Shown: one piece after another, positions 1 to 52,659 of the stretch
Numbering within the stretch: the first letter of the stretch is position 1
Layout of the letters: every line of letters starts with the position of its first letter
Assembly (NCBI GenBank): GCA_903893815.1
Contig: CAITNS010000009.1
Span: 1 to 52,659, forward strand
Direction: 5' to 3'
DNA length: 52,659 nt
Source of the DNA: an uncultured Bacteroidota bacterium
GTDB taxonomy: Bacteria > Bacteroidota > Bacteroidia > B-17B0 > Aurantibacillaceae
Translations under genes and position numbers: made by a program
The notes under the pieces: generated by a model
What the model saw: only the letters and a program-made list of their open reading frames with translations
Told to the model about the DNA's origin: nothing
The model's database searches: none

Positions 1-20
1 AACAAGGCTTTTCATTTTTC

Positions 21-140
21 GTGGTAAATCATATTGCTGATTAGTTGCTCTCCAGCAGAGCTAATTTACTCTTCTGACTTACGGGACTAGTATAACAATT
101 ATTTTTATCAAAAACACCAACTATTTTTGGCACCATTACC
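21..140 (-). repeat. Left arm of a 120-bp inverted repeat at the window ends
   Basis: Bases 21-140 match the reverse complement of 52540-52659 over 120 aligned positions with 9 mismatches and no gap. The shared block starts at the inner edge (GGTAATGGTGC read on the minus strand) and runs outward off the window. It contains a perfect hairpin, GCTCT-CCAGC-AGAGC, at 47-61. Read outward, TTAGCTC followed by GAGAGC resembles a tRNA D-arm. Beyond the shared block an ATG at 15-13 begins a possible ORF that leaves the window. This is probably the end of a multicopy mobile element; its family is not identified. Confidence 0.75.
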
Positions 141-914
141 TGTTAATACATCTTGCCCAAGAATATCATATACTTTTAATGTGGCATTGTTTAGTTCGAT
201 ACTTGTTTTTATTATAGCGGAACTTGAAAATGGATTTGGGAAAATAGTGGTCTTTAAATTATCATTTGAAAGTTCATTAACAGAAACAAAACCACCATCA
301 CAGTTGTATGGCGCTGTTCCGTTTGAACAAGCCGAATTGGGGTTATGGTATTTAACAGTTTCATCTATACTCATACATACAAGGGATTCGCACCAATCAA
401 ATCCCACATCCAAAGGATTAATAAGACCATAAGAACTACCAATACCTTCGAGCCAGTATTCTCCACCTTGAAGAATCCATTTTCTGTGCATTGTGCCATT
501 AAAAACTATGAAATTATAACCTGTTACCTTTTTTTTTAAGATGTTACCAAAGTAATCTATACTTCTTGCTGTATCTCCAATAGTAAGTGTGAAATCATAT
601 AAAATACCTTCTGAGATTGTTCCCGGATTAACTTTATAAATCTTTTTTCCAAATTCACGAATAGCACCTCTGTAATAGGTATTAGGAGAAGTGATATTAA
701 AATTAAAATCATGATTTTCATATATTTTTTTGTAGTTCACATTATTTATAAGTGTGTCACCAAACATAGCGTATTTGTATATTCCATGAATTGCCCCTTG
801 TGCCAATGAAGAAATAGTCCAAACTGCTTTTGTGGTTGGCATAGGAATGTATGGTTGGGCGAAGATACTAAGTTGTAATATCCCCAATAGAATTATAATA
901 TTAAGTCTTTTCAT
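108..914 (-). CDS. Secreted T9SS cargo protein, C-terminus truncated by the terminal repeat
   Basis: A 268-residue protein with a clear signal peptide (MKRLNIIILLGILQLSIFAQ), so it is exported. No catalytic domain is recognisable in the central part; a few Cys and Asp residues lie around 185-210. The C-terminus begins a type A T9SS sorting domain (IFPNPFSSS, then LKVYDILGQ) that normally continues for about 40 more residues to a final conserved strand. Here it stops within 15 residues, because the reading frame enters the terminal repeat near base 140 and meets a stop at 108. The product would probably be exported to the periplasm but not recognised by the T9SS translocon. Function unknown. 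Confidence 0.7.
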   Translation of the reverse strand: MKRLNIIILLGILQLSIFAQPYIPMPTTKAVWTISSLAQGAIHGIYKYAMFGDTLINNVNYKKIYENHDFNFNITSPNTYYRGAIREFGKKIYKVNPGTISEGILYDFTLTIGDTARSIDYFGNILKKKVTGYNFIVFNGTMHRKWILQGGEYWLEGIGSSYGLINPLDVGFDWCESLVCMSIDETVKYHNPNSACSNGTAPYNCDGGFVSVNELSNDNLKTTIFPNPFSSSAIIKTSIELNNATLKVYDILGQDVLTGNGAKNSWCF

Positions 915-972
915 AAACTGAATTTAAATGGGGGATAGTTAAATGTAGTTATATATTTTGATTATCCAAAAT

Positions 973-2244
973 TTAACTAAAACGAATCGCTTTAATCGGG
1001 GTAATCTTATTCAAAATCAAAGTAGGTAAAAACATCATGATTAAGCATGTAATGATGGTTCCTAAATTAATTAATAGAATGTGAACGATTGATAAATTTA
1101 TGGGAACAAACTCCAAATAATAAGTAGCAGGATTTAAGGTGGCGAATTGAAATTGTAGTTGTAGCCAGCAAAAGCCAATGCCAATTAAGTTTCCATAAAA
1201 CAAGCCTTTGATTAATAATTGTAAGGATACATGAAAAAATATTTTTCGTACGTCAACATTGGCTAATCCAAGTGCTTTTAAAATTCCTATTAAGTTAGTA
1301 CGTTCTAAAATTAAAATGAGTAAAGCCGAAATCATATTGATGGCTGCCACTAATATCATCAAAGTAATAATGATTTCGGCATTCACATCAATCATATCCA
1401 ACCAGCTAAAAATAGAACTCTGTAATTCTTTAACGGTTGCTACGGTATATTTATAACCTACAATATCATTTACTTCAGCAGCAGATGGTTCTAATAAATT
1501 AAAATCGTTTAAGTAAACTTCGTAGCCGGCTACTTCATTGCTACCCCAATAATTTAATTTTTGAATTTGTTTTAAATCTACAAACACCAAGTTTTTGTCA
1601 AAGTCGGAGAAGCCAGTATTGAAAATACCTTTCACGTAAAAATCTTTTACACGTGGTTCGTAGCCAACGTAATTTTGCCCATTAAAAGTGGTATCTTCTA
1701 GCTTTTTCTTCGTCATAAAATACACCAATAATTTTTGGTTTAATTTTAAGTGTAGTTTATTGGCTAGTGTTTGTGAAATAAAAATGTCTTTGCTAACATC
1801 TGTTTTATTGATGGATAACACGGTTCCTTCTGATACATAAGGTTTTAAGTAATTCCAATCATAATCATCCGAAACTCCTTTTAAAATAACTCCTTCATTT
1901 TCTGTCTTCGTTTTCAGAATACCATTTTTAGTTGCAAAGGATTGAATATGTTTAACGTTTGAATTATCCTTTAAGTTTTGTAGCATTTGACTATCAAAGG
2001 CAATAGGATTTGGCTCCAAGGATTGATTTGGATCGTAGTCGTTAATTTGAAGATGTGCGGTAAATGTCGTTATTTTATGAATAATTTGTTGCTGAAACCC
2101 CGTTACAACAGCCATTGTTATAATCATCACCGCAACTCCTAAAGCAATGCCTATAATTCCTATTTTCACAATAGGACTAGAGATATTGTTTTTTTCTTGC
2201 CCTTTGTTAAGGATGCGAGTGGCTATATAACGCGAAAAATTCAT
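973..2244 (-). CDS. FtsX/LolC-LolE-type ABC transporter permease
   Basis: An inner-membrane permease of the lipoprotein-releasing (LolC/LolE) type, which with an ATPase extracts lipoproteins from the inner membrane. Visible are an N-terminal MNFSRYIATRI segment, a first transmembrane helix around residues 25-55 of this start (GIIGIALGVAVMIITMAVVTGF), a large periplasmic domain (about 55-280) and three C-terminal helices forming the FtsX domain with the typical LIGILKALG segment. I chose the ATG at 2244 because LolC/E proteins usually begin just before the first helix; an upstream in-frame start at 2304 would add 20 charged residues. No LolD ATPase is adjacent, which is common in Bacteroidota. 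Confidence 0.85.
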   Translation of the reverse strand: MNFSRYIATRILNKGQEKNNISSPIVKIGIIGIALGVAVMIITMAVVTGFQQQIIHKITTFTAHLQINDYDPNQSLEPNPIAFDSQMLQNLKDNSNVKHIQSFATKNGILKTKTENEGVILKGVSDDYDWNYLKPYVSEGTVLSINKTDVSKDIFISQTLANKLHLKLNQKLLVYFMTKKKLEDTTFNGQNYVGYEPRVKDFYVKGIFNTGFSDFDKNLVFVDLKQIQKLNYWGSNEVAGYEVYLNDFNLLEPSAAEVNDIVGYKYTVATVKELQSSIFSWLDMIDVNAEIIITLMILVAAINMISALLILILERTNLIGILKALGLANVDVRKIFFHVSLQLLIKGLFYGNLIGIGFCWLQLQFQFATLNPATYYLEFVPINLSIVHILLINLGTIITCLIMMFLPTLILNKITPIKAIRFS

Positions 2245-2353
2245 TGCTATAAAGATACTATTTTTTTTAAGCTTAGTATTTTTTGTGTTTTTATAATCAC
2301 GCAAATGCGTGATGTAATTGTTATATTTACAATGGTAAATTTTGTCTATTTAT

Positions 2354-3547
2354 ATGCGATTTATTATTTTTTTTGTAATTACACTTTTTAATGTCAGCGT
2401 GTTGTGTTCTCAAGTTGGAACGCAATCTTATCAGTCCATCACAACCGGAGCGCAGCAAACCGAATTGTATTTACCGAAATTGAAAAATAAAAAAATTGCT
2501 ATTGTCACTAATGCTTCTGGTATTATTGGCGCAAGACATATAGTAGATACTTTATTAAAACATAAAGTAAAAATTGTTAAAATATTTGGTCCCGAACATG
2601 GTTTTAGAGGAACAGCAGACGCTGGAGAAAAAGTAAAAGGAGGCAAAGATCCTTTAACTAATATAACAGTCGTGTCGTTATATGGTACTCATAAAAAACC
2701 AACGAAAGAAGATTTGACAGGTGTTGATATAGTGATTTATGATATACAAGACGTTGGAGTTCGCTTTTATACATATATCTCAACCATGGCAAAAGTTATG
2801 GAAGCCTGTGCAGAAAACGGAAAAGAGTTAATTGTATTTGATAGACCAAATCCTAATGGCTTTTATATTGATGGACCAGTTATGACGGATAAATATAAAT
2901 CGTTTTTAGGGTTACATAATATACCAATTGTTTATGGAATGACTTGTGGAGAATATGCACAAATGGTAAATGGCGAAGGTTGGTTAAAAAATAAGATGAA
3001 ATGCAAGTTAAGTGTTATTCCTCTACAAAATTATGATAGATCCAAATTTGTAACTGGGTTACCAGTGAAGCCATCTCCTAATTTACCCAATGATACAGCG
3101 GTATTATTGTATCCAAGTTTAGGTTTATTTGAAGGAACGATTGTGAGTTTAGGAAGAGGTACTGATTATCCTTTTCAGTTTATTGGCAATCCATTTATTG
3201 ATTTGGTTACTTGCCCTTTTACATTTATTCCAAAATCAACAACGATCACTAAAAAACCAAAATATCAAGATACTATTTGTTACGGTGTTGATATGCGTTT
3301 GATGTATAGAAATATCTTAAAGAGTAAACAAATTGATTTAACTGTTTTAAATTTGTTTTATCATCACAGCCAAAATAAACAAGAGGTGTTTTTTGATAAT
3401 AATTTTAATTACCATGCAGGTAACGAAGAATTAAAACAACAAACAAAATTAAGCATTTCTCCTGCGGAGATTAGAGATTCCTGGAAGGCTTCTTTAGCTG
3501 CTTTTAAGAAAATACGTTCAAAGTATTTGATTTATAAGGATTTTTAA
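2354..3547 (+). CDS. namZ: DUF1343 / NamZ-like exo-beta-N-acetylmuramidase
   Basis: Matches the DUF1343 family, whose characterised member NamZ removes terminal N-acetylmuramic acid from peptidoglycan fragments. The hallmarks are IAIVTNASG near the N-terminus, FGPEHGFRGTADAGE, DIVIYDIQDVGVRFYTYI and FDRPNPNG. The first 20 residues (MRFIIFFVITLFNVSVLCSQ) form a signal peptide, so the enzyme acts in the periplasm or outside. The ATG at 2354 is preferred over an in-frame TTG at 2342 because it opens the signal peptide directly. It diverges from the LolC/E-type gene. The family call is strong; the exact substrate is inferred. Confidence 0.85.
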   Translation: MRFIIFFVITLFNVSVLCSQVGTQSYQSITTGAQQTELYLPKLKNKKIAIVTNASGIIGARHIVDTLLKHKVKIVKIFGPEHGFRGTADAGEKVKGGKDPLTNITVVSLYGTHKKPTKEDLTGVDIVIYDIQDVGVRFYTYISTMAKVMEACAENGKELIVFDRPNPNGFYIDGPVMTDKYKSFLGLHNIPIVYGMTCGEYAQMVNGEGWLKNKMKCKLSVIPLQNYDRSKFVTGLPVKPSPNLPNDTAVLLYPSLGLFEGTIVSLGRGTDYPFQFIGNPFIDLVTCPFTFIPKSTTITKKPKYQDTICYGVDMRLMYRNILKSKQIDLTVLNLFYHHSQNKQEVFFDNNFNYHAGNEELKQQTKLSISPAEIRDSWKASLAAFKKIRSKYLIYKDF

Positions 3548-3606
3548 TTCCCTTTTAATTTTATTGTATTATTCGAATAGAGAACTTACATTTGCGCCAC
3601 AAATTA

Positions 3607-3693
3607 GGAGAGGTGTCAGAGTGGTCGAACGAGCCCGCCTGGAAAGCGTGTATACGGGCAACTGTATCGAGGGTTCGAATCCCTCCTTCTCCG
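3607..3693 (+). tRNA. tRNA-Ser (anticodon GGA)
   Basis: An 87-nt cloverleaf with a 7-bp acceptor stem (GGAGAGG with CTTCTCC, one G-U pair), anticodon loop CTGGAAA giving GGA, a long class II variable arm typical of tRNA-Ser, a GGTTCGAATCC T-arm and discriminator G at 3693. The 3' CCA is not encoded. Confidence 0.95.
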
Positions 3694-3703
3694 CAATAAA
3701 ACT

Positions 3704-3730
3704 AAAAAAGGCGCTATTAGCGCCTTTTTT
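3704..3730 (+). terminator. Rho-independent terminator after tRNA-Ser
   Basis: Perfect stem AAAAAAGGCGC - TATTA - GCGCCTTTTTT with a T tract, 10 bases after the tRNA. It is symmetrical enough to serve the convergent maf gene as well. Confidence 0.9.
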
Positions 3731-3747
3731 AGTTAAAAAGTAAAATG

Positions 3748-4341
3748 TTAAAACTTCACCAATTCTTCATACAACTCTTTAACAGGTAATCCCATCACAT
3801 TATAAAAGCTGCCTTCAATTTTATCAATACCAATATATCCTAACCAATCTTGCACGCCATAGCCTCCAGCTTTATCATAGGGTTTAAAGTTCATAAGGTA
3901 GTATTCAATTTCTTCAGGTTTTAATTTTTTAAAATACACTTTACTCACATCAAAAAATGTGGTTTGTTTGTTGCCGCTTTTTAAACAAACTGCCGTAAAC
4001 ACTTCGTGCATTTTTCCACTTAATGTTTCTAGCATTTTTTTGCCTTCTACAAAATTTGCGGGCTTGTTAAATACTTTACCTTCGCACCAAACAATCGTAT
4101 CTGCTGTAATTAAAATTTCAGTTTCTTTTAAGTCATCAGGATAAGCATCTGCTTTTTTTTCGGCTAAGTATAATGGAATTTCCTCTGCTAATAAATCTAT
4201 CGGAAATGTTTCATCGGCATTAATAGGTTTATTTAGGAAATCAAAGCCTAAGCTTTTTAATAATTCCTGACGACGAGGCGAATTAGATCCTAAAATAATT
4301 TGGTAAGGAAATTCTTTAATATGTTGTTCTACACTATTCAT
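3748..4341 (-). CDS. maf: Maf-like nucleoside triphosphate pyrophosphatase
   Basis: A 197-residue Maf family protein, a house-cleaning pyrophosphatase that hydrolyses dTTP/UTP or modified nucleotides to the monophosphate. The family signature GSNSPRRQELL sits near residues 18-28, followed by the NADET segment, ITADTIVW with the catalytic Asp around residue 80, and the C-terminal DKAGGYGVQDW and GSFYNVMGLPV motifs. Full length for the family and cytoplasmic. It lies 52 bp downstream of the UbiA-like gene on the same strand, so the two may be co-transcribed. Confidence 0.92.
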   Translation of the reverse strand: MNSVEQHIKEFPYQIILGSNSPRRQELLKSLGFDFLNKPINADETFPIDLLAEEIPLYLAEKKADAYPDDLKETEILITADTIVWCEGKVFNKPANFVEGKKMLETLSGKMHEVFTAVCLKSGNKQTTFFDVSKVYFKKLKPEEIEYYLMNFKPYDKAGGYGVQDWLGYIGIDKIEGSFYNVMGLPVKELYEELVKF

Positions 4342-4393
4342 GATTTATTTTAATTAATTTTCTTATAATGAGTGAATGGCATTAAGAAACAAT

Positions 4394-5341
4394 TTACTCA
4401 TAAAGATATTTAATAATTAGGGTAAAGGCAATGCCAAATAGCATCGCGAATTTAAGTAATAAGCTCGCTATTTTAAAGTCCTTAGATGTTTTTGCTCGTA
4501 TGGTTTGAATGATTAAAAGAACTAAAAAAAGCACAACGCCTAATATATAATATACGCCAATATATTGCTGTTCTTTATAAAATTTAAAACTGGCCAACAA
4601 TAATAAGCCTATTGTAATAATAATCAGAAAAAAGGTGACTACTTTACTTGTAATCATTCCCCAAACAATAGGCATCGTTTTTCCACCTGTTTGTATGTCT
4701 CCTTTGTAATCTTCCATGTCTTTAATAACTTCACGAGCAAAGGAAGTTAAAAAAGCAAAAGCACTATATCCTAAAACAATAAACACTAAAGTTTTTAAAA
4801 AATCTCCAATCACGAAAGAAACAAATGGATCAAGTTCTCCTATTAAGTAATAGTCGTAAACCATTGGCATTAAAGGAATAGTAGCGGTTAATATAGCAAC
4901 AACCAAATTACCCACAAGCAATTGTTTTTTAAAGTGAGTTGAATAAAACCATAATAATAAAATACTTAAAATTTGAAAGGTTAATAGTATTAAGCTGTGG
5001 CATTTTAGGGCTAAATAAAATCCTAATAATAAACCGATGGCATTAAATACAATATGCAATATCATAGCCCATCTGCGTTTAATAGTCACGTCAATCACTA
5101 CTGTTTCAGGGTGGTTAATTTTATCAGTTTTTACATCAAAATAATCGTTGATGATATAACCAGCAGCTGCAATTAAAATGGTACTTAATAATGAAATGGT
5201 AAATAAGGTTGGAGTAAATTTTGAATATTCATTTAAAGGAGCAAAAACCAAATACTTCATGCAAATTTGAGTAATAGCAATTATCAACAGATTCTCTATT
5301 CGAATCAGTTTAAAAAAAGCGATGAGTGGGTTTTTTAGCAT
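4394..5341 (-). CDS. UbiA-family prenyltransferase
   Basis: A 315-residue integral membrane protein with about eight or nine hydrophobic helices. It carries both Asp-rich motifs of the UbiA superfamily: NDYFDVKTDKIN (NDxxDxxxD, around residue 64) and DMEDYKGDIQTGG (around 215), which bind the prenyl diphosphate through Mg2+. Bacteroidota paralogues next to maf are often annotated as geranylgeranylglycerol-phosphate geranylgeranyltransferase. The acceptor substrate cannot be read from the sequence, so that name is only a possibility. Confidence 0.85.
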   Translation of the reverse strand: MLKNPLIAFFKLIRIENLLIIAITQICMKYLVFAPLNEYSKFTPTLFTISLLSTILIAAAGYIINDYFDVKTDKINHPETVVIDVTIKRRWAMILHIVFNAIGLLLGFYLALKCHSLILLTFQILSILLLWFYSTHFKKQLLVGNLVVAILTATIPLMPMVYDYYLIGELDPFVSFVIGDFLKTLVFIVLGYSAFAFLTSFAREVIKDMEDYKGDIQTGGKTMPIVWGMITSKVVTFFLIIITIGLLLLASFKFYKEQQYIGVYYILGVVLFLVLLIIQTIRAKTSKDFKIASLLLKFAMLFGIAFTLIIKYLYE

Positions 5342-5394
5342 CCTTTAAAATTTAGATGAATTTAGTGATTTTAATCCTATTTTTACAAAAAAAT

Positions 5395-5979
5395 ATGCAC
5401 GATTTAACAGATAAATACTGGAATCATAGATACCTTACCGACGACTTCGCTTGGGATTTGGGCGATGTGTCAGCCCCACTAAAAGCATATATAGAACAAT
5501 TAGATAACAAAGATTTAAAAATTTTAATACCTGGAGCAGGAAATTCTTACGAGGCAGAGTTTTTATTCCGTAAAGGTTTTAAAAATGTGTTTGTATTAGA
5601 TTTTGCAGAAGCTCCTTTACAAAATATTAAAAAGCGTATTCCCGAATTTCCATCTCATCAGTTAATTCATCAGGATTTTTTTAAGCATCAAGGTCAATAT
5701 GATTTAATTATAGAGCAAACTTTTTTCTGCGCCATTAATCCTTCTCTTCGACAACAATATGTTGAGCATATGAAAGCTTTATTAATGCCAAAAGGAAAAT
5801 TAGTTGGCTTATTGTTTAATGATGTATTACATACTGACAAACCACCTTTTGGTGGAAATATAGCCGAGTATCAGGCATTATTTTCTTCTATATTTGATGT
5901 TAAATTAATGCAAACCGCCTACAATTCAATTAAACCTAGAGAAGGAAGAGAATTGTTTGTGATGATGCAACCTAGGTGA
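5395..5979 (+). CDS. TPMT-like SAM-dependent methyltransferase
   Basis: A 194-residue soluble methyltransferase of the thiopurine S-methyltransferase-like group. It shows KYWNHRYLTDDFAWDLG near the N-terminus, the SAM-binding motif I ILIPGAGNSYEAEFL and the acidic strand end VFVLDFAEAP, followed by LIIEQTFFCAI. I start at the ATG at 5395 because it gives MHDLTDKYW, the usual TPMT-like opening. An upstream in-frame ATG at 5356 would add a hydrophobic stretch not expected in this family. It is divergent from the prenyltransferase. The substrate is unknown. Confidence 0.85.
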   Translation: MHDLTDKYWNHRYLTDDFAWDLGDVSAPLKAYIEQLDNKDLKILIPGAGNSYEAEFLFRKGFKNVFVLDFAEAPLQNIKKRIPEFPSHQLIHQDFFKHQGQYDLIIEQTFFCAINPSLRQQYVEHMKALLMPKGKLVGLLFNDVLHTDKPPFGGNIAEYQALFSSIFDVKLMQTAYNSIKPREGRELFVMMQPR

Positions 5980-6004
5980 GCATAAAAGTTTACATTATTT
6001 TTTG

Positions 6005-6012
6005 TAAATTTG
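6005..6012 (+). promoter_or_regulatory. Candidate promoter -7 box (TAAATTTG)
   Basis: An exact match to the Bacteroidota -7 consensus TAnnTTTG. It overlaps an in-frame TTG at 6010, which therefore is unlikely to be the start codon of the following gene. Confidence 0.5.
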
Positions 6013-6069
6013 AGTCACAATACAATCACTTTGCATACTGAAAAACAATTATTTAATGAAAAGCAATAC

Positions 6070-6591
6070 ATGGGACATAATCGTCTCAGTATGATTTGGC
6101 GAACCATTATTGCCTTATTTTGTTTTGTAGGTTATTATTGGAGTGAGAATCCAAAACCTGTTCAGGTAGCAGTGTTTAAAATTGGGCATTATCCAGCTGT
6201 TGATATTCCTAATTCAGGTAAAATATTTTTTTTATTGGGCTTATTAATTTTGTCTTTTTCTGCTATGCTCACTTTTATTTTGCATACACATACAAAAGTT
6301 TTTTCAACATATATTATTATTGATGGTTTTTGGACTGCTCGCCGCGTAAAAATAAATTTAGATACTATTACACATATTAGAAAAAGTCGTTATAAAAAAC
6401 ATATTTTCCGAAGAGCTGTTTATAATCTTCACAGCAGAGGTGTTATACGTTTTTTTACAAGTGGCAATGAGTTTATTGAACTAAAAGACAATTCTGGATT
6501 TACCTATCGCATTGGCACACAAAAGGCACCAGAGTTATATCAGGTTTTAAAAAAGCAGTTGCGCGATATTCATCAAGTGAAATTAAATTAA
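6070..6591 (+). CDS. Small membrane protein with a PH-like soluble part, function unknown
   Basis: From the ATG at 6070 the product is 173 residues. Two hydrophobic helices (about 10-25 and 55-75) are followed by a soluble, basic C-terminal half with alternating strands (STYIIIDGFWTARRVKINL, VIRFFTSGNEFIELKDNSG) that resembles bacterial PH-like membrane proteins. The in-frame TTG at 6010 lies inside a TAnnTTTG promoter box, and the next in-frame TTG is 6031, so ATG 6070 is the best start. It runs convergently into lptD and the stop codons nearly touch. Function unknown. Confidence 0.6.
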   Translation: MGHNRLSMIWRTIIALFCFVGYYWSENPKPVQVAVFKIGHYPAVDIPNSGKIFFLLGLLILSFSAMLTFILHTHTKVFSTYIIIDGFWTARRVKINLDTITHIRKSRYKKHIFRRAVYNLHSRGVIRFFTSGNEFIELKDNSGFTYRIGTQKAPELYQVLKKQLRDIHQVKLN

Positions 6592-9164
6592 AAATTATCA
6601 TACCACTGTCTTTGTCTTGGTATCTTCACATCACTTAGCATGCTCGTTTTTAAATTGATGGTTAAGCTATAACTTTTTCTAAATCCAAAAGGCACCCAAT
6701 CAATTCGGGCTTCCCAACATTTCAAATCTCTGTATAAATTGATACTTGTATAACTTAAATTTCTATTGGTAAAATCATAACCACTGGTTACACCTAGCTT
6801 CCAAAATTTAGTAACTGAAACGTCTCCACTAAAATTAAGTGTTTGTATGTCTTTTATTTTATTTAATATTTTTGTGTAAGTTATGTTGTAATAAATATTT
6901 AAGTTCCAAGGTAATTTTTCTTGCGCTTGAGCTGTGTTTGTTGCAACGACACCTCTTTCTGCTGCATTTGTTAAATCAGGTTTTTTAGCACGCGAAGTAA
7001 TATTATTAGAGCTAAAGGCTGCGTTAATGGCAATATTACCAGTTGTAAAATCTACTATTCTTCCGTTGGTATTTGATAAATATTTACTGGTTCTGTATGC
7101 ATACTGTGTATTAGTTAGTGTATTCGTTAAAACGGTTGTATAGTATGGATCAAAGGTGGATCCAAATACTAAATCAAAATACTTCCAAATTTTTGTTCTA
7201 CCAGTCATCGAAATATTACTCATTTTAAAACTGTCTGCTGCAAAGTTGTAACTACCTGCAAAGCTTAAATTTTGTAATATACTTACTTTATTAAATACAA
7301 AGCCAGTATCTGTTTTCTTTCTCACTTTAGCTTCTAAATTGTTATTTAAGTTTATGCTTAAGCTATTTTGTTCGCCTTGAGCTGGGCCACTAAATAAATT
7401 GTTTTCAAAAATGGAGTATTTGTTTTTATATCTGTAGGTGGTATCACTTATTACATCTTTCCAAAATCCATATTGCTCTTCACCAAAATCAGGACGATAC
7501 GTATAAGCTAAACTAGGAATTAATAAATGGCGTATTTGTTTAAGACGTTTTCCTTTAAACATATAATCCATGAATAGTTTAGTAGTTAATGATGTATTGA
7601 AGTTGGCATCATATCCAGTTTTAAAATTTTTGTCAGTTGTTTTTACAATGCGGTTTGTTGATTCATCTAATTCTTTTCGTGTTGTTTTAGTATACATCAC
7701 CGCGCTTAAATTTAATGCAGGCGTTAAAGTGAAATATTTTAGAAGGGTTATATTTGTTGATATTGGTAAGCTATGTCTAAAACCATATTTTAAGCTATCT
7801 CCAATATTCCCTTTAAAAATAGAGGTGTCAGCGCCCGATAATGTATTTCTTGCTTCTAATAAATAGCTAATCCCAATTTTATCAATAGGATTTTGCTTAA
7901 TGCGAGTTTCTTTTTTGAAAGGATAAAAACGATTGACGTTAAATGTAACTTCTGGAAAAGAAATATTCATCAACTTGGTTTGAGTATTTTGATCATGACG
8001 GGCATTAATGCCTAATGTTCCTATTTTAAATGTTTTTGAGAAATTAATGTTTGATTGAAATGTGTTTGCTAAATACTGCCCTGTGTTTTGTGCATTGAAT
8101 CTATTGTATCTTGATGTTCTAATATTAACATCACTTCCAAATCTAATTGTAGGGTTATTTTTTTGATCTTGAATATGACGCCAATTAATGGAAATATCTT
8201 TTTGTTTTGAATAGGTAGAAGGGATTTCTTTTTCTCCATTTCTAAATTCAGAATACCCTAAAGACAATGCACCGTTAAATTTATAGTTTACATCATAATT
8301 GTTAGTGGTTCTTAAGCCCCAACTTCCATTACTATAAATATCTCCTCTGATGGTCATATCGGTTTGATCATTTATTCCCCAATAAAAACCACCATCTTTT
8401 AAATAGAAACCTAAAGCTTCGCTATTGCCATAAAACGGAATTAAGATTCCTGAATGACGTTTTTTTGTATTAGGAAAAAATCCAAAAGGTAAACCTAAAG
8501 GAGTAGGAACGCCGCCAATTTCTAGATACATAGGGCCAGTTACAATTTTATCGTCTGGAATTATTTTGGCTCGTTTTGCTTTAAATATGGTCCGCGAATC
8601 TTCAAACTGACAGGGAATACATTGTAAGTTTTTCATGTAAACCACATTATTACTGTCCTTTTTTACCTCGCTCCCTTTCAATATTAAATCTCCTTCCTTG
8701 GTTTGAATGTCGTAGATTTTTCCTTTTTTAGTTTTAAGGTTGTAAATCATTTTTCGACATACAATTTCCTGTTCACCATCTTTAAAAACTGGTGTTCCTG
8801 TATCTTTACCTAAACTATCTTTTTTACCGAAAGCCGTAATGGTATTTTTTTCATTATCAATCTCAATAAACTCAGCCTTAAGGTTCATGTCTTCATAATT
8901 CACATAACCATCGCCAAACAAGTAAATTTTTTTTCCTTTAGTTTCGTATCTTATCGAATCTCGTGCGTTATAAACGATAGAATGCTCTAAAGGCTCATCA
9001 TTTTCTTCTTCATTTAAGGAATCCATGGTTACCGTTTTGGTACTATCCTTTGGTAATGTGGTGTTTGTGTTAGAGGATTTTAGGGAGGTGTCGTTAGGCT
9101 GTACGAATTTTACAGGTTTTTGTTTTAGGTCTTGAGCCAAAATAGGAGTCGTACTTATTAACAA
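6588..9164 (-). CDS. lptD: LPS-assembly outer-membrane protein LptD
   Basis: An 858-residue outer-membrane protein that inserts LPS into the outer leaflet. The N-terminal part (about 60-200) is an OstA/LptA-like beta domain (IYLFGDGYVNYEDMNLKAEFIEID). PLGLPFGFFPNTKKRHSGILIP marks the start of the LptD barrel, followed by a long series of amphipathic strands to the C-terminus. The only canonical in-frame start is a TTG at 9164. The signal-peptide frame stays open upstream (KHIYFLLLLLLISTT) until a TAG, but without ATG, GTG or TTG, so the true start may be non-canonical or the sequence may contain an error. Divergent from the amidase gene. Confidence 0.88.
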   Translation of the reverse strand: MLISTTPILAQDLKQKPVKFVQPNDTSLKSSNTNTTLPKDSTKTVTMDSLNEEENDEPLEHSIVYNARDSIRYETKGKKIYLFGDGYVNYEDMNLKAEFIEIDNEKNTITAFGKKDSLGKDTGTPVFKDGEQEIVCRKMIYNLKTKKGKIYDIQTKEGDLILKGSEVKKDSNNVVYMKNLQCIPCQFEDSRTIFKAKRAKIIPDDKIVTGPMYLEIGGVPTPLGLPFGFFPNTKKRHSGILIPFYGNSEALGFYLKDGGFYWGINDQTDMTIRGDIYSNGSWGLRTTNNYDVNYKFNGALSLGYSEFRNGEKEIPSTYSKQKDISINWRHIQDQKNNPTIRFGSDVNIRTSRYNRFNAQNTGQYLANTFQSNINFSKTFKIGTLGINARHDQNTQTKLMNISFPEVTFNVNRFYPFKKETRIKQNPIDKIGISYLLEARNTLSGADTSIFKGNIGDSLKYGFRHSLPISTNITLLKYFTLTPALNLSAVMYTKTTRKELDESTNRIVKTTDKNFKTGYDANFNTSLTTKLFMDYMFKGKRLKQIRHLLIPSLAYTYRPDFGEEQYGFWKDVISDTTYRYKNKYSIFENNLFSGPAQGEQNSLSINLNNNLEAKVRKKTDTGFVFNKVSILQNLSFAGSYNFAADSFKMSNISMTGRTKIWKYFDLVFGSTFDPYYTTVLTNTLTNTQYAYRTSKYLSNTNGRIVDFTTGNIAINAAFSSNNITSRAKKPDLTNAAERGVVATNTAQAQEKLPWNLNIYYNITYTKILNKIKDIQTLNFSGDVSVTKFWKLGVTSGYDFTNRNLSYTSINLYRDLKCWEARIDWVPFGFRKSYSLTINLKTSMLSDVKIPRQRQWYDNF

Positions 9165-9280
9165 TAATAAGAGTAAAAAATATATATGTTTAACTGTATT
9201 GATAGCGACTTGAGCCTAAATTTACCTAAACTTACAAAGCTAACAATTACTCGTTTAATTGGTAGTAATTTTTTACAGAT

Positions 9281-11131
9281 ATGATGGTAAAAAAATATAA
9301 TATTTTCTTTAATCTGCTGTTGGCACATGTGTTGGTCGTTCTTTGTTTTTCGTCCTTTAATACTCATAAAGACGACCCGAAGCGTAAAGTGCGCACCATC
9401 GTTATAGATCCAGGGCATGGAGGAAAAGACCCAGGCTGTAATGGTGTATCATGCAAAGAAAAAGAAGTGTCTTTGGCAGTTGCATTAAAGCTTGGTAAAT
9501 TAATAGAAGAACATATAAAAGATGTTAAAGTGATTTTTACTCGAAAAACCGATGTTTTTGTAGAGTTAGAAGATCGAGCTAGAATTGCTAATGATAATAA
9601 TGCTGATTTATTTATTTCTATCCATTGTAATGCAGCTGGAAAGCCTGTTATGATTAAGGATAAAAAAACAGGCAAAATGCGTCCTAAAACATTTAAAAAT
9701 TCAAAAGGAAAAACGATTGTTGTTGAAACAGCAAATCCTGAACCTTTTGGCTCAGAAACCTACGTGATGGGTTTAAAGAATGAAGAAGGTAAAATGAAAG
9801 TAGCACAACGAGAAAACTCTGCCATGTTGCTTGAAGATAATTACGAAACTAAATACCAAGGGTTTGATCCTAATAGTGAGGAGAGTTATATCATTATGAG
9901 TAATTACACTTCTAGTTATGTGATACAAAGTGCAAGTTTAGCTCTTAAAATTCAAGATCAATATCTAAATAAAGCGGGTAGGGTAGATAAAGGAGTTCAT
10001 CGCCAAAGTATTTGGGTATTATGGAGAACATCTATGCCCAGTGTTTTAACCGAGATTGGATATCTAACCAATCCGCAAGAAGAAAAATTTTTAGGCTCAG
10101 AAAAAGGACAAACATACATAGCCGCTTGTTTATTTAGAGCCTTTAGGAAATATAAAGATGAACAAGAAGGAGTTAGAAAAACCTATGATGATGCTATTGA
10201 AAATCAAATACCCTTAGCTAAAGAAACATATACAATATCCAAAGTTACTTCAGAAGAAAAAGTAGAGGATGCGAAGGACGATGTTGCGGATACTGAAGGT
10301 AAAAAAGAAGATGAGGCAAAAAGTAATAATGACGAAAAAGAAAAGGCCATAATTGCTGAGGCAAAAAAAAATAAACTTGCAGCCGATAATATAGCCTTAG
10401 TAGACGCCATGAAAAAAGCAAAAGCAGATTCAATTGCTAATGCAAAGGCACTTCAAGATAAACTAATTGCCGAAAAGAAAGCTAAGACCTTGACTGAACA
10501 AAAAGCTAAAGATGATGCTATTGAATTAGCTAAAGCCGATTCAACATTAGCTGTAAAAGAACAGCAATCAAAAATTAATGAACAAGAAAATAAATACAAG
10601 CAATTGTTAGCTGTTGCTGATATGAATTTTAAAAATAAAAATTATCAAGATGCTTTAAGTATTTATCAAAAAGCAGAAGTTTTAAATGTGAAAGATAAAA
10701 GCAGTGCTTCTCAAAAAATAAAAGAGATAGATGCAATTTTGAAAAAAGCAGATGCGGATAAAGCTAATAAGGAGAGAGTTGATGCAGAGAAATTAACTAA
10801 AGAAACTATTACTCACTCTGAAAAGGAAAAGAAAGAAGAATCTCCTAAACAAACAAATCCAACGAATGGAATTTCTTTTAAAGTTCAGTTTGCAAGTATA
10901 GATAAAGAAGTGGATGCTAAAGTTAAATTTGCCAACGTATCTGAAGTGTCGTTTTATAAGGCAGGTGCTATTTTTAAATACACTTCAGGTAACTTTTCTT
11001 CCTTTGATGATGCATCTAAACAACAAGCTAAATTAAAAGAGCTAGGTTATAAAGATTGTTTTGTAGCAGCCTTTAAAAACGGTGTTCGTATGGATATTAA
11101 CGAGGCTAGGAAATTGACTGAAGCTAAGTAG
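9281..11131 (+). CDS. N-acetylmuramoyl-L-alanine amidase (Amidase_3) with coiled linker and SPOR-like tail
   Basis: A 616-residue exported zinc amidase that cleaves the MurNAc-L-Ala bond during cell separation. A signal anchor spans about 1-27. The Amidase_3 domain (about 37-285) shows IDPGHGG with His46, Glu62 in KEKEVSL, SIHCNA with His115, and the late catalytic Glu in VLTEIGYLTNP. Residues about 300-530 are a Lys/Ala/Glu-rich coiled stretch with a TPR-like segment (ALSIYQKAEVLN). Residues about 540-616 resemble a SPOR-like peptidoglycan-binding domain (FKVQFAS...LKELGYKDCFVAAF). The pairing beside lptD is typical of Bacteroidota. Confidence 0.9.
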   Translation: MMVKKYNIFFNLLLAHVLVVLCFSSFNTHKDDPKRKVRTIVIDPGHGGKDPGCNGVSCKEKEVSLAVALKLGKLIEEHIKDVKVIFTRKTDVFVELEDRARIANDNNADLFISIHCNAAGKPVMIKDKKTGKMRPKTFKNSKGKTIVVETANPEPFGSETYVMGLKNEEGKMKVAQRENSAMLLEDNYETKYQGFDPNSEESYIIMSNYTSSYVIQSASLALKIQDQYLNKAGRVDKGVHRQSIWVLWRTSMPSVLTEIGYLTNPQEEKFLGSEKGQTYIAACLFRAFRKYKDEQEGVRKTYDDAIENQIPLAKETYTISKVTSEEKVEDAKDDVADTEGKKEDEAKSNNDEKEKAIIAEAKKNKLAADNIALVDAMKKAKADSIANAKALQDKLIAEKKAKTLTEQKAKDDAIELAKADSTLAVKEQQSKINEQENKYKQLLAVADMNFKNKNYQDALSIYQKAEVLNVKDKSSASQKIKEIDAILKKADADKANKERVDAEKLTKETITHSEKEKKEESPKQTNPTNGISFKVQFASIDKEVDAKVKFANVSEVSFYKAGAIFKYTSGNFSSFDDASKQQAKLKELGYKDCFVAAFKNGVRMDINEARKLTEAK

Positions 11132-11137
11132 TATATT

Positions 11138-11227
11138 GCGTTAGGATTGAAGAGTAAATCCTTGTTGTGAGGGATGAACTAAAAGATTGCAGCCTAAAGC
11201 CCGACCCTACAGTAGGAGGGGAACGTC
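11138..11227 (+). repeat. Candidate structured intergenic repeat (GCGTTAGGATTGA ... GGGGAACGT)
   Basis: Between the convergent amidase and metallophosphoesterase genes lies a GC-richer 90-nt segment opening GCGTTAGGATTGA and closing AGGGGAACGTCC. The outer ends can pair (GCGTT with AACGT, one G-U), and AAAGCCCGACCC can face GTAGGAGGGG. From memory, similar GCGTTAGGGATTGA...GGGGAACGCC segments recur between genes in Bacteroidota genomes. It is not a standard terminator, as it lacks a T tract. Confidence 0.4.
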
Positions 11228-11233
11228 CTGAAA

Positions 11234-12490
11234 TTAAGCCTTCTTCAATTCAATCACTGTAATCTCTGGCCAAATACCTAAACGTCCTGGATAGCCTAAA
11301 AAGCCTAAGCCACGGTTAACATATAAATATTGATTTTCTTGTTTATACAAACCAGCCCAATGCTTGTAAATATATTTTACCGGACTCCATTTAATTAAAC
11401 CTGGGATTTCAATACCAAACTGCATACCGTGTGTATGTCCACTTAAGGTTAAATCTATATCATTATATTTTTGTTCCTGACTTACTTGCACATCCCAATG
11501 CGACGGGTCGTGCGATAATAATATTTTAAAATGATAACCTTCTGTTCCAGCATGTGCATTATCTAATTTTCCATAACGAGGAAAACGTAAATTTCCACCC
11601 CAATTTTCAATACCAAGCAAAGCAATTTTTTGTCCGTCTTTTTCAATTGGCACATGTTCGTTCATTAGTAAACGCCAACCCGATTGCTTTTGAATGTCTT
11701 TTAACGTATCTAAATTTTGAACCTTAGCTTCAGGAGTTTCCCATTGTTTGTAATCGCCATAATCATGATTTCCTAAAATACTATAAACCCCATATGATGC
11801 TTTCAACATTTTATAAGTTTCTAAATGCATTTCTGTTTCATTGGCTTCATTGTTTACTAAATCTCCTGTAAAGAAAATAGCATCAGGTTTTTGATCCATC
11901 ACAATATTAAAAGCTTTTATTAAAGGATTAGTACTCATAAAACTTCCGCAATGCATATCTGATAATTGTACAATTTTAAAGCCATCAAATGCTTCAGGTA
12001 AGTTAGGTGAAGTGACTTTCACTTTGTGTACTCTGTATTTGTAAGCACCTCTCACCATACCGTATAAAAATGAAAAGGCAGGAATAACTGTAAATGTAAC
12101 CGCTAAATAACTTAAAAATTTTAAGCGACTAATTTGATTGGCACCTTCTTCAATACTATGTTTTGGTGCTTTATTAAATAAACTGGCCATCCATCTAAAT
12201 AAACGAATAACGTCATCAATTAATAAAAATGAAGAGCCAATTAATTTACACACAAATAAAATTAAAGCAACCGATGAAATAAAACGTAATAAACTATTCC
12301 ATTCTGGCGGTGGATAAAACATAGCGACTGAGCTAATTAAAATATTGATTCCAGCTAAAGAATAAGCAATCCAAAAAATAATTTTTCGTTTTTGAGGCGT
12401 ATAATCAATACTAATTGTTTTTAGAGCTTGTAAAAAGTATAATTCTACTAAAACTATTAGGACAAAAAAGATTAGAAATCGTATGAACAT
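11234..12490 (-). CDS. Membrane-anchored calcineurin-like metallophosphoesterase
   Basis: A 418-residue protein with about four N-terminal transmembrane helices and a C-terminal calcineurin-like phosphoesterase domain. The metal-binding motifs occur in order: QLSDMHCGS, FFTGDLVNN, LGNHDYGDY, LLSHDPSHWD and LSGHTHGMQFG. Its architecture matches the YkuE/YaeI-type membrane phosphoesterases; the substrate is unknown. The ATG at 12490 is chosen because the upstream TTG (12514) lies inside a TACCTTTG promoter box and the ATG opens directly into the first helix. Confidence 0.88.
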   Translation of the reverse strand: MFIRFLIFFVLIVLVELYFLQALKTISIDYTPQKRKIIFWIAYSLAGINILISSVAMFYPPPEWNSLLRFISSVALILFVCKLIGSSFLLIDDVIRLFRWMASLFNKAPKHSIEEGANQISRLKFLSYLAVTFTVIPAFSFLYGMVRGAYKYRVHKVKVTSPNLPEAFDGFKIVQLSDMHCGSFMSTNPLIKAFNIVMDQKPDAIFFTGDLVNNEANETEMHLETYKMLKASYGVYSILGNHDYGDYKQWETPEAKVQNLDTLKDIQKQSGWRLLMNEHVPIEKDGQKIALLGIENWGGNLRFPRYGKLDNAHAGTEGYHFKILLSHDPSHWDVQVSQEQKYNDIDLTLSGHTHGMQFGIEIPGLIKWSPVKYIYKHWAGLYKQENQYLYVNRGLGFLGYPGRLGIWPEITVIELKKA

Positions 12491-12511
12491 AGTATTTATA
12501 TAATAAAGACT

Positions 12512-12519
12512 CAAAGGTA
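12512..12519 (-). promoter_or_regulatory. Candidate -7 box (TACCTTTG) for the metallophosphoesterase
   Basis: An exact TAnnTTTG on the minus strand, 22 bp upstream of the ATG at 12490. It overlaps the alternative TTG start and so argues against it. Confidence 0.45.
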
Positions 12520-12581
12520 TTGTTTTGTATCATTTTGCGACATATTGCTTTGTTATATTTATATAAATACGTTGAAAATTA

Positions 12582-12631
12582 GGTAATTGGTTGCAGGTAA
12601 TCGGTGTGTTTTATTATTGCAATCATTTACC
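12582..12631. promoter_or_regulatory. Imperfect inverted repeat between divergent genes, possible operator
   Basis: GGTAATTGGTTGCA (12582-12595) faces TGCAATCATTTACC (12618-12631), pairing at 11 of 14 positions. GGTAAT also recurs directly at 12596-12601. It sits between the divergent metallophosphoesterase and thiolase promoters. A regulator-binding role is only inferred. Confidence 0.2.
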
Positions 12632-12720
12632 TCCTTTTTCAATAGATAATAATTGTTAATTACTTCCAAAAATGTTAATCAAATTTCGATGAACGGGAAA
12701 CCAAACTTCAATCTATATAT

Positions 12721-12728
12721 TACATTTG
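12721..12728 (+). promoter_or_regulatory. Candidate -7 box (TACATTTG) for the thiolase gene
   Basis: A TAnnTTTG match 31 bp upstream of the thiolase ATG, which leaves a short leader. Confidence 0.5.
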
Positions 12729-12758
12729 GCGCACTAATTATAATTAAAAACAACTAAT

Positions 12759-13937
12759 ATGAGCAAAGAAGTATATATCGTATCTGCTGTGAGAACACCA
12801 ATGGGTTCTTTTGGTGGAACATTAGCTGGTGTATCGGCAACTAAATTAGGCGCAGTAGCAATTAAAGGAGCTTTAGACAGAATTAAATTAGATCCAGCAC
12901 TTGTAAACGAAGTATTTATGGGTTCAGTTATACAGGCTAATTTAGGACAAGCACCTGCTCGTCAAGCAGCTAAATTTGCAGGTTTACCTGATAACGTAAA
13001 CTGTACTACAGTTAACAAAGTATGCGCTAGTGGTATGAAATCTATTTCATTAGCAGCACAAGCTATTATGTTAGGTGATTCTGATATTGTAGTTGCTGGA
13101 GGTATGGAAAACATGAGCCAAGTGCCTTTTTATTTAGAGAACAACCGTTGGGGTGCTAAATATGGTAATGGAGTAGTGGTAGATGGTTTAGCAAAAGATG
13201 GCTTAACAGATGTATATGGAAATGTACCGATGGGAAATTGCGCTGATATGTGTGCTAAAGAACATAATTTTACTCGCGAAGATCAAGATGCATTTGCGAT
13301 TGAATCATATAAACGTTCGGCAGCAGCTTGGGCAGCAGGAAAATTTAAAGAAGAAATTGTACCAGTTGAAATCGTTACTAAAAAAGGAACGGTTTTATTT
13401 GCTGAAGATGAAGAATATAAAAATGTAAACTTTGATAAAATACCAGGATTAAAAGCGGTATTTACTAAAGATGGAACTGTAACTGCAGCTAATGCTTCTA
13501 CTATGAATGATGGAGCTGCTGCTTTAGTATTAATGAGTAAAGAAAAAGCAGAAGCTTTAGGATTAAAACCATTAGCTAAAATTATTGGCTATGCAGATGC
13601 TGAACAAGCTCCTGAATGGTTTACAACTACTCCTTCGGTTGCATTGCCAAAAGCGGCAGAAAAAGCAGGTTTAAAAGTGAGTGATATTAATTATTTTGAA
13701 TTAAACGAGGCTTTTGCTGTTGTTGGTTTAGCAAATATGAAATTAATGAATTTAGATCCATCAAAAGTAAATGTAAATGGTGGAGCAGTTTCTTTAGGTC
13801 ATCCATTAGGTTGCTCTGGCGCGCGCGTTATTGTTACTCTAATTAATGTTTTAAAACAAAATAACGCGAAGTTTGGTGGTGCAGCTATCTGTAATGGAGG
13901 CGGTGGCGCTAGTGCTTTAGTGATTGAAAATATGTAA
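12759..13937 (+). CDS. Acetyl-CoA C-acetyltransferase (thiolase)
   Basis: A 392-residue thiolase II family enzyme condensing or cleaving acyl-CoA and acetyl-CoA in the cytoplasm. Complete active site: Cys89 in NKVCASGMKS, the NEAF motif, His348 in GGAVSLGHPLGCSGAR and Cys378 in AICNGGGGASAL. Length and motifs fit acetoacetyl-CoA thiolases (AtoB/PhaA type) better than the trifunctional FadA branch, but chain-length preference is not certain. It is followed immediately by a strong terminator and is therefore likely monocistronic. Confidence 0.92.
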   Translation: MSKEVYIVSAVRTPMGSFGGTLAGVSATKLGAVAIKGALDRIKLDPALVNEVFMGSVIQANLGQAPARQAAKFAGLPDNVNCTTVNKVCASGMKSISLAAQAIMLGDSDIVVAGGMENMSQVPFYLENNRWGAKYGNGVVVDGLAKDGLTDVYGNVPMGNCADMCAKEHNFTREDQDAFAIESYKRSAAAWAAGKFKEEIVPVEIVTKKGTVLFAEDEEYKNVNFDKIPGLKAVFTKDGTVTAANASTMNDGAAALVLMSKEKAEALGLKPLAKIIGYADAEQAPEWFTTTPSVALPKAAEKAGLKVSDINYFELNEAFAVVGLANMKLMNLDPSKVNVNGGAVSLGHPLGCSGARVIVTLINVLKQNNAKFGGAAICNGGGGASALVIENM

Positions 13938-13955
13938 TTGAAAATTACAATAAAT

Positions 13956-13994
13956 AAAAATCCCCAATTGCTTTTTGTGATTGGGGATTTTTTT
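13956..13994 (+). terminator. Bidirectional Rho-independent terminator
   Basis: AATCCCCAAT (13959-13968) pairs with ATTGGGGATT (13980-13989), with A-rich and T-rich flanks. It serves the thiolase gene and the convergent HMA gene. Confidence 0.9.
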
Positions 13995-14001
13995 ATAATA
14001 C

Positions 14002-14274
14002 TTATTTATTTATCCTACCAACGATGCAACTTGCATAGCTTTTTAATTGCAATAGCAGTCCGTTTTCTTCGGTGGCTTCTGGATAACCTAAATCATGCAA
14101 TTTTTTCGTGAAATCTTCTTTGGTGCTTTTTTCATTATGATAAATTGTCACCGAATCTTCTTCATGATTTACAATAACACTTTCTACCCCTTCTAACTCG
14201 GAAAGCTTCGTTTTAATCGTATGCTCGCAACCACCACACTTTAAATTAGCAATAATTATTTTAGTTGTTTTCAT
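14002..14274 (-). CDS. Heavy-metal-associated (HMA) domain protein, copper-chaperone-like
   Basis: A 90-residue cytoplasmic protein made of a single HMA fold. The metal-binding CxxC lies in LKCGGCEHTI (Cys13, Cys16), followed by LSELEGVESVIVNHEEDSVTI as in CopZ-like chaperones. The ATG at 14274 gives the usual MKTTKIIIANLKC start; an upstream in-frame start at 14307 would add 11 residues before the first strand. The tail (about 72-90) has one extra Cys. No P-type ATPase or copper regulator is nearby, so its partner is unknown. Confidence 0.85.
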   Translation of the reverse strand: MKTTKIIIANLKCGGCEHTIKTKLSELEGVESVIVNHEEDSVTIYHNEKSTKEDFTKKLHDLGYPEATEENGLLLQLKSYASCIVGRINK

Positions 14275-14376
14275 GACTTTAATTTTAATCAAAGTTATAG
14301 AATACAAATAATGATAGATATGATTTTAATTGAGTATAAACATGATGGTTATCATATTATCAAATGCTAACTCACA

Positions 14377-15246
14377 TTAACAAACAATCTTTAATGCCAA
14401 AGGCATAACGGTAATTGATAATTTATCTTTAGCAGTGATAGGTTCTCCATCAAAATGTATTGGCAGTTCTCCACTGAATTCAATATCTATATTTTTACCT
14501 TTCTCAGAAATAAGCTGAATGGAGGTATGTATTTTTTTTGAAAACAATTTCACTCCAATCATTGGAATGGCGGTTTTTGGAAATTCCTTTAAAATACTCA
14601 CATTTAAAATGCCGTCAGTCAACTCTGCTTCAGGCGCAATATAAACATCGTTACCCCATTGACCCGCATTTGCTACTGTAATTAAAAAAGCTCTAGTTTC
14701 AACAACTTTTCCATCAACGGTGATTTTATAAAGATTGGGTTTATATCCAAAAAATTCTTTAACGGAGGTACTGAAATAAGTTATGAATCCTCGTTTGGTG
14801 CTAGTTGCAAATTCATTAGCGATGTGAGCATCAAAGCCGATGCCAGCTGTGCAAAAAAATGGATGATCATTTATGAGCGCTCCATCAATAGTTTTAATAG
14901 TTCCTCTTTCAATGATTTGTAGTGCTTTATTAAGATTTAAAGGAATACGATTGCTCCTTGCTAAGCCATTTCCAGAACCTAAAGGAAAAATTCCTAGTGC
15001 CATGTTTGTATGAGCTACCACTGATGAAACTTGGTTTACCGTGCCATCACCACCACAGGCTACGGCAATGCTATAGTTTCCTGCTAGGATTTGATCTCTT
15101 ACAGAATCAAAATCATCTTTATTTTTCCAAACAATAAAATCGTATGCAATTTGTTTTGAGAAATGTGTTTTGATAAAGTCAATGATATTGATTTTCTTTT
15201 TAACACCAGCGTTTGGATTGATAACGAATGCTACTTTTTGTGTCAT
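14377..15246 (-). CDS. Diacylglycerol/lipid kinase family protein
   Basis: A 289-residue DAGK-catalytic-domain protein (DgkB/YegS type) that phosphorylates a lipid with ATP. Visible: INPNAG at residues 10-14, the nucleotide-binding CGGDGT at 64-69, PLGSGNGLARS, and the C-terminal strand IHFDGEP. It lies 3 bp downstream of tsaB and is probably the last gene of the tolC-hlyD-tsaB-dagK run. Whether the substrate is diacylglycerol or another lipid alcohol cannot be told. Confidence 0.9.
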   Translation of the reverse strand: MTQKVAFVINPNAGVKKKINIIDFIKTHFSKQIAYDFIVWKNKDDFDSVRDQILAGNYSIAVACGGDGTVNQVSSVVAHTNMALGIFPLGSGNGLARSNRIPLNLNKALQIIERGTIKTIDGALINDHPFFCTAGIGFDAHIANEFATSTKRGFITYFSTSVKEFFGYKPNLYKITVDGKVVETRAFLITVANAGQWGNDVYIAPEAELTDGILNVSILKEFPKTAIPMIGVKLFSKKIHTSIQLISEKGKNIDIEFSGELPIHFDGEPITAKDKLSITVMPLALKIVC

Positions 15247-15249
15247 TAT

Positions 15250-15930
15250 TTATTTTTTAGCCGTGGTAAAGAAAAATTCTTTTAAATAATTTGGTTCAGA
15301 ATATGCCACATCAGCAAAATCATTAGCTTGATATTTTTTAAATGCTAATGAAATCATGGATGATGCACTTGCTGTAACATCGTCAATAAAATGAGCGTTC
15401 GGCAAGCTTTGCAATAAGTCTTTTGTTTTTGGCATTCCATCTCCAAAAAAATAAATGTCCTTATTTAAATGAAATGTTTTAATGCCAGTTTCATCTACTA
15501 CTAATGCCTGAATGTGCAGCACCTCATTAAATGAATTATCATAAACCGCGCAGTATACTTCCATACGCCGTGCATCCATCATTGGGCAAAACAAAACATC
15601 TGATTTTGTTTTTTGAATAACTTTATTGCTTAATGCTTTTAATGTATCAATGGTGATTAATGGAATTTGTAATGCATAGGCTAAACCTTTAGCTGCCGAA
15701 AAACCAATACGTAAACCAGTATATGAACCTGGCCCAGAACTTATAGAAATAGCATTTAAATCATTAGAACTTAAAGTAGTTTCTTTTAATAATTGCTCAA
15801 TAAATACATGCAAATTTTCGGCATGTGTGTAGCCATTATTCAATTCTTTCAATGCCACTAATTCATCATCTTTTGAGATGGCAATAGAACAGACTGTCGA
15901 CGTACTTTCTATATGTAATAAATAAGCCAA
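15250..15930 (-). CDS. tsaB: tRNA threonylcarbamoyladenosine biosynthesis protein TsaB
   Basis: TsaB, the inactive ASKHA-fold partner that supports TsaD/TsaE in making t6A37 in tRNA. Seen are the N-terminal LLHIESTSTVCSIAIS, the helix NGYTHAENLH, and ISSGPGSYTGLRIGFSAAKGLA, all hallmarks. I place the start at TTG 15930, which yields (M)AYLLHIEST exactly as in other TsaB proteins and lies one base after the hlyD stop. The longer TTG start (15966) would overlap hlyD by 35 bases and add 12 atypical residues. Translation is probably coupled to hlyD. Confidence 0.9.
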   Translation of the reverse strand: MAYLLHIESTSTVCSIAISKDDELVALKELNNGYTHAENLHVFIEQLLKETTLSSNDLNAISISSGPGSYTGLRIGFSAAKGLAYALQIPLITIDTLKALSNKVIQKTKSDVLFCPMMDARRMEVYCAVYDNSFNEVLHIQALVVDETGIKTFHLNKDIYFFGDGMPKTKDLLQSLPNAHFIDDVTASASSMISLAFKKYQANDFADVAYSEPNYLKEFFFTTAKK

Positions 15931-15931
15931 A

Positions 15932-17281
15932 CTATTTTTTGTCGGAGAATAATTGGTCTTTATCAACCACCTTTATTTTTTTTCCGTCTTTTAGTATTTT
16001 AGATACTGCACCATAAGGACCAGAAATAATTTCATCGCCAACGTTTACACCGCTTTTAATTTCAATGTAATCATTATCTTGTATACCAGTTGTTACATAT
16101 ATCATTTTAGCAACGCCATTTTTATTAACAAATACACATTCTTTAATTTCTTCTACTTTAGTATTTAACTTTTCTTCTTTTTCATCTTTCACTACAATTT
16201 CCTGATCTTCTTCACCTTCAATTTTTTCTTTTGTTTTTAAGGTATCTGAGCTACGAGTGGTTACTCCTGGAATTGGAATGGTAATAATATTAGCTGCACG
16301 CATCGTTTGAATTTCAACGCTAGCACTCATTCCTGGACGAAAAGGAGCGGGGTTGATGTCTGTTACCAAATCAATATACGATTCTCTTAAGATTCTAATT
16401 TTAACTACAAAGTTGGTTACCTGATCAACTGAAATGCCAGTGGTGTTTGCAGAGTTAGCAACCTCTGTTACAATACCTCTGAATTTTTTTCCGATGTAAG
16501 CATCTACTTCAATATAAGCCGTATCATTTTTATGAATACGAATAATGTCATTTTCATTAACTTCCACACTAGCTTCCATTTCATTTAAGTTAGCTAAACG
16601 TAAAATCTCTGTACCTTGTAAACCTTGCACCCCAACTACACGTTCACCTTTTTCTACATTCAATTTAGATACAGTTCCATCAACTGGAGCACGGATTAAA
16701 GTTTTGTCTAAATTGGTGTTTGCTTCTTTTAAGGATGCTTCCATACCTTTTACATTATAGTCTGAAGCTTTTATACTTTCCATCAATCCCTCTACATTTG
16801 CTTTAGCAGCTTCATAGCTTGCTTTAGACGCATCCATTTCTTGTTGAGAAATGACATTTTGATCAAATAACTTTTTATTACGAGTATTTGATGCCTCTGC
16901 ATTTGATAATTGAGCTTGAGCCTGCGCTAATTGAGCAATGGCGGTTTTCGCATTAGCTTTGGTGCTATTTACAGATGCGTTTACTCGTTCTAAGGCACTT
17001 TCATAGATGTCAGGTTTAATACGGCATAATAAATCACCTTTTTTTACTTGATCACCTTCTTTTACATACATTTCCACGATTTCTCCTGAAACATCAGAAG
17101 TAATTTTTAATTCGGCTTCAGGCTGTATTTTACCATTAGCAGAAACGGTTTCAATAATGTTACGTTTAGCTGCTTTTTCAGTAGTAACCTCTGTGGGTTC
17201 TTCACCTTTTAAAAATTTAAATGCTATCACTACAAATAATAGTGTGACACAAATTCCGATAATCCAATATAGTTTTTTCAT
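15932..17281 (-). CDS. HlyD/MacA-type periplasmic membrane-fusion protein
   Basis: A 449-residue efflux adaptor. An N-terminal membrane anchor (about 5-24) is followed by a lipoyl-type half-motif (SGEIVEMYVKEGDQVKKGDLLCRI), a long alpha-helical hairpin (about 100-200), the second lipoyl half (APVDGTVSKLNVEKGERV) and a beta-barrel domain. The acidic segment around 350-390 (many Glu/Lys) is an insertion typical of Bacteroidota MacA-like proteins. The upstream tolC gene supplies the outer-membrane channel, but no ABC or RND pump gene is adjacent. Confidence 0.9.
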   Translation of the reverse strand: MKKLYWIIGICVTLLFVVIAFKFLKGEEPTEVTTEKAAKRNIIETVSANGKIQPEAELKITSDVSGEIVEMYVKEGDQVKKGDLLCRIKPDIYESALERVNASVNSTKANAKTAIAQLAQAQAQLSNAEASNTRNKKLFDQNVISQQEMDASKASYEAAKANVEGLMESIKASDYNVKGMEASLKEANTNLDKTLIRAPVDGTVSKLNVEKGERVVGVQGLQGTEILRLANLNEMEASVEVNENDIIRIHKNDTAYIEVDAYIGKKFRGIVTEVANSANTTGISVDQVTNFVVKIRILRESYIDLVTDINPAPFRPGMSASVEIQTMRAANIITIPIPGVTTRSSDTLKTKEKIEGEEDQEIVVKDEKEEKLNTKVEEIKECVFVNKNGVAKMIYVTTGIQDNDYIEIKSGVNVGDEIISGPYGAVSKILKDGKKIKVVDKDQLFSDKK

Positions 17282-17293
17282 GTTTATTATTTT

Positions 17294-17406
17294 TTAACCG
17301 CTAAGCTCGCGGAGTTTTTTCGCAGAGTTCGCAGAGTTTTTTATCTATTTTACTTTACTTTTCTTTGTGTTCTTCGCGTAATTATCTTTGCGCTCTTAGC
17401 GGTTAA
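17294..17406. repeat. Palindromic CGCAGAG-type intergenic repeat inside the tolC-hlyD operon
   Basis: A perfect 12-bp inverted repeat, TTAACCGCTAAG (17294-17305) and CTTAGCGGTTAA (17395-17406), encloses decayed short units. The left arm carries CGCGGAG, CGCAGAG and CGCAGAG; the right arm carries complementary CTTTGTG, CTTCGCG and CTTTGCGCTC. The segment fills almost the whole gap between tolC and hlyD and would fold into a long hairpin in the mRNA. From memory, elements of this kind (CGCAAAG-type) are dispersed in many Bacteroidota genomes. Confidence 0.7.
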
Positions 17407-17410
17407 GCTT

Positions 17411-18850
17411 TTAAAATTTCAATTCTTTTCCTTGATAAAAGTCTAACACCTTTAATTTAAATACATAATCATATTTTGCTTGTACTAAATTTCCTTGCGC
17501 ATTTTGTAAACGCGTTTTAGCATTGTTATAATCAAATGTACTAATAGCGCCTACATTATATTTTTGTTGAGCATAATAAAAAGATTGTTCATTTGCTTCA
17601 ACCGATGATTTGTTAGCATTGTATGTATTTAAAGCAGCTCTTGCATTGGCGTAGGCTTGAGCAATTGTTTTATATAAATTTTGTTCCGTTAAATCCTGAC
17701 TATATTTTGCGTTTAATGCATTTAACTTTGCATTTTTAACGCCAGTTACAGTTTGTAAGCCGTTAAAAATAGGAACTGATAATGTAAAGCCAATACTCTT
17801 ATTTACGTTATCTTCAAACTGATCAGCAAAAGGTTTTTTGGAGGTAACCAATTCTGTTTTTGGCTGGTATACCGGTGCAATAAGTGTAGGGTTATTAATG
17901 TCATCAGCTATAAAGTAAGGGGTTTGATCATAGCCTACAAAATTCACAGCATCAATGTTTTTATCAAGTTCAGATGTACCTGTTCCTAAACTACCAGTGG
18001 CAGATAAAGTAGGGCTTATTCTTCCTTTTGCAATATCTAAACTTTTTTCTGCAGCCAACACATTAAAGTTTGCCGCTTTAATAGAGTGTTGATTTTTAAG
18101 GGCTGTTTCATAAATGTTTTGAACTGATAATGAAGCCAACTCATTATTCATCACATCAACATTTGGTTTTGAGATATTAAAATTATTAAGTGTATCTAAA
18201 TTTAATAATTGCTTTAACGATAACAGTGCTATTTGGTAGTTATTGTCGGAGCTAGTTACATTAGCTTCTTCATTAGCTAATTGCGCCTTTAAATCGTAAA
18301 CAGCACTTTTAGCTAGCGTTCCAGCATCTGCTAATTTTTGTGTACGATCTAATTGTTCTTGTGTAATTTTAAATTGCGCTTGTGATATTTGTAAAATTTC
18401 ATTACTAAAAATAACATTAATGTATGCGGTTGCCACATTTAAGGCTAAGTCATTTTTTTGTTGTAAATACGTTTCTGTACTTGATAAATATTGATATTGA
18501 TTTGCTTTAATGGTATTATATTGTGCTAATCCCGACCAAAGAATAACGTTAGACGATACATAAAAGTTTTGCGACAACACCTGTGTATTTGCAAAGGTAT
18601 TAGTATAACGGTCAATGGTTCTACCAAAGTTGTAGGTATGTTGCGCCCCTGCATTTACGGTTGGTAAAATAGCTGCTTTGCTTTGAGTGGCATTATTTTT
18701 ATTAACGCGCGCATTAATCTCAGATTGCTTTAAGCTAATATTGTTTTTTTGCGCATAATCTACACACTGCTGCAAATCCCAAATGTTAGATTGAGAAATG
18801 GATATTTGTGCTAAGCTTAAACAAAATAAGCTAGATAATAGAGTCTTCAT
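17411..18850 (-). CDS. TolC-family outer-membrane efflux protein
   Basis: A 479-residue TolC-like channel with two OEP repeats. The signal peptide is MKTLLSSLFCLSLAQISISQ, then LQQCVDYAQKNNISLKQSEI opens the first helical hairpin. The second repeat begins near LYKTIAQAYANARAALNTYNA and the protein ends in ...YVFKLKVLDFYQGKEL. The ATG at 18850 starts the signal peptide; an upstream in-frame start at 18928 is less likely. First gene of the run with hlyD, from which it is separated by the palindromic repeat at 17294-17406. Confidence 0.92.
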   Translation of the reverse strand: MKTLLSSLFCLSLAQISISQSNIWDLQQCVDYAQKNNISLKQSEINARVNKNNATQSKAAILPTVNAGAQHTYNFGRTIDRYTNTFANTQVLSQNFYVSSNVILWSGLAQYNTIKANQYQYLSSTETYLQQKNDLALNVATAYINVIFSNEILQISQAQFKITQEQLDRTQKLADAGTLAKSAVYDLKAQLANEEANVTSSDNNYQIALLSLKQLLNLDTLNNFNISKPNVDVMNNELASLSVQNIYETALKNQHSIKAANFNVLAAEKSLDIAKGRISPTLSATGSLGTGTSELDKNIDAVNFVGYDQTPYFIADDINNPTLIAPVYQPKTELVTSKKPFADQFEDNVNKSIGFTLSVPIFNGLQTVTGVKNAKLNALNAKYSQDLTEQNLYKTIAQAYANARAALNTYNANKSSVEANEQSFYYAQQKYNVGAISTFDYNNAKTRLQNAQGNLVQAKYDYVFKLKVLDFYQGKELKF

Positions 18851-19031
18851 AGTTGTTTGTAAAATCAGTGTAAATTTAACTAAAAAAGCGCTTATTATTA
18901 ACCAACTACACAAGCGGAAAAAAAGCAATGGTATTGGTAAAAATTTGGCGCATTATTTTATCAACTTATAGCTTTTAAGTCGTCTTTTTTATTAATTTTC
19001 TAATCTTAAACTCAATGTAGTTTTAAATTGA

Positions 19032-21890
19032 ATGACGCCCTTTTTACAATACATAGCCCAATACATTTTCGAACATCATGCTAATGATACCGAGCGTTTA
19101 TGTATTGTATTGCCTAATAAACGAGGAGCTTTGTATTTAAAACAGCATTTGGCTCGGGCATTTCAAAAAACAATTTGGCTGCCCACTATCATTAGCGCTG
19201 AGGAATTGGTTGCAGAATTATCTGGCTTACAACAAGCTGATAGTATTGATTTAATTTGCGATTTGTATCAGGTTTATGTGGGTATTTTAAAAGAAAAAGC
19301 CGAACCTTTTGACGCTTTTGCCAAATGGGGAACATTAATGTTGCAGGATTTTAATGAAGCGGATCGCTATTTGGTAGATACAGATTCATTGTACCAAAAC
19401 TTAAAAGAAATTAAAGAAATTGAAAACTGGAGTTTGAGTGCTGACGACTTAACGTCTACTCAGCAAGATTATATTGACTTTATGTTTCAAATGGGAACTA
19501 TTTATAAAGAGTTCTCAAAAATATTACTTCAAAAAAAACAGGCTTACCAGGGTTTAATGTATCGTAAGTCGGTTGAAGGGTATAAAGATTCCGTTTATAT
19601 TAATCAGTTTTCCAAAATATTAATTTGTGGTTTTAATGCATTAAACAAAGCGGAGACAATTATTTTTTCGGATTTAGTAAAGGAGAAAAAAGCAAGTATC
19701 ATTTGGGATGGAGATAAATACTATGTGGATAATGAAGAATACGAAGCTGGATTGTTTCTTCGAAAAAACTTTACCAATACATGGTTAGATAGTAAAAATT
19801 ATATTGGAAACGATTTCAAAAATATCGCTAAACATATTGATATTGTTGCCGTTCCAAAGCAAATGGGGCAGGCGCAAGTCGTATCTCATCAATTGCATGA
19901 ATGGATTAAACAAGGAAAATCTTTAAATAAAACGGCTGTTGTTTTAGCAGACGAAAGTTTGCTATTCCCTATTTTAAATCAATTACCAGAGGAAATAAAA
20001 CATGTGAATATTACCATGGAATACCCTTTGCGTTTATCGCCAATTTACGATTTGATGGATAACTTAATTAGTTTGCATCAATCCACTCAAAAGGCAGGTG
20101 CCTCTAGTAGTTTTTACTTTGCCGATGTATTTAAAATTCTACAAAATTCATTATTTAAAAAGTATTATAAATCGTTTAACCCAAGTGTTCATTTACAATC
20201 GATTATTCAAAAAATAATAGATAAAAATTATGTGTGGTTAAATACAAAAGTGCTTGCGGAATTATTTGAAGACAATTATAAAAATATTGAAAGTTTATTT
20301 AATACTTGGTCTAATTCCTCGCAGGGGATTTTATCCATGTCACAAATTATAGAAGTGTTTAATGCTTCCGAAAGTGAGGACTTGCAGTTATCTTCAACTG
20401 AAAACGAATACTTACATGTATTCACCAAGTATTTTAATCGCTTACAGTCTTTAATTCAAACGCATCATTATCTAGATTCATTGCTCACTTTAAAAAGTTT
20501 ATACAAACAAATTATAGGCGCAGCTTCTGTACCATTTATTGGTGAACCTTTGCAAGGTTTGCAAATTATGGGTGTTTTAGAAACCCGTACCTTGGATTTT
20601 GAAAACATCATTTTATTGGGTGTCAATGAAGGAGTTTTACCTTCAGGTAAATCTGCTAATTCATTTATTCCTAACGACTTAAAGCGTTATCACGGCATGC
20701 CATTGTATGGCGATAAAGATGCAGTGTATGCCTATCACTTTTACAGGATTTTACAAAGAGCAAGTAATGTTTTGATTACCTATAATACCGAACACAGCGT
20801 GTTAGGCTCTGGTGAAAAAAGTCGTTTTATTACACAGTTGCAGTTTGAATTACAAAAGTATAGTCCACATCATACCATTACAGAGGTTATGTTAAGTGGC
20901 GGTGAGTTACCTGCTAGTTCCCGAAATGTTATTAGCATTAATAAAACAGATTTTAATTTAGCACCTATCATCAAAAAATTAACAACAAATGATGAATACA
21001 GTGGTTTAAGTCCTTCAGCTTTGCTTACATATAAAGACTGTGCTCTGCGTTTCTTTTTTAGATATGGTGCAGGTATTAAAGAAACCCAAGATGTTGAGGA
21101 AAGTGCGGAAGCTAACACACAAGGCTCTATTTTACACGAATCATTAGAGATGTTGTATAAGCCATTTATTGGAAGGGTTTTAACGGAAGAAAATATTAAG
21201 GAATGTCTTTCAAAAACAGAAGAAAGTGTAAACATAATCTTTCAAAATTATTTTAGTCAAAGAGAAAGTCAGTTTGGAAAGAATTTTTTACAACGAAAAG
21301 TAATTTATGAATACGTCAATAAATTATTAAGAAACGATTTAAAACTGATTCAGGATTCTAAAAAAACAAACGAGCTTTTAAGTTTAATAGACTTAGAAAA
21401 ATCATTGACTTCTTCTGTCATTATTGATATTAAAGGAGTTAATACAACTATTTATTTAAAAGGTTCAGCAGATAGAATTGATAAACTTGGAAACAAAATT
21501 AGAATCATTGATTATAAATCATCCGTGAAAGCAGATGATAAATTTAAATTTACCAATTTTGAAGATTTGTTTAAAGACAGTCAATACAATAAAATGTTAC
21601 AACTGTTTATGTATGCTTGGTTTGTGGTTAAAAATAAGTTGGCTCGCCCCGAAGATTTACAACCTTGTATCATTCCTTTTAAAAAGTTTGAAGAGCAACC
21701 TAAATTTATTATGGAAGAAACCAAAGGTGGCGGTATTTTAAATTTTACAGCGGAATTATTAGAGGAGTTTGAAACTCATTTAAAGTTAGAGATTTTAGGA
21801 ATGATTTCAGATGAAACATTTTTTTCCCAAACAGAGGACGAAGATAAATGTGAGTACTGCGCTTATGCCGGTATATGCAATGCTAAATAA
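19032..21890 (+). CDS. addB: AddB-like PD-(D/E)XK nuclease with an Fe-S cluster
   Basis: A 952-residue protein resembling the AddB subunit of AddAB, which processes double-strand breaks for recombination. The N-terminus has the degenerate helicase start ERLCIVLPNKRGALYL with no Walker A motif, typical of Bacteroidota AddB-like proteins. The C-terminal nuclease shows GSADRIDK and IIDYKSS (Asp827, Lys829). Four cysteines fit the AddB iron-sulfur staple: Cys670 in TYKDCALRFFF, and Cys940, Cys943 and Cys949 in CEYCAYAGIC at the very end. No addA gene is adjacent. Its last 305 bases are repeated, in decayed form, at 26737-27041. Confidence 0.85.
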   Translation: MTPFLQYIAQYIFEHHANDTERLCIVLPNKRGALYLKQHLARAFQKTIWLPTIISAEELVAELSGLQQADSIDLICDLYQVYVGILKEKAEPFDAFAKWGTLMLQDFNEADRYLVDTDSLYQNLKEIKEIENWSLSADDLTSTQQDYIDFMFQMGTIYKEFSKILLQKKQAYQGLMYRKSVEGYKDSVYINQFSKILICGFNALNKAETIIFSDLVKEKKASIIWDGDKYYVDNEEYEAGLFLRKNFTNTWLDSKNYIGNDFKNIAKHIDIVAVPKQMGQAQVVSHQLHEWIKQGKSLNKTAVVLADESLLFPILNQLPEEIKHVNITMEYPLRLSPIYDLMDNLISLHQSTQKAGASSSFYFADVFKILQNSLFKKYYKSFNPSVHLQSIIQKIIDKNYVWLNTKVLAELFEDNYKNIESLFNTWSNSSQGILSMSQIIEVFNASESEDLQLSSTENEYLHVFTKYFNRLQSLIQTHHYLDSLLTLKSLYKQIIGAASVPFIGEPLQGLQIMGVLETRTLDFENIILLGVNEGVLPSGKSANSFIPNDLKRYHGMPLYGDKDAVYAYHFYRILQRASNVLITYNTEHSVLGSGEKSRFITQLQFELQKYSPHHTITEVMLSGGELPASSRNVISINKTDFNLAPIIKKLTTNDEYSGLSPSALLTYKDCALRFFFRYGAGIKETQDVEESAEANTQGSILHESLEMLYKPFIGRVLTEENIKECLSKTEESVNIIFQNYFSQRESQFGKNFLQRKVIYEYVNKLLRNDLKLIQDSKKTNELLSLIDLEKSLTSSVIIDIKGVNTTIYLKGSADRIDKLGNKIRIIDYKSSVKADDKFKFTNFEDLFKDSQYNKMLQLFMYAWFVVKNKLARPEDLQPCIIPFKKFEEQPKFIMEETKGGGILNFTAELLEEFETHLKLEILGMISDETFFSQTEDEDKCEYCAYAGICNAK

Positions 21891-21909
21891 TAATTGCTAT
21901 AACCTTAAG

Positions 21910-23949
21910 TTAAACTAATAAAGTATTTTCTATTTCCTCTGTAAATTTTACGCAAACAATTAATCCAGGAGCATTTCTATATTCAAAACTTCCTTTTAAT
22001 TGTTTGGTAAAAATATTTAATAATTTAAATCCTAATGAATTCACTTCTTTTATATTAAATTCAGCAGGTATTCCAGGGCCACTATCGGAAACGCATAAAG
22101 TAATTTCGTCTTCTATTTTTGTTAGCTTAACATAAATGTCTCCTTTTTTTTTGTCTAAAAATGCATATTTAAAACTATTTGTAATTAACTCATTTACAAT
22201 TAATGCAATTGGAACAGCTCTTTTGGCCGAAACAGAAACAGCCTCTAATTCAAAATGAACTGTAATGTTTTTATTTTTGTCAAAAAAGTTTCTTAAAAAT
22301 TCAACCAAATCTTTTAAGTAATCTTGTAAGTCTATTCTAACAAAGTTGTTTGATTTATAAAGTTTTTCATGAATTAATGACATGGCATTAATCCTTTGTT
22401 GAATTTCAGTAAATTGTATTTGTAAAAATTTATTATCGGTTCTAGCGCTCTGCATTTCTATTAATCCTGTTACTAATGCTAAATTATTTTTAACTCGATG
22501 ATGAATTTCTCCTAACAAGGCTTCTTTTTCTCGCAACGATTCACTAATATTTAACTCTTGTTCCTTTTTTTCAGTAATATCAATACTATAACCAATCATG
22601 TATTTAAACGCGCCTTTGTCAAACACTGGGTAAAATTTCCTAAGATTATAATTTACTTTGCCTTTTTTATTTATGTGAGAATCTTCAAAATCAATGGCAG
22701 TTCCAGTTTGTATAACTGATTTAAAAATTTCGTAACGTTTGAACGCATTTTCAGTATCGTAATTTTTTATTCTACAATATTCAAAATAATCTTTTCCAAT
22801 AATTTGTTTTCTGAGTTCAGCGTCTTTTACGCCAATTGTATTTACAAATAAATATTTAAAATCTTGATCAAAAATAGCAATTTCGATAGGTATGTTTGAG
22901 AAAATAGATTCGTAAAACAAAGTTTGTTCTTCAATTTTTTTTCTTTTTTCAATAACTTCATTTGCACTTTCAGTTACTTTTTGATTAAGGTTGCTTGAGT
23001 AAATTTGCAAACTATCTCGCATTGTTATTAAGGCATTTCCTAAAATATCTTCAGTACTTAATTTATTATATTGAACCGAGAAATTACCTTTTTCTATTTC
23101 ATTAGCAAATTTGGATGTTTTAGTGAAACTTTCAGATAAGGCATTAACTGATTGCGCCATATCTCCAATAATATTATTTTCTACCAGTAATTTTTGTTCT
23201 GGTAATTGACCTTTTGCTAATTGATGAATAATGTCATTCATCTTAACAACGGGCTTGGTGATACTACTTGAAATAAAATAAATGGCAATTAATATAAAAA
23301 ATAATAAGCCAAAAGATGATATAAGAATTGTAAAAGATATTTTTCTTGTATCTTCTCTTATTTCAGCTTCTAATTTTTGGGATAATGAATTATTAAGAAA
23401 TATAATATAATTTAATTTTTTAACCATTGATTTTGTTTTAGGAAGTATTTCATCCTCAATGATGTTTTCACATAAGAACTGTTTAGCCGGATTTTCATAA
23501 TCCTCAAAATTGACGAGAATGCTCATGATTTTTTTTTCAGATTTAATTAAATCTTCAAAATCTAAAATAAAAGATAAAAGACTATCTGTATTAAAATTTA
23601 TGCTGTTTTGATTATTCTTAAACTTTGAAATATAATTTGCTATTTTGTGCTTAGCATGATTATATCTGAATTTATGAAGAGAGTCCAAACTTTTCTTATC
23701 TTCAATTTCGTTAGGTAAATGAACCCAATTGGTGGCATACATTTTAGATTCTATCAATATGTCGCTTAATTCATCTAAATTTTCTATGTATGGATTAATT
23801 ATAGTTGATATTTTTTCAATGTTTGCTATTTGCTTGTTGGTTAAATAAATATTTAAACCAGTCTTTACAATTACTGTAATAATAATAGCAATAAATACAA
23901 TTGTAATTTTAGGGAAAGAGTTAAATACTATTCTTGATTTAAAATTCAT
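21910..23949 (-). CDS. Transmembrane sensor histidine kinase (HAMP-PAS-HisKA_2-HATPase)
   Basis: A 679-residue membrane kinase. TM1 is about 14-36, a helical periplasmic sensor 37-203, TM2 205-228, HAMP about 230-285 (SSITKPVVKMNDIIHQLAKG), coiled coil 320-342 and PAS about 343-465 (FSNIPIEIAIFDQDFKYLFVN). A HisKA_2/HWE-like dimerisation region has EIHHRVKNNL (His483/His484), and the ATPase domain has NELITNSFKYAF and SDSGPGIP. No receiver domain is fused and no response regulator is adjacent, so its output partner is unknown. Its stop lies 19 bp from the addB stop (convergent). It diverges from the TonB receptor/YfiR pair, which suggests that the periplasmic sensor listens to YfiR. Confidence 0.9.
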   Translation of the reverse strand: MNFKSRIVFNSFPKITIVFIAIIITVIVKTGLNIYLTNKQIANIEKISTIINPYIENLDELSDILIESKMYATNWVHLPNEIEDKKSLDSLHKFRYNHAKHKIANYISKFKNNQNSINFNTDSLLSFILDFEDLIKSEKKIMSILVNFEDYENPAKQFLCENIIEDEILPKTKSMVKKLNYIIFLNNSLSQKLEAEIREDTRKISFTILISSFGLLFFILIAIYFISSSITKPVVKMNDIIHQLAKGQLPEQKLLVENNIIGDMAQSVNALSESFTKTSKFANEIEKGNFSVQYNKLSTEDILGNALITMRDSLQIYSSNLNQKVTESANEVIEKRKKIEEQTLFYESIFSNIPIEIAIFDQDFKYLFVNTIGVKDAELRKQIIGKDYFEYCRIKNYDTENAFKRYEIFKSVIQTGTAIDFEDSHINKKGKVNYNLRKFYPVFDKGAFKYMIGYSIDITEKKEQELNISESLREKEALLGEIHHRVKNNLALVTGLIEMQSARTDNKFLQIQFTEIQQRINAMSLIHEKLYKSNNFVRIDLQDYLKDLVEFLRNFFDKNKNITVHFELEAVSVSAKRAVPIALIVNELITNSFKYAFLDKKKGDIYVKLTKIEDEITLCVSDSGPGIPAEFNIKEVNSLGFKLLNIFTKQLKGSFEYRNAPGLIVCVKFTEEIENTLLV

Positions 23950-24082
23950 TTTTATTTAGGACACTATTTTAGCTTATTGCTAAATATATTTTTAAAACAA
24001 TTATTTTTCAATTATCAAACGCGATGCAATTTCGTAAAAATATTATATAAATGCTAAAATATGTTTTTATATGCTTTTTTTT

Positions 24083-24090
24083 TATATTTG
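24083..24090 (+). promoter_or_regulatory. Candidate -7 box (TATATTTG) for the TonB receptor-YfiR operon
   Basis: An exact TAnnTTTG box between two candidate in-frame ATGs (24051 and 24099). If it is used, only the ATG at 24099 lies downstream, and that ATG opens a normal signal peptide. Confidence 0.45.
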
Positions 24091-24098
24091 TTCTTATT

Positions 24099-26141
24099 AT
24101 GAAATATTTTTTACGTGTTTTTTTTGTATATTCTATTATAACAAATAGTAGTTTTGCTCAAAATGATTCCACTTTAGTTAAAAAGGATTCAATTGACTAT
24201 TATGATATATCATTGGATCAATTAATAAATTTAAAGTCGCATGGGCTTCCTTCCGAATTAGAAGAGTTTGTAAATTCTTTAATTTCTGTAGCCTCTAAAA
24301 AACCTATTAATTTGCGCGAATCTCCTAGCATTATTTCCTTAATTACAGAAGAGGAAATAAAAAAATCGGGGGCTCGAGATTTGATTGATGTGTTGCGTTT
24401 AGTTCCCGGAATTGATTTTGCTGCAGATATTGAAGGTGTTGTTGGCATTGGCATGCGAGGTAATTGGGCCAATGAAGGAAAGGTCTTAGTTTTATTAGAT
24501 GGTCAGGAAATGAACGAAATTATATCAGCCGGCAATATGTTTGGCAATCATTATCCCATTGAGCAAATAAAAAAAATTGAAGTTATAAGAGGGCCGGGGT
24601 CTGCAATTTATGGTGGCTATGCAGAATATGGTGTTATTAATATTATTACTCGTCAAGCAGAGGATATAAATGGTATTACTATTTCAGGTACTTACGGACA
24701 AATGGAAAAAGACTATGGAAGAAGAAATTTGAATTTATCAATTGGAAAAAAAATAAAAGATTTTTCATTTAGTTTATCCGGATTAGTTGGGCAGGGGCAA
24801 AGAAGTGATCAAACCTATACAGATTATGCAGATTCAAGCTATTCAATGAAGGGAAATTCAAATTTAAATCCTAACTACTTTAACTTAGCTTTAGGATATA
24901 AAGGGTTAAGTTTTAGAGCCATTGGTGATTTTTTTCAAACCACCCAGCGCGATGGATATGGCACAGTTGTTCAGCAAGGTGCAGTTCCTGAAAGTTTTAA
25001 TTCATTTTTTTCTGAGTTAAAATATGTTTTTAAATTAAACGATAAATTTACAATAACACCACGAATTAATTATAAAAATCAAACGCCATGGAAAACACCA
25101 AGCTATGATTATTCTCGACCTTATAACAAAACTGGAATTAGATTATCGGAAAATATAACTGCCTCATACGATGCCAAAAGAAATTTGAATATTATTTTTG
25201 GTATTGAAAGTTATCAAGATAAAGCAATGGATAATACGGATAGTAGTTTTTTTGCAAACGGAAAAAAAGAAGTGAATTATATTAATTATTCTGTTTTTTC
25301 ACAAGCATTAATAAAAACAAGAGCGGTTAATTTTATTGTTGGCGCTCGGTTTGATAAGCACAGCGAATTTAATAGTGCTTTTGTTCCAAGAGTTGGGTTA
25401 ACAAAAAAATATAATAAGTTTCACTTTAAGGCTTTATATAGTCAAGCATTTAGGTCGCCATCTATTGATAATATAAATTCAGCTGATTCTACCGGTATAA
25501 AACCTGAACTGACTACTGTAATTGAAGCAGAAATAGGCTATCAAATTACCAGAAAATCTATTCTTACAGCAAATATATATGATATCACTACCCATGAACC
25601 AATTATTTATTATGTTTCGCAAGATAGTTCAAACACAGATTATTATACCAATTATGGACATTCGGGTTCGCAAGGTGTTGAAATTGAATACCGTTATAAA
25701 GATAAATGGGGATTTATAAATTTTAATTATTCTATATATACAGTTGCAAATAAAGAAAAAATATCAATTTATAAAGCAGATAACTCCCACTCTTTATTAG
25801 GTTTTGCAAATCGTAAAATTAACCTATCTGTTTGTTGGAATATTACAAAATCACTTTCTTTTAATAGCACATCTACTTTATATGGTCAGCGTTATGCTAT
25901 AGTGGCGATTGATAGTTCCGATAATTCTGTTATAAAACGATTAGATCCAACACTATTACTCAATTTTTTTGTGAGATATGAAACTCCTATAAAAGGATTA
26001 AGCGTTGGCATAGGTGTTTATGATGCATTAAATCAAAAATTTAAGTTTATACAACCTTATAACGGCGGCCACGCTCCATTACCTGGACCATCACGCGAAA
26101 TTATTTTTAGACTACATTATAACTTACAATTCAAAAAATAA
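24099..26141 (+). CDS. TonB-dependent receptor, BtuB-like
   Basis: A 680-residue outer-membrane receptor. Signal peptide MKYFLRVFFVYSIITNSSFA. The plug domain spans about 65-185 (IISLITEEEIKKSGARDLID, GIGMRGNW, VLLDGQEMNE, IEVIRGPGSAIYGG, GVINIITR). The 22-strand barrel follows and ends with ...REIIFRLHYNLQF, with an aromatic close to the C-terminus. There is no N-terminal carboxypeptidase-like domain and no SusD partner, so a polysaccharide-utilisation role is unlikely. It is co-transcribed with the YfiR gene 6 bp downstream. The alternative ATG at 24051 would add 16 hydrophobic residues. The ligand is unknown. Confidence 0.9.
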   Translation: MKYFLRVFFVYSIITNSSFAQNDSTLVKKDSIDYYDISLDQLINLKSHGLPSELEEFVNSLISVASKKPINLRESPSIISLITEEEIKKSGARDLIDVLRLVPGIDFAADIEGVVGIGMRGNWANEGKVLVLLDGQEMNEIISAGNMFGNHYPIEQIKKIEVIRGPGSAIYGGYAEYGVINIITRQAEDINGITISGTYGQMEKDYGRRNLNLSIGKKIKDFSFSLSGLVGQGQRSDQTYTDYADSSYSMKGNSNLNPNYFNLALGYKGLSFRAIGDFFQTTQRDGYGTVVQQGAVPESFNSFFSELKYVFKLNDKFTITPRINYKNQTPWKTPSYDYSRPYNKTGIRLSENITASYDAKRNLNIIFGIESYQDKAMDNTDSSFFANGKKEVNYINYSVFSQALIKTRAVNFIVGARFDKHSEFNSAFVPRVGLTKKYNKFHFKALYSQAFRSPSIDNINSADSTGIKPELTTVIEAEIGYQITRKSILTANIYDITTHEPIIYYVSQDSSNTDYYTNYGHSGSQGVEIEYRYKDKWGFINFNYSIYTVANKEKISIYKADNSHSLLGFANRKINLSVCWNITKSLSFNSTSTLYGQRYAIVAIDSSDNSVIKRLDPTLLLNFFVRYETPIKGLSVGIGVYDALNQKFKFIQPYNGGHAPLPGPSREIIFRLHYNLQFKK

Positions 26142-26147
26142 GATTAG

Positions 26148-26693
26148 TTGAATAAATTTAATCATATATTAAAATTTAGGAAGATTTATCTTTTTTTGAT
26201 GTTATTTACAATTGTTGTAAATAATAAATCAACTGCGCAATCAACAGATTATAAAGCATACTCATTATATGTATATAATTTTATGAAATATGTTGAATGG
26301 CCTGAAGAAGAAAGTAAAGGTGATTTTATTATTGCTCTTATTGGAGATTCTCAAATAAGTGATGAATTAAAAATAGTAGCTTCCAATAAAAAATTAAAAG
26401 GACGGAAGATTGTTTTTAAAACCTTTAAAGCGGTTGAAGATATTGCTTTTTGTCATTTACTTTATGTTTCTGCGTCAAAAAGTTCATCTATAAAAACTAT
26501 TAATCAAAAATTTGCAAATAAACCGGTGCTAATTGTTGGTGAACGCGAGGGCACTGTATATAAAGGAGCTGCATTAAGCTTTGTAACTACCGATGAAGAT
26601 GAGTTGAGATTTGATATTAATAAAAAAGAACTTGAAAATCATAAACTTAAAATAGCTAGTTCCTTAATTAAACTTGGTACATTAATAAACTAA
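26148..26693 (+). CDS. YfiR (DUF4154) family periplasmic protein
   Basis: A 181-residue exported protein starting at TTG, with a signal peptide ending around STAQ (residue 31) and a mature domain that fits DUF4154 from end to end. The hallmarks are YSLYVYNFMKYVEWPEE, IALIGDSQISDEL, LLYVSASKS, KPVLIVGEREG and the late ISSLIKLGTLIN-like tail (ASSLIKLGTLI). In Pseudomonas, YfiR is the periplasmic repressor of the HAMP-containing cyclase YfiN. Only 6 bp separate it from the receptor gene, so translation is coupled. I infer that it gates the divergently encoded histidine kinase. Confidence 0.88.
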   Translation: MNKFNHILKFRKIYLFLMLFTIVVNNKSTAQSTDYKAYSLYVYNFMKYVEWPEEESKGDFIIALIGDSQISDELKIVASNKKLKGRKIVFKTFKAVEDIAFCHLLYVSASKSSSIKTINQKFANKPVLIVGEREGTVYKGAALSFVTTDEDELRFDINKKELENHKLKIASSLIKLGTLIN

Positions 26694-26736
26694 CCTTGTT
26701 TGTTTAGTATTTTATAGAAAGTTTAAATCTTCACTT

Positions 26737-27041
26737 ACAATAAAATGTCACAATTGTTTATGCATGCTTGGTTTGTGGTTATTAATAAGTTGGCTCACCC
26801 CGAAGATTTACAACCTTGCATCATTCCTTTTAAAAAGTTTGAAGAGCATCCTAAAATTATCATGGAAGAAGTTAGAGGTGGTGGTATTTTAAATTTTACA
26901 ACGTAATTATTGGAAGACTTTACGAACCATTTAAAGCAGCAAATTGCTGAAATAATTGATAGTTCAGAAGCTTTCAAGCAAACAGAAGTCCATATAAATG
27001 CGAATATTGAGCCTATGCAAGCTTTTGTAATGCATAAATAG
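26737..27041 (+). pseudogene. Decayed duplicate of the addB 3' end
   Basis: This 305-nt segment aligns over its whole length with the last 305 nt of addB (21586-21890), including long identical stretches such as CAATAAAATG and CCCCGAAGATTTACAACC. It is dead. A GAA codon has become TAA (ACAACGTAATTA), a one-base deletion shifts the frame near 26994, and TGC of the second cluster cysteine reads TGA in the original frame. The positions of the first and third C-terminal cysteines are still recognisable at nucleotide level. It has no start of its own. It directly follows the kinase-receptor-YfiR block and so forms, with the addB end, a direct repeat flanking that block. Confidence 0.93.
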
Positions 27042-27140
27042 CATTGTATCTAACAATCAAGTGTTTATAAATCCCATTCAATGTGCTAAATGCCTTTATC
27101 TATAGGCTTAATTTTATAATCAAATTATAAATTCAGTATA

Positions 27141-28109
27141 ATGAGTTTTTCTTTAAAAAGAATGTCCTTTTTGGTTATTCTGTTATTTTGTTTTAATGCA
27201 AATTACTCTCAAGATGTAACAGTTGATTTTGAAGGAAGAGTATCGAATGATAATATGACTTTGTCAGAAAGTATTGTTCAAGTGCTGCAAGATGGTAAGC
27301 TTTTAACTTCATTTAAAACAGACCAAAATGGGAGTTACAATGTATACTTACCTTTAGGAAGCGATTATTTAATTTCCATTTCTAAAAATAATTACGTTCA
27401 AAAATATTTCAGTGTTAGCACTAAAGGTATTCCTCAAGATCGAGCTGGCGTTAAGTTACCTGCTATTAAAGCCGATGTAGATTTATTTAAATATTATGAT
27501 GGCGTTGATTACTCAATGTTTGATGAACCTATTAGTAAGTTCTTTTATAGCTCTAAAAAAGGAAATTTTGATTACGACAAAGAGTATTTGAAAGCTAAAA
27601 AAGAGGAAATGAAAAAAGTAAAGCTAGCCGAGAAGAAAGCAATTCAACTTGCTTTACAAAAAAATGCGGCCAAGCAAAAAGAATTAGAGAAATCTCCTGA
27701 GAAAAAAGAGGACGTTGCTAAATTAAACGAAGAAAAAAAAGTATTGGACGATAAATTGGCAAAGCAAAGTTTAATGTTAAAATTAATTGAGGAAGAAGAA
27801 AAGCCTATTTTGAAAACGAAAGAAAAAAACGAAGTAGAATTGAATATTGTTGCTGCTAATAATGATGCTAGCGCTAAAGTAATTGACAAAAAAGTGAATG
27901 ATTTAATAGCAAAACATAAGCAAACCGTTAGCGAAGAACAACAAAAAGGACAAGGAGTTATTGTGATTAGAAGGGTTGTTGTGCGTGAAGAAAATACGTG
28001 GGTATATGAAAAGAAAATTTTTGATTGGGGTGGAGTTTCATATTTCAGAGATAAACAACGTATTACTGCAAGTACGTTTAATCAAGAAACAGCTTTAGTC
28101 AACAAATAA
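27141..28109 (+). CDS. Exported protein with carboxypeptidase-like Ig domain and coiled coil, function unknown
   Basis: A 322-residue exported protein. The signal peptide ends near NANYSQ (residue 24). Residues about 28-95 look like a carboxypeptidase-regulatory-like beta fold (VDFEGRVSNDNMTLSESIVQ, TDQNGSYNVYLPLGSDYLI). Residues about 145-270 are Lys/Glu-rich coiled coil, and the tail has VIVIRRVVVREENTWVYEKK. This architecture is common among uncharacterised Bacteroidota periplasmic proteins. It follows the addB remnant by about 100 bp and was probably the original downstream neighbour of addB. Confidence 0.7.
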   Translation: MSFSLKRMSFLVILLFCFNANYSQDVTVDFEGRVSNDNMTLSESIVQVLQDGKLLTSFKTDQNGSYNVYLPLGSDYLISISKNNYVQKYFSVSTKGIPQDRAGVKLPAIKADVDLFKYYDGVDYSMFDEPISKFFYSSKKGNFDYDKEYLKAKKEEMKKVKLAEKKAIQLALQKNAAKQKELEKSPEKKEDVAKLNEEKKVLDDKLAKQSLMLKLIEEEEKPILKTKEKNEVELNIVAANNDASAKVIDKKVNDLIAKHKQTVSEEQQKGQGVIVIRRVVVREENTWVYEKKIFDWGGVSYFRDKQRITASTFNQETALVNK

Positions 28110-28277
28110 TATTACTTCAAAACATTTACGGTAACTAAAAATACTTTTTAGAGTCGTTTTTAGTGGTCAATTAACATTCAATCGTTAGTTACTAATTAGG
28201 GGAAACCTGTCACTTTTTAGCTTAAATTCCTTATATTTATGGTTTTAACTATATAAACAAAACCACGTAGTTTTATC

Positions 28278-29165
28278 ATGAAAAAAGCATTTGTATTTCC
28301 AGGTCAAGGTTCTCAATTTTCTGGAATGGGAAAAGAGTTATACGATAACTCAGATTTAGCAAAAAAAATGTTTCACCAAGCAAATGATATATTAGGATTT
28401 AATATCACTGATACAATGTTTGCTGGTACAGACGAGGAATTAAAACAAACTAAAGTTACTCAACCAGCTATATTTTTACATTCGGTTATTTTAGCGGCAA
28501 CGATGGGAGAGTCTTTTATTCCTGATATGGTAGCGGGGCATTCCTTAGGAGAATTTTCTGCATTAGTAGCAAACAAAACCTTAAGTTTTGAAAGCGCATT
28601 AACTTTAGTTTCTAAACGTGCAATGGCTATGCAAAAGGCTTGCGAGTTAAATCCATCAACGATGGCAGCTGTTTTAAATTTAGCAGATGATGTCATTGAA
28701 AACATTTGTAAAGAAATTTCGGATAGCGGGCATGTAGTAGTGGCGGCAAATTATAATTGCCCAGGTCAGTTAGTAATTTCTGGTTCTATTGAAGGGATTA
28801 ATATCGCTTGCGAAAAAATGAAAGCAGCTGGAGCCAAACGTGCTTTAGTATTGCCTGTTGGCGGCGCTTTTCATTCGCCATTAATGGAACCAGCTCGTGT
28901 AGAGTTAGAAGCAGCTATTAATGCAACAACGTTTAATCAACCAATTTGTCCTGTATACCAAAATGTAACCGCGTATGCAGTTTCAAATCCAGAGGATATT
29001 AAAAAGAATTTAATTTTACAGTTAACAGCTCCAGTAAAATGGACTCAAACAGTTGTTCAAATGATTGAAGATGGAGCAACACATTTTACAGAAGTTGGAC
29101 CAGGAAAAGTATTACAAGGCCTTGTGAAAAAAGTAAATCAAACAATGGAAACTGTTAGCGCTTAA
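28278..29165 (+). CDS. fabD: Malonyl-CoA:ACP transacylase FabD
   Basis: A 295-residue enzyme transferring malonyl groups from CoA to acyl carrier protein for fatty-acid synthesis. The motifs are complete: FVFPGQGSQFSGMG at the start, the catalytic Ser89 in GHSLGEFSAL, Arg in VSKRAMAMQ, and His199 in VGGAFHSPLMEPA. Its end GPGKVLQGLVKK is typical. It lies 5 bp upstream of the beta-barrel gene, suggesting co-transcription. Confidence 0.95.
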   Translation: MKKAFVFPGQGSQFSGMGKELYDNSDLAKKMFHQANDILGFNITDTMFAGTDEELKQTKVTQPAIFLHSVILAATMGESFIPDMVAGHSLGEFSALVANKTLSFESALTLVSKRAMAMQKACELNPSTMAAVLNLADDVIENICKEISDSGHVVVAANYNCPGQLVISGSIEGINIACEKMKAAGAKRALVLPVGGAFHSPLMEPARVELEAAINATTFNQPICPVYQNVTAYAVSNPEDIKKNLILQLTAPVKWTQTVVQMIEDGATHFTEVGPGKVLQGLVKKVNQTMETVSA

Positions 29166-29169
29166 AACT

Positions 29170-29889
29170 ATGTTTAAAAAAATCATCTTTTGCTTCGCAC
29201 TGCTTCATCTCGCTTTTCAGATGGATGCTCAATTTTTTAGAGGCTTTGGCTTTTTTGTTGGACCAACCACATCGAGCCATCGTTATAAAAATTTGAACCC
29301 AATAGATAATAATACATTTGCGCATGCTATTCCTGCGCCATCTCATCGTTCGGGTGAGTTTATTTATTTTAGTGTAGGTATTTTAGGTGAGTTTTTAAAA
29401 TACGAACATATTCGTTGGCAAACAGAATTTGAGTATGCTAGCAAAGGTGGTGTAGAGCGTCCTGCAATTGTTTTAGGAACAGGACAGCGATCTGGAGCAA
29501 CTTTAAACAAGTTTACAAATATCCAATGGAATAATTTCGCTAAAATATTTGGTAATTACGGACGTAGAGGAATTCCTTATTTAATGTTAGGAGCACGTTT
29601 AGAATATAATTTGAGTCGTGCTATTACAGCTTATGGGTCAGTAGCTGGACTCGTTCCCAAAATTACAGTAACTCCAGATGCAGGTGTTGGTTATGAATTT
29701 AATTCACGCCGTAGATGGCATTTTTTTACTGAAGTACATTATAATCCGGATGGTATAAAGTTGATTGCTCCTGGAAGTGTTGTATTTTGGCAACGGATGT
29801 GGGAGTTAAGAATAGGTTTAATTTACAGACCAAAACGTAAAGCCATTGATGATTGTAATGCGCCTAGATATCACGGTAGTAATTATTAA
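29170..29889 (+). CDS. Outer-membrane beta-barrel protein, function unknown
   Basis: A 239-residue exported protein with signal peptide MFKKIIFCFALLHLAFQMDA, then a Gly/aromatic-rich chain of alternating strands (FFRGFGFFVGPTTSSH, EFIYFSVGILGEFLKYEH, ITVTPDAGVGYEF, WELRIGLIYRPKRK) consistent with an eight- to ten-stranded outer-membrane barrel. It starts 5 bp after fabD and precedes ald by 20 bp. No specific function can be read. Confidence 0.7.
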   Translation: MFKKIIFCFALLHLAFQMDAQFFRGFGFFVGPTTSSHRYKNLNPIDNNTFAHAIPAPSHRSGEFIYFSVGILGEFLKYEHIRWQTEFEYASKGGVERPAIVLGTGQRSGATLNKFTNIQWNNFAKIFGNYGRRGIPYLMLGARLEYNLSRAITAYGSVAGLVPKITVTPDAGVGYEFNSRRRWHFFTEVHYNPDGIKLIAPGSVVFWQRMWELRIGLIYRPKRKAIDDCNAPRYHGSNY

Positions 29890-29909
29890 TATTTAAATAG
29901 TTCAAAAAC

Positions 29910-31127
29910 ATGGTAATGACCAAAGATGTTTTATTTTCTTTAACCAAAGGTGGTTACGCACCTCAGGAAGAAATGTTGGAAGTAGCTCGTAAAAAAGGGA
30001 AATTATATATTGGAATCCCGAAAGAAATGGCCTTTCAAGAAAATCGCGTTCCTTTAGTACCAGATGCGGTAGCATTGTTAGTAAATAACGGGCATAAAAT
30101 TGTTGTTGAAGCAGGCGCTGGTTCGGCAGCTCATTTTGAAGATACAGACTATAGTGAAGCAGGAGCAGAGATTGTTTATTCTGCTAATGAAGTATATAAG
30201 GCAGATATTATTTTAAAAATTGCACCTCCTACATTAGATGAAATAGAAAGCATGAAAACAAAACAAACGTTGTTTTCGGCTTTGCAATTAACTGTTCAAC
30301 CAGAAGATTTTTTGAAGAAGTTAGTTGCTAAAAAGTTAAACTGTGTTGCCTTTGATTTGATTACAGATGATGCTGGGATTTTTCCTGTTATTAGAGCTAT
30401 GGGCGAAATTGCTGGTGGCACCTCTATATTAGTAGCTGCTGAGTTATTGAGCAATGCCAATGGTGGCGTTGGTTCGATCTTAGGAGGTATTAGTGGTATT
30501 TCTCCAACCGAAGTCGTTATTATAGGTGCAGGAACAGTTGGCGAATTTGCCGCAAGAGCTGCTTTAGGATTAGGTGCAACCGTAAAAGTATTTGATAATT
30601 CAACATCACGTTTACGTCGTTTACAAAGCCAATTAGGAACTCGTATTTTTACTTCGGTGATTGTTCCTAAGGTATTAGAAAAACATTTAAAAACAGCTGA
30701 TGTGGCTATTGGTGCATTGCGCGCATCAAAAGGAAGAACACCATGTATTGTATCTGAAAATATGGTGGCTGAAATGAAAACAGGTTCGGTGATTATTGAT
30801 GTAAGTATAGATCAGGGTGGTGTGTTTGAAACATCTTCTGTGACTAATCACACAAAACCAGTTTTTCGTAAACATGGTGTGATTCATTACTGTGTTCCAA
30901 ATATTCCTTCGCGTGTAGCGCGAACGGCTTCTTATGCATTTAGTAATATCTTTCAACAGATTTTGATGAACATGGGTGATGAAGGTGGTTTTGATAGTTT
31001 AGTGCGTAAAGATTCTGGTTTAAGGAATGGCGTTTATATTTACAATGGTATTTTAACTAATCAGTTTTTAGGCGAAGCGTTTAATTTGCCGCACAAGGAT
31101 ATTAATCTTTTAATGGCCGCCATGTAA
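29910..31127 (+). CDS. ald: Alanine dehydrogenase
   Basis: A 405-residue NAD-dependent dehydrogenase interconverting L-alanine and pyruvate plus ammonia. After a roughly 30-residue N-terminal extension usual in Bacteroidota homologues, the family motifs appear: IGIPKEMAFQENRVPLVP, the substrate-binding region EAGAGSAAHFED, and the Rossmann glycine motif VVIIGAGTVGEFAARAALG near residue 210. VIIDVSIDQGGVFETS and the VPNIPSRVARTASYAFSN segment follow. It resembles the transhydrogenase alpha subunit, but no pntB follows. It precedes the next gene by one base. Confidence 0.88.
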   Translation: MVMTKDVLFSLTKGGYAPQEEMLEVARKKGKLYIGIPKEMAFQENRVPLVPDAVALLVNNGHKIVVEAGAGSAAHFEDTDYSEAGAEIVYSANEVYKADIILKIAPPTLDEIESMKTKQTLFSALQLTVQPEDFLKKLVAKKLNCVAFDLITDDAGIFPVIRAMGEIAGGTSILVAAELLSNANGGVGSILGGISGISPTEVVIIGAGTVGEFAARAALGLGATVKVFDNSTSRLRRLQSQLGTRIFTSVIVPKVLEKHLKTADVAIGALRASKGRTPCIVSENMVAEMKTGSVIIDVSIDQGGVFETSSVTNHTKPVFRKHGVIHYCVPNIPSRVARTASYAFSNIFQQILMNMGDEGGFDSLVRKDSGLRNGVYIYNGILTNQFLGEAFNLPHKDINLLMAAM

Positions 31128-31128
31128 C

Positions 31129-31533
31129 ATGAACTTCAAACAACGATTACGTTTATTTTTAATTGGTTTTGTTCCAGGATGTATCATTCTTTTTTCTATT
31201 ATCAATAAAAAAGGTTGTACAAGTCCTAACGAATTAAAAATGTTAGAATTACGTCACCAGCATTTACAATTGGGTGAAAAAGCAAAATGTAAGTTAAAAT
31301 GTCTGAATTTAATTGAGACTGTTTTTAAAATCAACATGCGAGATTATCAAGTGAATTATGATTTGAGTGATATTCATAAAAAACCTGCTGGCATTTATTA
31401 TTTACAACCAGTTGATACAAAAACTGGACGATATGAAATGGCCGTAGAAGATAGAGACACCATCACTTTCATTAACGATTTGAAATTATTAAACACTGCT
31501 GCTGCAAATTGTGGTTGCGATACCATTCACTAA
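31129..31533 (+). CDS. Small membrane-anchored protein, DUF4258-like, function unknown
   Basis: A 134-residue protein with one N-terminal transmembrane helix (LRLFLIGFVPGCIILFSI). A soluble part follows with paired cysteines (AKCKLKC), the pattern NLIETVFK and NCGCDTIH at the end. The organisation (helix, then a Cys-rich short domain, next to ald) recalls DUF4258 proteins of Bacteroidota, but the match is by eye and weak. It starts one base after the ald stop and its own stop touches the next ATG, so the three genes form one operon. Confidence 0.6.
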   Translation: MNFKQRLRLFLIGFVPGCIILFSIINKKGCTSPNELKMLELRHQHLQLGEKAKCKLKCLNLIETVFKINMRDYQVNYDLSDIHKKPAGIYYLQPVDTKTGRYEMAVEDRDTITFINDLKLLNTAAANCGCDTIH

Positions 31534-32097
31534 ATGGAAGAAACACGATTAAAAACAGATTTATCTAAATTTAATAATGACTGGTACAAAAAAGGTGGTA
31601 GTTCTGTTAAGCGCATCTGTTGGTATATTTTAAATGCCATATTTTTTAATTCAGCTTTTCCAAATATGCCGTTTAAGCGTTTTTTATTGCGTTTGTTTGG
31701 AGCCAAAGTAGGGAAGGGAGTTGTGATTAAACCATTCGTCAATATTAAATATCCTTGGCGTTTACGTATTGGTAATCATGTGTGGATTGGTGAACGTGTA
31801 TGGATTGATAACTTAGGGTTAGTGGTATTACATGATAACTCTTGTGTATCTCAAGGAGCGATGTTATTGTGTGGTAATCATCATTACAAAAAAGTAGCTT
31901 TTGATTTGATTGTAGGTAACATTACTATTGAAGAAGGCGCTTGGATCGGCGCACAATGTGTAGTTTGCCCTGGAGTAAAAGTTGGGAGTCATTCCGTATT
32001 AACTGTTAATAGCGTTGCTACGGCTCGTCTAGAATCTTGGAGTATCTACCAAGGTAATCCAGCGGTTAAAATTAAGGATAGAGTAATTAAGGGCTAA
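31534..32097 (+). CDS. wcaF: WcaF-type hexapeptide-repeat acetyltransferase
   Basis: A 187-residue left-handed beta-helix O-acetyltransferase of the WcaF/LbH family used on extracellular polysaccharides. Isoleucine-patch hexapeptide repeats run from about 60 to 165 (VVIKPFVNIKYPWRLRIGNH, VWIGERVWIDNL, CVSQGAMLLCGNHHY, TIEEGAWIGAQCVVCPGVKV). The catalytic His lies in GNHHY, and the family end YQGNPAVKIKDR is present. The ATG follows directly on the previous stop. The acceptor sugar is unknown. Confidence 0.88.
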   Translation: MEETRLKTDLSKFNNDWYKKGGSSVKRICWYILNAIFFNSAFPNMPFKRFLLRLFGAKVGKGVVIKPFVNIKYPWRLRIGNHVWIGERVWIDNLGLVVLHDNSCVSQGAMLLCGNHHYKKVAFDLIVGNITIEEGAWIGAQCVVCPGVKVGSHSVLTVNSVATARLESWSIYQGNPAVKIKDRVIKG

Positions 32098-32161
32098 GGC
32101 GTTTAAAATTATTGGTAATAACACCAATATGAGTTAAAACTGCCTATTGGAGAAGGGAATG

Positions 32162-32914
32162 TTATCTTTCAAAGGTTTTAAGCTCTACATTATTTCCGTC
32201 AAATACAGCATAGGAGCAGTAGTTTATCCATTCGCCAAGGTTTATGTAGCGCGAAGTTTCTGAGGCTTTTAAATCTAATGGTAAATGGCGGTGACCAAAT
32301 ATAAAAAAATCAGTATGTTCTTTTTTTAATTGTTCTTTGCAATAGGTCATTAACCATTCATTATCATCTCCTAAAAAATGTTTATCACTATCACCTGTTG
32401 TGATGCGGCTGCGTTTACTTGATCGGCGTGCAATCCAAAATCCGAAGTTTGGATGTAAGGTTTTAAAACACCAAATTAAAAAAGGGTTTTTAAAACATTT
32501 TTTTAAAAATTTGTACCAACCATCTCCAGGTCCTAAGCCATCTCCATGACCAATTAAAAAGGATTTGTTATTATATGTTTTTTTTATTGGGTCGTGATTA
32601 ACGGTTACGCCAAGTTCTTGAATAAAATAATCTTTCATCCATAAATCATGATTGCCAGTAAAAAAATGAACGGGAATTCCACCGTCGGTTAATTCGGCAA
32701 TTTTGCCTAATAAACGCGTTTGCCCTTTTGGAATAGTGTATTTGTATTCCCACCAAAAATCAAAAATATCGCCTACTAAATAAATTTCTTCAGCATCATG
32801 CTTAATAGAGTCTAACCAACGAACTATTTTTTTTTCTCGAGCTAAGCTCAATTCAAAGGTTGGAACACCTAAGTGAAAATCGGAAGCAAAATATATTTTT
32901 TTACCTGGCTGCAT
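32162..32914 (-). CDS. lpxH: UDP-2,3-diacylglucosamine hydrolase LpxH
   Basis: A 250-residue calcineurin-like phosphoesterase of lipid A biosynthesis that makes lipid X from UDP-2,3-diacylglucosamine. Metal-binding motifs in order: ASDFHLGVP, LVGDIFDFWWEY, TGNHDLWM, IGHGDGLGPGD and FGHRHLPLDL. The start codon overlaps the M1 peptidase stop (TAATG), so it is translationally coupled to that gene. Together with lptD in this window it indicates a complete LPS outer membrane. Confidence 0.92.
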   Translation of the reverse strand: MQPGKKIYFASDFHLGVPTFELSLAREKKIVRWLDSIKHDAEEIYLVGDIFDFWWEYKYTIPKGQTRLLGKIAELTDGGIPVHFFTGNHDLWMKDYFIQELGVTVNHDPIKKTYNNKSFLIGHGDGLGPGDGWYKFLKKCFKNPFLIWCFKTLHPNFGFWIARRSSKRSRITTGDSDKHFLGDDNEWLMTYCKEQLKKEHTDFFIFGHRHLPLDLKASETSRYINLGEWINYCSYAVFDGNNVELKTFER

Positions 32915-35900
32915 TACAAAAAGCTACTGGTTAACAAGTTTCGTGGGTTAATATTGTGCAAATTTAATGTAAATCGGATAGTATCAAAAAAACCGTCTTT
33001 ATTATTGGCTTTTAAGGCAGTTTTGATATCATTACTATAAGCAAAGGGAACATAAATTTCAAACACATTTTTCCATAAACAAATATCAACACCTACGTTA
33101 TATAAGAACTTGTCTTTATAAAGACTTTCATTAAACTCGCTGGTTCCAATATCTGCATAAAGCTTTAATGGCAATTTACCAACTTTAGGTGATTTGATAT
33201 TTAAAGTAACTAGCCATTTAGAGGTTTGTCCTAAAGGCGTCCAAATTTTAAAAGCACCATCTTTTTCTACCATTTGCGCTGCGGGAACTCCGTAAATTTC
33301 GTTACGGCCAGCGTAGTTGTAATCAAATAAATAATCCTGTGCTCCATTAAATCCACTCATTCTAAATCTATAATCTTCTCTGAGGTTATTATCTTTATAA
33401 ATAAAGGCTCCAGCAAATAATCGAATGTCTAGAGTGTTTTTGTTTTTGAAAGTGATAGCGTAATTAAAAGTGGCACTTGCTTTTCCAAATTGATCGTTAT
33501 GCTGAAAATTAAATACTACATCAAAAGGATTAATGACTCGGTTATTTTGAAGCGTATAATAAAAGTTATTGATAATAGTTGCTTTATTTTGAAGATTAAT
33601 ACTTGATTTGGAAGAATCAACTCTATCTATTTTATAAGTTTCATTATCTACAAATAAATTGGTATTGGTATAACCAATGTGTTGGGTAATTTTACTTCTT
33701 GCAAAACCTTTCTTAAGCTCAAAATCTATTGAAGCGGATACTTTGTAATAATTCAGATTAAATGAATTAATAGTTGTGCTGTTATTTTCGTTAAATGCAG
33801 ATGTGTTGATATAATCATAAGCAAACGATTTAGCTTTAGCATTCACTGTTATTTGTTGAAACACATTATTATTTTGTGTTATGTATTTTGTTATGTCGGC
33901 ATAACCAACAGGAGTTTTACTACCAAAGGCGTACATGGGTGCAATTGTAATTTCTGTTTTACGTTGTAAAAAACTATAATTATAAAACGCACAGCCCAAC
34001 ATAAATTGGTTGTAATGATTGTAACCTAAAATGGGTAAATAATTTATTTGAGTGTAATTTGGATTATCTAGTTTTCCTATAAAACTTAATTTGATAGGAT
34101 CTGTTTTTCTAAATAAACCATGAGTTCTGATGTTATTATTTTTGCGTTTAAGGTCTGGCATAAATTCCTCGTAATCAATTTTAAATTCATCCACATCAGC
34201 TGGTGGAAATTCAAACACACGTTTACCAACAAAGCCATTATACCAAACCGTCCCTACCAATTTGCCATCTTTTAATCCTGAAACTGAAACAGGCCCTAAA
34301 ACGTTACTATTATTTTTTACTAAAATAGCGTGGCTGTTATCATCCAGTTTTTTATGGCTCACCATTTTGTAATCTATTTTTTTATTGGTGACGATTAGTT
34401 CTTCTACAAACCAGTGCAAATCGGCGTTTAAATGGTATTGTAATGTTTTTATTAAATCTTCAGGAGTAGGATGCTTAAATTTCCATTGTTCAAAATAAAA
34501 TTGCATAGCTTGGTCAAATTTATCTTTACCTAAATAATTCATTAAATAATCAAATACTAACGCTGATTTACTATAAACAATGCCTCCGTAATTATAGTTT
34601 GTAAAGTCTTTTGAATTGGTTGCAATAGGTTGATCAAGGTTTTTACGAGCTGCCATTAAATAAGCTAATTCATATTCTGCTTTATGTTTGAATTTATTTA
34701 ATCCAAAAAAACTAAATGTACTATCTCTTCCAATTAAACTTGCTAGTGTTTTTGAAGGATATTTTGTACGTATGTAACGCATTTCGTAAAATGAATTTAA
34801 TCCTTCATCCATAAATGGATAATCACGCTCATTACTTCCTAACATACCATAAAACCAATTGTGACCAACCTCATGCATAATGGTTGTTTCTAAAGTAAAG
34901 TCTGTACCACTTTCGCCAATAATGGTGATGTTTGGGTATTCCATACCGCCGCCAGCACTAATGGTTCCGTCAATAGCTGTAACGTGATTATAAACATAAT
35001 CACCATTAATTTCCGAATAAAAAGCGGTAGCATCGTTTAAGTACTCAATTGATTTTGCCCATAATTCAGGTTCGCTATTGGTGAAAAAAGCCCAAGTATC
35101 TACTTTGTTTCCACCATGAGGCAATAGTAAATCACCTTTTAAAACATGAAAACGTTTATCGGCAAACCACGCAAAATCGTGTACGCGAAATTGTTTGAAT
35201 TGGATTGTTTTATATTCTTTGCTAGATGGCGGAAATGAATTGTCGAGCGAATATTTTTTTGTAGCAATCAGTTTTTCTGTTTCTTCTACTTTTGATAATA
35301 ACCATTGTTCTTCTTCGGGCTCATCAATTCTATCCCCTGTAGCGGCAAGTACATAATTTTTTGGCAAAGTTATTTTTACATCGTAAGCGCCAAACTCGCT
35401 ATAAAACTCACCTTGATTTAGATAAGGCATTTGATGCCATCCGTCTCTATCAAACACTGCTGGTTTTGGATACCATTGTGTGATTGCATATGCTTGATCA
35501 ATATGGCCTAATCGAGAGATTTTAGCAGAAGGTAGTTTTACATGAAAGGGCGTTGTTATGGAAATGGTATCTCCTGGTTTAATGGGAGAATTTAAAGTGA
35601 GTTTGCAAATATCAATGTATTGCTTGTCAAATTCCCATTTTACAACTTGTCCATTTACCATAAAGTTTAAACTATCTATGTAGCCTAAATCTTCCTCTTT
35701 GGCAAAATGCATTTCTGTTTCACCATTTTCTAATAATTGTTTTGCTAAAGCGGTCTCTTTGTTTTTATAGGCATTTGCCCATAAATGAAAATAAATACAA
35801 TCCAGTGTATTATTAGAATTATTTATATACTCTATTTTCTCGAAAGCTGATAATTCATGAATAATATCATTTAAGGTGACATCAATATTGTAATTAACTT

Positions 35901-35979
35901 CTTGCTGAAAATAATTTTGTTGGGCACAAACAATAGAGTAGGTGCAAAGAAAACTAATAATGAAAAATAATCTCAACAT
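32914..35979 (-). CDS. M1 family zinc aminopeptidase
   Basis: A 1021-residue exported metallopeptidase. Signal peptide MLRLFFIISFLCTYSIVCAQ. The N-terminal beta domain spans about 25-230. The catalytic domain has the exopeptidase motif as GGGMEYP and the zinc site HEVGH, with the third ligand Glu 18 residues later (MDEGLN), an exact HExxHx18E. After about residue 600 a long beta-rich C-terminal half (strands such as YADITKYITQNNNVFQQITV) replaces the usual helical domain and may be a barrel or an anchoring domain. This large Bacteroidota M1 type is secreted or outer-membrane associated. Confidence 0.9.
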   Translation of the reverse strand: MLRLFFIISFLCTYSIVCAQQNYFQQEVNYNIDVTLNDIIHELSAFEKIEYINNSNNTLDCIYFHLWANAYKNKETALAKQLLENGETEMHFAKEEDLGYIDSLNFMVNGQVVKWEFDKQYIDICKLTLNSPIKPGDTISITTPFHVKLPSAKISRLGHIDQAYAITQWYPKPAVFDRDGWHQMPYLNQGEFYSEFGAYDVKITLPKNYVLAATGDRIDEPEEEQWLLSKVEETEKLIATKKYSLDNSFPPSSKEYKTIQFKQFRVHDFAWFADKRFHVLKGDLLLPHGGNKVDTWAFFTNSEPELWAKSIEYLNDATAFYSEINGDYVYNHVTAIDGTISAGGGMEYPNITIIGESGTDFTLETTIMHEVGHNWFYGMLGSNERDYPFMDEGLNSFYEMRYIRTKYPSKTLASLIGRDSTFSFFGLNKFKHKAEYELAYLMAARKNLDQPIATNSKDFTNYNYGGIVYSKSALVFDYLMNYLGKDKFDQAMQFYFEQWKFKHPTPEDLIKTLQYHLNADLHWFVEELIVTNKKIDYKMVSHKKLDDNSHAILVKNNSNVLGPVSVSGLKDGKLVGTVWYNGFVGKRVFEFPPADVDEFKIDYEEFMPDLKRKNNNIRTHGLFRKTDPIKLSFIGKLDNPNYTQINYLPILGYNHYNQFMLGCAFYNYSFLQRKTEITIAPMYAFGSKTPVGYADITKYITQNNNVFQQITVNAKAKSFAYDYINTSAFNENNSTTINSFNLNYYKVSASIDFELKKGFARSKITQHIGYTNTNLFVDNETYKIDRVDSSKSSINLQNKATIINNFYYTLQNNRVINPFDVVFNFQHNDQFGKASATFNYAITFKNKNTLDIRLFAGAFIYKDNNLREDYRFRMSGFNGAQDYLFDYNYAGRNEIYGVPAAQMVEKDGAFKIWTPLGQTSKWLVTLNIKSPKVGKLPLKLYADIGTSEFNESLYKDKFLYNVGVDICLWKNVFEIYVPFAYSNDIKTALKANNKDGFFDTIRFTLNLHNINPRNLLTSSFL

Positions 35980-36043
35980 ATTTTAAAGATAATGTTTTAT
36001 TAGTCTCTTGAATCCCTTAATTCCAAAGGTCTTTTCAGTCTTT

Positions 36044-37192
36044 TTACTTTAAAACCTCGGATAATTTTTTATCCAAGTCAGCACCTCTTAAATCGGTTGC
36101 AATAATTTTTCCCTCTTTGTCAATTAAAACAGTGTAAGGAATTGATTGAATAGCATATACCTGAACAGCTTCGCTTTGCCAAAATTTTAAATCGCTTACT
36201 TGTGGCCAAGTTAATCCTTCTTTGCTAATCGCTTCAATCCAAGCATCTCTATCTTTATCTAACGATACGCCCAAAATTTCGAAACCTTTGTTTTTGTATT
36301 TTTCATATGCACGCTTAACGTTAGGTAATTCTTTGCGGCAGGGTGCGCACCAGCTCGCCCAAAAATCAACTAAAACCACTTTGCCTCTTAACGATGTTAA
36401 TGCTAAATCTTTATCGTTCGGCATTGGTAAAATTAATTCTGGCGCTTCGTTTCCAATTTTAATAGCCTCTGTTCTTGATACCATCATTTCGGTTTGTTGA
36501 ACCATTCCATGAAATGATTTAATATCTTTATTATCAGGGTATTTAGTTGTTAATCCTTTATCTAATGCTTTATAAATATCTAAATACTCTTCGGGACGCA
36601 ATTGTTGAATTGCCATAATAGAAGCAAATGAGCTCGTGTTTTCTTTTATTTTTTTAGCAACTATTTCACTATACTGAGAAACCATTACTTCGTAGGGTTT
36701 TTGTAATTCTATAGATAATGAATCAGCACGAATAGAATCTAATTTTAAAGTTACCATGGCTGTTCTAAAAATATTTTCTAACGAATCTGTTCTCATTTTT
36801 TGCCCTTGAGCTAAGGCATTATATTCAGCAAATAATTTTGTATCAGGCGAACCTTCAGATTTAAAGGTATTTCCTAAATCACGAGCATCGCCAGTTATCA
36901 TTACTTTTTGTGCAGAATCTAAAACCAACATACAAAAATTAGAAGTGTTTATTCTTAAACGATAAAAACCAATACTAGGTGAAGCATGGTTCATTACAAA
37001 TTCTCCTTTTTCATCAATGGTCGCACTATCAATAGGAGTTACACCTGTTTGCGCTAATTTCTCTAAATAAATAGCCTCGCCTTTTGAGTTAGATAAATTT
37101 CCTTTTATTTCAAATCCAGTAGTGTTTCCAGAATCAGGTGAGCAAGAATAAAGTGTGATAGATGCTAAAGCAAGAATGGTGAATTTTTTCAT
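36044..37192 (-). CDS. TlpA-like thiol-disulfide lipoprotein with DUF4369
   Basis: A 382-residue lipoprotein with lipobox LYSC (Cys17). Residues about 25-130 fit the DUF4369 beta domain (FEIKGNLSNSKGEAIYLEKL), then a helical spacer, and a C-terminal AhpC/TSA-thioredoxin domain from about 245. The redox motif is CAPC (Cys282, Cys285) in WASWCAPCRKELP, with the cis-Pro region SIPYTVLID. It is a periplasmic reductase or disulfide handler; in Bacteroidota the partner is rarely known. A TATATTTG box lies 22 bp upstream. Confidence 0.9.
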   Translation of the reverse strand: MKKFTILALASITLYSCSPDSGNTTGFEIKGNLSNSKGEAIYLEKLAQTGVTPIDSATIDEKGEFVMNHASPSIGFYRLRINTSNFCMLVLDSAQKVMITGDARDLGNTFKSEGSPDTKLFAEYNALAQGQKMRTDSLENIFRTAMVTLKLDSIRADSLSIELQKPYEVMVSQYSEIVAKKIKENTSSFASIMAIQQLRPEEYLDIYKALDKGLTTKYPDNKDIKSFHGMVQQTEMMVSRTEAIKIGNEAPELILPMPNDKDLALTSLRGKVVLVDFWASWCAPCRKELPNVKRAYEKYKNKGFEILGVSLDKDRDAWIEAISKEGLTWPQVSDLKFWQSEAVQVYAIQSIPYTVLIDKEGKIIATDLRGADLDKKLSEVLK

Positions 37193-37213
37193 TGAGAATG
37201 TTTTTTAAGACGG

Positions 37214-37221
37214 CAAATATA
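37214..37221 (-). promoter_or_regulatory. Candidate -7 box (TATATTTG) for the TlpA-like gene
   Basis: An exact TAnnTTTG on the minus strand, 22 bp upstream of the ATG at 37192. Confidence 0.5.
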
Positions 37222-37306
37222 CAACTTAATATAGTTATTAAGATATGGGTTATAAATTATGAGTTGCTGGCTTAACAACTTATAACTTATCGTTCATCTT
37301 TCATCA

Positions 37307-37693
37307 CTAATTCAACTTTGCAGGCAGAACCATCACAAATTCAGGAATGGCAACATGAAACTCTGATTGATCTACTAATTTTTTCATGGTGTAGTAGCCA
37401 CTCATTTTTCCGATGTCGGTTACAAAATTGCAACCACTGTTATAGGCAAATGATTCTCCAGGTTCGAGAGTTGGTGTTTCTCCAACCACACCTTCACCTT
37501 CTACTTCTCTTTTTTCGCCTAATCCATCGGTAATATCCCAATGGCGTTTTAATAATTTTACAGTATAATCACTCTTATTTGTAATGGTGATTTCGTAAAC
37601 AAAAAAGTAATGATTGCTTTTTGGATCAGATTGAGGCGCGTAATAGCGAGTTTTGACTGAAATTTCTATGCCATGTGTGATTATAGAGTTCAT
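37307..37693 (-). CDS. apaG: ApaG protein
   Basis: A 128-residue single-domain ApaG with an FN3-like fold. The family pattern is clear: YFFVYEITITNKSDYTVKLL, RHWDITDGLGEKREVEGEGV, VGETPTLEPGESFAYNSGC and MSGYYTMKK. ApaG is a small cytoplasmic protein with an unsettled role, linked to Co2+ resistance and Ap4A levels in enterobacteria. It stands alone between the TlpA-like gene and rpsA. Confidence 0.92.
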   Translation of the reverse strand: MNSIITHGIEISVKTRYYAPQSDPKSNHYFFVYEITITNKSDYTVKLLKRHWDITDGLGEKREVEGEGVVGETPTLEPGESFAYNSGCNFVTDIGKMSGYYTMKKLVDQSEFHVAIPEFVMVLPAKLN

Positions 37694-37829
37694 ACGCCTT
37701 TATTTTACCGAAATATAGGATATATAATATTATCATCCAAGACTAAGACTTAATTTAAAATTCTGATTTTCAGTGTTTTAAAAATAATTTTATTTTACAA
37801 TTTGATAATATACAAAGCCTTAAATATTG

Positions 37830-37837
37830 TATATTTG
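37830..37837 (+). promoter_or_regulatory. rpsA: Candidate -7 box (TATATTTG) for rpsA
   Basis: An exact TAnnTTTG, 93 bp upstream of the rpsA ATG. It predicts a leader of roughly 85 nt that includes the hairpin at 37891-37913. Confidence 0.55.
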
Positions 37838-37890
37838 TATCCCACTTTTTAATCAAGGTAAAAATTGGACTAAAATTATAAACTAACCGC

Positions 37891-37913
37891 TTCGATAGCC
37901 TTGATATATCGAA
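37891..37913 (+). promoter_or_regulatory. Hairpin in the rpsA leader
   Basis: A perfect 7-bp stem, TTCGATA (37891-37897) with TATCGAA (37907-37913), and a 9-nt loop, ending 16 bases before the rpsA ATG. S1 autoregulates its own translation in other bacteria, so this is a candidate control element. There is no T tract, so it is not a terminator. Confidence 0.4.
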
Positions 37914-37929
37914 TACAATTATTAAATAA

Positions 37930-39723
37930 ATGGCAGACAAAAATGCAACAGTTGGGAATCCAGATTTTGACTGGAATTCAATTGGGAAGAAAAACGACAA
38001 TTACTCATCAGACGAAAGAACTAAGTTAGATGAAATGTATGGTAAATCATTAAGCACTATTGCTGATGCACAAACTATGCAAGGTACTGTAGTATCTAAA
38101 AACTCACGCGAAGTTGTTGTAAACATTGGTTACAAATCGGATGGTGTAGTTTCATTATCAGAATTCCGTTACAATCCAGATTTAAAAATCGGTGATTCTA
38201 TCGAAGTTTTTATTGAAAAAGCAGAAGATGTAAATGGTCAATTAATCTTATCTCACAAAAAAGCTCGCGCTGGTAAATCTTGGGATAGAGTTAATGAGGC
38301 TCTTAATACTGACGAAATCATTAAAGGTTTTGTTAAATGCCGCACTAAAGGTGGTTTAATCGTTGATGTATTTGGTATTGAAGCTTTCTTACCAGGTTCT
38401 CAAATTGATGTGAAACCTATCCGTGATTATGATGTTTATGTTGGAAAAACGATGGAATTTAAAGTTGTGAAAATCAACAACGAATTCAAAAATGTAGTTG
38501 TTTCTCATAAAGCATTAATTGAGGCTGAAATTGAAACTCAAAAACGTGATATCATTTCTAAATTAGAAAAAGGACAAGTATTAGAAGGTGTTGTTAAAAA
38601 TATTACTTCTTATGGTGTGTTTATTGATTTAGGTGGTGTTGATGGATTAATCCACATTACTGATTTATCTTGGGGACGTATTAACCACCCAGAAGAAATC
38701 GTGAAATTAGACGAGAAAATTAACGTTGTAATTTTAGATTTTGATGATGATAAAAAACGTATTGCTTTAGGTTTAAAACAATTATCTGCTCATCCTTGGG
38801 AAGCATTATCTGCTGATGTTAAAATTGGTGATAAAGTAAAAGGTAAAGTAGTTGTTTTAGCTGACTATGGTGCATTTGTTGAAATTGCAGCTGGTGTTGA
38901 AGGTTTAATTCACGTTTCTGAAATGTCTTGGTCTCAACACTTACGTTCAGCTCAAGAGTTCTTAAAAGTTGGTGATGAAGTTGAAGCAGTAGTTTTAACT
39001 TTAGATCGTGAAGAGCGTAAAATGAGTTTAGGTGTTAAACAATTAACTCCTGATCCTTGGAATATGATTATTGATAAATATGCTAAAGGAAGCAAACACA
39101 CTGGTACAGTGCGTAACTTCACAAACTTTGGTGTGTTTGTTGAGTTAGAAGAAGGTGTTGATGGTTTAGTGCATATCTCTGATTTATCTTGGAGCAAAAA
39201 AATTAAACACCCATCTGAGTTCTGCAAAGTAGGAGATAAAATGGATGTGGCTGTATTAGAGATTGATGGTGAAAATCGTCGTTTATCATTAGGTCACAAA
39301 CAATTAGAAGATAATCCTTGGGATGTTTTTGAAACAGTATTTACTATTGATTCAGTTCACTCAGGAACTATTACTTCAATTAACGATAAAGGTGCAACTG
39401 TTAACTTAACTTATGGTGTTGAAGGGTTCTGCCCATCTCGTCACTTAAACAAAGCTGACGGAACAACTGCTAAAGTTGAAGATGTAATGGATTTCAAAGT
39501 TATCGAATTCAGTAAAGAATCTAAACGTATTGTAGTATCTCACGCTCGTTTACACGAAGAAGTGAAAGAAGAAGTACGTAAGGTTGAAAAAGCTACTAAA
39601 GCTGCTGAATCTGACGAAGCTAAAAAGGCAGTTAAAAAAGTGAAAGATAGCCAAGAGAAAACAACTTTAGGTGATATCTCTGCTTTATCTGACTTGAAAG
39701 ATAAAATGGACGGAAAGAAATAA
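37930..39723 (+). CDS. rpsA: 30S ribosomal protein S1
   Basis: A 597-residue protein with six S1 RNA-binding domains, starting near residues 48, 127, 214, 301, 386 and 473. The central ones are the best conserved (GVVKNITSYGVFIDLGGVDG, GKVVVLADYGAFVEIAAGVE, GTVRNFTNFGVFVELEEGVD). The tail from about 545 is Lys/Glu-rich. S1 brings mRNA to the 30S subunit; in Bacteroidota, which use few Shine-Dalgarno sites, this is central. Codon use is noticeably regular, as expected for a highly expressed gene. It is followed by two inverted repeats, one a strong terminator. Confidence 0.97.
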   Translation: MADKNATVGNPDFDWNSIGKKNDNYSSDERTKLDEMYGKSLSTIADAQTMQGTVVSKNSREVVVNIGYKSDGVVSLSEFRYNPDLKIGDSIEVFIEKAEDVNGQLILSHKKARAGKSWDRVNEALNTDEIIKGFVKCRTKGGLIVDVFGIEAFLPGSQIDVKPIRDYDVYVGKTMEFKVVKINNEFKNVVVSHKALIEAEIETQKRDIISKLEKGQVLEGVVKNITSYGVFIDLGGVDGLIHITDLSWGRINHPEEIVKLDEKINVVILDFDDDKKRIALGLKQLSAHPWEALSADVKIGDKVKGKVVVLADYGAFVEIAAGVEGLIHVSEMSWSQHLRSAQEFLKVGDEVEAVVLTLDREERKMSLGVKQLTPDPWNMIIDKYAKGSKHTGTVRNFTNFGVFVELEEGVDGLVHISDLSWSKKIKHPSEFCKVGDKMDVAVLEIDGENRRLSLGHKQLEDNPWDVFETVFTIDSVHSGTITSINDKGATVNLTYGVEGFCPSRHLNKADGTTAKVEDVMDFKVIEFSKESKRIVVSHARLHEEVKEEVRKVEKATKAAESDEAKKAVKKVKDSQEKTTLGDISALSDLKDKMDGKK

Positions 39724-39770
39724 TTTCCCTCATTTAAGAAAATCATCTGGTACGTGTACCTAATGAGAAT

Positions 39771-39801
39771 AACTAAAAATCCGCCATGGTTTTTAGTTTT
39801 T
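39771..39801 (+). terminator. AT-rich hairpin downstream of rpsA
   Basis: AACTAAAAA (39771-39779) pairs with TTTTTAGTT (39790-39798) around a GC-rich loop, followed by Ts. It may act with the stronger terminator just downstream. A short palindrome, GGTACGTGTACC (39749-39760), precedes it. Confidence 0.5.
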
Positions 39802-39806
39802 GAGAG

Positions 39807-39844
39807 CCAAAGCCCTGAGAGAAATCTCGGGGCTTTTGGTTTTA
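39807..39844 (+). terminator. Strong Rho-independent terminator of rpsA
   Basis: CCAAAGCCC-T-GAGA, loop GAAA, then TCTC-GGGGCTTTTGG and a TTTT tail. A long GC-rich stem. Confidence 0.85.
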
Positions 39845-39922
39845 TAAACTTTTGTGAGTTGCGATTAGGTTGTTAAAGCAGCTGTTAATAAAGTTTAGTC
39901 TATCTGCTGCAAGGTCAAAAGT

Positions 39923-40066
39923 CTAGTTACCTCTCATTAATAATATTAAAAATAATGGAACAAAGATTACAAGAATAGGTAGAAAGAAATTTAAAATTGA
40001 TTTACCAATGCTGAAATTCTTTGCAACATAAATTTCAATAATCATTAAAGAAATAGACCACAACAA
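39923..40066 (-). other. Possible small membrane-protein ORF or gene remnant
   Basis: In the 575-bp gap after rpsA, the minus strand has an open frame from TTG 40066 (or ATG 40045, 40 residues) to a TAG at 39923. It encodes a strikingly hydrophobic peptide, MIIEIYVAKNF, then ILNFFLPILVIFVPLFLILL, ending MRGN. The frame is open from a TAA just upstream. It could be a real small transmembrane protein or the C-terminal remnant of a lost membrane gene. No clear promoter is seen. Confidence 0.35.
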
Positions 40067-40174
40067 AAATCCTAGTTTATTAAACCTATATTATAACTAA
40101 TTATTGTCCGCCACTATATAGGTCAGGATATGTTTTAAACATTGCGTCACCCAACAAATCCCTTAAACAAAAGC

Positions 40175-40290
40175 AGTTGTCTCAAAAGTCCCAAAAACAG
40201 ACTAACACAATAGACAAAGCCCGTAATCTTTACGATTAGCGGGCTTTTTATTCGAAGAAAAACTGACAAAATTACTTTTTGTGACAGCCT
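40175..40290. mobile_element. MITE-like element with IS1182-type ends
   Basis: Imperfect inverted ends: AGTTGTCTCAAAAGT (40175-40189) and the reverse complement of ACTTTTTGTGACAGCCT (40274-40290), i.e. AGGCTGTCACAAAAAGT. From memory, such GGCTGTCTCAAAAGT ends recur at IS1182-like elements in Bacteroidota. Inside lies only a hairpin (40216-40250) and no coding sequence, so this is a non-autonomous remnant. It abuts the stop codon of the CxxCH protein gene. Confidence 0.5.
40216..40250 (+). terminator. Terminator-like hairpin within the MITE-like element
   Basis: AAAGCCCG-TAATC, loop TTTA, then CGATTA-GCGGGCTTTTT. The T tract is on the plus strand. Confidence 0.7.
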
Positions 40291-40298
40291 CTTTAAGA

Positions 40299-41051
40299 TT
40301 AATCGTTTTTAGAGAATTTGGTTACAAGAGGTTTATCGCTACTCATCATGTGTAAAAAATAGGTGCCATTGGTAAGCATCGAAACAGTAATTGCTTTTGA
40401 TGCTAATTCATGTTCTGAAATGCTTTTCACTAATTTTCCATCTAATGAATAAATATTGCCTTGGTCAAATACTTGTTCTGATGTAATATGTAAAACATCC
40501 GTTGTTGGGTTAGGGAATACAGAAAACAAAAAACTGTTATCTGATTCGCTTATACTTGTCGTATTTGCTAAAAAGCTAACCGAAGAGGTTTTAATAACAT
40601 CTCCTGATGAAGTACCGTTGTTGTTAGCATAATTAAAAGCTCCGTAAAAGGTAACCGCTGTTGCTGTAGTAGGCGCCGTCCAAGAAAAAGTCCAAACCGC
40701 CGTAGCTCCAGTTTTCTTTACTGTTTGTTTAATGTATTTGCCTGAAACACTTGAGCCCGTGCCAGCAATCCAAGTTCCTAAGCCAACATTTGAGCTAGCT
40801 GTTTGTGGAGTTAATTCAAAACCATAGGCAGAAGCGCCCGACATAGTTACAGAAACACTATAAGTTGTGCCACCAATAAAACCAGAACCTGGTATATTGG
40901 TTGAAATAATACCAGTAGTGGCTGTTACAGCAGAGCCACCATGACAAGAAGCACAGGTTTGTCCGCTGTTGTCTGCTGGTGCTCCAGCAGTAGAATCATT
41001 AGGTAATGTTGAACTTGCAGTTGTGCTTGTAATTGTTGATACTATTGCCAA
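40299..41051 (-). CDS. CxxCH-containing T9SS-sorted surface protein, N-terminus frameshifted
   Basis: As read, 250 residues from a TTG at 41051: a cytochrome-like CASCH motif (Cys33-His37), a beta-sandwich region of about 45-165 (choice-of-anchor V/Reeler-like: YSVSVTMSGASAYGFEL), and a complete T9SS type A sorting domain (FSVFPNPTTDVLHITSEQ...). The signal peptide is missing from this frame. An ATG at 41095 followed by nine A residues (41084-41092 on the plus strand) would, with ten A, read MKKKILASTFLTICSLAIVS and join this ORF perfectly. The gene is thus either switched off by a poly(A) slip or carries a sequence error. A heme-binding role is possible but unproven. Confidence 0.75.
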   Translation of the reverse strand: MAIVSTITSTTASSTLPNDSTAGAPADNSGQTCASCHGGSAVTATTGIISTNIPGSGFIGGTTYSVSVTMSGASAYGFELTPQTASSNVGLGTWIAGTGSSVSGKYIKQTVKKTGATAVWTFSWTAPTTATAVTFYGAFNYANNNGTSSGDVIKTSSVSFLANTTSISESDNSFLFSVFPNPTTDVLHITSEQVFDQGNIYSLDGKLVKSISEHELASKAITVSMLTNGTYFLHMMSSDKPLVTKFSKND

Positions 41052-41245
41052 GGAACAAATGGTAAGAAAGGTAGATGCAAGTATTTTTTTTTCATGAGTT
41101 TAGCTTAAATACATTTGCAACAAATATATTTAACGTTTGTTTATTTTTTATAAAAAATAGAGGAATTGTTTTGTTTTTTATGAATTGTATTGCAAGGTGT
41201 TTATTGTCAATGTAATAGATACTAATATTAGAATTTAACAGACAC

Positions 41246-41280
41246 AAAAAAGCTCCTTTTATTTAACAAAGGAGCTTTAA
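41246..41280 (-). terminator. Rho-independent terminator of the glutamate dehydrogenase gene
   Basis: On the minus strand, AAAGCTCCTTT - loop - AAAGGAGCTTT is followed by a T run. It lies 20 bp after the gdhA stop. Confidence 0.88.
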
Positions 41281-41299
41281 AATTTGTGTATAATATAAA

Positions 41300-42571
41300 C
41301 TAGTAGTTACCTTTTAAAATAACACCTTGCTCAATTTTTTGTAATGCAGTAATGTATGCTGCAATACGCATCGATGTTTTAAAGGTTGCTGAATTATCCC
41401 AAACGTGAGCAAATGCAATTTCCATTTTTTCATCATGCTTCGTATTTACTTCATTCTCGCTCCAATAGTAACCAGCTTTGTTTTGCACCCACTCAAAGTA
41501 TGATACAGTTACACCACCTGAGTTAGCTAATATATCTGGAACAACAATAATTTTTTTATCGTTTAATACAGTATCTGCTTCCGGCATCGTTGGTCCGTTA
41601 GCACCTTCAACAATTAATTTAGCTTGTATGTTGTGAGCAATTTCTTCAGAAATTACATTTTGTAAAGCTGCAGGAACTAATACATCACATTTGCATGTTA
41701 AAATATCGTTTGCACCAATTACAGTTCCACCAGTAAAGCCTATTAATACACGGCCATTTTTAACAGCATAATCTAAAGCGGCTGCAACATCAATTCCTTT
41801 TTCGTTATAAAAAGTAGCAGTGTGATCGCCAATAGCAACAATTTTAATTCCTTTTTCAGATAATAAACGAGCTGCATGAGATCCTACATTACCAAAACCT
41901 TGAACAGCAGCAGTAACATCTTTAGGATTTAATCCCATCTTTTTTAAAGCAGCTAATGTATTTACCATTACACCGCGTCCTGTTGCAGCATCACGGCCTA
42001 ATGATCCACCAATAACAATTGGCTTACCAGTAATCACACCTGGACTATCTTCGCCAGTTACTTTATTAAATTCATCTAATATCCAAGCCATTTCTCTTCC
42101 GCTTGTTCCCATATCTGGAGCAGGGATATCTTTATTTACACCAAACACATCTTTCATAGATGAAGCATAAGCACGAGTCATGCGCTCTAATTCACCAACA
42201 CTCATTGAGCGAGGATCACATTTAATACCGCCTTTAGCACCACCATAAGGTAAGTTTGCTACCGCGCATTTAAAGCTCATCCAAGCAGCTAAAGCCATTA
42301 CCTCATCTTGGTTCACATCCATTGCATAACGAATGCCACCTTTAGATGGACCTAATACAGTGGAGTGAACAATACGGTAACCTTCAAATACTTGGATTTT
42401 TCCGTTATCCATCATAACTGGTAAACTTACTTTAACTTGTTTTATAGGACTACGTAATATAGTTGCAACGTCATCAGACATATTCATCAATTTAGCAGCT
42501 ACATCTAAGCGGGCTAATACGGCTTCGAACATAGATTCGTGAGCTGTTTCATTTGCAATTTGTGTTGACAT
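41300..42571 (-). CDS. gdhA: Glutamate dehydrogenase (Glu/Leu/Phe/Val family)
   Basis: A 423-residue dehydrogenase interconverting glutamate and 2-oxoglutarate plus ammonia. Visible are KGGIRYAMDVNQDEVMALAA, the substrate-binding Lys in LPYGGAKGGIKCDP, the catalytic region PAPDMGTSGREMAWI, the Rossmann motif VQGFGNVGSHAARLL, and ANSGGVTVSYFEWVQN. Length fits the hexameric small GDH class; NAD or NADP preference cannot be set with certainty. It is flanked by its own promoter box (42608-42615) and terminator, so it is probably monocistronic. Confidence 0.93.
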   Translation of the reverse strand: MSTQIANETAHESMFEAVLARLDVAAKLMNMSDDVATILRSPIKQVKVSLPVMMDNGKIQVFEGYRIVHSTVLGPSKGGIRYAMDVNQDEVMALAAWMSFKCAVANLPYGGAKGGIKCDPRSMSVGELERMTRAYASSMKDVFGVNKDIPAPDMGTSGREMAWILDEFNKVTGEDSPGVITGKPIVIGGSLGRDAATGRGVMVNTLAALKKMGLNPKDVTAAVQGFGNVGSHAARLLSEKGIKIVAIGDHTATFYNEKGIDVAAALDYAVKNGRVLIGFTGGTVIGANDILTCKCDVLVPAALQNVISEEIAHNIQAKLIVEGANGPTMPEADTVLNDKKIIVVPDILANSGGVTVSYFEWVQNKAGYYWSENEVNTKHDEKMEIAFAHVWDNSATFKTSMRIAAYITALQKIEQGVILKGNY

Positions 42572-42607
42572 AATGTTTGTTTTTAATATTTAGTTTTAGT
42601 TGGGGTA

Positions 42608-42615
42608 CAAAATTA
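42608..42615 (-). promoter_or_regulatory. Candidate -7 box (TAATTTTG) for gdhA
   Basis: A TAnnTTTG on the minus strand, 37 bp upstream of the ATG at 42571. Confidence 0.5.
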
Positions 42616-42688
42616 GTAAAAATTATATATGAATTTAAAGGATTTAGTCTAAATGTAGTGAGTTTTGAACCCGCCCACGGTTAATAAG

Positions 42689-43570
42689 TTAATGAATAAA
42701 TGTTAAGTAGGCGTATACAAAAGGTGAAACAAATAAAAGGCTATCAAAACGGTCTAATATTCCGCCGTGGCCAGGCATAATTTTACCCGAATCTTTCACT
42801 CCAGCTTGTCGTTTCATCATCGATTCTACTAAATCGCCAATAGTGCCAAATACACAGACTAAAAGAGAAATCACAATCCAATGCTTTAAATCCAATTCAG
42901 GAAACCAATGAGCTATCATAAAAGCGCATCCAATGGTTAAAATAGCTGAGCCAACAGTTCCTTCCCAAGTTTTACCTGGCGAAATACGTTCGTAAAGTTT
43001 ATGCTTGCCTATAAAGCTACCTACCAAATAGGCACATACATCGCTTGCCCAAATTAATAATATAATACCTAGCACATAATGTGCGTTGTAGGGAGCAATG
43101 TGCTCGTAGTAACCGCCTTCTGGGTGATTAAATGTGTACGCTTTGTCAATGCAGGCAATGTTAGTTAAAATAATAAAAGGCAGTACAGCATAAATTAAAC
43201 CTGATAAAGTATAAGTAATGTTAACAACTGTGTTTGGATTTTTATCGAATAAGGCCACTATAAATACACAAAACAACATTGCCAACACTATTGCAAATAA
43301 AAGCTCAACTGGATAAAATAGGGCTAGGTTAGAGTTAACCACAACGCCAAAGCCAAACATACAAGCGCCAATTATATAACCAATCCATTTGTAAGGTTTT
43401 GCCCCCAATTTTTCGGCTAATTGGTAAAATTCATAAAGGCCCCAAATAGACACGATAAAAAACAAACTACAAAAAGACACAAAATTGTAGCAGATAAAAG
43501 CCAACAATACTGCTACAAAAATAGCAGCAGTAATGGTTCGGGTAGCAAATGTTTTGAGATTTAATGCCAT
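42689..43570 (-). CDS. cdsA: Phosphatidate cytidylyltransferase
   Basis: A 293-residue integral membrane enzyme making CDP-diacylglycerol from phosphatidate and CTP. About seven or eight helices; the CDS signature is intact at the C-terminus (KRQAGVKDSGKIMPGHGGILDRFDS), preceded by SPGKTWEGTVGSA. The start MALNLKTFATRTITAAIFVAVLL matches the family's usual N-terminus, so the ATG at 43570 seems right. That ATG directly abuts the T tract of the upstream terminator, leaving no obvious room for a leader. Confidence 0.93.
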   Translation of the reverse strand: MALNLKTFATRTITAAIFVAVLLAFICYNFVSFCSLFFIVSIWGLYEFYQLAEKLGAKPYKWIGYIIGACMFGFGVVVNSNLALFYPVELLFAIVLAMLFCVFIVALFDKNPNTVVNITYTLSGLIYAVLPFIILTNIACIDKAYTFNHPEGGYYEHIAPYNAHYVLGIILLIWASDVCAYLVGSFIGKHKLYERISPGKTWEGTVGSAILTIGCAFMIAHWFPELDLKHWIVISLLVCVFGTIGDLVESMMKRQAGVKDSGKIMPGHGGILDRFDSLLFVSPFVYAYLTFIH

Positions 43571-43598
43571 AAAAAAATCCCTCTCGATAGAGAGGGAT
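43571..43598 (-). terminator. Terminator whose T tract abuts the cdsA start codon
   Basis: On the minus strand, ATCCCTCTC - TATC - GAGAGGGAT is followed by seven bases ending in the T run, and then the cdsA ATG. It terminates the small acidic protein gene or attenuates transcription into cdsA. Confidence 0.85.
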
Positions 43599-43615
43599 AG
43601 TTATAATAAAGTTAA

Positions 43616-43963
43616 TTACTCAGTAACTTTTAATGCTTCATAACATCTAACGTCGCCAGCTGTTCCTAAATATTCAGCGTCGATAGTTACTAAACCAATT
43701 TTTTTAACTTGCTCTTTATTTAAAGGTTTTGCAGGGGTCCAAGTATCATCAACTAATTTCAAGTCAACATCTTTACCTAACAACACTTGATTTAATTGTT
43801 TTTGAGTTAAAAACACACAACCTTCTTCTTCTTCTTCTTCAGCAGCAATTAAAATAGTGCCAATTACTTTTAATTTTGGTACATCTGGTTTGTAAACAAA
43901 TTCTAAACCGTCTTGTGTATTTTGTTCAATAAATTTTATTCCTAATAAATGAATATCTGCCAT
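43616..43963 (-). CDS. Small acidic cytoplasmic protein, function unknown
   Basis: A 115-residue soluble protein with no signal peptide or membrane segment. It shows alternating strands (LKVIGTILIAAEEEEEE, DLKLVDDTWTPAKPL, IGLVTIDAEYLG) and a run of six Glu encoded by six GAA codons. It has no family I recognise. It is bracketed by two terminators with nearly identical stems, so it is transcribed on its own. Confidence 0.65.
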   Translation of the reverse strand: MADIHLLGIKFIEQNTQDGLEFVYKPDVPKLKVIGTILIAAEEEEEEGCVFLTQKQLNQVLLGKDVDLKLVDDTWTPAKPLNKEQVKKIGLVTIDAEYLGTAGDVRCYEALKVTE

Positions 43964-44001
43964 AATAGAGTTTGTTTAATAAAGGCACAATTTTAACTAT
44001 A

Positions 44002-44034
44002 AAATCCCTCTAATCAAACAAATTAGAGGGATTT
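44002..44034 (-). terminator. Terminator after the M43 metalloprotease gene
   Basis: A perfect 13-bp stem, AAATCCCTCTAAT (44002-44014) with ATTAGAGGGATTT (44022-44034). It shares the ATCCCTCT core with the terminator at 43571-43598. Confidence 0.88.
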
Positions 44035-44075
44035 ATTTCAACGTATTTGTATAATAATGTTAATAAAATAAACAA

Positions 44076-45395
44076 TTATTTAGCAACCGTTAACTTTTTG
44101 ATAGCATTTACTTCGCTATTGTAAACTTTAACCACATACATTCCATTAACTAAGTCGCCTAAATTAATGGTATTTTGAAAGGCGAGCTGCTTTATTGTTT
44201 TTATTAATTGCCCCGTTGTGTTATAAATTTCACAAGTTAGGTTTTTGGGTGTAAATTGAGTGATGTTAATATGTAACACATCATTTGCAGGATTAGGATA
44301 CACAAATACATAGTTACTAAAGTTTGTATATAAATCTTTTAGTCCAACAGTACTGCAACCTGCTGGCGAAGTTTTAATAGCAACACGAGCAGGGTCGGTA
44401 TTTAAAAAGGAATACATGCGGGCTTTTTGTCCTTTCGAAAACATGGTCATGCAGGCATCAGCTGAGTAATCCATATAGTTTTCTACCATATCTGGTGGAT
44501 CAATTGCTCCCCAATATGGAGATTCAGCAGAACAAGAATTGATTGTGACGTTACAATCAGATTCGGATTTTGCTGCTTGGTTTGGGGTATCATCTACAAA
44601 ATCAGTACTGTCACATTGGCCAGTGGCTTGGCTATCATCGTCGGCCCAAATGTGACGCATGCCTAAATAGTGCCCAACTTCGTGAACGGTTGTACGTCCT
44701 AAATTGTTTGGGGCAGCAGCAGTACCAAATCCAAAGTATTCACTTTGAATAACAACACCGTCTAATGCAGGCACTTCGCCTGGGAAGGTCGCATAACCTA
44801 AAACAAAAGCATTCCCAAAAAAGCTCATATCGCACACCCAAATATTTAAGTATTGGTCGTTTGGCCATGGATCATCTCCATTTGTTGCAGAGCTTTTCAT
44901 ATTATCAAATCCAAAAATAGGATCAAATTGAGCATTACTAGGAGCAGATTTACGAATAATGCCTGTAGTTGTATTACCTTGTGGATCAATTCCTGCTAAG
45001 CAAAATTGTAATTCAGTATCAGCTCCTATAGTATCAAAAACAGCTCTCGTTTGAGAGTAGTTTGGATTGGTTAAGCTAAAACATTGGTTTAATATCTGTA
45101 TTTGACGAACAATTTGAGAATCTGGAATATTTTGAACCGCATTTTTATATAATACATGCACAACCACCGGAATCATTATAACCGAATTGGTTTTTTGACT
45201 CGTCTTGATTTTATTAAGTGGGTTAGCTAACCAGTTTTTAGCTGCAATTTCGGCATTAATAAAATTTGCTTTTGCAATTGGGTTTTGAGAATGAGCTTCA
45301 TAAACTGGCATTGTAGCACATTTGTTATTTGTTTGCGCTACACTTAAACCAAAAGTTAAAAGACCAAGACCTAAAGTAAGTAGTTGTTTTTTCAT
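44076..45395 (-). CDS. M43 (pappalysin-like) zinc metalloprotease with T9SS sorting domain
   Basis: A 439-residue secreted protease. Signal peptide MKKQLLTLGLGLLTFGLSVA. A prodomain-like segment leads into the catalytic domain (about 70-345) with the extended zinc site HEVGHYLGMRH (HExxHxxGxxH), and the Met-turn region MVENYMDYSADACMTMF follows. Several cysteines (CDSTDF, CNVTINSC) fit cytophagalysin-type M43B enzymes. The C-terminal 80 residues form a complete type A sorting domain (VYPNPANDVLHINI ... NGMYVVKVYN ... KKLTVAK). Export goes by Sec, then the type IX system to the cell surface or medium. Confidence 0.93.
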   Translation of the reverse strand: MKKQLLTLGLGLLTFGLSVAQTNNKCATMPVYEAHSQNPIAKANFINAEIAAKNWLANPLNKIKTSQKTNSVIMIPVVVHVLYKNAVQNIPDSQIVRQIQILNQCFSLTNPNYSQTRAVFDTIGADTELQFCLAGIDPQGNTTTGIIRKSAPSNAQFDPIFGFDNMKSSATNGDDPWPNDQYLNIWVCDMSFFGNAFVLGYATFPGEVPALDGVVIQSEYFGFGTAAAPNNLGRTTVHEVGHYLGMRHIWADDDSQATGQCDSTDFVDDTPNQAAKSESDCNVTINSCSAESPYWGAIDPPDMVENYMDYSADACMTMFSKGQKARMYSFLNTDPARVAIKTSPAGCSTVGLKDLYTNFSNYVFVYPNPANDVLHINITQFTPKNLTCEIYNTTGQLIKTIKQLAFQNTINLGDLVNGMYVVKVYNSEVNAIKKLTVAK

Positions 45396-45474
45396 TTACA
45401 GTAATTTTTTTATTATGGTAAATATATAAAATGTTATTAAAGAAAATTGATTTTTGAAATCAAAGGAGATAAAA

Positions 45475-45969
45475 TTACTGAACCGTAATAACTGGTGAAG
45501 TTACTACATTGCTTTTGTTTCCAGCTTCGTCAAATAAATAAAAAACATATTTCAAATTTTTTACTTTTTTAATATGTCTAAATCTTTGTAATCTTACGTT
45601 TATTTCTCCACTAATAGGTTTTCCTTTGTAAGAATCAATAGGTGCTTTGATGATATAACTGTTTCTTAAAGTATCATCATTACCAGTAACAGGATCGTAA
45701 ATGGTGTAAGCTCTATACTGCAAGGTGATGGTATCTAAATAATAATAGGTGTACCATAAATTTCTGGTGGAATCGTTTCCGCTTACACCAATATCACCAT
45801 CACCATCTGTAAATTTTATTTTCAAATCAGCTGAGTCGCCAACAAAAGGAATAAAATCAGCATATTCAATTTCAGGAGTAGTAGGATAGGTTGTTTTTTT
45901 TACGCATGCATACGTAATAAAACCTATAATAGAAAAGATGAATAAATATTTAAAAAAAGATACCTTCAT
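45475..45969 (-). CDS. Lipoprotein, function unknown
   Basis: A 164-residue lipoprotein: hydrophobic N-terminus and lipobox ITYAC (Cys22). The mature part starts with DSADLKIKFTDGDGDIG, a pattern common in uncharacterised Bacteroidota lipoproteins with a beta-sandwich fold, and has FYLFDEAGNKSNVVTSPVI near the end, recalling Ig-like domains. It diverges from the LuxE-like gene and is followed on the same strand by the metalloprotease. Confidence 0.75.
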   Translation of the reverse strand: MKVSFFKYLFIFSIIGFITYACVKKTTYPTTPEIEYADFIPFVGDSADLKIKFTDGDGDIGVSGNDSTRNLWYTYYYLDTITLQYRAYTIYDPVTGNDDTLRNSYIIKAPIDSYKGKPISGEINVRLQRFRHIKKVKNLKYVFYLFDEAGNKSNVVTSPVITVQ

Positions 45970-46012
45970 GAATAATTCAGCATAAATTTACGCAAAAATT
46001 AATAAAGTCTAA

Positions 46013-47017
46013 TTGTCGATCTTAAAAGATATTCAAAAAAAAGTGTTTAAATTAAATTTTAATTCAAGCGACGATGATTTTAATTTGGTGGCATTGGATG
46101 TTTTTAATTATCAAGTTCAACATAATTCAATATACAAGGCCTACGTTTCTAGTTTGAAAATTAATCCAGAAACTGTTGAACATTATACTCAAATCCACTT
46201 TTTACCCATCGAGTTTTTTAAAACAAAAGAAGTGATTTGTGATGGAATACAGGATAATGCCATTTGTTTTTCGAGTAGCGGAACAACAGGGCAAACAACC
46301 TCTAAGCATTATGTAAATGATATTTCTATTTACGAAAGCTCTTTTCATCAAGGTTTTGAGTTGTTTTATGGTAAACCATCCGATTACTGTATTTTGGCTC
46401 TCTTACCAAATTATTTAGAGCGAACGGGTTCCTCTTTAGTTTATATGTTTGATAAATTGATTCAAGTGTCCCAACATCCACAAAGCGGTTTTTATTTAAA
46501 TAATCTTCAAGACTTAAAGAAAACGATTGAAGAGTTGAAACAAACCAAGCAGAAAACGATTTTGTTAGGAGTTACCTATGCCTTGTTAGATTTAGCAGAA
46601 ATGGGAGTTGAATTAACCAATGATTTTATTGTAATGGAAACTGGAGGGATGAAAGGCAGGAGGAAGGAGTTGTTAAAAGAAGAGTTACACCAAATCTTAA
46701 AACAATTGCTTAAAGTAGATGTAATTCATAGCGAGTATGGAATGACTGAATTATTATCACAAGCGTATTCAAAACAAGAGGGCGTATTTCAATGCTCGCC
46801 TTGGATGAAGGTTTTGATAAGAGATATGAATGATCCCTTTACGTATATTAAAGAACGAAAGAGTGGAGGAGTAAATGTTATTGATTTAGCAAACCTAAAT
46901 TCCTGTGCCTTTATAGAAACAAAAGATTTAGGAAGATTAAATCAAGATTCTCATTTTGAGATACTTGGAAGGTTTAATAATAGTGATTTGAGAGGTTGTA
47001 ATTTAATGATTCAGTAA
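46013..47017 (+). CDS. LuxE-like acyl-protein synthetase / acyltransferase
   Basis: A 334-residue protein resembling the LuxE acyl-protein synthetase and the adenylate-forming superfamily. It has FLPIEFFKTKEVI and the Gly/Ser/Thr-rich AMP-binding loop ICFSSSGTTGQT near residues 83-94, then LLPNYLERTGSSLVYM and IHSEYGMTELLSQAY. It starts at TTG 46013; no ATG fits the expected N-terminus. It would activate a carboxylic acid with ATP. Bacteroidota carry stand-alone members without luciferase genes, and their role is not settled. The stop overlaps the next ATG (TAATG). Confidence 0.82.
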   Translation: MSILKDIQKKVFKLNFNSSDDDFNLVALDVFNYQVQHNSIYKAYVSSLKINPETVEHYTQIHFLPIEFFKTKEVICDGIQDNAICFSSSGTTGQTTSKHYVNDISIYESSFHQGFELFYGKPSDYCILALLPNYLERTGSSLVYMFDKLIQVSQHPQSGFYLNNLQDLKKTIEELKQTKQKTILLGVTYALLDLAEMGVELTNDFIVMETGGMKGRRKELLKEELHQILKQLLKVDVIHSEYGMTELLSQAYSKQEGVFQCSPWMKVLIRDMNDPFTYIKERKSGGVNVIDLANLNSCAFIETKDLGRLNQDSHFEILGRFNNSDLRGCNLMIQ

Positions 47018-47358
47018 TGGCAAAAACACAGTCTGATTTTTTTGATCAGGTATTTCAAGTGGTTCGTTTAATACCCGAAGGGAGGGTAACTAGCTATGGA
47101 GCCATCGCTAATTATTTAGGTGCCAAATCCTCATCACGAGTTGTAGGTTATGCTATGAATGCCTCGCATTCTCAAAAAGAATTTGTTCCAGCTCATCGTG
47201 TACTGAATAGAAATGGACAACTAACTGGAAAACATCATTTTAGCGCACCATATTTAATGCAGGAGTTACTTGAAAAAGAAAAAATAGAGGTAAAAAATGA
47301 TACGGTCGTAAATCTTAAAAAACACTATTGGGACCCAGCAATTGAACTAGCATTGTAA
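47017..47358 (+). CDS. Alkyltransferase-like protein (ATL), catalytic Cys replaced by Ala
   Basis: A 113-residue single-domain homologue of O6-alkylguanine-DNA alkyltransferase. The helix-turn-helix region is intact (IPEGRVTSYGAIANYLGAKSSSRVVGYAMNA, with the Arg finger), but the active-site PCHRV reads PAHRV (Ala59). Such ATL proteins bind alkylated guanine without repairing it and hand it to nucleotide-excision repair. It is coupled to the LuxE-like gene by a one-base overlap, for no evident functional reason. Confidence 0.9.
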   Translation: MAKTQSDFFDQVFQVVRLIPEGRVTSYGAIANYLGAKSSSRVVGYAMNASHSQKEFVPAHRVLNRNGQLTGKHHFSAPYLMQELLEKEKIEVKNDTVVNLKKHYWDPAIELAL

Positions 47359-47436
47359 GACAATATTTTGCTATTTACTACGTTTCATAAAATTGATTAA
47401 ACAACCACAAAAAACAATATATTTACCGTCCGTTTT

Positions 47437-48879
47437 ATGCAGCAGAAGAAGTTTGTCAAAAATATTGCTTTTTTAATAGTTCTTAACTTACTAATTAAGC
47501 CATTTTGGTCTTTAGGTATTGAAATTTCTGTGCAAAATGCCGTTGGAAACGTTTCATATGGCGAATATGCAATTCTGTTTAATTTTTCCTTTTTGTTAAA
47601 TATCATTTTGGATTTTGGGGTAACTAATTTCAATAACAAAAACATTGCTCAAAATAATCACTTACTAACCAAGCATTTTAGTAGTTTATTTTCCTTAAAA
47701 TTGCTTTTAGGTGTAATTTATTTTTTGGTTACAATTCTTTTGGGCTTTGTAATTGGATATGATTTTAGATTCATGAAACTGCTTTCTCTATTGGCAGTTA
47801 ATCAGTTTTTAATTAGTATGATTTTATACCTGCGGTCTAGTTTGTTAGGTTTACATCTTTTTAAAATAGATAGTTTTCTCTCGGTAGCCGACAGGCTATT
47901 AATGATGATGATTTGCATTCCATTTTTATTAATGTGGTTTGACTGTAAGATTGATATTATGACCTTTGTTTATGCACAAACAACAGGATATGCCATCACC
48001 GCTATTTTAGCATTTTTAGCAGTGTTTTTAAAAACTGAGCATTTTAAATTAAAATGGAATTGGCCATTTAGTTTAATGATATTAAAGCAAAGTTTTCCAT
48101 TTGCTATTTTGGTACTGCTGATGACTTTTTATAACCGCTTGGACAGTGTAATGTTAGGTTATTTACTGCCTTTAGGTGAAGGTTCTGAACAAGCAGGTAT
48201 TTATGCCAAAGCATTTCGATTGCTAGAAGCTGGTAATATGGTGCCGTTATTATTTGCCATGCAATTAATTCCTGTTTTTAGTAAAATGTTAAAACAAAAA
48301 GAAAGTGTAGAGCAATTGGTAAAACTTTCTTTTATTTTATTGATTACTCCTGCATTAATAGTATCTGTGGGGTGTTTTTTTTATTCCTATGAATTGTCAA
48401 GATTAATAAACCATGGTATAACCGATTCGGAGAACGAATTCAGCATTTTAATGCTCTGTTTTACTGCTGTTTCCTCTACTTATGTATTTAGCACATTATT
48501 AACGGCTAATGGCAACCTCAAGCAATTAAATATTATGGCAGTTATTGGTATATTAATAAATTTAGTACTGAATATAATTTTGATTCCTAATCATAAAGCT
48601 CTAGGGAGTGCTTATTCTAGCTTGATTACTCAGTTTTTTACAGCAGCTATTCAAATTTATTTTGTGTACAAAATTTTTAAGTTTAAAATAAACTGGCGCC
48701 TACTTATTTCCTTGGTTGTGTTTATTGTTGGAATTATTATGTTTAATATTTTCTCAAAATCGATAACAAAAACATGGGAAATTAATTTTGGAATAATGTG
48801 TGTTTGTTCATTTATTTGGGCATTCGCATCGGGGTTAATTAGTGTTAAGTCCATCTTCCGGTTTGTGAAGTATAAATAA
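47437..48879 (+). CDS. Wzx-type polysaccharide flippase
   Basis: A 480-residue inner-membrane protein with about 12-14 helices, in the MOP/PST superfamily. Typical are the N-terminal QKKFVKNIAFLIVLNLLIKP and VSYGEYAILFNFSFLLNIIL, the central YNRLDSVMLGYLLP, and GIYAKAFRLLEAGNMVPLLF. It would flip undecaprenyl-linked glycan units. It opens the exopolysaccharide cluster that continues with two Wzz-like proteins and a Wzy/WaaL-like protein. No glycosyltransferase lies between them within the window. Confidence 0.88.
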   Translation: MQQKKFVKNIAFLIVLNLLIKPFWSLGIEISVQNAVGNVSYGEYAILFNFSFLLNIILDFGVTNFNNKNIAQNNHLLTKHFSSLFSLKLLLGVIYFLVTILLGFVIGYDFRFMKLLSLLAVNQFLISMILYLRSSLLGLHLFKIDSFLSVADRLLMMMICIPFLLMWFDCKIDIMTFVYAQTTGYAITAILAFLAVFLKTEHFKLKWNWPFSLMILKQSFPFAILVLLMTFYNRLDSVMLGYLLPLGEGSEQAGIYAKAFRLLEAGNMVPLLFAMQLIPVFSKMLKQKESVEQLVKLSFILLITPALIVSVGCFFYSYELSRLINHGITDSENEFSILMLCFTAVSSTYVFSTLLTANGNLKQLNIMAVIGILINLVLNIILIPNHKALGSAYSSLITQFFTAAIQIYFVYKIFKFKINWRLLISLVVFIVGIIMFNIFSKSITKTWEINFGIMCVCSFIWAFASGLISVKSIFRFVKYK

Positions 48880-48967
48880 GTATTTTGTTGTATCTCTTTA
48901 TTAGCTTAACAATTTCAAATACTTACTTAAATCCTTAAAAAAAAAGCTGTTTTTTATTTGAAAATAG

Positions 48968-48975
48968 TATATTTG
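48968..48975 (+). promoter_or_regulatory. Candidate -7 box (TATATTTG) for the wzz-wzz-wzy operon
   Basis: An exact TAnnTTTG, 74 bp upstream of the first Wzz-like ATG. Confidence 0.5.
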
Positions 48976-48979
48976 GCGG

Positions 48980-49020
48980 ATGAAATGATAAATAATAATT
49001 TAAAAACAAAGCCATTTCAT
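48980..49020 (+). promoter_or_regulatory. Inverted repeat at the predicted 5' end of the wzz operon leader
   Basis: A perfect 8-bp repeat, ATGAAATG (48980-48987) with CATTTCAT (49013-49020), 25-nt loop. It begins right where transcription from the 48968 box should start. It has no T tract. Confidence 0.35.
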
Positions 49021-49048
49021 AAAGCAATTAAGAACTACAACATCCAGT

Positions 49049-50089
49049 ATGAATCAATCGGATTTAAATTACGAGTCAGTAAAGCTTTTGGCTAAAATAT
49101 ATACTTGGAGGAAGAAGTTGATTATTGTAACCGTAATTGCTGCCGTACTATCTATTGCCATTTCATTTTTAATGTCGCCGCAATACAAGGCAACTGTTAT
49201 TGTGTTTCCTTCTCGTACATTCTCTGTATCAAAACTGTTAATTGAACAAAATCAAGGATCTCAGGAAGATTATATGGATTTGGGTGATGAAGATGATGCA
49301 GAGAAATTATTACAGATTTTAAATTCTACGGAAATTAGGACTCGTATAGCAGACCAATACGATTTATGGTCAAATTGGGATATTAAAAAAGGAACCGTTC
49401 ACTCGCAACATTATTTAAAATTGAAATGGGAAGATATGGTAAGCTTTAAGCGTACCAATTTTGTTTCGATTAAAGTTGAGGTTTATGATTATGTAGCTGA
49501 GCGTTCTGCTAAAATTGCTAATTCCATTGTAGCTTATGCTGATACTGTAAAGTTTAAAATGACCAGACAGGTTGCGCAGCAAGCTTTACAAATTACTAAG
49601 GATGAATATTATGCAACCATTCATCGTATTAACGAATTAGAAGATAGCTTGCAAGCTATTAAAGAGTTAGGAGTTATTGATTATTCTGCAGAGATTAAAG
49701 CCTATTCAAAAAGTATGGCTAAAGCTGTAGAAAGTGGTAACCAATCCGGACAAAAAAATCTTCAAACAAAGTTAGACTTACTAAAAAAATATGGTGTTGC
49801 TTATGATGATGTGTATGGTAATTTAAAAAAATACAGATTAAAATACCCTATCATTAAAAATAAGTATGATGAGGCTATTGTAAATTACAATAATGCAATG
49901 CCATCTAAATTTATAGTTGATAAAGCAGTAGCTGATGAGAAAAAAGCAAAACCATACAGAGGATTAATTATTTTATTATCTACCTCATCGGCATTTTTAT
50001 TAGCATTAATGTTTCTCTTATTTGCAGAAAAAATGACCGAATTAAAAAAAAAGATAAACCATCATTTAAATTCACAAAATCCAGAATAA
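49049..50089 (+). CDS. Wzz-like chain-length determinant (first copy)
   Basis: A 346-residue inner-membrane protein of the Wzz/polysaccharide co-polymerase type. TM1 is about 26-44 (LIIVTVIAAVLSIAISFLM), then SPQYKATVIVFPSRTFS, a large periplasmic coiled region (180-280), and TM2 about 310-328. It has no cytoplasmic tyrosine-kinase domain. The stop overlaps the next ATG (TAATG). It would regulate polymer length together with the downstream polymerase. Confidence 0.85.
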   Translation: MNQSDLNYESVKLLAKIYTWRKKLIIVTVIAAVLSIAISFLMSPQYKATVIVFPSRTFSVSKLLIEQNQGSQEDYMDLGDEDDAEKLLQILNSTEIRTRIADQYDLWSNWDIKKGTVHSQHYLKLKWEDMVSFKRTNFVSIKVEVYDYVAERSAKIANSIVAYADTVKFKMTRQVAQQALQITKDEYYATIHRINELEDSLQAIKELGVIDYSAEIKAYSKSMAKAVESGNQSGQKNLQTKLDLLKKYGVAYDDVYGNLKKYRLKYPIIKNKYDEAIVNYNNAMPSKFIVDKAVADEKKAKPYRGLIILLSTSSAFLLALMFLLFAEKMTELKKKINHHLNSQNPE

Positions 50090-51021
50090 TGGAAAATTTT
50101 AAAACCGAAGATATTTTAAAAGGTTTATTACCTCATTGGAAGAGATTAACAATGGTAGCAGTTATTGCTATTATCGTTGGTATCTTCATTTCGTCTCCTA
50201 TGGTTATAAAACCATTATACAAATCGTATGCAGTTGTTTATCCAGTTAACTTAAGTCCAAGTTCAGAAGAAAGTACAACTGAACAATTATTACAGTGGTT
50301 CAACAGTGAGGAGGTTAAAAAAGCAGTTTGCGAGAAATTTGATTTATTTACACACTATGATATTGATACATTAGATGCAAGACATCAAACTTGGTTTAAT
50401 TTAAAGTATAAGGAGTTGGTATCTATTAATGCCACTTTATATGAATCCATCGAAATTTCAGTAAAAGACCAATCTCCTGAAATGTCTCAAAAAATCGTAA
50501 ATGGTATCATTGATGCTGTGAATGATTTAATTATGGCTGTGAAAAAGGAAAGGTTACATGAATATATTTTGAATAATGAAAATGAATTGAAACGCGCTAC
50601 CGGTAAAGTGGACTCTTTAAAATATATGATTGATAATATTAGAAAGGAATATAATATTATTGATGTTCAATACCAAGCAAAATATATCACTAAAGAAATT
50701 GTTAAAAGTCCGAATTTATCTGAATCAAATGCTAAAACTGCAGAAGGTTTGAAAACTAAAAAAACTGAATTGGATCGTCTAGGAAATGTTATTGGAAGTG
50801 AAATTGGTACATATAATTATTTTAGAAACCAGATCGATGGTTATCTATTAGACTATGCAAATAAAGTTAGTTTTACAAATGTTGTTTCTAAACCAACCTT
50901 ACCTGATAGTAAATGCTATCCAATTCGTTCGCTTGTAGTTGCTATTATCACTTTATCCTCTTTATTAATAGCTTGTATTGTTCTTGTATATTTAAACATT
51001 AAGAATCAAAAGGTTGATTAA
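50089..51021 (+). CDS. Wzz-like chain-length determinant (second copy)
   Basis: A 310-residue paralogue of the preceding protein with the same plan: TM1 about 21-39 (MVAVIAIIVGIFISSPMVI), PLYKSYAVVYPVNLSPSSEE, STTEQLLQWFNSEEVKKAV, a periplasmic helical hairpin, and TM2 about 283-303. The shared order (LLQ-N/F-NS-E before a helix) shows the two are divergent paralogues, not a recent duplication. It overlaps the next gene by 8 bases. Confidence 0.82.
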   Translation: MENFKTEDILKGLLPHWKRLTMVAVIAIIVGIFISSPMVIKPLYKSYAVVYPVNLSPSSEESTTEQLLQWFNSEEVKKAVCEKFDLFTHYDIDTLDARHQTWFNLKYKELVSINATLYESIEISVKDQSPEMSQKIVNGIIDAVNDLIMAVKKERLHEYILNNENELKRATGKVDSLKYMIDNIRKEYNIIDVQYQAKYITKEIVKSPNLSESNAKTAEGLKTKKTELDRLGNVIGSEIGTYNYFRNQIDGYLLDYANKVSFTNVVSKPTLPDSKCYPIRSLVVAIITLSSLLIACIVLVYLNIKNQKVD

Positions 51022-52468
51022 GCTAAAAAATACTTATGTATTTTATTTTGTAATCATTAGCTATATTTTAATTAATGCTTATGTATTGCTATTTGCAAAA
51101 GATATGTTCTATCTTTTCAATTTACTGCCATTTGCAATTCTTATTGTTTTACTAGCCATTTTCGATATCGAAAAAATCATGTATGTGATGGTTTTTTCCA
51201 CTCCGCTTGCCATTAGTTTAAAAGAATTAGGTTACGACCAAGGACTTAACCTAAGTTTACCTGCTGAGCCTTTAATGATTGGTATTACCTTGATTTATTT
51301 TTTAAATGAACTAAGTGCCGGTATTACTGATAAGCGTATTTTAAAACATCCTATTACCATTATCATTTTCGTTCAAATGGCGTGGATTTTAATAACTACT
51401 ATTACAAGCGAATTGCCTGTTATTTCCATTAAATTTCTCTTAGCGAGAACGTGGTTTTTAACCTCTTGTTATTTTATTTGTACTCAACTATTTAAAAGAA
51501 AAAGAGCAATCATTAATCATTTATTGTTTTATTCGGTGGCTTTAGCTATTGTTGCTATTGTTACAACATACAAACATGCGGCCTACGCTTTTGATGAAAA
51601 GATTGCCGATTGGATTGTGTCTCCTTTTTATAATGACCATACAGCTTATGGAGCGGCATTAGCCATGTATATTCCAATGATGTTTGGTTTAATGTTTATG
51701 AAAAACATTTCAAATACGATTAAAATTGTTTGTGCCATATTAGTCACTATTTTTCTAATATCCATTATTGTTTCTTTTGCTAGAGCAGGGTGGTTAAGTT
51801 TAATCGTATCGTTAGCAGTTTTAGTAACTTTACTTTTAAAAATTAAATTCAGAACCATCTTAATTACCATTGTAGTTTCTGTGGTTTTATTCATGTCGTT
51901 TCAAACCGAAATTTTGATGATATTGGGTAGAAATAATACCGATTCTGATGGAGATTTTGCTGCAAATATCGAATCTATGTCAAACATTTCTACTGATGCC
52001 TCAAACTTAGAGCGTTTAAATAGATGGAGTTGTGCCTTACAAATGTTTCAAGAAAAACCAGTGTTAGGTTTCGGACCAGGCACTTATCAGTTCTTATATG
52101 CGCCATACCAAAAAAGTAGTTTAAAAACCATTATCTCTACCAACTTTGGTGATAAGGGAAATGCGCATAGCGAGTACCTTGGGCCCTTATGTGAACAAGG
52201 ATTAATAGGTGCTATTATTGTTATTATTTTAGTATTTGCGGTGATGTTTTTAGGTTACCGCTTAGTGTATACCGTTAAAGACAAATCCGTGAAAATATTA
52301 ACCATTACTATTTTAATGGGAATGAGTACCTATTTTGTGCATGGCTTCTTAAACAACTTTCTTGATACAGATAAAGCATCCGTTCCTTTTTGGGGATTCC
52401 TAGCGATGATGGTGTGTATTGATTTGTATTTTAAAGACGAAGAACCTAGTAACGATAAGTTAATTTAG
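51014..52468 (+). CDS. O-antigen polymerase/ligase-like membrane protein (Wzy/WaaL)
   Basis: A 484-residue protein with about 12 helices and a Wzy_C-type region: NLERLNRWSCALQMFQEKPVLGFGPGTYQFLY, then a periplasmic loop with NAHSEYLGPLCEQGLIG. The pattern fits the O-antigen ligase/polymerase superfamily. It starts at TTG 51014, overlapping the upstream gene by 8 bases, so it is translationally coupled. It is the last gene before the terminator at 52485. Polymerase versus ligase cannot be decided. Confidence 0.85.
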   Translation: MIKLKNTYVFYFVIISYILINAYVLLFAKDMFYLFNLLPFAILIVLLAIFDIEKIMYVMVFSTPLAISLKELGYDQGLNLSLPAEPLMIGITLIYFLNELSAGITDKRILKHPITIIIFVQMAWILITTITSELPVISIKFLLARTWFLTSCYFICTQLFKRKRAIINHLLFYSVALAIVAIVTTYKHAAYAFDEKIADWIVSPFYNDHTAYGAALAMYIPMMFGLMFMKNISNTIKIVCAILVTIFLISIIVSFARAGWLSLIVSLAVLVTLLLKIKFRTILITIVVSVVLFMSFQTEILMILGRNNTDSDGDFAANIESMSNISTDASNLERLNRWSCALQMFQEKPVLGFGPGTYQFLYAPYQKSSLKTIISTNFGDKGNAHSEYLGPLCEQGLIGAIIVIILVFAVMFLGYRLVYTVKDKSVKILTITILMGMSTYFVHGFLNNFLDTDKASVPFWGFLAMMVCIDLYFKDEEPSNDKLI

Positions 52469-52484
52469 GGTTTAGGTTTGAAAT

Positions 52485-52523
52485 AAAAAATCCAATTTAT
52501 ACTAATGTAAATGGGATTTTTTT
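52485..52523 (+). terminator. Terminator after the exopolysaccharide operon
   Basis: AAAAAATCCAATTTA - TACTAATG - TAAATGGGATTTTTTT, stem with one mismatch, strong T tract. Confidence 0.8.
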
Positions 52524-52539
52524 ATAGTTATTAATTTTT

Positions 52540-52659
52540 GGTAATGGTGCAAAAAATAGTTGGTGCTTTTGATAAAAATAATTGTTATACTAGCCCTATA
52601 AGTCAAAAGAGGACATTAGCTCTGCTGGAGAGCAACTAATTAGCAATATGATTTACCAC
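52540..52659 (+). repeat. Right arm of the 120-bp terminal inverted repeat
   Basis: The reverse complement of this segment matches 21-140 with 9 mismatches in 120. Sequence identity begins at GGTAATGGTGC, 17 bases after the operon terminator, and runs to the end of the window. The internal hairpin GCTCTGCTGGAGAGC is identical in both copies. Confidence 0.75.

Follow-up and report, generated by a model that had tools for sequence, protein, structure and literature searches.

In the window, that is, the whole 52,659-nucleotide stretch of DNA analysed here from an uncultured Bacteroidota bacterium (contig CAITNS010000009.1), a gene for a transmembrane sensor kinase lies divergent from genes for a TonB-dependent receptor and a YfiR-like periplasmic protein, which raises the question of whether the three proteins together carry a signal from the outer membrane to the cytoplasm. 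Bacteroidota possess TonB receptors in great number, and inward signalling by such receptors is established for the sigma/anti-sigma route. From the evidence set out below, the three genes probably constitute one trans-envelope signalling unit.

Gene content and domain architecture of the locus

Gene calls and coordinates were verified for the kinase (21910-23949, minus strand), the receptor (24051-26141, plus strand) and the DUF4154/YfiR gene (26148-26693, plus strand), the divergent kinase and receptor genes being separated by an intergenic region (23950-24050) and the receptor and YfiR genes by a gap of 6 bp; together with the domain matches they confirm the preliminary description, in which receptor and YfiR formed one operon with the kinase divergent. 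The kinase (679 aa, gene call and Pfam) runs from a transmembrane segment through a periplasmic sensor, a second transmembrane segment, HAMP-like and PAS-like regions to HisKA_2 and HATPase_c. Its HisKA_2 phosphoacceptor domain (residues 481-553, 22291-22509) carries the motif IHHRVKNN at residue 482 and scores 84.7 bits against a Pfam cut-off of 22.3; the HATPase_c domain (residues 580-669, 21943-22212) also exceeds its own cut-off, at 36.4 bits against 26.4. The HAMP and PAS modules named in the preliminary description are seen in the window protein only below the Pfam cut-offs, namely the HAMP-like region (residues 225-274, 23128-23277) at 16.2 against 25 and the PAS matches at 22.6 against 27 and 20.8 against 23.1, while HAMP exceeds its cut-off in other proteins with the same sensor, such as those of loci L032 (27.9 bits) and L114 (27.8 bits). 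The YfiR-linked sensor domain (residues 41-189, 23383-23829) found no family in Pfam or NCBIfam, and is probably all-helical, since a stretch of 169 residues contains no glycine and four prolines. CHASE8 and GGDEF were absent from the kinase by Pfam, and homology of the sensor with CHASE8 was rejected (hhalign probability 0.1 on a scale of 100).

The receptor was called with 696 aa (gene call and Pfam), but translation more likely starts from the second in-frame ATG, at 24099, which coincides with the beginning of the signal peptide and would give 680 aa. It contains a Plug domain (residues 88-194, 24312-24632; 66.8 bits against a Pfam cut-off of 23.9), preceded by an N-terminal block (residues 50-85, 24198-24305) made up of an SLDQL-type segment and, after it, a stretch that we read as TonB-box-like; the barrel gave no Pfam match. 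TonB receptors are established transducers in FecA-type systems, and cell-surface signalling of that kind, from receptor to anti-sigma to ECF sigma factor with the neighbouring genes unrelated, was considered; it is exceedingly improbable and was rejected, as the receptor bears no N-terminal signalling domain, the Plug being the sole domain found by Pfam, and sigma and anti-sigma domains are absent from the seven window proteins scanned with Pfam.

The YfiR-like protein (181 aa, with signal peptide) is a member of DUF4154 (PF13689, YfiR-HmsC-like), scoring 121.5 bits where the Pfam cut-off is 24.9. It possesses one cysteine only and lacks the two conserved cysteine pairs of Pseudomonas aeruginosa YfiR, Cys71-Cys110 and Cys145-Cys152 (excerpt of PMC4655355), and the P. 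aeruginosa disulphide switch is therefore impossible within the window protein; the pairs themselves are a mark of P. aeruginosa YfiR and not of the Pfam family. In the first YfiR alignment no stretch was conserved enough for a scan of the collection, and YfiR-only rows were scattered when added to the receptor-YfiR alignment. No OmpA/Pal-like lipoprotein of the YfiB kind was found among the seven window proteins scanned. As the preliminary description had it, no response regulator is nearby: none was matched on the window's contig, and 37 matches lie elsewhere in the host genome.

The flanks of the cassette bear on its arrival. A direct repeat of 201 bp is present with its left copy (21585-21785, plus strand) inside the 3' end of addB (19032-21890) and its right copy (26736-26936, plus strand), 87.6% identical to the left, as a remnant of an addB 3' end that runs on in step with the addB end and downstream spacer of a sister species. 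The final ~150 nt of addB look foreign in comparison with eight congeners, and the sister species has the insertion site without the cassette, so that the cassette, judged from these sequences, probably came as one unit that brought a foreign 3' end of addB along. The two cassette ends compared share no word of at least 10 bases, direct or inverted, so that a mobile element bounded by terminal repeats was rejected; the addB repeat accounts for the insertion instead. A role in anti-phage defence was likewise rejected, the three proteins having no PADLOC match.

Conservation and tight linkage of receptor, YfiR and sensor kinase

The neighbourhood survey of DUF4154 genes that the preliminary description had called for was strongly positive. 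In an even sample of the phylum (296 genomes), a TonB receptor is the immediate same-strand neighbour of 31 of the 49 DUF4154 genes, against a background of 1/264 for genes each at least four genes away. No receptor was found as immediate neighbour of the other 18/49, so that the receptor is dispensable to some DUF4154 loci, and 13/49 lie more than two genes away from any kinase, SpoIIE or sensor gene. Among loci with a YfiR identity of at least 44%, the receptor adjoins YfiR in 20/21 and a divergent sensor gene precedes the receptor in 12; receptor and YfiR overlap by exactly 4 bp in 17 of 47 pairs, many of which are close relatives. In the reciprocal test, 20 of the 87 genomes of the window's order yielded 21 strong receptor matches. 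Twenty of these stand beside the sensor gene, and the remaining one, half of a gene on another contig, stands beside YfiR; YfiR adjoins the match in 18/21. By our own ORF caller and profiles DUF4154 was not found in loci L102 and L125. Separate domain profiles were used, with which the MutL protein of locus L117 was still labelled HATPase, and this locus was excluded from all counts.

The sensor domain, too, is tied to YfiR. Of the 103 sensor copies detected in the window's order, 92 have a YfiR gene within 5 kb, and all sensor-bearing genomes also possess DUF4154 (80/80); in the phylum sample the sensor occurs in 5/296 genomes, all five among the 33 with DUF4154. Sensors without YfiR were observed in genomes G049 and G186 (within ~9 kb) and G298 (within ~7 kb). 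The family of the window sensor thus occurs almost solely beside YfiR.

The linkage extends to plasmids of three classes of Pseudomonadota, where, in seven records with a YfiR hit, a TonB receptor adjoins YfiR in six, an IS30 transposase stands between receptor and YfiR in the seventh, and a CHASE8 protein follows in 7/7; the query was a receptor-linked YfiR, which biases the search to receptor-linked relatives. For plasmid loci L182, L183, L184 and L188, YfiR was taken from tblastn hits and the record annotation, longer overlapping frames having masked DUF4154.

These counts also bear on a second reading, in which YfiR and the sensor would be a signalling pair for the periplasmic state (redox, small molecules or envelope stress) and the TonB receptor a co-regulated passenger. 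In the second YfiR system of the host a TPR-like protein takes the receptor's place, and 73 of the 92 sensor-YfiR pairs of the order show the spacing of this receptor-less YfiR-TPR-SpoIIE type. YfiR distances correlate with those of the sensor at r 0.90 and of the receptor at r 0.79 (window-type cassettes, 91 locus pairs, shared ancestry uncontrolled), and P. aeruginosa YfiR has been proposed as an additional redox sensor independent of YfiB (excerpt of PMC3375315). Against this reading stand the receptor adjacency in the phylum and in the plasmid records, the single cysteine of the window YfiR, and the N-terminal block of the receptor, which is typical of YfiR-linked receptors and missing or replaced in eight relatives without YfiR in the locus. 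A passenger receptor is accordingly held to be unlikely.

Exchangeable outputs and relation to known systems

What varies among related cassettes is the cytoplasmic output; receptor, YfiR and sensor are retained. The output joined to the window-type sensor domain is a HisKA_2 kinase in some proteins and SpoIIE phosphatase, GAF-PAS or MCP in others. Among the closest relatives, 12 share the divergent layout, and in these the kinase position is occupied by SpoIIE in seven and by a kinase in four, one being cut short; the tree unites the kinase cassettes in a single clade (support 0.996) next to the SpoIIE cassettes. Fusions of DUF4154 to HisKA-HATPase were observed in five loci (L055-L059), each beside a TonB receptor and Pfam-checked for L055 and L057, and fusions of DUF4154 to SpoIIE in L173-L176 by our own profiles. 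A c-di-GMP output was rejected: the search of the host genome detected no GGDEF domain, and therefore no diguanylate cyclase output is available there, and the 87 genomes of the order contain one match, short and stop-bearing. The preference of the preliminary description for phosphorylation over c-di-GMP is thereby supported.

Several known systems resemble the locus. Three NCBIfam models, NF053590 (TOL_0244 family TonB-dependent receptor), NF053591 (TOL_0243 family YfiR-like periplasmic protein) and NF053592 (sensor histidine kinase, YfiR-like protein-associated), describe the same three kinds of protein, and the three gene kinds are neighbours in the window as well. The best NCBIfam match of the window receptor is NF053590 at 103.6 bits, below the cut-off of 645, the receptor being distant from TOL_0244; that of the window YfiR is NF053591 at 106.7 bits, below 125; and the N-terminus of the window kinase gives no hit to NF053592 even with E allowed up to 1, while that of locus L040 reaches 134.6 bits (cut-off 194) and a Desulfobacteraceae locus (L131) exceeds all three cut-offs. 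The window thus differs from the NCBIfam trio in its sensor, in HisKA_2 instead of HisKA and in its divergent orientation. The closest known systems also include the Alcanivorax dieselolei receptor OmpS (B5T_01485), for which experiments implicate a sensing role (Wang and Shao 2014, as given in the excerpt of PMC6304351).

YfiBNR of P. aeruginosa and Escherichia coli (YfiR, YfiN/DgcN and YfiB) resembles the window in placing a DUF4154 protein by a transmembrane signalling protein, with an outer-membrane partner in the cluster; the E. coli gene order was seen directly. The window differs from it by the lack of a GGDEF output and of CHASE8, by a TonB receptor instead of the Pal-like YfiB, and by the single cysteine of its YfiR. 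Malone et al. 2012 (excerpt of PMC3375315) described divergent YfiN-YfiR systems in which the output is a histidine kinase, HPT, GGDEF-EAL or MCP, almost all of these operons without YfiB; the notion of a YfiR core combined with interchangeable outputs, kinases included, is common to that work and the window. In the same paper the PAS-like domain of YfiN is the constant partner, whereas in the window the partner domain itself is replaced, the sensor showing no profile similarity to it by hhalign; TonB occurs 0 times in the paper. The proposal that the kinase replaces YfiN is supported, and is already present in Malone et al. 2012 as well as in the NCBIfam model of a YfiR-associated kinase; it needs amendment in that the kinase is only one of several outputs. 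The SpoIIE output of the sister cassette L085 is like SiaA of SiaABCD (236 bits, cut-off 700), from which the window differs by a kinase at the SpoIIE position and by the lack of a SiaD-like cyclase, as follows for the host from the absence of detected GGDEF. No paper describing a YfiR-TonB receptor operon was found among the open-access papers searched, most subscription journals being outside the search. Kinase outputs for YfiR systems (excerpt of PMC3375315) and the NCBIfam receptor/YfiR-like/kinase trio are already known; the dedicated sensor, the swapped outputs and the independence from c-di-GMP are new in the window-type system.

The varying outputs weigh on a third reading, an ordinary regulated uptake operon, in which the receptor would import a nutrient, YfiR would bind the nutrient or the receptor, and the divergent kinase would merely control expression of the pair after sensing on its own. 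The layout is that of a divergent regulator and its target; weak binding of vitamin B6 or L-Trp is described for P. aeruginosa YfiR (excerpt of PMC4887326); and Thalassolituus oleivorans TOL_0244, namesake of the NCBIfam receptor model, has been read as an alkane uptake protein (excerpt of PMC6304351). The fusions of YfiR to kinases and SpoIIE phosphatases, the tie of the sensor to YfiR even where no receptor is seen, and the presence of SpoIIE, GAF-PAS and MCP proteins at the kinase position, unlike the regulators of a single operon, make such an operon quite improbable.

A possible role of YfiR as periplasmic carrier

In the favoured reading, a single signalling unit, the cassette looks like a modular wire from outside to inside because the three genes co-occur in many bacteria. 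A ligand would be sensed by the outer-membrane receptor, whose TonB-coupled N-terminal segment in the periplasm would set the amount of free YfiR; free YfiR would bind the inner-membrane sensor domain and so set the kinase activity, with repression the likelier sign by analogy with YfiN; and the kinase would phosphorylate an unlinked response regulator. Judged from gene linkage, the TonB receptor may take the place of YfiB, and it would then bind YfiR.

A broader form of this model is put forward tentatively, its chances being somewhat short of even, in which YfiR may be a general periplasmic carrier with exchangeable outer inputs and inner sensors and outputs. Where a receptor is present, its conserved block next to the TonB box would be the dock for YfiR, and movement of the block, driven by ligand and TonB, would release or capture YfiR. 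The outer inputs would comprise the TonB receptor, the Pal-like lipoprotein and perhaps the TPR protein; the inner sensors would be CHASE8 or the unrelated helical domain; and the outputs would span kinases, SpoIIE phosphatases and chemotaxis receptors. If true, a TonB receptor would signal without a sigma/anti-sigma pair and without c-di-GMP. A modular YfiR route to kinases and phosphatases, if real, would provide a testable partner for many orphan receptors and kinases, would account for the presence of YfiR in bacteria without detectable GGDEF, and would turn the question of which signals YfiR systems perceive into a search for receptor ligands.

The receptor–YfiR–kinase cassette and its linkage in Bacteroidota

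The gene layout proposed in the preliminary description was borne out, with the kinase gene (21910-23949, minus strand) lying divergent from the TonB receptor gene (24051-26141, plus strand) at a distance of 101 bp, and the DUF4154/YfiR gene (26148-26693, plus strand) following the receptor after 6 bp, all on contig C9, part of a draft genome of 3.69 Mb. The kinase (679 aa) exhibits HisKA_2 and HATPase_c domains above the Pfam cut-offs, while the HAMP and PAS modules also claimed for it match below them. The receptor, of 696 aa or of 680 aa counted from the likelier start at 24099, carries a Pfam Plug domain, and the 181-aa protein was assigned by Pfam to DUF4154, with YfiR chains as its best solved-structure matches at a modest E value of 0.004. 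That no response regulator lies nearby was likewise confirmed, as receiver-domain matches numbered zero on C9 and 37 elsewhere in the genome. GGDEF gave no match in the host genome by a search that, as a control, was positive for 8 of 14 known genomes; one of the 87 genomes of the order has a short match containing a stop. These results speak against an output through c-di-GMP.

The linkage of receptor and YfiR, surveyed in 296 genomes drawn evenly across Bacteroidota, is upheld well beyond the window. DUF4154 was detected in 33 genomes at 49 places (the window's copy counted, two places scoring under the family cut-off), the surroundings of which were all annotated with custom domain profiles. 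A TonB receptor was the immediate neighbor at 31 of the 49 places, always on the same strand, vs. a background of one receptor among 264 genes at least four genes distant; 31 is a lower bound, because the custom Plug profile misses a receptor of another class in locus L034 that Pfam names. Within two genes, the outputs were a HATPase protein (25), a fused kinase (5), SpoIIE (3), a HAMP sensor with another or cut output (3) or none (13). Exact 4-bp overlaps were found in 17 of the 47 receptor–YfiR pairs of the fetched loci. Among the best 80 of 549 matches from a scan of named genomes (L079-L158), 21 loci (L079-L099) show YfiR identities of at least 44%; the receptor adjoins YfiR in 20 of these, and the divergent layout recurs in 12 (L079-L089 and L098), L082 and L089 being cut off by a contig end. 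Two or three consecutive YfiR genes were also observed (L123, L128-L130, L137, L138 and similar), often preceding a small histidine kinase (about 360 aa) and following a peptidase-like gene that by eye resembles M42.

Sensor domain, output exchange and the receptor pre-plug block

CHASE8, the periplasmic domain of YfiN, was the commonest inner-membrane partner of YfiR (23 of the 49 places), followed by neither sensor nearby (17), fusions (5) and the window's domain (4). CHASE8 is absent from the window's kinase, no profile similarity was found between it and the window's sensor (residues 41-189), and no Pfam or NCBIfam model was found for the family of the latter. The sensor weakly resembles four-helix MCP sensors (L114, 23.9 bits against a cut-off of 27); a stretch of 169 residues contains no glycine and four prolines, and its conserved points include S-K-M..T-N-W-V and I-M..L..F..Y-E stretches.

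Among the loci fetched around YfiR, the domain occurs in 31 proteins: 15 of the HAMP-SpoIIE type, 6 with HAMP-GAF-PAS or an equivalent architecture (Pfam confirming two), 5 HisKA_2 kinases and a single MCP (L114); the other four are truncated or unclassified. Because this set was chosen by YfiR, genome-wide tests are fairer, and they display the dependence of the sensor on YfiR. In the phylum sample, the sensor was detected in 5 of 296 genomes, all within the 33 with DUF4154 (chance 1.3e-5, uncorrected for ancestry), and four of its six copies lie beside DUF4154; in G049 and G186 there is no YfiR near the sensor. Within the window's order, represented by 87 genomes of one family, 80 genomes contain the sensor and all 80 contain DUF4154, which is present in 83 overall, and 92 of the 103 sensor copies lie within 5 kb of a DUF4154 gene. 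Of these 92, 73 share its direction at a distance of about 1.05 kb, and 19 are divergent, with a receptor-sized gap of 2383-2498 bp in 17. Ten of the 11 remaining copies are in drafts of at least 120 contigs, three of these adjoining a receptor, and G298, with the sensor but no nearby YfiR on a single contig, is the clear exception. Sensor-HAMP proteins of two genomes (L159:8386-10320; L160:9659-11593) have no YfiR within about 9 kb. Downstream of the host's second YfiR (contig C47, L032:9073-12330) come a 302-aa protein that looks TPR-like by eye and a HAMP-SpoIIE phosphatase that also carries this sensor domain, in the spacing of the 73 pairs.

Fusion and exchange of outputs were also observed. 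In L055-L059, each with a receptor alongside, DUF4154 and HisKA-HATPase form one fusion protein; fusions to SpoIIE carry a single DUF4154 domain (L173, 5889-7664; L176, 5630-7396) or tandem DUF4154 domains (L174, 6868-9381; L175, 6719-9295). The closest relatives share one layout in two kinds, with kinase (window, L079, L080, L081, L098) or SpoIIE (L083-L089 and others). In the receptor and YfiR tree, the kinase cassettes form one clade (support 0.996), which under midpoint rooting is nested among SpoIIE cassettes; this suggests that a kinase took the place of the phosphatase once while the front end stayed as it was, the position of the root being uncertain. Several CHASE8 or fused cassettes run on into a receiver protein and a receiver-kinase, making a phosphorelay visible there; such linked relays, with a single receiver protein, occur in L040, L047, L055, L058, L059 and L141.

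In the reciprocal test, the receptor profile gave 21 strong matches (E <=1e-40) in 20 of the 87 genomes, of which 20 adjoin a sensor gene and one, a gene half on another contig, adjoins YfiR. Nine weaker receptors begin to match at model position 33 or later (56-67 in eight). Eight of them (L189-L196) have no YfiR in the locus and are found next to, or not far from, SpoIIE genes, the five SpoIIE proteins scanned all containing TPR and SpoIIE domains; the ninth (G343, L197) is part of a YfiR-containing run and carries the N-terminal block that precedes the Plug domain (residues 50-85 in the window's receptor) and includes an L-S-L-E-E-L type segment. Judged by eye on an alignment of 63 YfiR-linked receptors, the block thus marks receptors tied to YfiR, and it is the best candidate for a YfiR dock. 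It also occurs in 2 of 12 other receptor entries of the loci (10 distinct genes), namely a receptor encoded third from YfiR within one run (L179) and a receptor elsewhere in a YfiR locus (L122). The YfiR-less loci, of the same receptor lineage, possibly represent a second receptor-to-phosphatase pathway; L190 has a SiaC-family protein, and DUF6272 domains occur in L190 and L194.

Spread outside Bacteroidota and probable arrival at addB

Receptor–YfiR–kinase runs were detected in Desulfobacteraceae (L131), Calditrichaeota (L141) and Planctomycetota (L157), by record title. Among 72,556 plasmids, the YfiR of L131 matched seven records from alpha-, beta- and gammaproteobacteria, and a separate search with its receptor (E <=1e-20) matched six, all among the seven; the query is itself receptor-linked, and the set favors such YfiRs. 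The receptor directly adjoins YfiR in six of the seven, an IS30 transposase lying between them in L186, and each of the seven runs on into a CHASE8 protein, with kinase-receiver (L183, L184 by Pfam; L182 by custom profiles) or GGDEF-EAL outputs (L185, L188 by Pfam) in the five scanned. The receptor genes of the two Pseudoalteromonas records L186 and L187 appear broken. A YfiR-TPR-SpoIIE cassette, otherwise seen here in Bacteroidota, occurs in a record titled Bifidobacterium breve MAG (L113), probably a binning or naming error.

The window's cassette is bordered by addB on one side and, downstream of YfiR, by a 201-bp repeat of the addB 3' end (87.6% identical). In the sister species G365, whose AddB protein is 96% identical, addB is directly followed by a 322-aa gene and fabD, and the cassette is absent. 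Identity between the two addB genes is mostly 90–100% to about 21730 (lowest 60-base window 78%) and then falls. Over its last 147 bases, the window's addB shares 69% identity with G365, and none of eight congeners exceeds 75%; G365 is matched at 96% by the 300 bases ahead of these and at 91% by the remnant on the right-hand side of the cassette. Most likely, therefore, homologous recombination brought in the cassette together with a foreign addB 3' end. If G365 had instead lost the cassette through recombination between the repeats, its locus would look the same; gain is favored since the cassette is not beside addB in the other fetched addB loci (L199-L202, L204, L205; L203 is too short). 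Joint arrival of the three genes is strongly suggested. The history of the fabD region is more complicated, as in G371 (L162) the same cassette lies directly ahead of fabD with addB on another contig. In G366 (L204:6862-8689), this place is occupied by an addB 3' remnant and another gene, which stands between remnant and addB and encodes a repeat-rich, lipoprotein-like protein of 464 aa; insertions may recur at the addB 3' end in this genus.

Relation to known YfiR systems and proposed relay

Malone et al. 2012 (PMC3375315), from which the word 'TonB' is absent, proposed that a YfiR core is widespread and is joined to kinase, GGDEF-EAL, HPT or MCP outputs, in most cases with no YfiB. Two further papers (PMC4655355, PMC4887326) describe YfiR–YfiB structures and a surface common to YfiB and YfiN. 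NCBIfam curators evidently recognize the trio already, since three consecutive models cover the receptor, the YfiR-like protein and a kinase near it; L131 passes all three, whereas none of the window's proteins passes. The namesake receptor TOL_0244 is, according to PMC6304351, up sevenfold on n-C28 alkane vs. Tween 80 and 40.3% similar to OmpS, a reported alkane detector triggering a chemotaxis response. A search of the open-access literature found no paper describing a YfiR–TonB receptor operon.

The most likely relay would start with ligand binding to the receptor, which would change the N-terminal block, coupled to TonB, and so alter the amount of free YfiR; this would in turn change the helical sensor and, via HAMP, the kinase. 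The cassette resembles YfiBNR in working layout but is no member of it, and it varies a known kind of YfiR system through a new dedicated sensor domain and interchangeable outputs.
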